The notes beneath the pieces are model-generated. The model was not told the origin of the DNA, searched no databases, and saw nothing but the letters and a program-made list of their open reading frames with translations. A DNA stretch of 41,060 nt from Vulcanococcus limneticus LL (GTDB taxonomy: Bacteria; Cyanobacteriota; Cyanobacteriia; PCC-6307; Cyanobiaceae): positions 1 through 41,060 of the forward strand of contig NZ_NQLA01000027.1 in the NCBI RefSeq assembly GCF_002252705.1. The letters run 5' to 3'. Shown in pieces: positions 1 to 41,060 of this stretch. Position numbers and translations under genes: made by a program. Every line of letters begins with the position of its first letter. Within the stretch, counting starts at the first letter, position 1.

Positions 1-1
1 C

Positions 2-136
2 TTCTTCTGGAGGTATGGCCATGTAAGACCGCACAGCGCACTGGGAGGCAAAACTCCCCATGAGGTCTACACTGAGACCAAACCCTGTTCTTCCCGCCCG
101 GGGTTAACGATGTCAGGGGCCGAATCTGTCCAATAA
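2..136 (+). CDS. IS3-family transposase (OrfB), C-terminal end, partial
   Basis: An open frame enters from the left edge and ends with TAA at 134-136, giving about 44 residues. It reads through RPHSALGGKTPHEVY, which matches the end of the integrase core of IS3-type transposases (the RPHxxLGxxTPxEVY signature after the catalytic Glu), and then a short tail RPGLTMSG. The DDE catalytic residues would lie outside the window, so activity cannot be judged. The fragment is too short for most ORF callers. It shows that an insertion sequence, whole or decayed, lies just to the left. I could not fix the right terminal inverted repeat because the left end is missing. It could also be an isolated remnant. 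Confidence 0.72.
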   Translation, partial: FFWRYGHVRPHSALGGKTPHEVYTETKPCSSRPGLTMSGAESVQ

Positions 137-399
137 AAGCCATCCACCTCATGCAGCGTGGAGCCCAGAGAGTTTCTGCCGGCAACTCTCAGTTCCTAGG
201 CTGAACCGAGAGCCCATTGGAGGAACTGAAGCCTGATTCTTACTGGCCTCATTGGCGTCCCTGATCATGCGCTCCTGAGGTTTCCTCAGCGACCGAGAGC
301 CATCGACGAATCAAGCTGCTCCCTGCGACTCCTTCACCGCTCCACTGATTCACTGCTCCACTGCTGGAATCGCGTGGCCAATGGAAACGAGAGAAGCCA
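137..399. other. Intergenic spacer with several hairpins; no gene seen
   Basis: No coding frame is supported between the transposase stop and the sigma factor. The spacer carries a 7-bp stem (GAGAGTT at 168-174 with AACTCTC at 184-190), an 8-bp stem (CAGTTCCT at 190-197 with AGGAACTG at 221-228) and CTGAGG-TTT-CCTCAG at 275-289. Part of it is probably the right end of the insertion sequence, and the rest is the sigma factor's upstream region. No convincing -35/-10 pair was identified. Confidence 0.4.
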
Positions 400-1278
400 A
401 TGACCTCTGTGATCAACAGCAAGAGCAAGCTTGCAGATGGTCTGAGCGATTACCTTCGCATGGTTGGGCGTATCCCGTTACTCACCCCCCCTGAGGAACT
501 CCATCTGGGCGGAATCGTGCAGGAGTGGCTGTCGCAGTCCAACGCATCGACAGCGCTGAGGCGAAGCGGGGCCCGAGCACGCAATCGCATGGTGTCGGCC
601 AATCTGCCCCTTGTGGTGATGATCTGCCGCCGCTACCAGAATCGAATCGGCAATCTCCAGCTCGAGATGCTCGATCTGTTGCAGGCCGGCAACCTCGGAC
701 TGGTCACAGCCGTTGAGAAGTTTGATCCCAGCAGGGGCTACAAGTTCTCGACCTGTGCCTTCTGGTGGATCCGGCATGGGGTGAGGCACTGCATCCATGA
801 ACTCGGGAACGGCATCCGGATACCGAAGCCCCTGCTCTCACTGGCACATCGTGCCGAGTCCCTGCAGGCCTGCGCCGCGGGGACTCTCTCCGACCAGGCG
901 ATGGCCGAAAGCCTGGGGGAGGAACCGCAGCGAATCGAGAAGGCCCTGCGGATTGTGGGCCAGTGTCGCCTCGTCTCCCTGGACAAGCCGGTTGGCGCCC
1001 TCGATGATGGGCCCTGCCTGTTGGATGTGATCCAGGACGAGCACACCCTCAGCCCAGAGGAAGATTATCGCTGGTTGCATCGGCAGGTTCAGACCCTTGA
1101 AGCGCGCGAACAGCAGTTGCTGAACCTGCGCTACATCCGGCAGGAGCCCTGCTCCTTTTCTCAGGTGGCCCAGATCATGGGGGTGAGCAAGAACTACACC
1201 CAGAGCCTGGAGCGGAGAACCTTGCGCAAGCTGCGCCAGCGACTGAATCCCGTGCTTGTCCCCGTCCAGTCGGCCTGA
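400..1278 (+). CDS. Sigma-70 family RNA polymerase sigma factor (group 2-like, divergent)
   Basis: A 292-residue alternative sigma factor that should direct RNA polymerase to a subset of promoters. Region 1.2 is near residues 17-40 (DYLRMVGRIPLLTPPEE). Region 2 covers about 63-130, with the core-binding stretch NLPLVVMICRRYQ and the -10 melting and recognition segment YKFSTCAFWWIRHGVR. Region 3 follows GNGIRIPKPLLSLAHR, and region 4 lies at about 215-282. The length and lack of a long region 1.1 fit the non-essential group 2 sigmas that are multiplied in cyanobacteria. Region 4.2 is unusual: where RpoD proteins have a TRERVRQIE-like recognition helix, this one has SKNYTQSLE, so its -35 preference may differ or be relaxed. 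It is monocistronic, with the next gene about 100 bp away. Confidence 0.9.
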   Translation: MTSVINSKSKLADGLSDYLRMVGRIPLLTPPEELHLGGIVQEWLSQSNASTALRRSGARARNRMVSANLPLVVMICRRYQNRIGNLQLEMLDLLQAGNLGLVTAVEKFDPSRGYKFSTCAFWWIRHGVRHCIHELGNGIRIPKPLLSLAHRAESLQACAAGTLSDQAMAESLGEEPQRIEKALRIVGQCRLVSLDKPVGALDDGPCLLDVIQDEHTLSPEEDYRWLHRQVQTLEAREQQLLNLRYIRQEPCSFSQVAQIMGVSKNYTQSLERRTLRKLRQRLNPVLVPVQSA

Positions 1279-1381
1279 TCGATCCGCGCTCCGGTGAGTC
1301 AGGGCATCCCCCTTCCTGCTCCGAGCTTCCCCCACGGGCTCTGGACGTAGCGTTGTGGTGGCCGCACGGTCGGAGCAGCCC

Positions 1382-2614
1382 ATGAGATCAGTTCTGGCGG
1401 TCCTGCTGCTGACACTGCCGCTCACCGTCCTGTCCGGCTGCGGCCTCAGTTCGCAGGAGTTGCGTGGAACGGCCTATCTCGCCATCAGCGTCGAAGGCGA
1501 CCAGCCGCTGACCAAAGCGATCCTGCAGGAGGAGGTGCTGCAGGCGCAGACGATCGTGGCGGCCTATCGCCAGCTGCATCCGCACGTGGCGATTGAAACG
1601 AATCTCTTTCGCGAAAGCACGTTCATCGATGAGGTGCGCCGTCGCCAGGCTGCGGGTCTCGGCCCGGACCTGATGCTGGTGGCTGGCTCCACCGCCCGCA
1701 GCCTGGTGGAGGCCAACCTGGCCCGGAGCATCACGATCCCGGAGGGCACCCGCAGCCAGCTGGACCCGGATTCCCGCGAGCGGCTGAAGCTCTCGCCCCG
1801 GGACCTGGCTGGCCTGCCCATCCTGAGGCGACCGCAACTCGCCTGCTACAACCGCAGCCGGCTGGCCACCAGCCCTGCCAGCACCGGCGCCCTGATCAAC
1901 CAGGCCCGCGGGGGGCTGCGGGTGGGGCTGGCGGTGGAATCACGCAGCCTCTTCTGGAGTGCCGGCCCGCTAGGCGCCGATCGCGGCATCATCACCGCCG
2001 CTGCAGGCCGCCCCCTCACCGCCAGCGAACGCCAGGGTCTGCAGCGTTGGCTGGAGTGGCTCTCAGCCGCCAACTTCAACCAGCAGATCTTCATCAAGCC
2101 AAGCCAGGAATCCCTGGTTCAAGGTCTGCTGGCGCGGCGTCTGGATTGGATCCCCTGCAACAGCGGCAACCTCAGCCGGCTGCGCCGCACCCTGGGGGTC
2201 GAGCTCGGGGTGAGTGACCTTCCCAGCGGTCCCTACGGGCCCCCCACTCCGATCACACGGCTGCGGGTGCTGGCCTTTGGCACCGGGTCGACGGCCCAGC
2301 AGCGACGCCTGGCGGACTCCCTGGCGCTGTTTTCGCTGAACCCCTGGATCCAGAGCAGCCTCACCACGGACAACCAGGACATGCTGCCCACCAATCGCTT
2401 CGTGCCGCCCTCGGCGATGGACACCCCCGTGCTCAAGGCGATGCAGCGATCCGTCCAGCAGGCCGACGCCACCGATGACATCTCCAGACTGCTGCCAGCT
2501 GGTGACCCGCGCGACCATGCCCTCAGTCGCCTCGTGTCGGCCGTGGCCTTTGGTGAGCTCACCGCCACGGAGGCAACCGGAGCCGTGATCCGGGCCCTCG
2601 CTCCCGCGCCATGA
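1382..2614 (+). CDS. Lipoprotein extracellular solute-binding protein (ABC-type, family 1-like)
   Basis: A 410-residue predicted lipoprotein. I chose the ATG at 1382 because it opens directly into a signal peptide (MRSVLAVLLLTLPLTVLSGC) with an LSGC lipobox, while the in-frame start at 1355 would add nine hydrophilic residues. The mature part has the layout of sugar- or oligopeptide-type periplasmic binding proteins: an early AISVEGDQPLTKAIL strand, then a VAAYRQLHPHVAIET segment and GPDLMLVAGST. No permease or ATPase gene is nearby. Instead the gene overlaps the MscS channel gene by 4 bp (ATGA), which implies translational coupling. Its ligand is unknown, and it may act as a sensor or partner rather than a transporter subunit. 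Confidence 0.72.
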   Translation: MRSVLAVLLLTLPLTVLSGCGLSSQELRGTAYLAISVEGDQPLTKAILQEEVLQAQTIVAAYRQLHPHVAIETNLFRESTFIDEVRRRQAAGLGPDLMLVAGSTARSLVEANLARSITIPEGTRSQLDPDSRERLKLSPRDLAGLPILRRPQLACYNRSRLATSPASTGALINQARGGLRVGLAVESRSLFWSAGPLGADRGIITAAAGRPLTASERQGLQRWLEWLSAANFNQQIFIKPSQESLVQGLLARRLDWIPCNSGNLSRLRRTLGVELGVSDLPSGPYGPPTPITRLRVLAFGTGSTAQQRRLADSLALFSLNPWIQSSLTTDNQDMLPTNRFVPPSAMDTPVLKAMQRSVQQADATDDISRLLPAGDPRDHALSRLVSAVAFGELTATEATGAVIRALAPAP

Positions 2615-3843
2615 ACGACCTGCTCAGTCAGATCATGGGCTGGTTGCCGATGCTGAGCCGGCCCCAGGTCCTCGTCCAGCTCGCGCTCGTGGCCCTCACC
2701 ATCGTGGGCTCTCGCCTGGTGACCCACCGCTACGGGGGCATGGTCACGTCCTGGCCACTGGAACTCACGGCCACGGTGGTGGTGGGAGGCCTGGGCTGCG
2801 GGCTGCTGGCCATCGCCCAGCAACCGATGGCACTGGCCGTCCTGCTGCTCAGCGTTCTGGCCTGCCTGCAGCTGTCCGAGCTGCTGCTGCGCCAGGGTGC
2901 GCGCTGGCTCCCGGAGGATCAGATCCAGCCGCTTCGCCATCTGCTGATCCGTCCGTTCCTGGTCGGTGTGCTGCTGTGGTGCCTGATCGAACTGCTGGAC
3001 ACCCGCGACGAACTGGCGCTGATCCCCCTGGGCCACTGGATGGGGGCGAACGTCAACGTGGGCGACATGACGCGCCTGGTCGTGGTGCTGTATCTGCTCA
3101 TGGTCTCTTCAGGGCCGCCCTCGCTGGGTGTGGCCTGGCTGCTCAAGCGGGGCTTTGCCCTGGAGCGCGTCAGTGTGCGGGCCATCGGCTTGATGGTGCG
3201 CTATGCGGTGATCACGCTCGGAACCGTGGCCGTGCTGGAGACGATCGGCTTCAACAGCACGGCCCTGTTCGCCATTGTGGGCGGCCTGTCGGTGGGCCTC
3301 GGCTTTGGCGTCAAGGAGGTCTTTGGCAACTTCGTTAGCGGTCTGTGGTTGCTGTTCGAGGGCTCCCTCCGGCCGGGAGACATCGTGGCGCTGGATGGCG
3401 ATTTCTGTGAGGTGCGCCGGCTTGGCCTGCGGGCAACCCGGCTGTGGCGCGAGCGGGACAATGCCGAGCTCGTGATCCCCAACCAGACGTTCTTCAACAC
3501 GAGCACGGTCGAATTCGGCGTCGGCCGCACCCTGCTCCACACCCAGATCACCGTCAGCGTTGATCCGAGCCAGCCGATCAGCACCATCAAGGCCCTGCTG
3601 GAGGAGATCGCCGCCGCCGTTCCCGGCGTTGATGCCGACCACCCCCCCAAGGCCCACATGCTGGGGATTGGGGACTGTGGAGCCGACTACATGCTGAAGT
3701 TCTGGATTCACAGTCCATTCGAGAACCGGACGCTGTGCGGCGCCGTCTTCCAGGCCGTCGTGGAACGGTTCCAGGTGCTGGGCATTGAGCTGCCCAACCC
3801 CCACATCGTGGTGGAACTGCCCAGCGATCAGACCTCCACCTGA
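2611..3843 (+). CDS. MscS family small-conductance mechanosensitive ion channel
   Basis: A 410-residue integral membrane channel expected to open under membrane tension and release solutes during hypo-osmotic shock. Several hydrophobic helices fill residues 1-200. The pore-lining TM3 is clear at about 215-250 (ALFAIVGGLSVGLGFGVKEV, then FGNFVSG). It is followed by the beta domain (LRPGDIVALDGDFCEVRRLG, then VIPNQTFFNTSTVEF) and an alpha/beta C-terminal vestibule. It is longer at the N terminus than E. coli MscS (286 aa), as in many MscS-like proteins with extra helices. It is translationally coupled to the upstream binding lipoprotein and overlaps the convergent DUF2252 gene by 16 bp. Confidence 0.92.
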   Translation: MNDLLSQIMGWLPMLSRPQVLVQLALVALTIVGSRLVTHRYGGMVTSWPLELTATVVVGGLGCGLLAIAQQPMALAVLLLSVLACLQLSELLLRQGARWLPEDQIQPLRHLLIRPFLVGVLLWCLIELLDTRDELALIPLGHWMGANVNVGDMTRLVVVLYLLMVSSGPPSLGVAWLLKRGFALERVSVRAIGLMVRYAVITLGTVAVLETIGFNSTALFAIVGGLSVGLGFGVKEVFGNFVSGLWLLFEGSLRPGDIVALDGDFCEVRRLGLRATRLWRERDNAELVIPNQTFFNTSTVEFGVGRTLLHTQITVSVDPSQPISTIKALLEEIAAAVPGVDADHPPKAHMLGIGDCGADYMLKFWIHSPFENRTLCGAVFQAVVERFQVLGIELPNPHIVVELPSDQTST

Positions 3844-5120
3844 GCCTCCAGTTCACCATCCGCGATCGCCGCGACGAGACGTTGATGATCGGCACGGGTC
3901 TGGTCGGCGTAGGCCAGGGCGAAGTCGGCCAGGGCGTCATCGGCATCCCCCTGGGACTCCAGATGGGCGGCGATGGCCTCGCCCCTGCCCGAGCGGGCAT
4001 GGGCCTTCGCCAGCACGGCCGCACAGAGGGCTCCATAGTCGGCCAGCGAGTCTGGATCCAGGTTGTCCAGCGGAACCACGGCCTTCCAATCGCGGAATTG
4101 ACGCCAATAGGTGGCCACGCCACCGGGGGAGGGCTCAACCCAGCCAAGGAAACTGTCACTCACCGTTTGGATCAGCCGCTGGCCGCGCACCACGCGCTCG
4201 CCAGGTGAGCCCGCCGTGCTGGGACCCAAGTGGGCCTCAAGCACGGAAGCTCCCGCCTCCTTGATCTGGAGGATCAGCAAGTCGTCCTCGTCGCGACCCT
4301 GCAGGAGCGCGATGGCGCAGCGGGTGCCCACCGATCCAACGCCGACGGTTTTGAGGGCATAGTCGAGAACCGTGTAGCGCCCCAGCAGCCACTGCATCTC
4401 CGGCCGCAGGGAGGCGCCGTACTGCTCGATGGACTGCTGCACGAAGCGGCGCCACCGACTGGGGTCAGCGGCCTCGGTCGCCAGTGACTCCAGACACCAG
4501 AGCAAGGGCGGGTCATGGCGGAAGCGGAGCACGCCAGCGGGGTCCCGCTGACAGAGCTTGCGGGCTGCCCGGCGGTTGTCGTTGTGCTGGGCCTGCTCGG
4601 CGATGGCATCGAGGGACTCCCGCAGGGGCCGGTGTTTCACCCCCTCCCGGTAGGCCGCCACGTCGACACGGTGGTACCAGAGGTCCAGGTAACCGAGCTG
4701 GATGAGGTCCGAGATCGTGTGGCGGTAGCGGCGAGCGCTCCGGCGCACGATCGAACGGGCGTCATCCCGCTCGAGGCCAAGACTCTCCGCCGCCAGCATC
4801 ACACTGGCCGCGAGCCGTTTCAGGTCCCATTCGTAGGGGCCCGGCAGGGTCTCATCGAAGTCCGTGAGGCCGAACACCAGCTTGCGCTCCGGGGAGGCGT
4901 AGAAGCCGAAGTTCATCAGGTGGGCATCACCACAGAGTTGGACCATCACCCCCGAATGGGGCTGCCGGGCCAGATCGAGGGCCATCAGGGCCGCTGCGCC
5001 TCGGAAGAAGGCCAGGGGACTTGCCGCCATCCGGCCGTGGCGAATCGGCAGCAGCCAGGGCAAACGGTGGGCTTCCTGCTCGCGCAGAACGGCGAGGGGA
5101 TCGGGACGCTGGCTGCTCAT
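3828..5120 (-). CDS. DUF2252 family protein
   Basis: A 430-residue soluble protein of the DUF2252 family, whose fold is related to aminoglycoside phosphotransferase/kinase-like proteins. Visible family landmarks are FFRGAAALMALDLA near residue 40, QLCGDAHLMNFGFYASPERK around 65-85 and LTDFDETLPGPYEWDLKRLA around 87-105. The GDxHxxNFG and DFD motifs resemble the catalytic and metal-binding loops of APH-type kinases. Its substrate is not known. ATG at 5120 is preceded by AAAGGGA, a plausible ribosome-binding site. The gene is convergent with mscS and divergent from the GH13 gene, so it probably has its own promoter in the 235-bp spacer. Confidence 0.88.
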   Translation of the reverse strand: MSSQRPDPLAVLREQEAHRLPWLLPIRHGRMAASPLAFFRGAAALMALDLARQPHSGVMVQLCGDAHLMNFGFYASPERKLVFGLTDFDETLPGPYEWDLKRLAASVMLAAESLGLERDDARSIVRRSARRYRHTISDLIQLGYLDLWYHRVDVAAYREGVKHRPLRESLDAIAEQAQHNDNRRAARKLCQRDPAGVLRFRHDPPLLWCLESLATEAADPSRWRRFVQQSIEQYGASLRPEMQWLLGRYTVLDYALKTVGVGSVGTRCAIALLQGRDEDDLLILQIKEAGASVLEAHLGPSTAGSPGERVVRGQRLIQTVSDSFLGWVEPSPGGVATYWRQFRDWKAVVPLDNLDPDSLADYGALCAAVLAKAHARSGRGEAIAAHLESQGDADDALADFALAYADQTRADHQRLVAAIADGELEAQVEV

Positions 5121-5355
5121 CGAAGTCCCTTTCAGGTGGCCGCACTGGAAGGCTGGCAGGACCCAGGGCTGAAGATGTCCGGCGGGGCCGGCCAGAGTCG
5201 ATGCTGATGCCGTTGCCGTTGCGTCCGAGGCTGCCTAATGACTAGGCACACCGCCCCGGTCACGGACATGCGCTCCTTCATGAAGAGTCGTTGCCAGACG
5301 TGAACAGTCCTGACGTTCGCGCCGGGGCCAGAGAACCCAGAGTCAGCGTGATGCC

Positions 5356-7140
5356 ATGGGCGAGACGCCAGACGTACCCAGATTGGGCACCACGCTCCAG
5401 GCCGATGGCGTGAGCTTTCGCGTCTGGGCACCCAATGCCGAGCAGGTGTCTGTCATCGGCAACTTCAACGGCTGGAACGGCGCCACCGATCCGATGACAG
5501 CCGACGGGCACGGCTACTGGCAGGCCACGGTAGCCTCCGCCCAGGTGGGTGATCACTACAAATACCAACTCACTACATCTGCAGGTGTGCTGCAGCGAAT
5601 TGATCCCCACGCACGGGAAGTGACCAGCTCGGTGGGGAACGCCGTCATCCATGACCCAGCCTTCGACTGGAAGGATGATCAGTTCTCCATGCCTCCCTGG
5701 AACCAGCTGGTGATCTATGAGCTACATGTAGGCACCTTCAACAATGAGAACGCCGGCCAGCCAGGCCAGTTCATCTCGATCACCGCGCGACTTGAGCACC
5801 TCAAGCGGTTGGGAGTGAATGCGATTCAGATCATGCCGGTGGGCCAGTTTGCGGGCAGCCGCTCCTGGGGCTACAACCCATCCCATCTGTTCGCTGTCGA
5901 CTCCGACTACGGCGGCTCCCTGGGCCTGAAGCGATTCGTGAAACGGGCCCATCAGGCAGGTATCGCCGTGATCCTGGATGTGGTGTACAACCACTTCGGC
6001 CCCAGTGACCTCGACCTCTGGCAGTTCGATGGCTGGTCGGAGAATGGCAGAGGCGGCATCTATTTCTATAACGATGATCGGGCTATCACGCCCTGGGGGG
6101 AAACTCGTCCAGACTATGGCCGCGGTGAAGTAAGGCAGTTCATCCTCGATAATGTGTTGATGTGGCTGGATGAATACCACATGGATGGCCTGCGTTTCGA
6201 CAGCACGCTCTACATCCGCCACTACGGCGATAGCGGCAACGAGGAGCTGCCCGATGGCTGGAGCATGCTTCAGGCCATCAATGAAACAGTGGCGCGCTCA
6301 CGCCCGGGTCGGCTCACCATCGCCGAAGACCTTCAGGGCAACGACTGGATCACCAAGGGGGTAGGGGCCGGTGGCGCTGGCTTCGGCAGCCAGTGGGATC
6401 CCAACTTCGTGCAGCCGATTCGCGAGGCCGTGATCGCTACCCAGGACCAGAGCCGTTCCCTGAGCAGCATCCGTGACGCGATTCTCTACCGCTACAACGA
6501 CGACGCCTTCGAGCGTGTGATCTACAGCGAATCCCACGATGATGTGGCCAACGGGCAAGCTCGCATTCCCCAGGAGGTGAGTGGCAGCGACCCCACCGGA
6601 TGGTATGCGCAGAAGCGCTCCACGATGGCTGCCGCCATGGTGTTCACAGCCCCGGGCATTCCGATGTTGTTTCAGGGGCAGGAGTTTCTCGAAGGTGGCT
6701 GGTTCCGCGACACGGTGCCTGTGGACTGGGATCAGAACGCGACGTTCTCCGGCATCGTGCGCCTGTATCGGGACCTGATCGGCCTACGCCTCAATCAGCA
6801 GGGGATCTCCCAGGGACTGTGCGGGCAGTTCACTCAGGTGTACCACCTCAACGAGGAGCGCAAGCTGTTGGCCTTTCACCGCTGGGACCAGGGCGGCCCC
6901 GCGGATGATGTGGTCGTGGTGGCCAACTTCCTGCATCAACCCCAGGACGGCTACGTGGTGGGCTTTCCTGCCGCTGGCCTTTGGAAACTGCGCTTCAACA
7001 GTGATTGGCAGGGCTACAGCACCAGCTTTGAGGGCTACCAGAGCAGTGATACGGAGGCAGGACCGGGCTCGTGCGATGCACTGCCCTGCTCAGCATCCGT
7101 GTCGATCGCGCCCTACAGCGTGTTGATCTATTCGCAATAA
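5356..7140 (+). CDS. Alpha-amylase family (GH13) enzyme with N-terminal CBM48, branching-enzyme-like
   Basis: A 594-residue alpha-glucan-active enzyme. Residues about 10-95 form a CBM48/isoamylase-N module (VSFRVWAPNAEQVSVIGNFN), and the (beta/alpha)8 barrel follows from about 115. Conserved GH13 regions are present: DVVYNHFG (region I), DGLRFDS with the nucleophile Asp (II), TIAEDLQG with the acid/base Glu (III) and YSESHDD with the third acidic residue (IV). A C-terminal beta domain ends the protein. The domain order matches 1,4-alpha-glucan branching enzymes and trehalose-trimming relatives, but it is shorter than typical cyanobacterial GlgB (about 760 aa) and lacks the extra N1 module. 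Exact specificity (branching, hydrolysis or transglycosylation) cannot be decided from the sequence. It is monocistronic and likely acts on glycogen. Confidence 0.85.
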   Translation: MGETPDVPRLGTTLQADGVSFRVWAPNAEQVSVIGNFNGWNGATDPMTADGHGYWQATVASAQVGDHYKYQLTTSAGVLQRIDPHAREVTSSVGNAVIHDPAFDWKDDQFSMPPWNQLVIYELHVGTFNNENAGQPGQFISITARLEHLKRLGVNAIQIMPVGQFAGSRSWGYNPSHLFAVDSDYGGSLGLKRFVKRAHQAGIAVILDVVYNHFGPSDLDLWQFDGWSENGRGGIYFYNDDRAITPWGETRPDYGRGEVRQFILDNVLMWLDEYHMDGLRFDSTLYIRHYGDSGNEELPDGWSMLQAINETVARSRPGRLTIAEDLQGNDWITKGVGAGGAGFGSQWDPNFVQPIREAVIATQDQSRSLSSIRDAILYRYNDDAFERVIYSESHDDVANGQARIPQEVSGSDPTGWYAQKRSTMAAAMVFTAPGIPMLFQGQEFLEGGWFRDTVPVDWDQNATFSGIVRLYRDLIGLRLNQQGISQGLCGQFTQVYHLNEERKLLAFHRWDQGGPADDVVVVANFLHQPQDGYVVGFPAAGLWKLRFNSDWQGYSTSFEGYQSSDTEAGPGSCDALPCSASVSIAPYSVLIYSQ

Positions 7141-7414
7141 CGGGCGAAGCCAGCCGTGGGTCCGTGGGGGTCCGATCCAAGCTGCTGGGCCACCAAGTTG
7201 AGGCCTGGGCTACCACCTGGATGGCGCCCTTACAGATTTCCCCCGAGAATCGGGGCCATGGTCCCTACCCCGCCCCAACCCGAAGCCCAGGCCCGCCAAC
7301 GCACCGACCCAATGCTCCAGGCCGCAGGGTGGGCCGGGTGGGAGCTGCCCGCGAGGATCCATGCCCACCAGCCTCCTAGGAAGCGGAGCCGTCGCTTCCC
7401 CTAGCGTTCCACCC

Positions 7415-8194
7415 ATGACCCAGGAACGGCTGCTGGGCGACGACGATCCACCGGTGTTCCGCATTGAGCGCCCCGACGGCCGCTCGTCTGTCCTGATCAC
7501 CTGCGACCACGCCGGGCGTGCGATCCCCCGCCGCCTCAACCGGCTCCAGCTTTCGGAGGAGACCCTGTCGACCCATGTGGCCTGGGATCTGGGGGTGGCC
7601 GAACTGGGACGGCGCCTGTCGCTGCGGCTCGATGCCTTCCTGATTCAGCACAACTACTCACGGCTGGTGATCGATGCGAACCGACCGCCGGGTGCGGCCG
7701 ACTCCATCCCCGTGCTCAGCGAGCGCACCCGGATCGCCGCAAACGAGGGCCTTTCGGCCCAGGGCAGACGTCAGCGGCTGGAGGAGGTGTTCACTCCCTA
7801 CCACCGGCGCATCGGCAGCGAGATCGACCGGCGCAACCGGCAGGGCAGCCCCAGCGTGCTGCTGGCCCTGCACAGCTTCACACCCATCTACCTGGGAGAG
7901 GAGCGGCCCTGGCATGCCGGCGTGTTGTTCGGCCGGGATCCACGCCTGGGACGGCTGATGCACAGCCGGCTCAGCCAGGACAACTCCCTGCTGGTGGGCG
8001 AGAACGCTCCCTATGCCGTGAGCGACGACACCGACTACACGATCGTGGTGCATGGGGAGCAGCGCAAGATTCCCCATGTGGAACTGGAAATCCGTCAGGA
8101 TCTGCTTCAGAGCGACGCCGGGGTCGAGCACTGGAGCGAGCGACTGGCCCAGGCACTCGAAGTCACCCTGCCGCAATTGATCGGGCGCAGCTGA
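7415..8194 (+). CDS. N-formylglutamate amidohydrolase family protein
   Basis: A 259-residue enzyme of the N-formylglutamate amidohydrolase (HutG/FGase) family, which hydrolyses N-formyl-L-glutamate or related N-acyl amino acids. Typical landmarks are SVLITCDHAGRAIPRRL near the N terminus, THVAWDLGVAELGRRLS, YSRLVIDANRPP, LALHSFTP and HVELEIRQDL. The His, Asp and Glu residues in these motifs are the likely Zn ligands or catalytic groups. I prefer ATG at 7415 over 7361 because the first 18 residues of the longer form (rich in Ser/Pro) are not family-like. No other histidine-degradation genes are nearby, so the physiological substrate is uncertain. The stop codon lies inside a 14-bp tandem duplication. 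Confidence 0.87.
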   Translation: MTQERLLGDDDPPVFRIERPDGRSSVLITCDHAGRAIPRRLNRLQLSEETLSTHVAWDLGVAELGRRLSLRLDAFLIQHNYSRLVIDANRPPGAADSIPVLSERTRIAANEGLSAQGRRQRLEEVFTPYHRRIGSEIDRRNRQGSPSVLLALHSFTPIYLGEERPWHAGVLFGRDPRLGRLMHSRLSQDNSLLVGENAPYAVSDDTDYTIVVHGEQRKIPHVELEIRQDLLQSDAGVEHWSERLAQALEVTLPQLIGRS

Positions 8195-8205
8195 TCGGGC
8201 GCAGC
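8178..8205. repeat. 14-bp perfect tandem duplication over a stop codon
   Basis: TGATCGGGCGCAGC occurs twice head-to-tail (8178-8191 and 8192-8205) and is followed by a further TGA. The first junction supplies the stop codon of the amidohydrolase gene, so the second copy is untranslated. This looks like replication slippage. Confidence 0.9.
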
Positions 8206-8484
8206 TGAAGGGGCTCAGCTCCACTGGGGCGGAGCGGCGGCCAAGCAGGCGCTTCGATGCCTGTGGCTGAGCGAACGTCTAAGCTGAAGCCAAGGAGGAG
8301 AGAGATGCTCAGGGTAAACAATTCACCGATCCGACACGTCTTCAGCTTTTTCAGTCAAGCCTCAACTGCCAAGCTCTGCGTGCAAATACTCATCATTGAG
8401 AGCCAATATCATGGGGCCAGCTTTGAACTGCAGAGACGTGATCACTGAGCGAAGCTTGGCCGATCGAATTCCCAAGAGGTTTTG

Positions 8485-9333
8485 ATGGTAAAGATCAGAG
8501 TGGGCTACGAGTTGGTGTATCGCTGTCCAAAGCCCACGCCAATGATCGTCACCCTCAGCATCAACTACATCCGGGTCTCCGACATCATCGAGCCCGACCA
8601 TCTGATTCTCACTCCGTCGGTTCCGGTGAGGGCCTATCGCGACTCTTATGGCAACTGGTGCAGCCGCTTCGTGGCTCCGACAGGGCTGATCACATTGAGG
8701 GGCAAAGGCGTGGTGGCCGATAGCGGCGAGCCCGACCCCTTTGTACCCTGGCTGGAAGAGCGAGCAGTTGACGCGCTACCGGATGAAGCGCTGCTGTTCC
8801 TGCTCGGCAGCCGCTACTGCGAAACCGATCTGCTCTCGCCCATCGCGTGGGAGCTGTTTGGAACGGCACCCACAGGCTGGGGACGCGTGCAGGCGATCTG
8901 TGACTATGTGCACCACCACATCCGCTTTGGCTATGGCCATGCCAACCCGACGAAATCGGCGTATCAGGTTTTCCATGACCGCGAGGGTGTCTGCCGTGAT
9001 TTCGCCCACCTCGCCGTTGCCTTCTGCCGTTGCATGAACATTCCAGCGCGCTACTGCACGGGTTATGTGAGCGATATCGGCGAGCCACCGCCTTATTCTG
9101 AGATGGACTTCGCCGCCTGGTTCGAGGCCTATCTAGGTGATGGCTGGTACACCTTCGATCCACGCAATCACAAATCACGGATCGGCCGCATCCTGATCGC
9201 CCGAGGCCGGGATGCCGCCGACGTGGCCCTCACCACAACCTTCGGACCCACAACGCTGGAATCCTTCAAGGTGTGGACGGATGAGCTGACCGGCAGCGAG
9301 GATGCCATGACCAGCGGACCGCCACCACGATGA
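8485..9333 (+). CDS. Transglutaminase-like cysteine protease family protein (Anbu-locus type)
   Basis: A 282-residue protein with an N-terminal beta-rich bacterial transglutaminase domain (about residues 1-95) and a transglutaminase core (about 140-235). The nucleophile Cys is in DREGVCRDFAHLAVAFCR. The third-site Asp is in GWYTFDPRNHKSRIGR. The position that normally holds the catalytic His (HAW) reads AAW here (MDFAAWFEAYLGDG). ATG at 8485 is chosen because AAGAGG lies five bases upstream; a TTG sits directly in front of it. The gene overlaps Anbu by 4 bp, matching the known association of such transglutaminases with Anbu, alpha-E and ATP-grasp genes, but the last two are absent. The 290-bp spacer upstream shows no supported gene. 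It probably acts on peptide bonds or isopeptide links. Confidence 0.87.
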   Translation: MVKIRVGYELVYRCPKPTPMIVTLSINYIRVSDIIEPDHLILTPSVPVRAYRDSYGNWCSRFVAPTGLITLRGKGVVADSGEPDPFVPWLEERAVDALPDEALLFLLGSRYCETDLLSPIAWELFGTAPTGWGRVQAICDYVHHHIRFGYGHANPTKSAYQVFHDREGVCRDFAHLAVAFCRCMNIPARYCTGYVSDIGEPPPYSEMDFAAWFEAYLGDGWYTFDPRNHKSRIGRILIARGRDAADVALTTTFGPTTLESFKVWTDELTGSEDAMTSGPPPR

Positions 9334-10058
9334 CCTATTGCGTGGGAATTCTGCTGCGCGATGGGTTGGTACTCGCTTCCGATTCCCGCACCAATGCCGG
9401 CGTGGACGACTTCGCCAAGTTCTGCAAGATGACCACCTTTGAGCGGGCCGGCGATCGGGTGATCGTGCTGCTGAGCTCCGGAACCTTGGCAGGCACCCAG
9501 GCAGTGGTGAGCCTACTGAAGCAGCGGGCGACTGTGAGCACAGGAGCCAACACGATCTGGACGGCAGGAACATTGTTCGATGTGGCCATTCTCGTTTCGG
9601 ATGCGATGCGGGATATCGAGCAACGTGATGCGCCATTCCTGGAGGCAACACCTGTAAAGTTCAACGCCTCCTTCATCCTGGGAGGGCAGATCAAGGGGGA
9701 ACCGCCGCGGCTGTTTAGAATCTATGCGGAAGGAAACTTCATAGAAGCCGGCGAAGACACGCCCTTCCTGCAGACCGGCGAAGCGAAATACGGCAAACCG
9801 ATCATCGACCGCGTGATCACGCCCACCACCTCACTTGAGGAAGCCACGAAATGCGTTCTGGTTTCGTTTGATTCCACGATGCGCAGCAACCTGTCGGTCG
9901 GGATGCCGATCGACCTGCTCTGCTACGAACGGGACAGCCTGCAGATGCTCAAGAAACGCCGCTTTGAGGAAGGTGACAGCTACTTCGCCACGATCAGCGC
10001 CGGCTGGAGCGCCGGCGTCCGCCAGGCCTTCCGGGAGTTGCCTGAGTTGGAGTGGTAA
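9330..10058 (+). CDS. Proteasome-type protease Anbu (ancestral beta subunit)
   Basis: A 242-residue Ntn-hydrolase of the Anbu family (COG3484 type), a bacterial relative of proteasome beta subunits. After removal of Met, Thr1 would be the nucleophile (MTYCVGILL). Asp17 lies in LASDSRTN, and a Lys follows in AKFCKM about where proteasome Lys33 sits. The C-terminal family stretches SFDSTMRSNLSVG and ISAGWSAGVRQAF are intact. The length fits the family (about 240 aa), so the enzyme looks functional. It is co-translated with the upstream transglutaminase-like gene through an ATGA overlap. In other bacteria Anbu travels with alpha-E (DUF403) and circularly permuted ATP-grasp genes, suggesting a peptide-synthesis and degradation system; here those partners are missing nearby. 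The downstream DNA is decayed. Confidence 0.93.
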   Translation: MTYCVGILLRDGLVLASDSRTNAGVDDFAKFCKMTTFERAGDRVIVLLSSGTLAGTQAVVSLLKQRATVSTGANTIWTAGTLFDVAILVSDAMRDIEQRDAPFLEATPVKFNASFILGGQIKGEPPRLFRIYAEGNFIEAGEDTPFLQTGEAKYGKPIIDRVITPTTSLEEATKCVLVSFDSTMRSNLSVGMPIDLLCYERDSLQMLKKRRFEEGDSYFATISAGWSAGVRQAFRELPELEW

Positions 10059-10095
10059 CAGCTGGTGGGACGTGGACCCCTACAACCGGACCAGG

Positions 10096-10359
10096 GTGAA
10101 TGAGAGTCCTCAACCGGCCAGACTGGGCCGGGGACTCCACCAGGAACAACACCAGCTCACCATCCCAAAGACCATGCGGCAACAGCTTGGCTTGGCCCGC
10201 GGCAGTCACGTGGGCTTTGAGCTTGGGGGAGATCATCTCGAAGTGCGCCCCTGCAAGCCAGAACGGGCCACGCCCAGCAGTGGATTTGGTCTTCTCACCA
10301 GTCGCCGCCACCCGGTCCCCGTCGACTTTGATTCCGCCAGCCTGCTGAACCTGGGGTTG
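10096..10359 (+). pseudogene. AbrB/VapB-type antitoxin remnant
   Basis: The frame reads QLTIPKTMRQQLGLARGSHV and later SSGFGLLTSRRHPVPVDFDS, the pattern of SpoVT/AbrB-fold VapB antitoxins, including the SGFGLL and VPVDFD tail typical of VapB proteins from TA pairs. A clear start codon with the normal N-terminal beta strand is missing (only a GTG at 10096). The frame then runs on into unrelated sequence while the adjoining PIN fragment lies in another frame. It is therefore probably a dead antitoxin. If the GTG is used, a DNA-binding domain might still be made. Confidence 0.62.
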
Positions 10360-10520
10360 GGCTCGACACGAACGTGCTGGCCCGTTACGTCGTGGCAGAG
10401 GAGGGCGACGATGACCGCGGCATCGCGCGACGGATCCGCCACCTGAACCTCCCACCACGGGTCATTGCTCCCCACGACTACGCAGGCCAGCCAGAGTTGG
10501 TCATCCAGATGGTCAACAGC
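10356..10520 (+). pseudogene. PIN-domain (VapC) toxin N-terminal fragment
   Basis: Directly after the AbrB-like remnant, one frame gives VGLDTNVLARYVVAEEGDD, the start of a VapC ribonuclease with the first catalytic Asp. After about 20 residues family similarity is lost, and the other PIN acidic residues are absent. The frame runs into the next antitoxin start at 10521. It is a truncated toxin and cannot be active. Confidence 0.6.
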
Positions 10521-10765
10521 ATGCGGCAGGTCACCGTGGCAGAGGCCAAGGGGCCCAGCTCTCCCGCCTGCACGATGTGGTGGAAATGGGCGAGCCCGTG
10601 GCGATCACCCGTCGCGGCAAGGCCATCGCCGAGCTTGTGCCCCGTCAGTGTCAATCCGTTCGCGATCTCCTGCCCCAGCTTCAAGCCCTGGGTGAGGCGT
10701 TGCCCCAGCAGGCCACCAGCAGTGTCGACACCGTCCGCGCCCTCCGGGATGACGCAGGCGGTTGA
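10521..10765 (+). pseudogene. Phd/YefM-type antitoxin, frameshifted
   Basis: The start reads MRQVTVAEAKG. After a one-base shift near 10553 the frame continues as QLSRLHDVVEMGEPVAITRR, then GKAIAELVP, which together make a typical Phd/YefM antitoxin (N-terminal DNA-binding part followed by the toxin-binding tail with SVDTVRALRDD). The shift falls in a GGGGCCC stretch. The stop TGA at 10763-10765 overlaps the following PIN start (TGATG), the normal operon geometry for this pair. A sequencing error would restore an intact gene of about 80 residues, but the neighbouring decay argues for a real mutation. Confidence 0.7.
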
Positions 10766-11044
10766 TGCTTTACCTCGATACCTGCTTGCTCCTGGCGGTT
10801 CTCACGCCGGAAGCCCACACGGCCGCCGCCCTGACCGTTCTCGAGCAGGCCCCAGCGCCGTTGGCCATCAGTCCCTGGAGCACCGCGTGCTGCCGATGCC
10901 CTCCACCTGGCGATCGCCTCCGGACGCGGTGCCACCCTCTGCAGCCTGGACGCCCCATTCGTGAGGGCAGCCCAGCAACTGGGCCTCGCCGCCCACCTGG
11001 TCGGCTCCGAGCCGCCCCCACGCACGCCCGGAACCACTCCATGA
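10765..11044 (+). pseudogene. PIN-domain (VapC) toxin with internal deletion and frameshift
   Basis: The N-terminal part MLYLDTCLLLAVLTPEAHTA contains the first PIN Asp. After PLAISPWS the middle of the domain is missing. The C-terminal part reappears in another frame as ADALHLAIASGRGATLCSLD (third acidic site), then PFVRAAQQLGLAAHLV, ending with TGA at 11042-11044. About half a PIN domain (roughly 60-70 residues) is lost compared with family length, so the toxin should be inactive. The stop overlaps the hsdM remnant's ATG, keeping the original operon order antitoxin-toxin-hsdM. Confidence 0.7.
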
Positions 11045-11416
11045 GCGCCGAAGCCAGCCGCATCGTCCAGAAGCTCTGGAGCTACTGCACCGTCCAGCGC
11101 GGAGCAGTGGGTGACCCTCAGCCCCGACATCAAGGGCGATGCCGACGAGGGCCTGCTGAAGCGCAACGCCCAGGACAGCCAATTCGGCGCCTGCCAGTAC
11201 TTCCCACCTCGGCCGATGATCGAACCCGCCTGCGGCACCGGCGAGTTCCTGATCGCGATGTTCCTCACCATCGTGGAGCACTTCGCCGAGATGCCGCGGG
11301 AGCAGCGCGATCACCTGCACCATCACGCCCTGCACGGCAGCGACATCGTCCACGGTGATCCCGCTCGGCGCCATGAACATGCTGCTCCACAACGTGGGGC
11401 CATCGCCGAGCGCTAG
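11041..11416 (+). pseudogene. Type I restriction-modification methyltransferase (HsdM) remnant
   Basis: Four pieces of an HsdM N6-adenine methyltransferase are recognisable in order. MSAEASRIVQKLWSYC is the HsdM N terminus. KGDADEGLLKRNAQD with FGACQYFPPRPMI is the segment before the SAM site. EPACGTGEFLIAMF carries SAM motif I. In another frame, LGAMNMLLHNVG is the ARLxAMNLxLHG-like segment. Large pieces between them are missing and at least two frame changes occur. The catalytic NPPF/Y motif, HsdS and HsdR are absent. The normal protein is about 500 aa. Loss of the locus probably also freed the cell from the neighbouring toxin-antitoxin pairs. Confidence 0.75.
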
Positions 11417-11487
11417 CCGACCTGGGCAGCGCCCTCGAGCAGATGGAGGCGAACCTGGGAGGTTCTGCAGCTGACTGGCCCACCAGG

Positions 11488-11520
11488 GGCCTGAGTCCAG
11501 CCGTAACGAGACTCAGGGCC
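11488..11520 (-). terminator. Hairpin just past the cyAbrB stop
   Basis: GGCCTGAGTC (11488-11497) pairs with GACTCAGGGCC (11510-11520) with a single bulged base. It lies 6 bases beyond the end of the leftward cyAbrB gene. There is no long U tract, so termination is inferred only from position and stem strength. Confidence 0.4.
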
Positions 11521-11525
11521 TCAGC

Positions 11526-11897
11526 TCACTCCTCCTCGTCGCTGCCGCCGGCGGGGATCAGGCGGATCTGCTTCTTGCCCAGCTTGATCTCGAACTCATC
11601 GCCGGGCTTGAGGTCCAGCAGGGCCGTGTAGGCGTTGCCCACCAGCAGGTTGCCATTGAACTGCACCTTGGCCACATAGCTCAGGGAGCGTCCCCCTTTG
11701 CCCTTGCCCTTACCGCCAGACTCACCAAGGCTCACGCCCTTGGCCTCCAGCAGCGCCTCATAGAAGGCGGTGAAGTTGAGGCGCTCGCTGCCGTCCTTCT
11801 TGGTGCTCACGTAGCCGGCGGCCCGCACCAGATCGGACTTGGAGGCATCGGCCAGCTCCTTGACCTTGGCGAGCAGATCGGATCCTGTGAGGGCCAT
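11526..11897 (-). CDS. cyAbrB-type AbrB family transcriptional regulator
   Basis: A 123-residue cyanobacterial AbrB-like protein. The start ATG at 11897 gives the family-typical MALTGSDLLAKVKEL; the upstream in-frame Met adds only eight atypical residues. The N-terminal half (SKSDLVRAAGYVSTKK, LNFTAFYEALLEAKG) is the cyanobacteria-specific region. A Gly/Lys linker (GGKGKGKGG) separates it from the C-terminal AbrB DNA-binding beta fold (VQFNGNLLVGNAYTALLDLK, then PGDEFEIKLGKKQI). The tail is acidic. Members of this family regulate nitrogen and carbon metabolism and redox-linked genes as abundant nucleoid-like factors. It stands alone, with a hairpin after its stop and about 190 bp of upstream space before the small membrane protein gene. 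Confidence 0.93.
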   Translation of the reverse strand: MALTGSDLLAKVKELADASKSDLVRAAGYVSTKKDGSERLNFTAFYEALLEAKGVSLGESGGKGKGKGGRSLSYVAKVQFNGNLLVGNAYTALLDLKPGDEFEIKLGKKQIRLIPAGGSDEEE

Positions 11898-12086
11898 ACT
11901 CAGATGATGGGATGCACGCACAACCTACAGGCTCAGTTGCTAGCCGCAAGGCATTGTGCCCTGATCTGACATCATCCTGGCGATGCACCTTCCCGGAGGC
12001 TTCCCCAATCCTGGCCATCCTGGCCTGGCGCGTAGGATCCCCACAGGATGTCCTGGGTGATCCACCCAATCCCACCCCTTCCAGCC

Positions 12087-12260
12087 ATGCCCCTGCTACC
12101 CCGCTGGCGCTTCATGACCGATGAGGCAAAGGCGCTCACGAAGCGCACCGCGGCCTCTGCTGCGATTGTCCTTGTGGTGTTGCTGCTCTTCCGAGCACTG
12201 ATTCCTTGGGTGGTGCTGGGTCTGGTTGCCTGGTGGATCTGGAAGGCAGTCAGCAAGTGA
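12087..12260 (+). CDS. Small single-pass membrane protein, unknown function
   Basis: A 57-residue protein (MPLLPRWRFMTDEAKALTKR) with one strong hydrophobic stretch (AIVLVVLLLFRALIPWVVLGLVAWWIW) covering most of the second half, ending KAVSK. A shorter form from ATG at 12114 is possible. The basic/hydrophilic N terminus followed by a Trp-rich helix suggests a membrane-anchored peptide. I do not recognise a named family, though similar tiny proteins seem common in picocyanobacteria. It is convergent with another tiny gene 15 bp away. Confidence 0.55.
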   Translation: MPLLPRWRFMTDEAKALTKRTAASAAIVLVVLLLFRALIPWVVLGLVAWWIWKAVSK

Positions 12261-12275
12261 GCGCGGCCGCCACCC

Positions 12276-12440
12276 TCAGGACTTCGTCGTCCAGATCCGC
12301 TCCAGTGACTGCCTGAAGCGTTCCGTCTGGGATGGTGCTCCCAGCAGGTGCCTGCGGAACAGGGCCGTGATGCGCCAGAACTTGAGCCCAGCGGCGATGG
12401 CAAAGAGCGCCCAGGGTGCCAGCATCCAGAGCGGTTCCAT
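12276..12440 (-). CDS. Small hydrophobic protein of 54 residues, unknown function
   Basis: ATG at 12438-12440 opens a 54-codon frame ending TGA at 12276-12278. It reads MEPLWMLAPWALFAIAAGLK, FWRITALFRRHLLGAPSQTE, RFRQSLERIWTTKS. One N-terminal transmembrane helix is followed by a basic amphipathic tail. The absence of stops, the sensible hydropathy and the tight convergent packing with the 12087-12260 gene support a real gene, although it is below usual length cut-offs. Function is unknown. Confidence 0.55.
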   Translation of the reverse strand: MEPLWMLAPWALFAIAAGLKFWRITALFRRHLLGAPSQTERFRQSLERIWTTKS

Positions 12441-12460
12441 GCTCGCGTCCTCTTGCCCAG

Positions 12461-12871
12461 TCAGTCTAGAAAGAAATAGGTGAGGTGGACGCCCTTACCC
12501 ACATACTCATGCTTGTAGCCGCCTTCGTAGTAAGTGCCCCTGTAGAATGCAGGAATAGATTTGTCTTTGCCGCTGGGGGTGAGAATCCTGGCGTTGCAGG
12601 TCCTTACCTTGTCTGAGGTGTCCTTGCATGACGCCTCGTTTCGCACGACTTCATAGACCGTGTGATCCGCAAAGGTGATTGCGGTGAGGGTCTCAGTCTT
12701 CTTGCTGGCGTTGTCCATTGGCGTGATGGCGCAGTAATCCCTCTTGCCGTTTCGTTCGCAGTTCGGCGAATACTGGGCCATCGCCGCGCTTCCCAGAGCA
12801 GTCACCACTCCGCAAAGCACTCCAGCGGCGATGAGAACCATTGATCCATGGCAGCTCGTTCGTTGATTCAT
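12461..12871 (-). CDS. Exported protein of unknown function, Cys-containing
   Basis: A 136-residue protein if ATG at 12871 is used (MNQRTSCHGSMVLIAAGVLC). That start gives a basic N terminus, a hydrophobic core and an AMA cleavage site before QYSPNCERNGKRDYCAI. The longer frame from 12967 adds a non-signal-like leader. The mature part (about 103 residues) has four Cys (NCERN, DYCAI, ASCKD, RTCNA), which could form disulfides in the periplasm, and ends in aromatic-rich strands (YYEGGYKHEYVGKG). No known family was recognised. It lies upstream of nothing co-directional closer than the LprI-like gene. Confidence 0.65.
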   Translation of the reverse strand: MNQRTSCHGSMVLIAAGVLCGVVTALGSAAMAQYSPNCERNGKRDYCAITPMDNASKKTETLTAITFADHTVYEVVRNEASCKDTSDKVRTCNARILTPSGKDKSIPAFYRGTYYEGGYKHEYVGKGVHLTYFFLD

Positions 12872-13095
12872 TGCTGGCTCATCCCAAGGCCCACCATCCG
12901 CGTGCCCAATGCGCTGCTCCTGTATCCATGCTAGGGCCTGTGACCGTGGTCGAAAGCACTGCACCACGGCTGCTGAAACACTTCAGGGCTCTGGCTCGTT
13001 TCACCCCATCGCCAAGTCACAGGGCCCTTGTGGCCGTCCGATAGCAGCCGGGATGCCTGGCGCAATCAGCTCTCTGATGCCCGGGCATTCATTCC

Positions 13096-13419
13096 CTACC
13101 GGTTCTCTAGCCCCTTGAATTCCTTGAGGAGGGAGCGATTGAGATTGTCGTCACAGCCCACGATCATCTGGGGGTAGATCGTCCCATCTTTGTAGGGTGC
13201 ATAGGCCTTCTCGCAGACTGCCCTTGTGGCGTCCTGCCATTGCTTGAACAGTTGCCTGGAGATCTTCCTCTGCAACTGCGCATCGGACTGCAGTACGGAC
13301 TTCTCGGCGCAGTAGCGCATCTCCACCGTGTTGTTGCCAGGGCAGCGGATTGCGGGTGCTTGGGCATGGGCAGCGTGCACGGGCGCCAGCATCACGGCAA
13401 CGAGAACCAGGCGCTTCAT
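13096..13419 (-). CDS. Exported LprI-like (DUF1311-type) protein
   Basis: A 107-residue protein from ATG at 13419, with a signal peptide MKRLVLVAVMLAPVHAAHAQ. The mature part (TVEMRYCAEKSVLQSDAQLQ, KQWQDATRAVCEKAYAPYKD, then MIVGCDDNLNRSLLKEF) has the four-helix, Cys-paired layout of the lysozyme-inhibitor LprI/DUF1311 family. Here the C-A-x-K, W-x3-R-x-x-C and late C-x-x-x-x-N-R-x-L positions are visible. In other bacteria LprI-type proteins inhibit lysozyme, but many family members are uncharacterised. A perfect 12-bp palindrome (ATGCCCGGGCAT, 13077-13088) sits just past the stop and may help end transcription. Confidence 0.75.
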   Translation of the reverse strand: MKRLVLVAVMLAPVHAAHAQAPAIRCPGNNTVEMRYCAEKSVLQSDAQLQRKISRQLFKQWQDATRAVCEKAYAPYKDGTIYPQMIVGCDDNLNRSLLKEFKGLENR

Positions 13420-13566
13420 GGGTCTTCTGCCTCTATAGACAGCGTAGGCGTGATCTTGGGCCCTGGCAGACGGACCTGCTGCTCCATCCAGTCCGGGCTG
13501 ACCACCAGGGCGTGCATCTGCCCAGTTGGCCTCGCCGGTCATCACCAGCTCAGCCGGGTCTCCTGA

Positions 13567-14520
13567 TCAGCTGGGCTCCAGGGCACCGTGGTGTGGCGGC
13601 TGGGTTGGCCTGTGTGACTCAGCCGCTTCGAGTTGGAGTGTGCTCTTGCGGATGCCCAGCTCGGCCAGGCGGTGGCGCGCCTGGGCGAGAACCTGATCGG
13701 CGTCGAGGCCGGGCTGGATCCGGTACTGAATGTGGGCGGTGAGGGCAGTGCGGGAGCTGCTCACTCCCCAGACATGCAGCTGCTCCACCGCCACCACACC
13801 CGGCAGATCGAGCAGCACCTGGCGCACCCGCTCGAGTTCGATGTGCCGGGGAGCGGCGTCGAGATTGACGGCAATGGCTTCCACCAGCAGGCCCCAGGCG
13901 CTCCAGATCACGGCGGCCCCGACGCCCATGGCGGTGAGGGCGTCAAGCCACAACCAACCGGTGCTCGCCACCAGCAAGGCGCTCACCAGCACCGCCACAG
14001 ACACGGCCGCATCGGTGAGCAGATGCAACACCGCAGCCCGCTGATTGAGGTCGTGGTGGTGGTGGTGGCCGAACAGTCGGGCGGAGAGCAGGTTGACCAC
14101 GATTCCGGCGGCAGCGGCCCAGGCGACTGGGGCGGCGATCAGCGGCACCGGATCGAACAGGCGCTGGATCGCTTCCACCACCACCACCACACCGGCGGAG
14201 AAGATCAGTAATCCGTTCACCAGGGCGGCCATGTGGGTGGTCCGCCCATAGCCGTAGGTGAAGCGCCCTGAGGCTGGACGCTGGCTCAGGCGCTCGGCAC
14301 CCCAGCTGAGACCCAGGCCCACCACGTCGCCGAGGTTGTGGAGGGCATCGCCGATCAGCGCCAGGGATCCGAAGCCGAAGCCAACGACCAGCTGCAGCGC
14401 TGTCAGGCCACTGTTCAGCAGGATGCTCCAGCGAAAGGCCCCAGCCGAACTGCCGCCGTGGTGGCTGGGGTGGTGGTGGTCCTCGTCAGCGTGGTGATTG
14501 GAGTGGTGATCACGACCCAC
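13567..14520 (-). CDS. Cation diffusion facilitator (CzcD/ZitB-like) metal exporter
   Basis: A 317-residue CDF antiporter that should export Zn(II) or a similar divalent metal in exchange for protons. It starts with GTG at 14520. The cytoplasmic N terminus is His-rich (about ten His in the first 21 residues), and a five-His loop lies at 152-156 between TM4 and TM5, typical of Zn transporters. Transport-site residues are present: H61 and D65 in ALHNLGD (TM2) and H166 and D170 in LHLLTDA (TM5). Six helices precede a cytoplasmic domain (about 215-300; ERVRQVLLDLPGVVAVEQLH). It starts 3 bases after a tiny RHH-like gene and likely shares its transcript and its upstream inverted repeat. Confidence 0.92.
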   Translation of the reverse strand: MGRDHHSNHHADEDHHHPSHHGGSSAGAFRWSILLNSGLTALQLVVGFGFGSLALIGDALHNLGDVVGLGLSWGAERLSQRPASGRFTYGYGRTTHMAALVNGLLIFSAGVVVVVEAIQRLFDPVPLIAAPVAWAAAAGIVVNLLSARLFGHHHHHDLNQRAAVLHLLTDAAVSVAVLVSALLVASTGWLWLDALTAMGVGAAVIWSAWGLLVEAIAVNLDAAPRHIELERVRQVLLDLPGVVAVEQLHVWGVSSSRTALTAHIQYRIQPGLDADQVLAQARHRLAELGIRKSTLQLEAAESHRPTQPPHHGALEPS

Positions 14521-14523
14521 GGC

Positions 14524-14667
14524 TCAGCCCTCCCGGTGGGCCGCCAGATAGGCCGCGATCATGTCGGCCATTCCCTGCTGGGTGCGCCCGTGGGGCCGCA
14601 GCCCCTTGGCGGCCCAGATCCGATCGAGTTCCATGCGCAGCTCCAGCGGAATCCAGCAGGAGAGCAT
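14524..14667 (-). CDS. Tiny ribbon-helix-helix-like protein preceding the CDF gene
   Basis: A 47-residue frame (MLSCWIPLELRMELDRIWAA, then KGLRPHGRTQQGMADMIAAY, LAAHREG) starting at ATG 14667, with GGAGGGGAAGG just upstream as ribosome-binding site. The pattern of a short strand and two helices (MLSCWIP / LELRMELDRIWAAKG / QQGMADMIAAYLAAH) resembles the CopG/ribbon-helix-helix fold, which binds DNA as a dimer. The assignment is by eye. It sits 3 bases upstream of the CDF start, so the pair is an operon and the small protein may be its regulator. Confidence 0.55.
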   Translation of the reverse strand: MLSCWIPLELRMELDRIWAAKGLRPHGRTQQGMADMIAAYLAAHREG

Positions 14668-14728
14668 CACCTTCCCCTCCCGGCTTGAACTGCAGCGTCC
14701 TGAGCCCATCGCACGCTCCCAGCATCTT

Positions 14729-14751
14729 GAAGTAATGTACACAATTACTTC
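14729..14751 (-). promoter_or_regulatory. Perfect inverted repeat upstream of the RHH-CDF operon
   Basis: GAAGTAAT (14729-14736) and ATTACTTC (14744-14751) form a perfect 8-bp inverted repeat with a 7-bp spacer. The site is AT-rich in otherwise GC-rich DNA and lies about 60 bp upstream of the small gene's ATG. It is a strong operator candidate, either for the RHH-like protein or for another metal sensor. No exact match to the Zur consensus is seen. Confidence 0.6.
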
Positions 14752-14826
14752 GTGGCCCTGGACTTGGCGCTGGCTGGGCCGTTGCCATGGTGCGCACCGT
14801 CCAGGCCCACGGCCCTAGGGTGCCAT

Positions 14827-14841
14827 CTCCTGTAACTGGAG
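14827..14841 (+). promoter_or_regulatory. MerR-type operator candidate
   Basis: CTCCTGTAACTGGAG is a 15-bp near-palindrome (CTCC-GT-AC-GGAG arms, one mismatched pair). It resembles the CTCCAGTTAACTGGAG-like sites bound by metal-responsive MerR regulators between -35 and -10. It lies 26 bp before the MerR start and could control both merR and the divergent CDF operon. A clear -35 was not found. Confidence 0.5.
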
Positions 14842-14866
14842 TCTTATGGGGTTGACGGCCGTGGCC

Positions 14867-15256
14867 ATGAAGATCGGCGAGGTCGCTGCACGCTCCGGCC
14901 TCTCCGTCAAGACCATCCGCTTCTACTGCGACGAGGGACTGATCCACCCGATCGAGCGCAGCGACGGGGGCTACCGCCTGTTTGACGAGACGGTGTTTGA
15001 GGAGCTCCACCTGATCCGCACCCTCAAGGCGATGGAGATTCCCCTTCAGGAGATCGCGCAGATCCTGGAGGCGCGCCGCTCAGGCGTCTGCACCTGTGAG
15101 TCGATCAAGGGAACGATCAGCGCCAAGGCCGGAGAAATCGAGCAGAAGATCGCGGCCCTGCGCAACCTGCATGGGGAACTCCACAGCCTGCTGGCGCGTT
15201 GGCAGGACTGCGGCGGAGTCAAGTCTCCCGATCTCGATGAACATCGGCATGTCTGA
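14867..15256 (+). CDS. MerR family transcriptional regulator (metal-sensor type)
   Basis: A 129-residue MerR protein. ATG at 14867 gives the family-typical MKIGEVAARSGLSVKTIRFY winged-helix start; the frame upstream is not MerR-like. The DNA-binding region runs to about residue 70, followed by the long dimerisation helix. Cys75 and Cys77 at the start of that helix (GVCTCESI) and Cys115 (WQDCGG) occupy positions used for metal or thiol-reactive ligands in ZntR/CadR/MerR. The tail is DEHRHV. It is divergent from the CDF operon, so a zinc- or cadmium-type sensor is likely. It overlaps the next gene by 8 bp. Confidence 0.87.
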   Translation: MKIGEVAARSGLSVKTIRFYCDEGLIHPIERSDGGYRLFDETVFEELHLIRTLKAMEIPLQEIAQILEARRSGVCTCESIKGTISAKAGEIEQKIAALRNLHGELHSLLARWQDCGGVKSPDLDEHRHV

Positions 15257-15779
15257 GCTTCTGCGCCTTGCCATCCTCGGCAACTCAGGTTCCGGCAAGT
15301 CCACCCTGGCCCGCTGGGTTGCCGATCAGCGCGGCGCCGCCCTGCTGGATCTGGACACGGTGGCCTGGGAACCCGACCAGATCGCCGTTCCCCGCGATGC
15401 AGGCGCAGCCCAGGCTGATGTGCTCGTCTTCTGCCAGTCCAACGCCCAGTGGGTGATCGAGGGCTGCTACGCCTCCCTGGTGGCGACTGTCCTGCCCCTG
15501 GGGCCCCGGCTGTTGCTGCTCAATCCCGGCGAGGAGCAGTGTCTGCAGAATTGTCGATCGCGCCCGTGGGAACCCCACAAGTACGCCTCCCGCGAGGAGC
15601 AGGACCAGCGGCTGGCTGGTCTGCTGGCCTGGGTCAGCGACTACTACCGACGTGACGGTGAGATGTCCCTCGCTGGACACCTGGCCCTCTATGCCGCCTA
15701 TTCCGGGACCAAACGCGAACTGACAGCCCAGCCCAGCCTGGAATCGCCCCCTGACGAGCTGCTCGCCTGGCTGGGCTGA
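15249..15779 (+). CDS. P-loop NTPase, nucleoside/shikimate-kinase-like
   Basis: A 176-residue protein with a Walker A motif right at the N terminus (LAILGNSGSGKSTLARWVAD). DLDTVAWEP follows, and a cyanobacterial/proteobacterial family signature around CRSRPWEPHKYASREEQDQR. The overall layout resembles small nucleoside-monophosphate or shikimate kinases, but the substrate-binding motifs differ and the substrate is unknown. The ATG at 15249 lies inside the merR end (8-bp overlap; an alternative ATG is at 15237), so the two genes are translationally coupled. This suggests a role linked to the MerR regulon rather than primary aromatic synthesis. Confidence 0.75.
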   Translation: MSELLRLAILGNSGSGKSTLARWVADQRGAALLDLDTVAWEPDQIAVPRDAGAAQADVLVFCQSNAQWVIEGCYASLVATVLPLGPRLLLLNPGEEQCLQNCRSRPWEPHKYASREEQDQRLAGLLAWVSDYYRRDGEMSLAGHLALYAAYSGTKRELTAQPSLESPPDELLAWLG

Positions 15780-15856
15780 GGGGGTTGGCCTGAGCGCCAG
15801 GCGGAACTGCCCCGCACGCATCCTGGGCTACAGGGCCTGGTCAGCAGAATGGCTGC

Positions 15857-16579
15857 ATGAGCCAGCCCCCCCCTGCTCCCCTTGCACGCCTGCTGGTGGT
15901 GGAGGACGACGACACGATCCGCGAGACGGTGAGTGAGGCCATGGAGCTGGAGGGCTTTGCCGTGAGCGCCGCCGCCAATGGACAGAGCGCCTGGGAGTTG
16001 CTCAGCAGCGAGCACTTTGATCTGCTGCTGCTCGATCTGATGCTGCCCGGGCTCCATGGCCTCGATCTCTGTCGGCGTCTGCGCCAGAGCCCGGGGGGCC
16101 CGATGATCCTGGTGGTGAGCGCCCGCGACACCGAAACCGACCGGGTGCTGGGCCTTGAAGTGGGCGCCGACGACTATCTGGTCAAGCCGTTTGGCATGCG
16201 GGAGCTGGTGGCCCGCTGCCGTGCCTTGCTGCGGCGCAGCCGCCAGCAGGAGCTCCCCCCGCTGGATGGACCGCGGCGGCCGGAGCGGATCCGCAGCGGA
16301 AACCTGGAGCTGTTTCCAGGCGAATGCCGTGCCAGCCGTGGGGGCCAGGAGCTGAAGCTCTCCCCCAAGGAGTTCAGGCTGCTCGAGCTGTTCATGCTCC
16401 ACCCCCGCCGCGTCTGGAGCCGGGAGCAGCTGATCGAGCGGGTCTGGGGGATCGACTACATCGGCGACAGCAAGACCGTGGATGTCCACATCCGCTGGTT
16501 GCGCGAAAAGATCGAGGACGAACCCTCCAACCCCGTGCGCCTGGTGACCGTACGGGGCTTCGGCTACCGCTTCGGGTAA
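15857..16579 (+). CDS. phoB: Phosphate regulon response regulator PhoB (OmpR family)
   Basis: A 240-residue two-domain response regulator. The receiver domain covers residues about 11-125, with the acidic pocket VVEDDDT, phospho-acceptor Asp60 (FDLLLLDLMLPG), Ser108-type switch position in VVSARD and Lys in YLVKPFGMREL. The winged-helix OmpR/PhoB DNA-binding domain follows at about 140-240 (ELKLSPKEFRLLELFMLHPR, VDVHIRWLREKIE, TVRGFGYRF). The gene is 4 bp upstream of the histidine kinase and next to ptrA and pstS, which identifies it as the phosphate-sensing PhoB/SphR of picocyanobacteria. It should bind the Pho boxes seen before ptrA and pstS. No Pho box was seen in its own short upstream region. 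Confidence 0.92.
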   Translation: MSQPPPAPLARLLVVEDDDTIRETVSEAMELEGFAVSAAANGQSAWELLSSEHFDLLLLDLMLPGLHGLDLCRRLRQSPGGPMILVVSARDTETDRVLGLEVGADDYLVKPFGMRELVARCRALLRRSRQQELPPLDGPRRPERIRSGNLELFPGECRASRGGQELKLSPKEFRLLELFMLHPRRVWSREQLIERVWGIDYIGDSKTVDVHIRWLREKIEDEPSNPVRLVTVRGFGYRFG

Positions 16580-16583
16580 GGCC

Positions 16584-17738
16584 ATGGACAGCCGTTCCGC
16601 CCTCAGCCTGGTGCTGCCCCTGGCCGTGGGTCTCTCGATCGGCTGGCAGGCCCGGGGCCGCCGCGCGCGCCTGGAGGCGCGGTGGCGGCGACGCCCCCAG
16701 CCCGGCGCGCCGAGGGAGGTGTCGGATCAGCAGCTGCGCGACTGGATCGAGGCCATGCCCCAGGGCTGGCTCGCCATCGCCCCAGACCTGAGCATCGCCA
16801 GCCTCAATCCGCGGGCCGAAAAGCTGCTCGGTTGCGTCAGTGGTACGGCGCTGTTGGGTCAGCCGATCAACGCCCTGGAGCCGAGCGATGAGGTGTTACA
16901 TCTGATCCAGCTGGCGCGGGAGAAGGGCACTCCCCAGCGGGGCAGCTGGCCGGTGCGCAGCGACACCCTCAACTTCCTCGTGCTGCCGGGCCTCGATGGC
17001 TGGGTGGGACTGCTGATGCAGGGCCGCAATCCCCTCCAGGCCCAGCTCGAGCACCAGGAAGGCTGGGTGAGCGATGTGGCCCACGAACTCAAGACGCCGA
17101 TCACCGCCCTGATGCTCGTGAGCGACAGCCTGGCCCAACGGGTGGACGGGCACCAGGCGGTGCTGGTGGGACGGCTGCAGAAGGAACTGCGTCGCCTGCA
17201 GCACCTGGTGAGCGATCTGCTGGATCTCTCGCGCCTGGAGAACACCCCCCTGGCCGAAGGCAGCCCTGGTGATGTGGATCCCCACGCGGTGCTCGCCGCT
17301 GTGTGGGCCACCCTGCAGCCCCTGGCCAGCAGCCGGGGCATCGATCTGCAGGTGATCCATGGCTCTGGGGCTCCCTGCATGGCGGCCGTGGAACCGGCGC
17401 GGCTGCACCAGGCCCTGGTAAACCTGCTCGACAATGCCCTGCGTTACAGCCCCGATGGCAGCAGCATCGCCGTGGAGATCCGCCAGCGTGAGCGCTGGTG
17501 CGCGATCAGCGTGCACGACCAGGGGCCGGGCCTGAGCGAGGAGGATCTGGAGCGCATGTTCCAGCGCTTCTACCGCGGCGATCCCTCCCGCTTCAAGGGG
17601 CCCAGCACCGGCAGCGGCCTGGGCCTTTCGATCGTTCAGCAGATCGCCCTCTCCCATGGCGGGCTGGTGCGGGCGGAGAACCACCCCGAGGGTGGAGCCG
17701 TTCTGGAGCTGCTGCTGCCGCGCTCCAGGGCGTCCTAA
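16584..17738 (+). CDS. phoR: Phosphate sensor histidine kinase PhoR
   Basis: A 384-residue sensor kinase, partner of PhoB. A single N-terminal hydrophobic segment (about residues 5-20, SALSLVLPLAVGLSIGW) anchors it without a periplasmic loop, as in PhoR. A PAS-like domain follows (about 52-140, AMPQGWLAIAPDLSIASLNP). The DHp helix has the phospho-accepting His in DVAHELKTPITALM, and the ATPase domain shows N (NLLDNALRYSPDG), G1 (DQGPGL), F (RFYRGD) and G2 (GSGLGLSIVQQI) boxes. All catalytic residues are intact. It is convergent with ptrA, 9 bp away. Confidence 0.92.
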   Translation: MDSRSALSLVLPLAVGLSIGWQARGRRARLEARWRRRPQPGAPREVSDQQLRDWIEAMPQGWLAIAPDLSIASLNPRAEKLLGCVSGTALLGQPINALEPSDEVLHLIQLAREKGTPQRGSWPVRSDTLNFLVLPGLDGWVGLLMQGRNPLQAQLEHQEGWVSDVAHELKTPITALMLVSDSLAQRVDGHQAVLVGRLQKELRRLQHLVSDLLDLSRLENTPLAEGSPGDVDPHAVLAAVWATLQPLASSRGIDLQVIHGSGAPCMAAVEPARLHQALVNLLDNALRYSPDGSSIAVEIRQRERWCAISVHDQGPGLSEEDLERMFQRFYRGDPSRFKGPSTGSGLGLSIVQQIALSHGGLVRAENHPEGGAVLELLLPRSRAS

Positions 17739-17747
17739 TCGCGCGAC

Positions 17748-18368
17748 CTAGTCGCGGGGCAGGTGGCTCACCACCAGCTGGCGCTGGCCGTCCAGCTGCA
17801 ACCAGCCCTCCTCCCGCAGCATGCCCAGCACGCGGGTCACCGTCACCCGGGTGGTGCTGAGGGCGGCGGCGATGTCCTGATGGGTGAGGCGCAGGTTGAG
17901 GCGCAGGCCCTGCTCACAGGGCTGGCCATACTCCTGGGCCAGCAGCTCCAGGAACCCCCGCACCCGCTCCTCCACCCGGCGCAGGCCCAGCAGGGCGATC
18001 AGCGCCTCCGACTGGCGCATGCGGCTGGCCATCGCCGTCACCAGGCTGCGGGCGATGTGGGGGGTCTCCTCCACCTCATCGAGGGGGATGCACAGCAGGT
18101 CGCTGTCGCAGAGGGTGGTGGCCTCGTAGAGGTCGAGGTTGGTGAGGGGCGCCCCAAAGGGCTCATTGGGTCCCGCCAGCCCCAGCACCAGGTCGTCGCC
18201 CTGCTCGGTGATGCAGCTGAGTTTCACCATGCCGCGGGCCACCAGCCAGAGGCTGTTGCGCAGCAGGGGCACCCGGCTACCGGCGCTGAGGTGCACAAGG
18301 TCACGGCGTTGGTAGGTGTCTTCGAGGGCACTGCGAAAACCCTGCTGACCACTGGAGGCGTAAACCAT
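17748..18368 (-). CDS. ptrA: CRP/FNR family regulator PtrA (phosphate-stress regulator)
   Basis: A 206-residue CRP-family protein. A degenerate cyclic-nucleotide-binding-type beta roll occupies about 15-110, and a helix-turn-helix lies at about 145-200 (RLTHQDIAAALSTTRVTVTR, VLGMLREEGWL). The cNMP-binding residues of CRP are not evident, so another signal, or none, may control it. Its position between phoR and pstS matches PtrA, the PhoB-controlled activator of picocyanobacterial phosphate genes. A three-unit Pho box lies about 65 bp upstream of the ATG at 18368, which supports PhoB control. The name rests on synteny and family, not on a unique motif. Confidence 0.82.
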   Translation of the reverse strand: MVYASSGQQGFRSALEDTYQRRDLVHLSAGSRVPLLRNSLWLVARGMVKLSCITEQGDDLVLGLAGPNEPFGAPLTNLDLYEATTLCDSDLLCIPLDEVEETPHIARSLVTAMASRMRQSEALIALLGLRRVEERVRGFLELLAQEYGQPCEQGLRLNLRLTHQDIAAALSTTRVTVTRVLGMLREEGWLQLDGQRQLVVSHLPRD

Positions 18369-18432
18369 GGACCCACTGTGCGGTGGAGTTCACGGAACTG
18401 TATGGAGGATCACTGCTCGTTGAGCAAAGCAG

Positions 18433-18462
18433 GGGTAATGGCCGGGTTAAGGGTGGATTAGC
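18433..18462 (-). promoter_or_regulatory. Pho box upstream of ptrA
   Basis: Read on the minus strand there are three 8-mers spaced 3 bp apart: GCTAATCC (18455-18462), CTTAACCC (18444-18451) and CATTACCC (18433-18440). These follow the cyanobacterial Pho-box plan (CTTAACCT-type direct repeats with an 11-bp period), with the middle unit closest to consensus. The site lies 65-94 bp upstream of the ptrA start. Confidence 0.7.
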
Positions 18463-18490
18463 CCTTGCCGAAGTCTTCGCATCGGCCCAG

Positions 18491-18520
18491 GGCCGCGTCG
18501 ATCCGCGGCCGCGTCGATCC
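18491..18520. repeat. Near-tandem 14-bp direct repeat
   Basis: GGCCGCGTCGATCC occurs at 18491-18504 and again at 18507-18520, two bases apart, between the ptrA promoter and the pstS terminator. Its function is unknown; it may be a slippage product. Confidence 0.85.
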
Positions 18521-18523
18521 ATC

Positions 18524-18546
18524 AAAAAAGGGGGCCGAAGCCCCCT
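18524..18546 (-). terminator. Rho-independent terminator of pstS
   Basis: On the minus strand an AGGGGGC stem pairs with GCCCCCT around a four-base TTCG loop and is followed by a run of six T. It lies about 40 bp beyond the pstS stop. Stem, tetraloop and U tract all fit an intrinsic terminator. Confidence 0.88.
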
Positions 18547-18587
18547 GAGTGGATGAATGGAGACAAGCCGTAGCGATCAGCGCCCGA

Positions 18588-19580
18588 TCAGGAGCCGATC
18601 TTGCCGACGGCAGCCTTGGCCTTCTTGAGGATGTCGCCGCGCAGGGGCACGTAGCCGAGGTTGTCGGCCAGGCCCTGGGCCTTGTTGCCCAGGATGTAGT
18701 TGAAGGCCTCGCGCAGTTCAGCGGCCTTCGGGCCGTTGCCCTTCTCGAAGGCCAGGATCCAGGTGAGCGTGGTGATGGGGTAGCTCTCGGCACCGGCGGG
18801 GTTGGGATCCTCACCGGCCAGGCGCGCATCCAGACGGATGTTGTTGAGGGCAGCCGAACCGCTCTTGAAGCCGGGCTTGACGAACTTGCCAGCCTTGTTC
18901 TGGAGGGCCGCCGCCTGCAGGGGGGCCTTCACGAAGGACTGGTTGACGTAGCCGATCGAACCGGGGGTGTTGGTGAGGATACCGGCGACACCCTCATTGC
19001 CCTTGCCGCCGACGCCGACGGGCCACTTGACGCTCTTGCCCTCGCCCACCTTGCTCTTCCACTCGGGGGAGAAGGACGAGAGGGAGTTGGTGAAGGCGAA
19101 CGTGGTGCCGGAACCATCCGAACGGTGCGCCACGGAGATCTTGCCCTTGCCGCACTTGAGCTGGCTCCAGTCGCTGATGGTGCCGAGGAAGATGTCGGCC
19201 ACCTGCTTCTGGGTCAGCTTGAGGTCGCAGCCAGGCTTGTTGTAGGCGACGGCAATGGTGCCGCCAACGGCAGGGAACTGCACCACGCCGCGGCTCACCT
19301 TGGCGGCTTCGGAATCCTTGATCGGCTCATCGGTGGCACCGAAGTCCACGGTGCCGGCGATGTACTGGCGCACACCGGCGCCGGAACCCACGGACTGGTA
19401 GTTGACCTTGGCGCCGCCGCTGGCTGCCAGATCCTGGAACCAGCGCTGGTAGATGGGAGCGGGGAAGGTCGCGCCGGCGCCATTGAGGGCGGGACCGGCG
19501 GAGGCGACCGTTCCCATGCTCAGGACGGCCAGGGCGGAACCGGTCAGGGCCTTCGTAGCGAAGGTCATTGAGCCAGACAT
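18588..19580 (-). CDS. pstS: Phosphate ABC transporter substrate-binding protein PstS
   Basis: A 330-residue periplasmic phosphate-binding protein. A signal peptide occupies the N terminus (KALTGSALAVLSMGTVASAG). The mature protein begins with the PstS hallmark LNGAGATFPAPIYQRW. Phosphate-contact segments are visible: YQSVGSGAGVRQYIAGTVDF, GATDEPI, AHRSDGSGTTFAFTNSLSSF and TNTPGSIGYVNQSF. ATG at 19580 is preceded by AGGGG at good spacing; ATG at 19568 is an alternative. PstABC are not in the window, so pstS is expressed separately, as is common in picocyanobacteria. A Pho box upstream and a clean terminator downstream make it a single-gene, phosphate-starvation-induced unit. Confidence 0.95.
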   Translation of the reverse strand: MSGSMTFATKALTGSALAVLSMGTVASAGPALNGAGATFPAPIYQRWFQDLAASGGAKVNYQSVGSGAGVRQYIAGTVDFGATDEPIKDSEAAKVSRGVVQFPAVGGTIAVAYNKPGCDLKLTQKQVADIFLGTISDWSQLKCGKGKISVAHRSDGSGTTFAFTNSLSSFSPEWKSKVGEGKSVKWPVGVGGKGNEGVAGILTNTPGSIGYVNQSFVKAPLQAAALQNKAGKFVKPGFKSGSAALNNIRLDARLAGEDPNPAGAESYPITTLTWILAFEKGNGPKAAELREAFNYILGNKAQGLADNLGYVPLRGDILKKAKAAVGKIGS

Positions 19581-19620
19581 CTGGGTGCCCCTAACCTCTA
19601 ATCAACAGAGGAACCCCCCG

Positions 19621-19650
19621 TCGTTATGGCTTCGTTAAGAAGCCGTGAAG
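19621..19650 (-). promoter_or_regulatory. Pho box upstream of pstS
   Basis: On the minus strand, CTTCACGG (19643-19650), CTTAACGA (19632-19639) and CATAACGA (19621-19628) are direct repeats with 3-bp spacers (11-bp period). The last two match the CTTAACCT-type cyanobacterial Pho box well; the first is weaker. The site ends 40 bp before the pstS ATG, as expected for PhoB activation. Confidence 0.75.
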
Positions 19651-19712
19651 ACGGGGTTAGCGACTGGCTCACCGGGCCTGCCCGCTTGGCTGGCCGGCGA
19701 CCGCTCGGGGCC

Positions 19713-20792
19713 TCAGCTGCCGGCCCCGTAGAACCGCCTGCGCAGCCCCAGCGACAGATACACGAGGCTGACCAGAACCGGCACCTCAATCAGTGGGCCG
19801 ATCACGCCCGCCAGCGCCTGGCCCGAACTCACCCCAAAGAGGCTGACGCTGACCGCGATCGCCAGCTCGAAGTTGTTGCCCGCCGCGGTGAAGGCCAGGG
19901 TTGCCGTGTCCGGATAGCTCAGCCCCTGGCGAACGCCCACGGCGAAGGCCACGCCCCACATGATCGCGAAGTAGCAGAGCAGGGGCATCGCGATCCGCAC
20001 CACGGTGCCCAGCTCGGACGTGATCGCCTGGCCCTGCAGGGCGAACATCACCAGGATCGTGAACAGCAGGCCGTAGAGCGCCAGAGGGCTGATCAGCGGC
20101 AGAAAGCGCTGCTCATACCAGCGGCGGCCCTTGACCCGCAGGCCGATCCAGCGGGTGAGAAAGCCCCCCACCAGCGGGATGCCCAGAAAGATCAGCACCG
20201 CCCGGGCGATCTCGGCGGTGGAGATGGCCACCTCCTGGCGATCCCAGCCGAACCAGCCGGGCAGAACCTGGAGGTAGAAGCTGCCGAGCAGGGCATAGAG
20301 CAGCACCTGCAGGATCGAGTTGACGGCCACCAACAGCGCCGCGCCCTCGCGATTCCCCTGGGCCAGATCAATCCAGATCAGCACCATGGCAATGCAGGGG
20401 GCGATGCCGATCAGCACCAGACCGGTGCGATAGGCGGGCTGATCGGGCAGAAACAGCCAGGCCAGGGCGAACATCAGCGCCGGACCCAGCAACCACACCA
20501 ACAGCAGGGAGAGGCGCAACAGCTTGCGGTCGCCCCGGGAGGAACCCATCTGCTCGTAGCGCACCTTGGCCAGGACCGGGTAGAGCATCAGCAACAGGCC
20601 GAAGGCGATCGGCAGGGAGGTCTGGCCGACCTGCACGGCATCGAGCCAGCCCTGCAGCCCGGGCACCAGCCGGCCGAGCAATAACCCGCCGGCCATCGCC
20701 AGCAGGATCCAGACCGGCAGAAAGCGATCGAGCAGGGACAACCGCGCCCTGAGGGGATCGGGGGGCGGCTCCTGGGGGCGGGTGATCGGCAT
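19713..20792 (-). CDS. acr3: ACR3 family arsenite efflux permease
   Basis: A 359-residue inner-membrane transporter that expels arsenite. It has about ten hydrophobic helices and ACR3 hallmarks: LYPVLAKVRYEQM after the second helix, GIAPCIAMVLIW with the essential Cys of TM4, VNSILQVLLYA, PLSxY-like ALYGLLFTILVMF and TAAGNNFELAIAV. Length is typical. ATG at 20792 shares one base with the arsR stop (TGATG), so arsR and acr3 form a tight operon. A strong GC stem (CGGGGCC at 19706-19712 with GGCCCCG at 19722-19728) straddles the stop and could end the transcript. Confidence 0.95.
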   Translation of the reverse strand: MPITRPQEPPPDPLRARLSLLDRFLPVWILLAMAGGLLLGRLVPGLQGWLDAVQVGQTSLPIAFGLLLMLYPVLAKVRYEQMGSSRGDRKLLRLSLLLVWLLGPALMFALAWLFLPDQPAYRTGLVLIGIAPCIAMVLIWIDLAQGNREGAALLVAVNSILQVLLYALLGSFYLQVLPGWFGWDRQEVAISTAEIARAVLIFLGIPLVGGFLTRWIGLRVKGRRWYEQRFLPLISPLALYGLLFTILVMFALQGQAITSELGTVVRIAMPLLCYFAIMWGVAFAVGVRQGLSYPDTATLAFTAAGNNFELAIAVSVSLFGVSSGQALAGVIGPLIEVPVLVSLVYLSLGLRRRFYGAGS

Positions 20793-21112
20793 CACAGGCA
20801 GGGGGGTGCGGGGGTGCGGCAGTGGCCGGCCAGGCCACCCAGCCACTGCTGGAGCTGCTCGATGGCCTCACTCCGGAGGCGGTAGTAGGTCCAGCGGCCC
20901 TCCTGGCGGTCGGCCAGCAGGCCCGCCTCCTTCAGCACCTTGAGGTGGAAGGACAGCTTCGACTGGGCCAGGCCCAGCTCAGCCGTGAGGTCACAGACGC
21001 AGCGCTCGCCGCCAGCCAGGACCTCGATCACCTGCAGGCGCAAGGGGTCAGCGAGGGCCTTGAGCCGGGCCCGGGCCTGCTCGGGGGCGATGGGGTGATC
21101 CAGAACACGCAT
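20792..21112 (-). CDS. arsR: ArsR family arsenite-responsive repressor
   Basis: A 106-residue ArsR/SmtB winged-helix repressor that should release DNA on binding As(III) or Sb(III). The DNA-binding core is LADPLRLQVIEVLAGGERC followed by LGLAQSKLSFHLKVLKEAGL. The metalloid-binding Cys pair lies in helix 3 (C38 and C40 in ERCVCDL), as in the classical ArsR site, and extra Cys occur at the C terminus (GHCRTPAPPC) that could complete a three-Cys site. It is co-transcribed with acr3. Inverted-repeat operators lie immediately upstream, between it and the divergent gap-arsJ genes, so it probably controls both sides. Confidence 0.94.
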   Translation of the reverse strand: MRVLDHPIAPEQARARLKALADPLRLQVIEVLAGGERCVCDLTAELGLAQSKLSFHLKVLKEAGLLADRQEGRWTYYRLRSEAIEQLQQWLGGLAGHCRTPAPPCL

Positions 21113-21115
21113 GGC

Positions 21116-21149
21116 ATCAAGTTTAATTGATTCATCAACTGGACTTGAT
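21116..21149. promoter_or_regulatory. ArsR operator region (overlapping inverted repeats)
   Basis: ATCAA (21116-21120), TTGAT (21127-21131), ATCAA (21134-21138) and CTTGAT (21144-21149) make overlapping inverted repeats in an AT-rich patch between arsR and gap. The TTGAT-TC-ATCAA core is of the kind bound by SmtB/ArsR repressors. Its place between divergent starts fits control of both directions. Confidence 0.65.
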
Positions 21150-21201
21150 CGGGGCCCCGCGGGGGCCCAGCCCGGTCCGTGATCCGCAGCAAGCCCTTCC
21201 C

Positions 21202-22260
21202 ATGAAACTCGGCATCAACGGCTTCGGTCGCATCGGCCGTCTCGTGTTCCGCGCCCTCTGGGGCCGCCCCGGCATCGAGATCGTGCACATCAACGATCCC
21301 GCCGCCGATGCCGTCGCCGCCGCCCACCTGCTCGCCTTCGACTCGGTGCATGGCCGCTGGCACCACGACGTGGCCGTCAGCCCCGACCGACCGGAGGCGT
21401 TCACGGTGGCGGGCCAGACGATCGGCACCAGCCGCCACGCCGATCCCACGGCCGTGCCCTGGCGAGAGGCCGGGGTGGAGCTGGTGCTCGAGTGCAGCGG
21501 CAGGTTCAAGACGCCCGAAACCCTGCAGCCCTACTTCGATCAGGCCGGCCTGCGGCGCGTCGTGGTGGCCTGCCCGGTGAAGGGCGTGATCGCCGGCGCC
21601 GAGGCCCTCAACGTGGTGTTCGGCATCAACCACCAGCTCTACGACCCCGCCGTCCATCGCCTAGTGACCGGGGCCTCCTGCACCACCAACTGCCTGGCGC
21701 CTGTGGTGAAGGTGGTGCACGAGAGCTTCGGCATCCGCCACGGCTCAATCACCACCCTGCACAACATCACCAACACCCAGGTCGTCGTCGATGGCTTCAA
21801 GGGCGACCTGCGCCGGGCCCGCTCCGCCAGCCAGAGCCTGATTCCCACGACCACGGGCTCGGCCAAGGCGATCGGCCTGATCTTCCCCGAGCTGCAGGGG
21901 CGCCTCAACGGCCACGCCGTCCGGATACCGCTGCTCAATGGCTCCCTCACCGATGCGGTGTTCGAACTGGAGCGCAGCGTCAGCGTGGAGGAGGTGAACG
22001 GTGCCTTCGCGGCCGCCGCCGCCGGCCCACTGGCCGGAATTCTCGGCTACGAGACCCGACCGCTGGTGTCCATCGACTACGTGAACGATCCCCGCAGCGC
22101 CATCGTCGATGGCCCCTCGACGCTGGTGGTGAATGGCACCCAGCTCAAGGTCTACGCCTGGTACGACAACGAGTGGGGTTACAGCTGCCGCCTGGCCGAC
22201 CTGGTGAGCCACGTGGTGGCGAGCGAGCCCACCGGCGAATCCGCCCCAGTGGCGAACTGA
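21202..22260 (+). CDS. Glyceraldehyde-3-phosphate dehydrogenase, ArsJ-associated
   Basis: A 352-residue NAD(P)-dependent GAPDH. ATG at 21202 starts the Rossmann fold ([20 protein letters not shown]). The catalytic Cys160 lies in [13 protein letters not shown], and the His in [11 protein letters not shown]. The C-terminal [13 protein letters not shown] segment is intact. Next to arsJ and arsR this enzyme is known to use arsenate in place of phosphate, making 1-arseno-3-phosphoglycerate, which ArsJ exports. It is therefore a detoxification paralogue rather than the main glycolytic or Calvin-cycle enzyme. Three bases separate it from arsJ. Control by ArsR is likely from the shared operator region. 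Confidence 0.93.
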
Positions 22261-22263
22261 GCC

Positions 22264-23559
22264 ATGGATCAGGGCAACTCCCAGCGCGATTCGCGCGTCA
22301 GCCTGCGCCAGCCACTCTCGGCGCTGCAGCAGTACATGGTGGTGACCGGCGCCTACTGGGCCTTCACCCTCACCGATGGCGCCCTGCGCATGCTGGTGGT
22401 GTTCCACTTCCACCAGCTCGGCTACTCCACCCTGGAGATCGCCTTTCTGTTCCTGTTCTACGAATTCTTCGGCATCCTCACCAACCTCTATGGCGGCTGG
22501 CTGGGGGCGCGCTTCGGCCTGCGGCTCACGCTCTGGGCCGGGATGGTGCTGCAGATCCTGGCCCTGTTGATGCTGGTGCCCGTCTCGGCCAGCTGGCCCA
22601 AGCTGACGTCCGTCGTCTACGTGATGGCGGCCCAGGCCCTCAGCGGCATCGCCAAGGACCTCAACAAGATGAGCGCCAAGAGTGCCATCAAGACAGTGGT
22701 GCCCCAGACCCCCGGCGAGGAGCAGCGCGGCGAGCAGCAGCTGTTCCGCTGGGTGGCGATTCTCACCGGTTCCAAGAACGCCCTCAAGGGCGTGGGCTTC
22801 TTCCTCGGCGGCGTGCTGCTGGCCAGCCTCGGCTTCGCGGGCTCCGTGGCAACGATGGCGGCGGGGCTGTTCGTGGCCCTGCTGGGAACCCTGGTGCTGC
22901 CTGGCGAGATCGGCAGGATGAAGCAGAAACCGGGATTCGCCTCAATCTTCTCCAAGAGTGAGGGGATCAATGTGCTGTCGCTGGCGCGCTTCTTCCTGTT
23001 CGGCGCCCGCGATGTTTGGTTCGTGGTGGCGTTGCCGGTGTTTCTGGAGGCGAGCCTGGGCTGGCGGTTCTGGGAGGTGGGCGGCTTCCTGGGCCTGTGG
23101 GTGATCGGCTACGGCATCGTGCAGGGCTCCGCCCCGGCCCTGCGCCGTGCCTGGGGCCAGAGCGCCCCGCCTGGCCCCGCGGCCGTGCAGTTCTGGAGTG
23201 CGCTGCTCACCGCCATCCCGGCCCTGATCGCCGTGGCCCTCTGGCGCGAGGTGGCCCATCCGGGGGTGGCGATCGTGGTGGGGCTGGCGGCCTTCGGGGC
23301 TGTGTTCGCCATGAATTCCTCGATCCACAGCTATCTCGTGCTCGCCTACACCGACAGCGAATCGGTGAGCCTGAACGTGGGCTTCTATTACATGGCCAAT
23401 GCCGCCGGACGGCTGCTGGGCACCCTGCTCTCCGGTGGCGTGTATCTGCTCGGCGGAATGCAGGCGTGCCTGTGGTGCTCAGCCCTGCTGGTGGGCCTGT
23501 CGTATCTGAGCAGCCGGCGCCTGCCGGCGCTAAGGCAGGCGGCAGTGAGCGCGGCCTGA
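22264..23559 (+). CDS. arsJ: Organoarsenical efflux MFS transporter ArsJ
   Basis: A 431-residue major-facilitator protein with about twelve helices. It reads YMVVTGAYWAFTLTDGALRM in TM1, a LYGGWLGARFGLRLTLWAGM loop (MFS motif A) and the characteristic GIAKDLNKMSAKSAIK loop of ArsJ proteins, followed by a long polar middle (QTPGEEQRGEQQLFRWVAIL). ArsJ exports the unstable 1-arseno-3-phosphoglycerate formed by the preceding GAPDH, which breaks down outside to arsenate, giving arsenate resistance without a reductase. No arsC is seen in the window. A stem-loop with T residues follows about 60 bp later. Confidence 0.94.
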   Translation: MDQGNSQRDSRVSLRQPLSALQQYMVVTGAYWAFTLTDGALRMLVVFHFHQLGYSTLEIAFLFLFYEFFGILTNLYGGWLGARFGLRLTLWAGMVLQILALLMLVPVSASWPKLTSVVYVMAAQALSGIAKDLNKMSAKSAIKTVVPQTPGEEQRGEQQLFRWVAILTGSKNALKGVGFFLGGVLLASLGFAGSVATMAAGLFVALLGTLVLPGEIGRMKQKPGFASIFSKSEGINVLSLARFFLFGARDVWFVVALPVFLEASLGWRFWEVGGFLGLWVIGYGIVQGSAPALRRAWGQSAPPGPAAVQFWSALLTAIPALIAVALWREVAHPGVAIVVGLAAFGAVFAMNSSIHSYLVLAYTDSESVSLNVGFYYMANAAGRLLGTLLSGGVYLLGGMQACLWCSALLVGLSYLSSRRLPALRQAAVSAA

Positions 23560-23618
23560 GCGGGACCTAGGCGACGCCCTGCCCGCAGTCGCCATGATGG
23601 CGCTGGCTGGTGACGGCC

Positions 23619-23638
23619 CGCCGGCTGGGCCGGCGTTT
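23619..23638 (+). terminator. Stem-loop after arsJ
   Basis: CGCCGGC (23619-23625) and GCCGGCG (23629-23635) form a perfect 7-bp stem with a 3-base loop, followed by TTT. It lies between arsJ and arsS, so arsS may be partly separated from the gap-arsJ transcript. The short T run makes it a moderate candidate. Confidence 0.45.
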
Positions 23639-23660
23639 GCAGCTGCGATCCGCCCCTGAG

Positions 23661-24662
23661 ATGGTGTCTTCCCCTCCCCTGCCCGCCGACCTGCAGGAAT
23701 CCGGGACTTCGGCCGGCGTGACTGGGTTTCCCGCCATTCACCGCACCGCCCTCACCACCCTGCAGGTGAACCTGGGCTACCAGTGCAACCAGGCCTGCAG
23801 CCATTGCCATGTGAACGCCGGGCCCAGCCGCACCGAGCGGATGGACGACGCCACCCTGGCGCTGATCCCGGCGGTGCTTGCGGCTCGGGGAATCGGCTGC
23901 CTGGATCTCACCGGCGGCGCCCCCGAACTGCACCCGGGCTTCCGCGGCCTGGTGCGGGCCGCCCGCGCCCAGGGCGTGGAGGTGATCGATCGCTGCAACC
24001 TCACCATCCTGTCCGAGCCAGGCCAGGAGGATCTGGCGACGTTTCTGGCGGAGCAGGGCGTCACCGTGGTGGCATCACTGCCGTGCTATCTCGAGGCCAA
24101 CGTCGATCGCCAGCGCGGGGATGGCGTGTTCGCGCGCAGCATCGCCGGGCTGCAACGGCTCAATGCCCTGGGCTATGGCCAGCCGGACTCGGGCCTGGAG
24201 CTTCACCTCGTCTACAACCCCCAGGGGCCGGTGCTGCCCCCACCCCAGGCCCAGCTGGAGGCCGACTACAAGCGGGTGTTGGCGGCCGAGTTCGGCATCG
24301 TCTTCAACCAGCTTTATGCCCTGGCCAACATGCCGATCCAGCGCTTTGGCGCCGTGTTGCGGGCCAGCGGCCAGCTGGAGGGCTACCAGGCACTGCTGCG
24401 CGCCAGCCACCGCCAGGTGAATCTGGAGCAGGTGATGTGCCGCTCGCTGATCAGCGTCGACTGGCAGGGCCAGCTGTTCGACTGCGACTTCAACCAGCAG
24501 CTGCAACTGCCCCTGGCCGGTGGAACCGCACCGAACCATGGAGCTGCCCAGCTGCGGGATCTGCTGGAGTGCGATCCGCAGGGGACACCGATCCACGTGG
24601 GCGAGCACTGCTTTGGATGTACCGCAGGGAGCGGCTCCAGCTGCGGCGGGGCCCTGGGCTGA
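23661..24662 (+). CDS. arsS: Arsenosugar biosynthesis radical SAM protein ArsS
   Basis: A 333-residue radical SAM enzyme. The [4Fe-4S] motif CX3CX2C is C42-C46-C49 in YQCNQACSHCHVNAGP. LDLTGGAPELHPGFR (the GGxP-like SAM-binding strand) and a C-terminal Cys-rich end (HCFGCTAGSGSSCGG) that may bind a further cluster or substrate complete the ArsS plan. ArsS transfers the 5'-deoxyadenosyl group to dimethylarsenite-type arsenic, the key step to arsenosugars, acting after ArsM. ATG at 23661 is chosen over 23610 because the added residues (MTARRLGRRLQLR) are not family-like. It is convergent with the glycosyltransferase gene 16 bp away. Confidence 0.94.
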   Translation: MVSSPPLPADLQESGTSAGVTGFPAIHRTALTTLQVNLGYQCNQACSHCHVNAGPSRTERMDDATLALIPAVLAARGIGCLDLTGGAPELHPGFRGLVRAARAQGVEVIDRCNLTILSEPGQEDLATFLAEQGVTVVASLPCYLEANVDRQRGDGVFARSIAGLQRLNALGYGQPDSGLELHLVYNPQGPVLPPPQAQLEADYKRVLAAEFGIVFNQLYALANMPIQRFGAVLRASGQLEGYQALLRASHRQVNLEQVMCRSLISVDWQGQLFDCDFNQQLQLPLAGGTAPNHGAAQLRDLLECDPQGTPIHVGEHCFGCTAGSGSSCGGALG

Positions 24663-24678
24663 GGCAGTGTTCAGCAGG

Positions 24679-25371
24679 TCAGCGGCTCGCCAGCTGCCGC
24701 AGCTCGCCCTGCAGGCTGGCGAGGTCGGCCGGCGTGTCGATGTCCACCAGGGGCTCCTGCTCATGCCAGGAGCAAGCGGCGGTGGCCAGGCGGCGGCGCG
24801 TTTCGGCCAGGACCGCCGGCGTACTCCAGGGCATGGCCGCGAACAGGCTGGACTCAAAGCGCCGCAGCCCCAAGAGGGCATAGCCCCCATCCCGCGTCGG
24901 CACCAGGGCCGCATCGTGGTGCAGCAGCTGGGCGGCGGCGACCCGCAGCTGGGGCACCCCCAGGGCAGGGCAGTCCATGCCGATCAGCAGCACCGGATCG
25001 CCGCCTTCAAGCGCACGGCTGGCGGCCCGCGCCATCCGCTCGCCCAGATCCCCCTCCCCCTGCGCGCTCCAGGCCAGGCCCGGGGGCAGCTGGAGCCGCC
25101 GCCAGATGGACAGCTGCAGCGCGGGGGCCACGCACAGCTCCACCGGCCCCAGATCGGCCGCGATGGCGGTGGCCGCCGCCCGCTCCAGCATCGCGGCCGC
25201 CAGGGCCGCCGCCCCCTCCGGCCCCAGGGCGGGGATCAGGCGGGTCTTCACCTGGCCGGGTAGCGGTGCCTTCGCCATCAGGATCGTGCGGCACTGCAAG
25301 GGCGATCCGGGGGCATGAACCGCCAGGCTGGCATGGGGATCCTTCCGCCCCTGCCCTCCCGTCTCCGCCAT
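24679..25371 (-). CDS. TIGR04282-type arsenosugar-cluster glycosyltransferase (DUF2064)
   Basis: A protein of up to 230 residues with a nucleotide-diphosphosugar transferase-like fold. Landmarks are MAKAPLPGQVKTRLIPALGP (the family N terminus), GEGDLGERMARA, VLLIGMDCPAL (DxD-like) and PTRDGGYALLGLR. The family occurs beside ArsM/ArsS and is proposed to add or process sugar moieties of arsenosugars. The start is uncertain: ATG at 25371 overlaps the divergent arsM start, and the family consensus begins near TILMAKAP, so TTG at 25299 or ATG at 25278 may be real. It lies alone on the minus strand between arsS and arsM. Confidence 0.85.
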   Translation of the reverse strand: MAETGGQGRKDPHASLAVHAPGSPLQCRTILMAKAPLPGQVKTRLIPALGPEGAAALAAAMLERAAATAIAADLGPVELCVAPALQLSIWRRLQLPPGLAWSAQGEGDLGERMARAASRALEGGDPVLLIGMDCPALGVPQLRVAAAQLLHHDAALVPTRDGGYALLGLRRFESSLFAAMPWSTPAVLAETRRRLATAACSWHEQEPLVDIDTPADLASLQGELRQLASR

Positions 25372-26422
25372 GACCAGCCTCACCAGCGCCGTTCAGGAGT
25401 ACTACGGCTCCACCCTCACGGGCACCGCGGACCTGCGCACCAGCGCCTGCTGCGATGCCACCAGCGTGCCCGAGGCCCTCAGGCCCCTGCTGGCCCGCAT
25501 TCACCCCGAGGTGCTGTCGCGCTACTACGGCTGCGGCCTGGTGGCACCGCCGTTGCTGCAGGGGGCCCGGGTGCTGGACCTGGGCTCTGGCAGCGGCCGG
25601 GATGTGTACCTGCTCGCCCAGCTGGTGGGGGCGAGCGGCGAGGTGGTGGGCGTGGACATGACCGCCGAGCAGCTGGCGGTGGCCGAGCGCCACTGCGCCT
25701 TCCACGCCGAGCGCTTCGGCTACGCCAATGTGCGCTTCCTGGAAGGCGCCATCGAGCGGCTGGAGGAGCTGGATCTGGAGCCCGCCAGTTTCGATCTGGT
25801 GATCTCCAACTGCGTCGTCAACCTCTCTATTGACAAGCTCGCCGTGTTGCAGGGGGTAAGGCGGCTGTTGAAGCCCGGCGGTGAGTTCTACTTCGCCGAT
25901 GTCTACGCCGATCGGCGCATTCCCCAGGCGCTGCGCGACGATCCGGTGCTCTACGGCGAATGCCTGAGCGGCGCCCTCTACTGGAACGACTTCCTGCGGC
26001 TGGCGCGGCAGGCCGGCTTCGCCGATCCCCGGCTGGTGAGCGACCGGCCCCTGCAGGTCACCGACGCCGATCTGGCCGCCCGCACCGGCACGATCGGCTT
26101 CCATTCCGCCACCTACCGGCTGTTCCACATCGACGGCCTGGAGGACGCCTGCGAGGACCACGGCCAGGCGGTGATCTATCGCGGCACGATCCCCGAGCAC
26201 CCCCACCAGCTGCCCTTCGACAAGCACCACCTGATCGAGACCGGCCGGGTGTTTCCGGTGTGCGGCAACACCTACCGCATGCTCGCCGAAAGCCGCTTTG
26301 CGGACCATTTCACGTTCATCGGCGACTTCAGCCGCCACTACGGCCTGTTCGCCGGCTGCGGCGGCTCCCTGCCGTTCGACACCACCACGGCCGAGGCCTC
26401 CGCAGGCGGCTCCTGCTGCTGA
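25370..26422 (+). CDS. arsM: Arsenite S-adenosylmethionine methyltransferase ArsM
   Basis: A 350-residue SAM-dependent methyltransferase that methylates As(III) to mono- and dimethyl species. SAM motif I is VLDLGSGSGRDVY (about 68-80). The arsenic-binding cysteines can be assigned from spacing to the characterised algal ArsM: C27 and C55 (SACC, YYGCG), C148 (ISNCVVNLS) and C198 (YGECLSG); the last two have exactly the 50-residue separation seen there. The C terminus GGSCC is a further Cys pair of the long ArsM type. It should supply methylated arsenic to ArsS. It is convergent with the fused glycosyltransferase gene and starts head-to-head with the TIGR04282 gene. Confidence 0.95.
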   Translation: MTSLTSAVQEYYGSTLTGTADLRTSACCDATSVPEALRPLLARIHPEVLSRYYGCGLVAPPLLQGARVLDLGSGSGRDVYLLAQLVGASGEVVGVDMTAEQLAVAERHCAFHAERFGYANVRFLEGAIERLEELDLEPASFDLVISNCVVNLSIDKLAVLQGVRRLLKPGGEFYFADVYADRRIPQALRDDPVLYGECLSGALYWNDFLRLARQAGFADPRLVSDRPLQVTDADLAARTGTIGFHSATYRLFHIDGLEDACEDHGQAVIYRGTIPEHPHQLPFDKHHLIETGRVFPVCGNTYRMLAESRFADHFTFIGDFSRHYGLFAGCGGSLPFDTTTAEASAGGSCC

Positions 26423-26429
26423 GCGCTCC

Positions 26430-27827
26430 TCAGCGGTAGAGGCGCACCAGGACGGTGGCGGGCACCCCGAGCCAGTAGGCGAGCCGCAACCCCCACATCA
26501 GCAGGATCGTGCGCCAGACGCCGTGGCGTTCCCAGCGACGCCCGGAGGTCAGCACCGGCGACCGCAGGCAGACGGGTGGGCCCAGGCGTTTCAGCCGGGC
26601 AGAGAGGTCGATGTCCTCCATCAGGGGTTGATCCGCAAAGCCACCCACCTGCCCGTAGGCCTCCCGGGTCATGAACAGGGCCTGATCGCCGGTGGCGATG
26701 CCGCTGAGCCGGGAGCGCAGATTGATGGCCCAGGCCACCACGGCCAGCAGGCGACGCTCGCTGTCGATGTGCACGTCGAAGCGGCCCCAGCAACGGGGCC
26801 CCTGCAGTCCCTGGTGCACCAGCTCCAACCCATTCGCCGGCAGGCGGGTGTCCGCGTGCAGGAACAGGAGGATCTCGCCCCTGGCCCGTGCGGCCCCGGT
26901 CCGCAGCTGCCGGCCCCGCCCCCGCGGCGCGGCGACCACCCGCAGGCCAGCCTGCTGCAGCAACGCCACGGTGTCGTCATTGCTGCCGCCATCCACCAGC
27001 AGCACCTCGGCGCCACTGGCTTCCAACGCCTTCCAGCTGGCGCCGCACTGCCGCACCGCCTGGGCCTCATTCAGCACCGGGATGATCACGCTGAGGCGCG
27101 GTCTGCGGCGGCGACGCACCGCCTGAATCTGGCCCTGGATCTCGGCCTGGAGTGCGGCCAGGTCCGCGGACCAGTCGATGCTGCGGGAGCTGGGGATCTC
27201 CAGGCGGCGATCCTCCAGGGCCGCCTCGCGTTCGCCCGCCTGGGCGTGGCGTTCCAGGCAGGCGTCGCGCTCCTGCAGCAACGCCGCGATCACGGGCCGG
27301 TAGAAGACCAGGAAGTGGGTGAGCCAGCGGCCCAGGTGGGGATCCAGGCGGCGCGGCTCCGGGGCAGATGCGCCGGCGGACAAACCATCCGGCACCGGGA
27401 ATGCAAACCTCTCGAGTAGCGGCAGCGTCTCGGCGGCAGGCAGCCAGGCATCCGCCGCCACCCAGCGGTTGAGTGTGAACAGGCCAATCGGCAGGCCCCT
27501 GGCATCGAGGCTGATGCCGATCAGGTGGGTGAGCTCCGCCCCTGGGGCCGCCGGCACGAACAGATGCAGGTGGCCGTGTTCGCCGCCATCGCGATGGCAG
27601 TGGTAATAGAACTGGGCGCCCGAAGTTGGATCGCGCCCATCGCCCTCGGGGTAGTGGCGCTCCGCCACAACCGTGCCGCCCCCCGTGAGGGCGACGACCA
27701 CGGAGCCGTGGCGCTCGGTGAGGCGTAGCCAGAGGCGCAGGCTTCGGCAGGCCGCCCGGTAGCGCTGCAGCGCCCGTGGATCGATACCAGAGCCGCTCAG
27801 CGTCCTTGAGCTGCAGGAGAGGGACAA
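26430..27827 (-). CDS. DUF6969-like domain fused to TIGR04283-type arsenosugar glycosyltransferase
   Basis: A 465-residue two-part protein. Residues about 20-235 match a DUF6969-like family. They include VVAERHYPEGDGRDP, AQFYYHCHRDGGEHGHLHLF with clustered His, LTHLIGISLDARGLPIGLFT, NRWVAADAW and LEDRRLEIPSS. Residues about 243-465 form a family 2 glycosyltransferase: LSVIIPVLNEAQAV, VDGGSNDDTVALL, HADTRLPANGLELVHQG and GGFADQPLMEDIDLSARLKR, with the acceptor-site ED of TIGR04283 proteins found in arsenosugar clusters. The linker is Arg-rich (AVRRRRRPR). The start is TTG at 27827, as no ATG is near, and this is uncertain. The His cluster HGHLHLF suggests a metal site. The fusion implies that the DUF6969 part works on the same arsenosugar pathway. 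Confidence 0.85.
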   Translation of the reverse strand: MSLSCSSRTLSGSGIDPRALQRYRAACRSLRLWLRLTERHGSVVVALTGGGTVVAERHYPEGDGRDPTSGAQFYYHCHRDGGEHGHLHLFVPAAPGAELTHLIGISLDARGLPIGLFTLNRWVAADAWLPAAETLPLLERFAFPVPDGLSAGASAPEPRRLDPHLGRWLTHFLVFYRPVIAALLQERDACLERHAQAGEREAALEDRRLEIPSSRSIDWSADLAALQAEIQGQIQAVRRRRRPRLSVIIPVLNEAQAVRQCGASWKALEASGAEVLLVDGGSNDDTVALLQQAGLRVVAAPRGRGRQLRTGAARARGEILLFLHADTRLPANGLELVHQGLQGPRCWGRFDVHIDSERRLLAVVAWAINLRSRLSGIATGDQALFMTREAYGQVGGFADQPLMEDIDLSARLKRLGPPVCLRSPVLTSGRRWERHGVWRTILLMWGLRLAYWLGVPATVLVRLYR

Positions 27828-27922
27828 GGCTATCGGCCGCAGCGCCCCCGACCCAGCGGCTGGTTGCCAAGTTTGGGACCCATGGCGTTAACGTTCCGCC
27901 CCAGCTTGCGGCGGACACAGCC

Positions 27923-29224
27923 ATGGCCCCCAGGGCTCGCCGGATCGCGGTGCTGATGCTCGTGGCGGGCTGGCTGCTGGCGTTGCTCCTGCACGGACCC
28001 AGCAGCGTCCGCGCCCAACCGGCGCCAACGCCTGGCGCCTCGGTGCCAGCCCAACCCGCCCCCGCGATCGAGCGCACCGAGCTGCGCGGCGTGTGGCTCA
28101 CCGCCAACGACATGCCCACCCTGCGGGACCGCGAGCGCATGCAGGCGACCGTGGCCCAGCTGGCCGCGCTCAACTTCAACACCCTCTATGCAGTGGCCTG
28201 GAACGGGGGGCATGCCTATTACCCCAGCCCCGTGAGCGAGGGGCGCGGGCTGCAGAGCTTCAGCTACCGCGGCCTGCAGGGCCAGGACGTGCTGGCCGAA
28301 CTGAGCGAAGCGGCCCACCGGCACGGCCTGCTGCTGATCCCCTGGTTCGAGTTCGGCTTCATGACCCCCCCCGATGGCGAGCTGGCCCGGCGCCATCCCG
28401 ACTGGCTCACCCGCAAGCAGGACGGCGGCCGCACCTCGATCAGCGCCGCCGGGGAGGTGGCCTGGCTCAATCCCTTCCGGCCGGAGGTGCAGCAGCTGAT
28501 CACCGACCTGGTGCTTGAGGTGGTGGGCAACTACGACGCCGATGGCATCCAGTTCGACGACCACATGAGCCTGCCGCGGGAGTTCGGCTACGACCCCTTC
28601 ACCATGGCGCTCTACGCCAAGGAAACCGGCAAGCCGCCACCGGCCAACCCAGCCGATGCCGCCTGGATGAAGTGGCGCACCGAGAGGATCACCGCCTTCA
28701 TCGGCCGGCTCAGCCAGGCAGTGAAGGCGCGCAGACCCGGAGCGATCGTCTCGGTGTCGCCCAACTATTACGACTTCGCCCTCAAGCTGCAGCTGCAGGA
28801 CTGGCTGGCCTGGGTGCGGCGCGGTCTGGTGGATGAGCTGCTGATCCAGATCTATCGCCCGGATCTGGAGAGCTTCGTGCCCCAGCTCGACCGGCCGGAG
28901 GTTCAGGAGAGCCAGCGCCGCATCCCCACGGCGATCGGAATCATGAGCGGCCAGCGCACCCGGCCGGCGCCGATGGCGCTGATCCAGGGCCAGGTGCAGG
29001 CCGCCCGCGAGCGCCAGCTGGGGGTGGCGTTCTTCTACCTCGAAAGCCTCTGGGCCCTCAGCGGCGAGCCCCGCGAGTCGCGCCTGGCCGCCCTGGCCCA
29101 GCTGTTCTCCTTGCCCGCCAGGCGCCAGCGGCCACCCTCTGGCCCTGGGCCCGGGTCCCCGGCACCGGGGCGCCCCGCTCCACCCCTGGCTCCGCCCCCG
29201 CTACCGCCCCCGCCGGGTCCCTAG
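27923..29224 (+). CDS. GHL10/DUF187-type glycoside-hydrolase-like exported protein
   Basis: A 433-residue protein starting at ATG 27923, where a signal/anchor segment begins (RRIAVLMLVAGWLLALLLHG). The longer frame from 27776 has a non-signal leader. The mature core (about 55-390) is a GHL10 TIM barrel: TELRGVWLTANDMPTLRDRE, LNFNTLYAVAWNGGHAYYPS, LLIPWFEFGFMTPP, YDADGIQFDDHMSLP and VSVSPNYYDFA. It is followed by a Pro-rich tail (PGPGSPAPGRPAPPLAPP) that probably extends into the periplasm or wall. Substrate is unknown; related proteins act on envelope polysaccharides. It overlaps the convergent crcB gene by 24 bp. Confidence 0.87.
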   Translation: MAPRARRIAVLMLVAGWLLALLLHGPSSVRAQPAPTPGASVPAQPAPAIERTELRGVWLTANDMPTLRDRERMQATVAQLAALNFNTLYAVAWNGGHAYYPSPVSEGRGLQSFSYRGLQGQDVLAELSEAAHRHGLLLIPWFEFGFMTPPDGELARRHPDWLTRKQDGGRTSISAAGEVAWLNPFRPEVQQLITDLVLEVVGNYDADGIQFDDHMSLPREFGYDPFTMALYAKETGKPPPANPADAAWMKWRTERITAFIGRLSQAVKARRPGAIVSVSPNYYDFALKLQLQDWLAWVRRGLVDELLIQIYRPDLESFVPQLDRPEVQESQRRIPTAIGIMSGQRTRPAPMALIQGQVQAARERQLGVAFFYLESLWALSGEPRESRLAALAQLFSLPARRQRPPSGPGPGSPAPGRPAPPLAPPPLPPPPGP

Positions 29225-29626
29225 ACGCCGACCCAGGGCAGAACCCAGCACCACCAGGCCCAGGCCCGCCCCCAGGCTCACCAGCAGCACCGCCAGGGCG
29301 GCCGGGGTGGAGCCCCGCCGCAGCGCCTCAGCCAGCTGCAGCATCCAGGAGGAGAAGGTGGTGAGCGAGCCGCAGAAGCCGATGCCGGCCCACAGGTAGA
29401 GCCGTTGCGATCCAGGCGGCTGGGCGGTGAGCACGCCGATCAGCAGACAGCCGATCAAGTTGGCCAGCAGGTCCGCGGCCGTGAGGCCCCGCATGCCACC
29501 CACGGCCTGGTGGCCGATCAGCTCCAGTTGCCAGCGGAGCAGGGCGCCTGGGATCGCACCGGCGGCCACGAGCACCAGATCGCGCACCTCGCCCCGCAGC
29601 AGCGGCTTCCAGGGACCCGGGCTCAT
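29201..29626 (-). CDS. crcB: CrcB/Fluc fluoride channel subunit
   Basis: A 141-residue four-helix membrane protein. ATG at 29626 overlaps the second crcB gene by 4 bp (ATGA). Family landmarks are AAGAIPGALLRWQLE, LLANLIGCLLIGVL with the Asn of the fluoride path and GFCGSLTTFSSWMLQ (the GFCGGxTTFSxF-like signature). The pair likely forms a heterodimeric fluoride exporter. The frame continues far upstream, but only this part is CrcB-like. It overlaps the end of the convergent GHL10 gene. Confidence 0.92.
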   Translation of the reverse strand: MSPGPWKPLLRGEVRDLVLVAAGAIPGALLRWQLELIGHQAVGGMRGLTAADLLANLIGCLLIGVLTAQPPGSQRLYLWAGIGFCGSLTTFSSWMLQLAEALRRGSTPAALAVLLVSLGAGLGLVVLGSALGRRLGTRRGR

Positions 29627-29997
29627 GGCTGCTCCCCCAGGGCCAGGCCGGCCGCCATCGCCACCAGCCCCCCAGCCACCGACCCCCCCGCCAGCAAACT
29701 CGCCTCGCGCCAGTGGCGAGTCGCCAGGACAGCCCGCAGCTCGGCGATGAAGGTGGAGAAGGTGCTGAAGCTGCCGAGAAAGCCCGTGCCGAGCAGCAAC
29801 AGCACCCGCTGGCCAGGGCCGCAGCTGCGCTCCAGGCCCACGAGCAGGCCCAGCGCAAAACAGGCAATCACGTTCACCCCGAAGGTGCCCCAGTGCTTGC
29901 GGGGCAGCATCGGCTCGAAGTGGTTCACCACCCGGAAGCGAAGCCAGGCCCCGGGTACGGCCCCCAGCGCCACCAGCAGCGGATCGGAACTGGCCAT
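29623..29997 (-). CDS. crcB: CrcB/Fluc fluoride channel subunit (second copy)
   Basis: A 124-residue partner of the adjacent crcB. ATG at 29997 gives MASSDPLLVALGAVPGAWLR; an upstream frame start at 30069 adds an unrelated leader. It shows TFGVNVIACFALGLLVG with the conserved Asn and GTGFLGSFSTFSTFIAE, the fluoride-channel signature. Tandem unequal crcB genes encode dual-subunit channels in many bacteria. It is divergent from the DUF389 gene with only 33 bp between starts, too short for a fluoride riboswitch. Confidence 0.92.
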   Translation of the reverse strand: MASSDPLLVALGAVPGAWLRFRVVNHFEPMLPRKHWGTFGVNVIACFALGLLVGLERSCGPGQRVLLLLGTGFLGSFSTFSTFIAELRAVLATRHWREASLLAGGSVAGGLVAMAAGLALGEQP

Positions 29998-30030
29998 CGG
30001 AGCCCGGGCGGAACAGTCCAGGTAGTTTCG

Positions 30031-31185
30031 ATGGCCGCAGCTGAGCCACCCGTGACCGCCAGCGACCACCTCACGGCGCTCAGGGCCGACTTCGAGCAGG
30101 ACGCGCGCCTGAATGAGGTGTTCCTGGTGCTCAGCGTGGGCGCCAGCCTGATCGCCATCCTCGGCCTTCTGGCCAACAGCACGGCTGTGGTGATCGGCGC
30201 CATGGTGGTCGCCCCCTGGATCTCGCCGCTGCGCTCGATGGCCTTCGGCATCCTGGAGGGGCGCTTCGCCCTGGTGGGCCAGGCCCTCGGCACCCTGGCC
30301 ACCGGCGTCGTGAGCACCACGGCGATCGCGGCCCTGCTGGGCAGCTTCTCCGGCTTCCCGAGCTTCGGCAGTGAAGTGCTCAGCCGCACGGCTCCCAACC
30401 TGCTGGATCTGGGCATTGCGCTTGTGGCCGGCGGCATCGCCACCTACGCGCGGGTGCGCAGCGACGCGGTGTCGTCGATTGCCGGCACCGCCATCGCCGT
30501 GGCCCTGGTGCCGCCGATGTGTGTGGTGGGGCTACTGCTCTCGGCCGGCCTGTGGGAACCGGCCCTCGGGGCCGCCCTGTTGTTCGCCACCAACCTGCTG
30601 GGCATCCTCAGCGGCGGCCTGGTGGTGCTCGCGATCCTGGAGCCATCGCTGCGGTTCCGCTTCTGGCGCAGCCGCGTGGGGCTGGTGAGCCTGCTGCTCA
30701 CGGCCCTGCTGTTGATTCCCCTGAGCAGCAGTTTCCTGCGGCTGCTGGATCAGGCCCGGCGCGACGCGGCCCTGCAGCTGGTGGAGCGCGCCATCGCCAC
30801 CAACCTCAAGCGGGAGACGGTGAGCCTGGGACGGGATGCCGACGTGGTGGGTGTGTCCATCGACTGGACGCAGAACCCGCCCCTGATCCGCGCCTCTGCG
30901 CGCGTGACCAACCCGCAGCTGCCAACGCCGAAGCAGGTTGCAGCCCTTCAGGACTACATCAACAGCAAGCAGCCGATCAACTTCCGGCTGGTGGTGCAGC
31001 GCTTGTCCACCGATGTGGTGGGCCCCGAGACCGATCCCAACCCGCCCCAGGTTCAGGAGAAGCTGCGGAAGGGGAGGCTGAACCCGATTCCCGAACTGCC
31101 CCCGCTGCCGGAGCCCGCGGCTGCGCCAAGCGGCGAGCCTGCTCCGGAAGGCGAGGCCAAGCCTGCGGCACCCGCCGGGACCTAG
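30031..31185 (+). CDS. DUF389 (TIGR00341-type) multi-pass membrane protein
   Basis: A 384-residue membrane protein starting at ATG 30031; the frame extends 106 codons further upstream but only antisense to crcB. Six or so helices are visible, with LLANSTAVVIGAMVVAPWIS and PLRSMAFGIL near the N terminus, AIVxGAMVVAPxxxPL being the DUF389 hallmark, and SSIAGTAIAVALVPPMCVVG further on. The cytoplasmic C-terminal region (about 250-350) is soluble and ends in a Pro/Glu/Ala-rich tail. Function in the family is unknown. It overlaps the convergent EAL gene by 4 bp. Confidence 0.88.
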   Translation: MAAAEPPVTASDHLTALRADFEQDARLNEVFLVLSVGASLIAILGLLANSTAVVIGAMVVAPWISPLRSMAFGILEGRFALVGQALGTLATGVVSTTAIAALLGSFSGFPSFGSEVLSRTAPNLLDLGIALVAGGIATYARVRSDAVSSIAGTAIAVALVPPMCVVGLLLSAGLWEPALGAALLFATNLLGILSGGLVVLAILEPSLRFRFWRSRVGLVSLLLTALLLIPLSSSFLRLLDQARRDAALQLVERAIATNLKRETVSLGRDADVVGVSIDWTQNPPLIRASARVTNPQLPTPKQVAALQDYINSKQPINFRLVVQRLSTDVVGPETDPNPPQVQEKLRKGRLNPIPELPPLPEPAAAPSGEPAPEGEAKPAAPAGT

Positions 31186-32987
31186 ACCAGCCGTTCGCGC
31201 CACTGGGCCAGGTAAGCGATCGCATCGGCCTCGGCCAGGGGCCTGGCAAACAGGTAGCCCTGGCCGATGGTGATCCCCTGCTCCAGCAGCCAGCGGCGCT
31301 GGGCCTCCGTTTCGATGCCCTCGGCCGTGGTGGAGAGGCCCAGGCCCTGGCTGAGGGAGATCACGGCCTCCAGCAGGGTGTTGCTCGGCCGTTCCGGATC
31401 GTTGATGCAGCGCACAAAGCTGCCGTCCACCTTGAGGGAACGGAACGGCAGGGTGTGCAGCCGGCTCAGCCAGGAGTGGCCGGCGCCGAAGTCGTCGAGG
31501 GCGATTGTGATGCCGCGCTCCGCCAGCTCCAGCAGGAACTGGGCCAGGGGACCCTGGCCGTTGGAATCGCGCAGGTCGTCCTCGAGGATCTCGAGCTGCA
31601 GGCTCCAGTGCGGCGGCAGGGGATTGGCCGCAAGCACCTCCAGCAACCGCGCCCGCAGGGGCCTCTGCTCCAGCACCTGGGTCGAGATGTTGACGCTCAG
31701 CAGCATGGGCCGACCGGGCAGCTGACGGGCCAGAGGCTGGGCAACGGCCAGGCCCTTGGCGATCATCTGCAGGTCCAGTTCCGCCGCCAGGCCGGCGCGG
31801 TAGGCCAGGGGCACAAACCGATCCGGTGGGATCCAGGCGCCACTGGCCAGCTGCCAGCGGGCCAGGCATTCGAAGCCGATCGGGGCGCCACTGGCCAGAT
31901 CCACCAGGGGCTGCACGTAGGGGAGCAGCTGCCGCTCATGCAGCACCAGCCGGAGCTGCTCCTCCAGGGCCACCTCCGCTTCGGCCCGGGCCCGGATCAC
32001 CGGATCCACAAAGCAGTGGTTGTTGCCGTTGCCCGCGCGGGCGATCCCCAGGGCGATGCTGGCATCGGCGAGGAGGGCCGCAGCCGACAGGGGACGATCC
32101 GCGCCGGAGGGTGCGATGCCGATGGCGATGCCCACTGAGATGGTCTGCTCCCCCACGACAAGGGGCGCGTCGAGGGCGACGATCAGCCGATCGGCCACCG
32201 CGGCGATCCCCTCGCCCTGGTCCGGGCCCGACAGCAGCACCAGCAGCTGCGAGTCGCCGTAGCGGGCCGCCAGGGCGCCGGCGGGGAGGGCCGCTATCAG
32301 CCGCTCCACAAAGGCCTCCACCACCCGTTCAGCCAGGCGATCGCCGTGGATCGCGGCGATGCGACCCAGCTTGCGCAGGTGGCAGCGCAACAGGGCCAGG
32401 TGGGGGGGCTGCGGCTGGCCCAGCCTGGCCTCCAGCTGGACGTGGAAGGCCTCCAGATCCAGGAGCGGCGACCCGGATCGCCTGGGGTGCACCAGGGCGA
32501 CGGGCAGGGAGCGGCAGCTGCCCCGTACCCACTCGTGCTCAAACAGCCGGGCCGTTTGGCGAGCCAGGCGCTGCAGGGCATCGACCTGCTGGGCCCTCAG
32601 CTGGCGGGGCTGGGGATCCAGGGCCCAGAGGCTCCCGGCGGTGTGGCCGCTGGAGAGCAGCAGCGGGAAGCCGGCCACGAAGCGTGCCTGGGGGGCGGCC
32701 GTGCTGATCGCGCGCTGGCGCAGCGGTCCCTCAGCCTGGAGATCCCCCAGGATCAGCGGTTCGGTGCCGGGGTCGCTGTCGAGCCAGAGAGGGCCGAGGT
32801 CAGCGGGAATGCCGGGGCAACCAGCCGCGGCGTGGAACAGGGGATGGCGATCCGCCACCAGCTGAATCAGGCCGATGGAGGTCTCCGCCAGGGCGCGCGC
32901 CAGCACCGCCACATCCCCGAAATCCTGAAGTCGGTCGTCAACGGCGAGCCGGCCGGAGGCGGGCATCGGATCTGGTGCGATCACCAT
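31182..32987 (-). CDS. GAF-GGDEF(degenerate)-EAL c-di-GMP phosphodiesterase-like protein
   Basis: A 601-residue cytoplasmic regulator from ATG 32987 (a longer frame to 33323 would add low-complexity His/Gln sequence). A GAF domain lies at about 15-160, a degenerate GGDEF domain at about 175-325 whose signature reads YGDSQ (242-246), and an EAL domain at about 340-595. EAL catalytic parts are mostly kept: ECLAR (variant of EAL, 372-376), LLSVNIST, LEILEDD, IALDDFGAGHSWLSRLH, SLKVDGSFV and TTAEGIETEAQRRW. It is therefore probably a phosphodiesterase that breaks down c-di-GMP, with the GGDEF part acting as a GTP sensor. It overlaps the DUF389 end by 4 bp and is divergent from yeeE. Confidence 0.9.
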   Translation of the reverse strand: MVIAPDPMPASGRLAVDDRLQDFGDVAVLARALAETSIGLIQLVADRHPLFHAAAGCPGIPADLGPLWLDSDPGTEPLILGDLQAEGPLRQRAISTAAPQARFVAGFPLLLSSGHTAGSLWALDPQPRQLRAQQVDALQRLARQTARLFEHEWVRGSCRSLPVALVHPRRSGSPLLDLEAFHVQLEARLGQPQPPHLALLRCHLRKLGRIAAIHGDRLAERVVEAFVERLIAALPAGALAARYGDSQLLVLLSGPDQGEGIAAVADRLIVALDAPLVVGEQTISVGIAIGIAPSGADRPLSAAALLADASIALGIARAGNGNNHCFVDPVIRARAEAEVALEEQLRLVLHERQLLPYVQPLVDLASGAPIGFECLARWQLASGAWIPPDRFVPLAYRAGLAAELDLQMIAKGLAVAQPLARQLPGRPMLLSVNISTQVLEQRPLRARLLEVLAANPLPPHWSLQLEILEDDLRDSNGQGPLAQFLLELAERGITIALDDFGAGHSWLSRLHTLPFRSLKVDGSFVRCINDPERPSNTLLEAVISLSQGLGLSTTAEGIETEAQRRWLLEQGITIGQGYLFARPLAEADAIAYLAQWRERLV

Positions 32988-33152
32988 GGGCAAGTCATCC
33001 ACCTGATTCTGAGAATTTAATTGCTGGCGATCAGCCCAACAGAGGTGGATGTAGCCCCACACACATTCTTGGTCTGCTGCATGCTGCTGTGGATTGATTG
33101 GTAGAAGGTGAGCCCATCCCCTGACGTACATTCCTCTAAACTTGCACCAGAG

Positions 33153-34322
33153 ATGGCCCAAGCCCAGCCCCTGCTTGCCGGCGCCCGTCCCACCCCCCAG
33201 AGCCGTCTGCTGGTGATGCTGTTGGCCCTGGTGGCCGCCCTGGTGGTGGGCGTGGTGGGTTACGGCTGGCGCCAGAGCGCCCTGGCGCTGGTTGGGGTTC
33301 TGTTCGGCATCAGCCTTTACCACGCCAGTTTTGGCTTTGCCTCCTCCTACCGGCAGCTGCTGCTGCGTGGCGATGGCCGCGGGGTGCTCGCCCAGGTGCT
33401 CATGCTCAGCGTGGCCACCCTGCTGTTCGCTCCGCTGCTGATCGCCGGCGTGGGGCGGGGCGCCGTGGCGCCGTTGGCGTTGCAGGCGGTGATCGGCGCC
33501 TTCCTGTTCGGGATCGGCATGCAGCTGGGCAGCGGCTGCGCCTGCGGCACCCTCTACACGATCGGAGGGGGCAGCGCCATGATGGTGCTCACCCTGGTGA
33601 GCTTCTCGGGCGGCTCCTTCGCCGCGAGCCTCAGCACCGAAGCCTGGGCCGTCCTACCTCGGCTCGACCCCGTCTCGCTCCTGCAGCGCTGGGGCTGGGC
33701 GGGTGCCGGCCTGCAGCTGCTGGTGCTCGCCATCCTGGCCCTGGCGCTCTGGCGCTGGCAGCGTCCCCGGCTGGCGGAGGAGGGCTTCTGGCCGCGCACC
33801 CCGGGTTGGCGCAACCTGGCACTGGGCCCCTGGTCGCTGGTGGGAGGGGCGGTATCGCTGGCCCTGCTCAACGCCCTCACCGTGGTGCTGGCAGGGCGGC
33901 CCTGGGGCGTCACCCGGGGCTTCACGCTCTGGGCCGCCAAACTGGCCACCCTGCTGGGCTGGAACCCCGATACCAGCCCGATCTGGAGCCAGGGCCCCTT
34001 CGCCACAGCCCTGCAGGCCAGCCTGTTCGCCGACGTCACCTCGGTGATGAACCTGGGCATCGTGCTGGGTTCGGCCACGGCGGCGGCCCTGGCGGGACGG
34101 CTGAGCGTGCGCACGCCACCGTCGGCGGCGGCCTGGCTGGCGGCCCTGCTGGGCGGCCTGATGATGGGATACGGCGCCTGGCTGGCCTTCGGCTGCAACG
34201 TGGGCGCCTACTTCAGCGGGATCGCCTCCACCAGCCTGCACGGCTGGCTGTGGATTGCCTTTGCCCTGCTGGGCACGGCCGTGGGGGTGCGGCTGCGCCC
34301 CTGGTTCGGCCTGCCCAGCTGA
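33153..34322 (+). CDS. YeeE/YedE family sulfur-compound transporter
   Basis: A 389-residue membrane protein with about ten helices starting at ATG 33153. The two conserved Cys-containing signatures are present: GIGMQLGSGCACGTLYTIGG in the first half and GYGAWLAFGCNVGAYFSGIA in the second half, which match the thiosulfate-path cysteines of TsuA/YeeE proteins. Its likely substrate is thiosulfate or another sulfur species, but neighbouring sulfur-metabolism genes are not seen. The gene ends 22 bp before the convergent DUF4079 gene. Confidence 0.9.
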   Translation: MAQAQPLLAGARPTPQSRLLVMLLALVAALVVGVVGYGWRQSALALVGVLFGISLYHASFGFASSYRQLLLRGDGRGVLAQVLMLSVATLLFAPLLIAGVGRGAVAPLALQAVIGAFLFGIGMQLGSGCACGTLYTIGGGSAMMVLTLVSFSGGSFAASLSTEAWAVLPRLDPVSLLQRWGWAGAGLQLLVLAILALALWRWQRPRLAEEGFWPRTPGWRNLALGPWSLVGGAVSLALLNALTVVLAGRPWGVTRGFTLWAAKLATLLGWNPDTSPIWSQGPFATALQASLFADVTSVMNLGIVLGSATAAALAGRLSVRTPPSAAAWLAALLGGLMMGYGAWLAFGCNVGAYFSGIASTSLHGWLWIAFALLGTAVGVRLRPWFGLPS

Positions 34323-34344
34323 AGGCGACACGGCCGCCCACCAC

Positions 34345-35043
34345 TCAGGGCTGGCTCGCCGGGCACTGTTGGGTCTCGAAGTTGCAGCTGTAGATGGCCG
34401 GCTTCTGCCAGTTCAGCGGAATCTCCAGCAGATCCCGCGGGCCGCTGATGCCCTGGGCCAGAAACACCACGGCAGCAAGCACGTTGGCGCTCACGTGCAG
34501 GCGACGCCAGCGCAGGCTGCGGTAGATCTCGGGCTTGGAGGCCAGCGACAACAGGAGCAGGCCGCACAGGCCAATGCCTCCCCAGAAGTGCGACTGCCAG
34601 AAGGCCAGCTGGAAGGGGTTGTCGCTGAGGCGGTAGACCTCGCCCTGCAGGCCCAGGCCGATCAGCCCCGCCCAGGTGAGCAGGGCGAAGCTGGCCCGGT
34701 ACACCGAGTCCCGGGCCCGCCACAGGGCGGCGAAGGCGGCCGTGGTGCCCACTACCACCAGGCTCAGCAGCCCCAGCCGGCTGGGTCCGCCGGCAAACTC
34801 TGCCAGGGGCTTGCTGGTGGCGATAACCACCACCAGGGCCACGAGCACCCCGAGCACCACCGCGCCGCTGAGAAGCCGGCCCAGGTCTGCATGGTCGCGG
34901 CCCACGGTGGCCGGATCCTTGCTGTGCTCGAGGCGGCGACGCCGGGTCTGGAGTGCCAGGCGCAGCACCTGGCCGAGCAGGGGGTAGATCACCACCACGG
35001 CCAGAACCGGGTGCAGCAACCAGAGCCAGTCAACGGTCTGCAT
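34345..35043 (-). CDS. DUF4079 family membrane protein, cytochrome b561-like
   Basis: A 232-residue protein with five or six transmembrane helices. The conserved His positions fall in separate helices: LLHPVLAVVVIY, HADLGRLLSGAV, WQSHFWGGIGLCG and RRLHVSANVLAAVVFLAQ, followed by the ISGPRDLLEIPLNWQ tail typical of DUF4079. Four such His in four helices is the spacing expected for two haem b groups as in b561-type electron carriers, which is my inference. The C terminus YSCNFETQQCP has two Cys. It lies downstream of a small exported Cys/Gly/His-rich protein gene, probably one operon. Confidence 0.85.
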   Translation of the reverse strand: MQTVDWLWLLHPVLAVVVIYPLLGQVLRLALQTRRRRLEHSKDPATVGRDHADLGRLLSGAVVLGVLVALVVVIATSKPLAEFAGGPSRLGLLSLVVVGTTAAFAALWRARDSVYRASFALLTWAGLIGLGLQGEVYRLSDNPFQLAFWQSHFWGGIGLCGLLLLSLASKPEIYRSLRWRRLHVSANVLAAVVFLAQGISGPRDLLEIPLNWQKPAIYSCNFETQQCPASQP

Positions 35044-35120
35044 GGCGGGAGCGGCAGAGAAGGGAACGAAATGGACAGGAGTAGTGGGCGTCTGCCATCA
35101 ACAGGCGAGCAAGCCGACGC

Positions 35121-35363
35121 TCAGTGGCCGCCGTGGGCACCGCAGCCACCGGCCGGGCTGGAGGCGCCGCAACCACCGGCCTCCGAAGCGGAAGCGGCGG
35201 GCTTGGCGGGAGCCGCCTTGGGCTTGTTGCCCTTGGCGGCCGGGGTGGTGGCCTTGCCGGAGCTACCGCCGGTGCTCTGGGCCAGGGCTGGAGCCACCAC
35301 GGCGGCGCTGCTGATCACAGCGGCGGCCAGGCCACGGGCCAGCCGGTCGGACAGGGAAGGCAT
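35121..35363 (-). CDS. Small exported Ala/Lys/Pro-rich protein with Cys-Gly-His tail
   Basis: An 80-residue protein from ATG 35363; the frame continues upstream but without a signal peptide. MPSLSDRLARGLAAAVISSA followed by AVVAPALAQ is a typical signal peptide. A low-complexity linker (GNKPKAAPAKPAASASEA) follows, and then GGCGASSPAGGCGAHGGH: two GGCGA units and two His. The tail is a plausible metal-binding or thiol-modified element in the periplasm. I do not recognise a named family; Cys-rich bufferin- or HvfA-like RiPP precursors are a loose comparison only, and no DUF692-type partner is nearby. It is co-directional with the DUF4079 gene 77 bp downstream. Confidence 0.7.
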   Translation of the reverse strand: MPSLSDRLARGLAAAVISSAAVVAPALAQSTGGSSGKATTPAAKGNKPKAAPAKPAASASEAGGCGASSPAGGCGAHGGH

Positions 35364-35556
35364 GGAACCGAGCCAACGAGAGGAGACGGAACGACACGGG
35401 CCAGGGCGAGGACCAAGGCCGTGCACTGCGATCAAGAATGACGCGCACGGCGCCGCTTCGGTGCAGCGCTGATGACATGCCCCGGCCTGTGGCCTGGCCC
35501 ACCGCCAATCGCCGGCCAGGTCTGCCAAGCTTCTGCCTCTGATCCGAAACGCACCC

Positions 35557-36036
35557 GTGGCGCGCCGCCATCCCCCGCTGCAGCGCATCCGGCGCATCCT
35601 GGAGTGGCTCTGGCAGCAGGAGGGCAGTGCCTCCCAGCGGGCCCGCGGGCTGGCGGTGGGGGTGTTCAGCGGCTGCTTCCCCTTCTTCGGGCTGCAGATC
35701 GTGATCGGCGTGGCCCTGGCCAGCGTGGTGCGCGGCAACCATCTGCTGGCGGCTGCGGGCACCTGGATCAGCAACCCCTTCACCTCCCTGCCGCTCTACT
35801 GGTTCAACTACCAGCTGGGGATCCTCCTGCTGGGCCCCGGCCCCAGTTTTCCCGAGCTGGACATGCTGCTCAGCGAGCGGTTCTGGCACCTGGGCTGGGG
35901 CTTCGCCAGCCGGCTGTTGCTGGGCTCCACCGTGGTGGGGCTGATCTGCGCCAGCCTGGCCGGGCTGCTCTACTGGCGCTGGCTGCACCGTCAGCCGGCG
36001 GCCCTGGGACCTGCGGCGCGCCGACCGAGGCGCTGA
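35557..36036 (+). CDS. DUF2062 family membrane protein
   Basis: A 159-residue protein that starts with GTG at 35557. It contains the DUF2062 pattern: a short basic N terminus, ARGLAVGVFSGCFPFFGLQI, VIGVALASVVRGNHLLAAAG, TWISNPFTSLPLYWFNYQLG and a C-terminal helix. Three to four helices are predicted. Members often sit beside glycosyltransferase or lipid genes, but function is unknown. It is isolated here: the 193-bp spacer upstream shows no gene, and the gene ends 57 bp before the PilZ-like pair. Confidence 0.85.
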   Translation: MARRHPPLQRIRRILEWLWQQEGSASQRARGLAVGVFSGCFPFFGLQIVIGVALASVVRGNHLLAAAGTWISNPFTSLPLYWFNYQLGILLLGPGPSFPELDMLLSERFWHLGWGFASRLLLGSTVVGLICASLAGLLYWRWLHRQPAALGPAARRPRR

Positions 36037-36093
36037 CCCACGGCGCCAAACCCATGGCCCCACAGGCTCCCTGGGCTTGACTGGGGGGTCAGC

Positions 36094-36603
36094 TTGAACA
36101 ACCCTCCGGGGATTGACGGGACACGGGTGGACTCGATCGGGCGGATGAGCGACACCATTGGCGCCCTCATCAGGGCCATCGGGGCCCTGGGCCGCTGGAT
36201 CGCGGGACTGATCGGCTGGGGCGCTCCGGCCCGCCAGGCCACGGCCAAGCTGGGCGCCTCGGGCCGCACCCAGCGCAAGCCCCGCGGCACCGTGCTGGTG
36301 AATCCGCCGGCTGGCGAGCTCACCGACCACAAGGGCGGGCTCTGGCGAGCGGTCCTCTGGGATGTGAGTGAGTCGGGCATCTGCGTGGCGATCCGCGGTC
36401 GCCAGCCCCAACTGCAACGCGGCGCGGCGATGAGCCTGCGGCTGCACGATCCGGTGACGGCGATCACGCGCCGCTTCCGCATGGAGCTGATGTGGACCAA
36501 GACCGAGGGCCAGGACATCTACCTGGGCCTCAAGCTGCGCAAGGGCTCGGCGCCGATCCGCGGCAGCTTCCTGCAGCGCTATCTGCCCCATGGGGGCTCG
36601 TAG
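36094..36603 (+). CDS. PilZ-like domain protein with altered arginine motif
   Basis: A 169-residue protein starting at TTG 36094, or 152 residues from ATG 36145. An N-terminal amphipathic segment (IGALIRAIGALGRWIAGLIG) precedes a PilZ-like beta fold. The DxSxxG half of the c-di-GMP motif is present (LWDVSESGICV, D90-G95). The RxxxR half reads as RTQRKPR, so spacing is altered. It is likely a c-di-GMP receptor or a relative that lost binding. The next gene encodes a second PilZ-like protein. Confidence 0.7.
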   Translation: MNNPPGIDGTRVDSIGRMSDTIGALIRAIGALGRWIAGLIGWGAPARQATAKLGASGRTQRKPRGTVLVNPPAGELTDHKGGLWRAVLWDVSESGICVAIRGRQPQLQRGAAMSLRLHDPVTAITRRFRMELMWTKTEGQDIYLGLKLRKGSAPIRGSFLQRYLPHGGS

Positions 36604-36629
36604 GGTCAGACCAGCCCCCCACAGGATTG

Positions 36630-37058
36630 ATGGCTGACGGGAAACAGGCAGCAGACCCCCAGCCCACGCCGGGGGCGGCCCCGACTCCGCGCCGGGAGCA
36701 GCGCACCGTGATGCCCTTCCCCTCCGGCGCCATCCGCGTGGAGATCAGTCCCCCAAACGGTGACGCGATCCTGCACGGCAACCTCTGGGACCTGAGCCAC
36801 GACGGCTGCTGCGTTGTGGTGGACGGCCTTGCCGACGAGCTGGTCCACAGCAACTGCGGGCTTACGATCAAGGATCCCGTATCAGGCTCCACGCTGGAGG
36901 CCCTGGCCCTGCTGGAGTGGTGCGACGACACGATCACGAACTGCTTCTGCGGCTTCCGCTTCGTGATGCCCGAGCAGCTCCCCAGCGGCAGCTTCCTCGA
37001 TGACTACCTGCCGAAGCAGTCCATCCAGCCCCCTGAGGAACCGCTGCCTTCGCCCTGA
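36630..37058 (+). CDS. PilZ domain c-di-GMP receptor-like protein
   Basis: A 142-residue protein from ATG 36630. A Pro/Ala-rich lead (ADPQPTPGAAPTPRREQR) ends in the RxxxR motif (R21-x3-R25). The second half DxSxxG is WDLSHDGCCVVV (D54-G59). Both canonical c-di-GMP contact motifs are therefore present. The remaining beta strands (LEALALLEWCDDTITNCFCG, FRFV) contain several Cys. It probably shares a transcript with the upstream PilZ-like gene (26 bp away) and may act downstream of the EAL protein encoded at 31182-32987. Confidence 0.78.
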   Translation: MADGKQAADPQPTPGAAPTPRREQRTVMPFPSGAIRVEISPPNGDAILHGNLWDLSHDGCCVVVDGLADELVHSNCGLTIKDPVSGSTLEALALLEWCDDTITNCFCGFRFVMPEQLPSGSFLDDYLPKQSIQPPEEPLPSP

Positions 37059-37160
37059 CGGCATCGGGCTCCATTCCCGCTCTTGGGTGGCGCAATCCGC
37101 ATGGCCACGGCATCACGATCACGGCCCGGCTGGATCACCACCCTTGGCCGGCCGCCGTAG

Positions 37161-38222
37161 TCACCAGGTTTCCGGGGGCAGGCCGGCGCGGGCCTCCCGC
37201 AGCAGGTGGGAGGGCTTGACGTGGAAGCGCTGCTGAAAATCCACGCTGAACAGGCTCATCGAGCGGTAGCCGCAGGAGGCGGCGATACTGGCCACGCTGT
37301 CGCCCGGCTGGGGCTGCTGCAGGCGCTGGCGGGCCAGATCGAGCCGCTGGTTGCGGATCCACTGGGTGGCGGTGCAGCCCAGCCGTTTCTGAAAGGCATA
37401 TTGCAGGGCGCGCCGGGAGTAGAAGCTGTGGGCCTGCAGGATCGAGAGATCCAGGGCCTGATCCAGGTTGGCGTTGATGAAGGCCACCAGCTCATCGAAG
37501 GCATCAAGGCCCTGATCGGAGCGGCGTCTGAGCCGATCGAGGGGACTGTCGAGCCGGAGTTCCGGCAGCACCATCGCCGCCATCACCCGGTAGATCTGCT
37601 CATCGAGCTGCATGCGCTCCACCAGCAGCTGGCTGTAGACGCTGAGCCGCTCGGCCCGTTCCACCACGTCCCGCAGCATCTCCTGCAGCGGTGCCACGGC
37701 CGGATCCGCCGGCAGCCAGGCCTGGCTCAGTTCCACCTGGTCGGCCCAGCCCTCCGGGCTCTGCACCAACCCTCCCATCTGCAGGGCCGTCTGCATCAAC
37801 CGCTCCGGCTCCAGCTGCAGCGCCACCGTGCTCAGCAGGGAGCTCTCGCAGCTGGCGGCATCGCCCGAGAGAATCAGGCACCCATTGGCCAGGCATTCCA
37901 CTTCGCCAGCGGACTGCTGGAAGGTCTGCTCGCCGGCGTAGCCGAGGATCAGGGTGAGGGTGTGATGCTTGGCGATCCAGAGGCGGGCGGGCGGCAGGAT
38001 GCCCGCGCTCACAGCGATGCTGCCCAGGCGGCTGTGGTGGCCGTAGTGCCACCAGGGCTCCTGGGGACACGCGGGCACCAGCCGACGCAGCGGCAGCACC
38101 TGGCTGATCAGCGCCATGCTCTGCTGCGGGTCGTCGATCAGCTGCAGCCGCCGCCGGAAGGGGTTGTCAAGCTCCGCGGCCTGGGGATGGGCTTCAACGC
38201 AGGCTTGGCTGGCCTCTGACAT
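37161..38222 (-). CDS. AraC family transcriptional regulator
   Basis: A 353-residue regulator (ATG at 38222; GTG at 38225 adjoins it). The N-terminal 240 residues are an AraC-binding-like effector domain (AKHHTLTLILGYAGEQTF, NGCLILSGDAA). The C terminus (about 250-350) is the double helix-turn-helix: DLSILQAHSFYSRRALQYAF, QKRLGCTATQWIRNQRLDLA, RQRLQQPQPGDSVASIAASC, GYRSMSLFSVDFQQRF, with the usual GY-x-S-x-x-x-F-x-x-x-F pattern. The effector is unknown. It lies alone on the minus strand between the PilZ pair and the CheR/PAS gene. Confidence 0.92.
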   Translation of the reverse strand: MSEASQACVEAHPQAAELDNPFRRRLQLIDDPQQSMALISQVLPLRRLVPACPQEPWWHYGHHSRLGSIAVSAGILPPARLWIAKHHTLTLILGYAGEQTFQQSAGEVECLANGCLILSGDAASCESSLLSTVALQLEPERLMQTALQMGGLVQSPEGWADQVELSQAWLPADPAVAPLQEMLRDVVERAERLSVYSQLLVERMQLDEQIYRVMAAMVLPELRLDSPLDRLRRRSDQGLDAFDELVAFINANLDQALDLSILQAHSFYSRRALQYAFQKRLGCTATQWIRNQRLDLARQRLQQPQPGDSVASIAASCGYRSMSLFSVDFQQRFHVKPSHLLREARAGLPPETW

Positions 38223-38406
38223 CACCGGGGCGAGCGGTCTGGGAAGGGGGAGGCCGCCGGCAGTTCAACCCTACGTGCGATCTTCTCTTGCAGCTACGGC
38301 CGACGGGCAACCCCTCCGGGCCCTGGCGAAGCTCAGATGGCGGGCAGTGATGGAGAGCAGCCCCCAAACTCACTAGCGTGGTGCAGGGCTGGCCATCGAG
38401 GGGCGC

Positions 38407-40977
38407 GTGACACGACGACCGACCCGTAGGCGCGAGACAGCCGACGACCAACCGGGCAGTTCCCCAGCGGCAGCCCCCGAAGCGGCAGCCACTGAAACAA
38501 CAGCCCCTGAAGCAGAACCCACCCCAGACGAACCCGACCAGGCCCCGGCTATCGCCGTCGCGCTGCGCCACCTGCTCTCACCCGGCGTGGATCTGGGCCT
38601 CGCCGACGCACGCCTGCGGGTGTGGATGCCTGGCTGTGGCGACGGCCTCGCGGTGTATGGCCTGGCAATGCAGCTCGCCGAACTGCTGGGCCATCCCGCC
38701 GATCTGGTGGACCGGTTGCGGATCTTCGCCACCGACCCGCTGGAAGACAACCTGGCCCGCGGCCGCCGCGCCACCTATCCGGCGGCGGAAGCCACCGCAC
38801 TCCCGGCTGACGGGCGCCGGCGCTACGGCAGCGAGCGGCAGCAGCACCTCGTGATCGATGATCCCCTGCGCCGCTGCGTTGTGTTCGCGCGCCATGCCAT
38901 GGGGGAGGATCCCTCCTTCCCAGACCTGGATCTGATCGTCTGCCTCAGCCGACTGGACGGCCTGGCGGAACCCCTGCGGGAACGGGTGCTGGGCCAGTTC
39001 CGCTTCAGCCTGCAGCGCGGCGGCGTGTTGGTGCTGACCCCAGGCGATGGCGATGGCGAACCGCCGCGCGGCTTCCACGCCGTTGCGGGCAGTGCGCAGA
39101 CCTACCAAACGGCCCACCTCGGCGCTGGTCGCACACCCCGCCCCGGGGCCCCCGCAGCCAGTGCGCAGCCGGAGCCGGCCATGGCCCTGTCGCTCGGGCG
39201 CACCTCCGTGGCACCGTTCCGCGGGCTGGCGCCCCTGGCGGCGCGGCCGCCGGCAAGCCAGGGCGCCCTCGAACCTTCGGCGCTGCAACTGGAGCTACTG
39301 GAGGCCCTGGTGCGGCTGGTGGGCCCACCGTCCCTGGTGGTGGGGGAGCAGCACGAGCTGGTGCAGGTCATCGGCGATGTGACCCCTTACTGCCGCCTGC
39401 CCGAGGGGACAGCCACCGCCGCCGCCTACGCCTACCTCCACCCCGACCTGCAACCGCTGGCCCGTTCCCTGCTGCTCCAGGCCCGCGCCCGCGGACAGGC
39501 GGTGAGCAGTGAGGCTGCCAGCGGCACCCCCGACCTGCGCCTGTGTGCGCAACCCTTGCCCGTGGGCGGGCGCCAGTGGCTGCTGCTCAGCTTCCAGCGC
39601 GATGCCAGCGGGGCTGCCACCCCCTTCAGTCCACCAGCCACAGACGGCGCCGAGATCGAGCGACTGGAGCGGCAGCTGCTCGCCAGCCAGGACAGCCTGC
39701 GCCGCTCCCTGCTGCAGCTGGAGCAGGCCCATGGAGAGCTGCAGGCCTATGCGGAGGAGATCCAGGCCTCCACCGAGGAACTGCAGTGCTCCAATGAGGA
39801 ACTGGAGGCCTCCAACGAACAGCTGCGGGATGCCAACGGCGAGCTCGACAGCCTCAACGAGCATCTGCGCGGCCGCAGCGAGGAGCTGGAGCGGCTCAAC
39901 ACCGATCTACGCGGCATCCTCCACTCCCTCAATCAGGGGATGGTGATCGTGGATGCCGATCTGCGGGTGCTGCGCTACTCGCCCCTGGCGGTGCTGCTGT
40001 TCGGCCTGATCGAAGCGGACATCGGCAAGCCGCTGCTGGATCTGCCCACGCGCCTGCCGCTGCCTGGACTACGCGAGGCACTGCAGGCGGTGGTAGCCGG
40101 AGCGGAGCGGCGCAGCCTGGAGGCCAGTGGCGACGACGTGACCTATCTGGTGCAGGTGCAGTGCCATCGGTACAGCGACGGCAGACGCCAGGGGGCCATC
40201 GTGACCCTGACCGACGTGAGCGAGCTGGCGGCCCTGCACTGGGCAGCGGAGGCCTCGCTGGCTGAATTCAGCGGCCTCACCGACACCCTGGAGGAAGGGG
40301 TATGGAAGCGCGACCACAGCCTCGGGCGCTTGCTCTACGTGAGCCAGCGCATGGCCGCGATCACGGGCTGGGCAGCGCTGGAGCTGTGCAACCACCCCGA
40401 GCTGCTGGATGCGGCGATCCTCGAACCCGACCGTGGGCGCGTGGCCGCCGCCCGGCGGGTCGGACAGGGAAGATGGTCGGTGCGCTATCGGCTGCGCGGG
40501 CGCAACGGCCGCCAGCTCTGGGTGCAGGAATCGGCCCGGGTGGTGGAACAGGACGGCGAGCTGGTGGTGATGGGGACCCTGGCGGATGTGACGGAGCTGG
40601 AGCAACTTGGCCGCAGCAACGCCGACCTGGCCGGACGCCTGGGGGCTCTGCTGACGAACCCGGGCCTGGCCGTGGCCTTCCTGGATGGGGACCTGCGGCT
40701 GGTAACCGCCAGTAGCGCCTTCTGCACGCTGGTTGGCACAGACCTGCGAGCGCTGGTCGGCAAGACCTACGCCGACTTCACTTCGGCGGCGGAAGAGCTG
40801 CGGATGCGGGCCAGCCTCGCTGCCCCGCCCCCATCGCCACCCGCCGCTTGGAGCGAGCGGCTCCAGGTGCAGCTGCACCCCCAGCAGGGCCCGTCCCGCC
40901 CCGTGGACCTGCAGCTGCGCTCCTATCGCGGCCACGACGGCACCATGGGTTTCGCGTTGCTGATGCAGCCCCGCTGA
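38407..40977 (+). CDS. CheR-like (degenerate) methyltransferase fused to PAS domains
   Basis: An 856-residue cytoplasmic signalling protein starting with GTG at 38407. After an acidic Ala/Glu/Pro-rich lead, residues about 50-215 resemble the CheR methyltransferase core. Its SAM-binding stretch reads VWMPGCGDGLAVYGLAMQ rather than AGCSTGEEAYS, and the CRNLLIYL segment reads CLSRLDGL, so catalysis is doubtful. A long coiled coil follows (about 415-510, with EELQCSNEELEASNEQLRDA repeats typical of CheB/CheR fusions). Then come PAS domains at about 510-615, 620-735 and 740-850 (GMVIVDADLRVLRYSP; LGRLLYVSQRMAAITGW; VAFLDGDLRLVTASSAF). No kinase, cyclase or CheB output domain is present. It ends 83 bp before the window edge. 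Confidence 0.85.
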   Translation: MTRRPTRRRETADDQPGSSPAAAPEAAATETTAPEAEPTPDEPDQAPAIAVALRHLLSPGVDLGLADARLRVWMPGCGDGLAVYGLAMQLAELLGHPADLVDRLRIFATDPLEDNLARGRRATYPAAEATALPADGRRRYGSERQQHLVIDDPLRRCVVFARHAMGEDPSFPDLDLIVCLSRLDGLAEPLRERVLGQFRFSLQRGGVLVLTPGDGDGEPPRGFHAVAGSAQTYQTAHLGAGRTPRPGAPAASAQPEPAMALSLGRTSVAPFRGLAPLAARPPASQGALEPSALQLELLEALVRLVGPPSLVVGEQHELVQVIGDVTPYCRLPEGTATAAAYAYLHPDLQPLARSLLLQARARGQAVSSEAASGTPDLRLCAQPLPVGGRQWLLLSFQRDASGAATPFSPPATDGAEIERLERQLLASQDSLRRSLLQLEQAHGELQAYAEEIQASTEELQCSNEELEASNEQLRDANGELDSLNEHLRGRSEELERLNTDLRGILHSLNQGMVIVDADLRVLRYSPLAVLLFGLIEADIGKPLLDLPTRLPLPGLREALQAVVAGAERRSLEASGDDVTYLVQVQCHRYSDGRRQGAIVTLTDVSELAALHWAAEASLAEFSGLTDTLEEGVWKRDHSLGRLLYVSQRMAAITGWAALELCNHPELLDAAILEPDRGRVAAARRVGQGRWSVRYRLRGRNGRQLWVQESARVVEQDGELVVMGTLADVTELEQLGRSNADLAGRLGALLTNPGLAVAFLDGDLRLVTASSAFCTLVGTDLRALVGKTYADFTSAAEELRMRASLAAPPPSPPAAWSERLQVQLHPQQGPSRPVDLQLRSYRGHDGTMGFALLMQPR

Positions 40978-41060
40978 CGGGCCTGACAGGCTTCTGCCCT
41001 GCCATGGCAATTTGTATAGCAGCCAGGCGCAATGGTGCATCGGAAGTGCGCGATTGGCTG
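40978..41060 (+). other. Window end, no supported gene
   Basis: An ATG at 41004 opens a frame (MAICIAARRNGASEVRDWL) that runs off the edge, but there is no ribosome-binding site or family signal to support it. It may be coding or spacer. Confidence 0.25.

Follow-up and report, generated by a model that had tools for sequence, protein, structure and literature searches.

The recurrent partner of the DUF6969 domain appears, from gene sequences in cyanobacteria, betaproteobacteria, and alphaproteobacteria, to be the gene of a small cysteine-rich peptide. We consider it fairly probable that an exported peptide, itself probably a binder of metal(loid)s, is matured or handled by DUF6969. In the window, i.e., the whole stretch of 41,060 nt from Vulcanococcus limneticus LL (Cyanobiaceae) analyzed here, DUF6969 is fused to an arsenic-pathway glycosyltransferase (GT). 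The peptide partner is a more important result than the fusion itself. At the sequence level, the elements of this picture are the fusion, with its conservation and constraint, the position of peptide genes next to DUF6969 in several groups, the co-occurrence of the two in the family Cyanobiaceae, and the lack of the enzyme MNIO in the carriers of this family. We know of no role for DUF6969. No paper in the open-licence literature that we searched names it, and none was found there for TIGR04283. Combined searches of titles and abstract beginnings returned no such peptide-DUF6969 system, and it is within these searches that we regard it as not in print.

A conserved fusion gene in the arsenic island

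The fusion gene was initially described, in a sequence-only reading of the window, as one frame of 465 residues. A frame of 465 codons does exist at 26430..27827, on the minus strand, but its TTG start at 27827 is doubtful. It is lacking in the same gene of a second genome (G497, locus L017), where the sequence upstream of the conserved region has a nearby stop and no ATG, GTG, or TTG. Therefore, the CTG at 27800-27798, common to the two genes, is the likeliest start; by this comparison it is probably where translation of the fusion begins, for a product of about 456 aa. We sought a remnant of a peptide gene upstream of the fusion and found nothing convincing.

Profile searches bore out the reading of the first half as DUF6969-like and of the second as a TIGR04283-type glycosyltransferase. 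Residues 34-217 of the 465-aa frame (27177..27728, minus strand) match DUF6969 (PF22308) over profile positions 12-201 of 201, with 162.9 bits for a gathering cut-off of 27 (E 9.4e-48). Residues 245-464 (26436..27095, minus strand) match the whole NCBIfam model of the GT2 family TIGR04283 (1-221 of 221), with 263.6 bits for a cut-off of 182 (E 1.3e-78). The fused GT retains DxGS, HAD, GDQ, and MED, which are invariant among 11 aligned TIGR04283 proteins. By identity to the fused GT, these 11 proteins fall into two types, at 54-82% and at 32-37%.

An assembly or sequencing artefact is unlikely, because G497 has the same fusion in a gene order identical to that of the window. Purifying selection acts on the DUF6969 half (dN/dS 0.41 between the two fusions), the linker (0.15), and the GT half (0.27), and the first 20 codons that could be compared show no non-synonymous change. 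On the G497 copy and this selection, we rejected a pseudogene, a frameshift, or an artefact of assembly. The fusion is nevertheless a rare event, known from two related genomes: it was found in two of the nine DUF6969 carriers (G000, the window's genome, and G497) among 400 genomes of the family, and no other one was seen in the loci examined. From stop to stop, the fused frames measure 485 aa in G000 and 460 aa in G497, both holding the GT, and among the TIGR04283 frames listed for the 400 family genomes no other exceeds 356 aa.

The fusion had been placed inside a full arsM/arsS/arsJ island, which holds for arsS and arsJ. On the plus strand, the gene of the ArsJ-associated GAPDH (21127..22260, 538.1 bits for a cut-off of 450) is followed by those of the ArsJ MFS transporter (22264..23559, 586.7 bits for 400) and of the radical SAM protein ArsS (TIGR04167; 23610..24662, 442.3 bits for 300). 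The arsenite methyltransferase encoded at 25370..26422, on the same strand, is ArsM-like but falls under both NCBIfam ArsM cut-offs (NF008823, 167.2 bits for 263; NF038099, 94.9 bits for 400). On the minus strand are the arsenite efflux protein Acr3 (19713..20846, 414.9 bits for 282.8), an ArsR/SmtB regulator (20792..21112, NF033788), and a TIGR04282 protein (CofC-like, DUF2064; 24679..25383, 193.2 bits for 134). PstS is also among the neighbors of the fusion. Further along, two adjoining CrcB-like genes (29201-30069, minus strand) have a DUF389 gene and one for a GGDEF-EAL protein as neighbors. Papers on ArsS chemistry are cited in parts of PMC12159101 and PMC8552651.

DUF6969 and the arsenosugar genes

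The sequence-only reading took DUF6969 to act on, or bind, an arsenosugar. In this reading it would be a step or an accessory of organoarsenic metabolism, with an arsenosugar or an intermediate as its target, and the fusion would channel the substrate. We consider this unlikely. DUF6969 was found in one of the 386 genomes of a phylum sample, the window's own, and in nine of the 400 genomes of its family. We built a panel of 70 genomes, kept from 100, that are at least 90% complete and belong to the five genera holding DUF6969. ArsS scores over its cut-off in 69 of them and DUF6969 is present in nine, among which is G419, the sole panel genome without ArsS over cut-off. An ArsM-like gene (E <= 1e-60) occurs in 62 of the 70 and is missing from two DUF6969 carriers, G419 and G573. 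TIGR04283 is over cut-off in 353 of the 400 family genomes, mostly without DUF6969. Since ArsS, ArsM-like genes, and TIGR04283 are widespread and DUF6969 is rare, the latter is an optional addition to a general set of genes. The frequency of TIGR04283 also implies that its name alone does not define an arsenosugar pathway; the term "arsenosugar biosynthesis" in this name may overreach.

We also analyzed 80 loci of public genomes, the best 80 of 561 confirmed relatives and mostly Alphaproteobacteria by record title, a set biased by the retention of the best 80 and by a first query row from Azospirillum. Searches with ArsS, ArsM, TIGR04283, and TIGR04282 (tblastn, E 1e-10) matched the flanks, up to 8 kb, of none of these 80 loci. 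These flanks and the panel counts rule out DUF6969 as an obligatory arsenosugar gene, and the arsenosugar claim is not supported as a general role. Other neighbors recur among the best 80 of 561 (DUF2336, TRAP transporter, Usp, FGE-sulfatase, phosphoribosyltransferase, and cytochrome c, identified from one scanned member per cluster), each in sub-groups only, and were rejected as indications of function. One locus (L043) of the set lies on a contig labelled Phormidium willei, a cyanobacterium, and encodes a DUF6969 that shares 67% identity with the query from Azospirillum; the contig is possibly a contaminant.

The arsenosugar reading draws its support from the fusion in two genomes and from the loci where, as had been predicted, separate DUF6969 genes stand near arsenosugar genes. 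In six of the nine cyanobacterial carriers DUF6969 is inside the ArsM-ArsS region: two are the fusions, and four, from the family Cyanobiaceae (L148-L151), are unfused, with both ArsM and ArsS at most about 13 kb away. In the Burkholderia glumae plasmid bglu_2p (L015), the gene order is small peptide, DUF6969, MTAP, TIGR04283, TIGR04282, and FAD oxidoreductase, with arsS about 5 kb off. In the other three carriers (L016, L022, L023), DUF6969 is instead convergent with YeeE and has no ars genes beside it. At one of these (L022, 8636-9766, in G573), the DUF6969 frame extends well beyond the domain and is there antisense to YeeE, the convergent gene. In the DUF6969 tree, the B. glumae protein is outside the cyanobacterial clade (100/100), on a very long branch and with an unsure placement, and the fused pair clusters with G419 (93/86) and not with the four unfused members of the islands. 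The link with arsenic may thus have arisen more than once. In sum, the observation of the fusion is confirmed, and the interpretation first given to it is partly supported.

A small cysteine-rich peptide as recurrent partner

All seven unfused cyanobacterial DUF6969 genes have a related peptide gene directly upstream on the same strand. The TGA of the peptide gene overlaps the ATG of DUF6969 by 1 nt in L016, L023, and L151, and in the other four 3-8 nt separate the two genes, with start codons assigned by eye in L149 and L022. These peptides have in common the N-terminus MxSLSxRLxxGLAxAxxSxAA, followed by Gly-Cys-Gly-type motifs. A second peptide of the same family is encoded in the same ars regions, closer to ArsS (L148, 15105-15335; L149, from 11872; L150, from 13728; G531, C2:376753-376950); the gene after the L149 copy is carboxymuconolactone-decarboxylase-like.

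Peptide genes are also found beside DUF6969 in proteobacteria. Sinorhizobium meliloti and S. medicae encode, upstream of DUF6969 and overlapping its start, a peptide with motifs like APCAAGAPC; in B. glumae, one with KCGAKCGAK repeats is 100 nt upstream. Many Rhodospirillales have a nearby peptide with CNPCNPCAAK or NPCAA repeats. In Skermanella, an NPC-repeat peptide is 110 nt downstream, and in Ciceribacter the order is rhodanese, YeeE, peptide, DUF6969. These last two loci were fetched after the peptide idea had formed, and Ciceribacter, as a relative of Sinorhizobium, is not a fully independent case.

Several of these loci have other features. The DUF6969 of S. meliloti Rm41 pSymA (L011, 7875-8458) appears frameshifted, because it aligns in two frames (7875-8078 and 8063-8458); the upstream peptide frame is open. 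Next to the small NPC peptide and DUF6969, three loci (L067, 6204-7331; L078, 5447-6637; L082, 3642-4778) encode long proteins in which NPC repeats are combined with a cytochrome P460 domain at the C-terminus. Near the Skermanella pair are a sigma factor of the sigma-70 family and a gene of the NrsF family (L193, 7879-8608), and near that of B. glumae a sigma factor and a zf-HC2 gene, a possible sign of stress regulation. About 6 kb from the B. glumae DUF6969 (L015, 15056-16552), on the opposite strand, are DoxX, a gene annotated "DNA-binding domain" that we take to be DUF2063-like, and a DUF692 gene. This group looks like a bufferin operon.

We quantified the association with a filter for repeats. 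A peptide was detected within 2.5 kb of DUF6969 in 23 of 93 loci (515 kb), versus a single candidate in the remaining 855 kb, itself the second peptide of a DUF6969-bearing ars island (L148). The binomial p value of 2.6e-9 is rough, because of the relatedness among loci and because examples were already known when the filter was designed. The other 70 loci fail the filter, some of them because it is too strict, and the pairs of L012, L013, L022, L023, L148, and L149, found by reading, are not counted in the 23. NPC-repeat frames occur in 28 of the 80 public loci (best 80 of 561), with 35 of the 36 frames at most 1.9 kb from DUF6969 and one at 4.2 kb. Neither filter found an adjacent peptide in 14 Azospirillum loci (L024-L037).

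A profile of the NPC peptides (A4) matched nine of the 17 genomes or records searched. Among 12 alphaproteobacterial genomes without an adjacent peptide, it placed an NPC peptide elsewhere in seven and none anywhere in five (three Azospirillum, one Aerophototrophica, and one MAG). The profile missed the genome of L081 despite its NPC frame and found nothing in the records of S. meliloti and B. glumae, whose peptides differ. The peptides of the different groups have a common architecture and no common sequence. By hydropathy alone, the precursors have a hydrophobic N-terminal segment. Ten of them were scanned against Pfam and NCBIfam: none scores over a cut-off, and there are weak matches, under cut-off, to CefA and AC3_0185-type RiPPs. 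The pairing of peptide and DUF6969 is strong, but not universal.

The peptide of the window

The window has its own peptide gene (35121..35363, minus strand), 7.3 kb from the fused DUF6969 and not adjacent to it. It encodes 80 aa with two cysteines in GGCG motifs and is homologous to the peptides beside unfused DUF6969; it is the predicted partner of the fusion. Downstream is a gene for a DUF4079 protein (34345..35043, minus strand; PF13301, E 1e-32), and beside them is one for a YeeE/YedE-type sulfur transport protein (Sulf_transp; 33108..34322, plus strand; PF04143, E 1.4e-63). G497 has the same arrangement of peptide, DUF4079, and YeeE.

In the panel, the cyanobacterial peptide profile matches all nine DUF6969 carriers and one of the 61 non-carriers (Fisher p 1.5e-10). 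The profile has seven rows, all from carriers, and seven of the nine positives are thus matched by construction; the informative part is the 60 misses among the 61 and the matches in G497 and G573, which are not in the profile. The lone matching non-carrier, G682 (L177), has the leader without the cysteine tail, a rhodanese, a piece resembling the start of YeeE, and no DUF6969. By its sequence, it looks like a worn-down copy of a peptide-YeeE-rhodanese locus. The MNIO family (PF05114) is found in none of the nine cyanobacterial carriers; in the 13 genomes searched, G682 alone is positive, with a gene elsewhere in the genome.

The proximity of YeeE raises another explanation, in which the DUF6969-peptide pair, together with YeeE and rhodanese, handles sulfur or redox stress (thiosulfate, persulfide) and is in arsenic islands only secondarily. 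A YeeE gene stands next to the pair in three cyanobacterial genomes and in S. meliloti, S. medicae, and Ciceribacter; most of these also have rhodanese. YeeE occurs in eight of the 80 other loci (best 80 of 561). Yet the flanks of the remaining 72 of these 80 are without YeeE, and it is not listed beside the B. glumae or Skermanella pairs. We regard this sulfur role as quite unlikely.

Conserved residues and model of DUF6969

An alignment of 36 DUF6969 sequences (A2) has seven invariant histidines (48, 66, 68, 74, 76, 78, and 91, in model numbering) and an invariant Glu 73. In a 10-row alignment that includes B. glumae (A1), five of the seven histidines and the glutamate are invariant, two histidines being absent from the B. 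glumae protein. The model of the domain is confident (pLDDT 86.5, pTM 0.86) and places the invariant residues, except His 48 and Glu 73, on strands 1-3 (62-68, 74-82, and 89-97). A metal site is likely, and this histidine cluster might bind a metal cofactor.

Comparison of the model with PDB folds by Foldseek gave no match at E <= 0.001 (best 0.34), and the best VIA match has Z 3.2 over 67 residues with an rmsd of 4.0. The lack of a fold match does not make DUF6969 a new fold. A HIT-type or cupin-like fold, guessed from HxH and HGHxH, is not supported: the sequence matches to PDB are weak and short, and no fold match is significant.

A proposed role for DUF6969

In the explanation that we favor, DUF6969 would be a protein of the cytoplasm, probably dependent on a metal, and devoted to a small cysteine-rich peptide that is usually encoded by the neighboring gene. 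Most likely, it would modify the cysteines of the peptide or flanking residues before export, as MNIO does on bufferins; less likely, it would solely bind, load, or protect the thiols of the peptide. Once exported, the peptide would buffer thiophilic metal(loid)s, for example Cu(I), As(III), or trivalent methylarsenicals, and the neighboring rhodanese and YeeE may supply sulfur or mark thiol stress. Trivalent arsenicals have an affinity for thiols, and the link of the DUF6969-peptide system with arsenic would follow from this. Export, the metal site, the modification, metal buffering, and the coupling to the GT are steps that we infer.

In the lineage of the window, DUF6969 stands apart from its peptide gene, 7.3 kb away, and is fused to the TIGR04283 glycosyltransferase of the arsenic island, so that one protein would join peptide handling and an arsenic-pathway GT. 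The GT may simply have been joined to a co-regulated partner, or it may glycosylate the peptide. The latter would mean that DUF6969 recognizes or modifies the exported peptide and the GT2 domain adds a sugar, possibly an arsenosugar, giving a glyco- or arseno-peptide. This fits with the fusion of a peptide-linked domain to an intact GT, with the peptide, DUF6969, MTAP, TIGR04283, and TIGR04282 of B. glumae being in one gene run, and with the peptide being kept in both fusion genomes. It is difficult to reconcile with the 353 of 400 family genomes that have TIGR04283 over cut-off, mostly without DUF6969, and with the many DUF6969-peptide loci, the majority, that have no GT nearby. As a role for the fusion we find it very unlikely, and that the peptide bears a sugar or arsenic is improbable to about the same degree.

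Coming back to peptide maturation by DUF6969, the setting is bufferin-like, there is no MNIO in the nine cyanobacterial carriers, and the ten scanned peptides are in no named family; we therefore propose DUF6969 in the place of MNIO, for a different set of peptides. More tentatively, and with somewhat less than even confidence, DUF6969 might be the founding enzyme of an undescribed, MNIO-independent class of exported cysteine-rich peptides that buffer metals or arsenic in cyanobacteria and proteobacteria. Through the peptide link, DUF6969 acquires a function that can be tested, and a bufferin-like system that relies on another enzyme comes into view. The connection of this peptide system to organoarsenic chemistry, through the fusion and the B. 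glumae gene run, raises the question of whether exported peptides contribute to arsenic detoxification.

Comparison with known systems

The N half of the fusion is a full member of the Pfam family DUF6969 (PF22308), from which it differs by the fused GT, present in two of the nine carriers among 400 genomes. The arsenosugar biosynthesis genes (ArsM, ArsS, TIGR04282, TIGR04283) are beside and inside the fusion of the window. Unlike them, DUF6969 is missing from most ArsS-bearing relatives and is present at many loci without these genes nearby.

The closest parallels are with bufferins. In the main text of a survey of MNIO enzymes (PMC12452194), bufferins are exported precursors with cysteine motifs encoded beside a metalloenzyme, and fusions with cytochrome c and FGE-sulfatase are described; DUF6969, arsenosugar, and YeeE are not mentioned in it. 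In Rhodospirillales, the genes near DUF6969 include those for FGE-sulfatase, cytochrome c, and proteins with NPC repeats and cytochrome P460. As far as this text goes, the DUF6969 system resembles bufferins in these FGE-sulfatase and cytochrome c associates and in its metal-stress setting. Unlike in bufferins, the neighbor is DUF6969 and not MNIO (PF05114 in none of the nine cyanobacterial carriers), the ten scanned peptides belong to no Pfam or NCBIfam family, and the system is known here from genes alone. With bufferins and other MNIO-modified RiPPs (MNIO/DUF692, with DUF2063-type partners), as described in the same text, it has in common small peptides with cysteine motifs, N-terminal segments that by hydropathy are of export type, and a neighboring, putatively dedicated enzyme. 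The pairing of genes resembles that of bufferins at all seven unfused cyanobacterial loci, with DUF6969 in the place of the enzyme; in the window, the peptide is 7.3 kb away.
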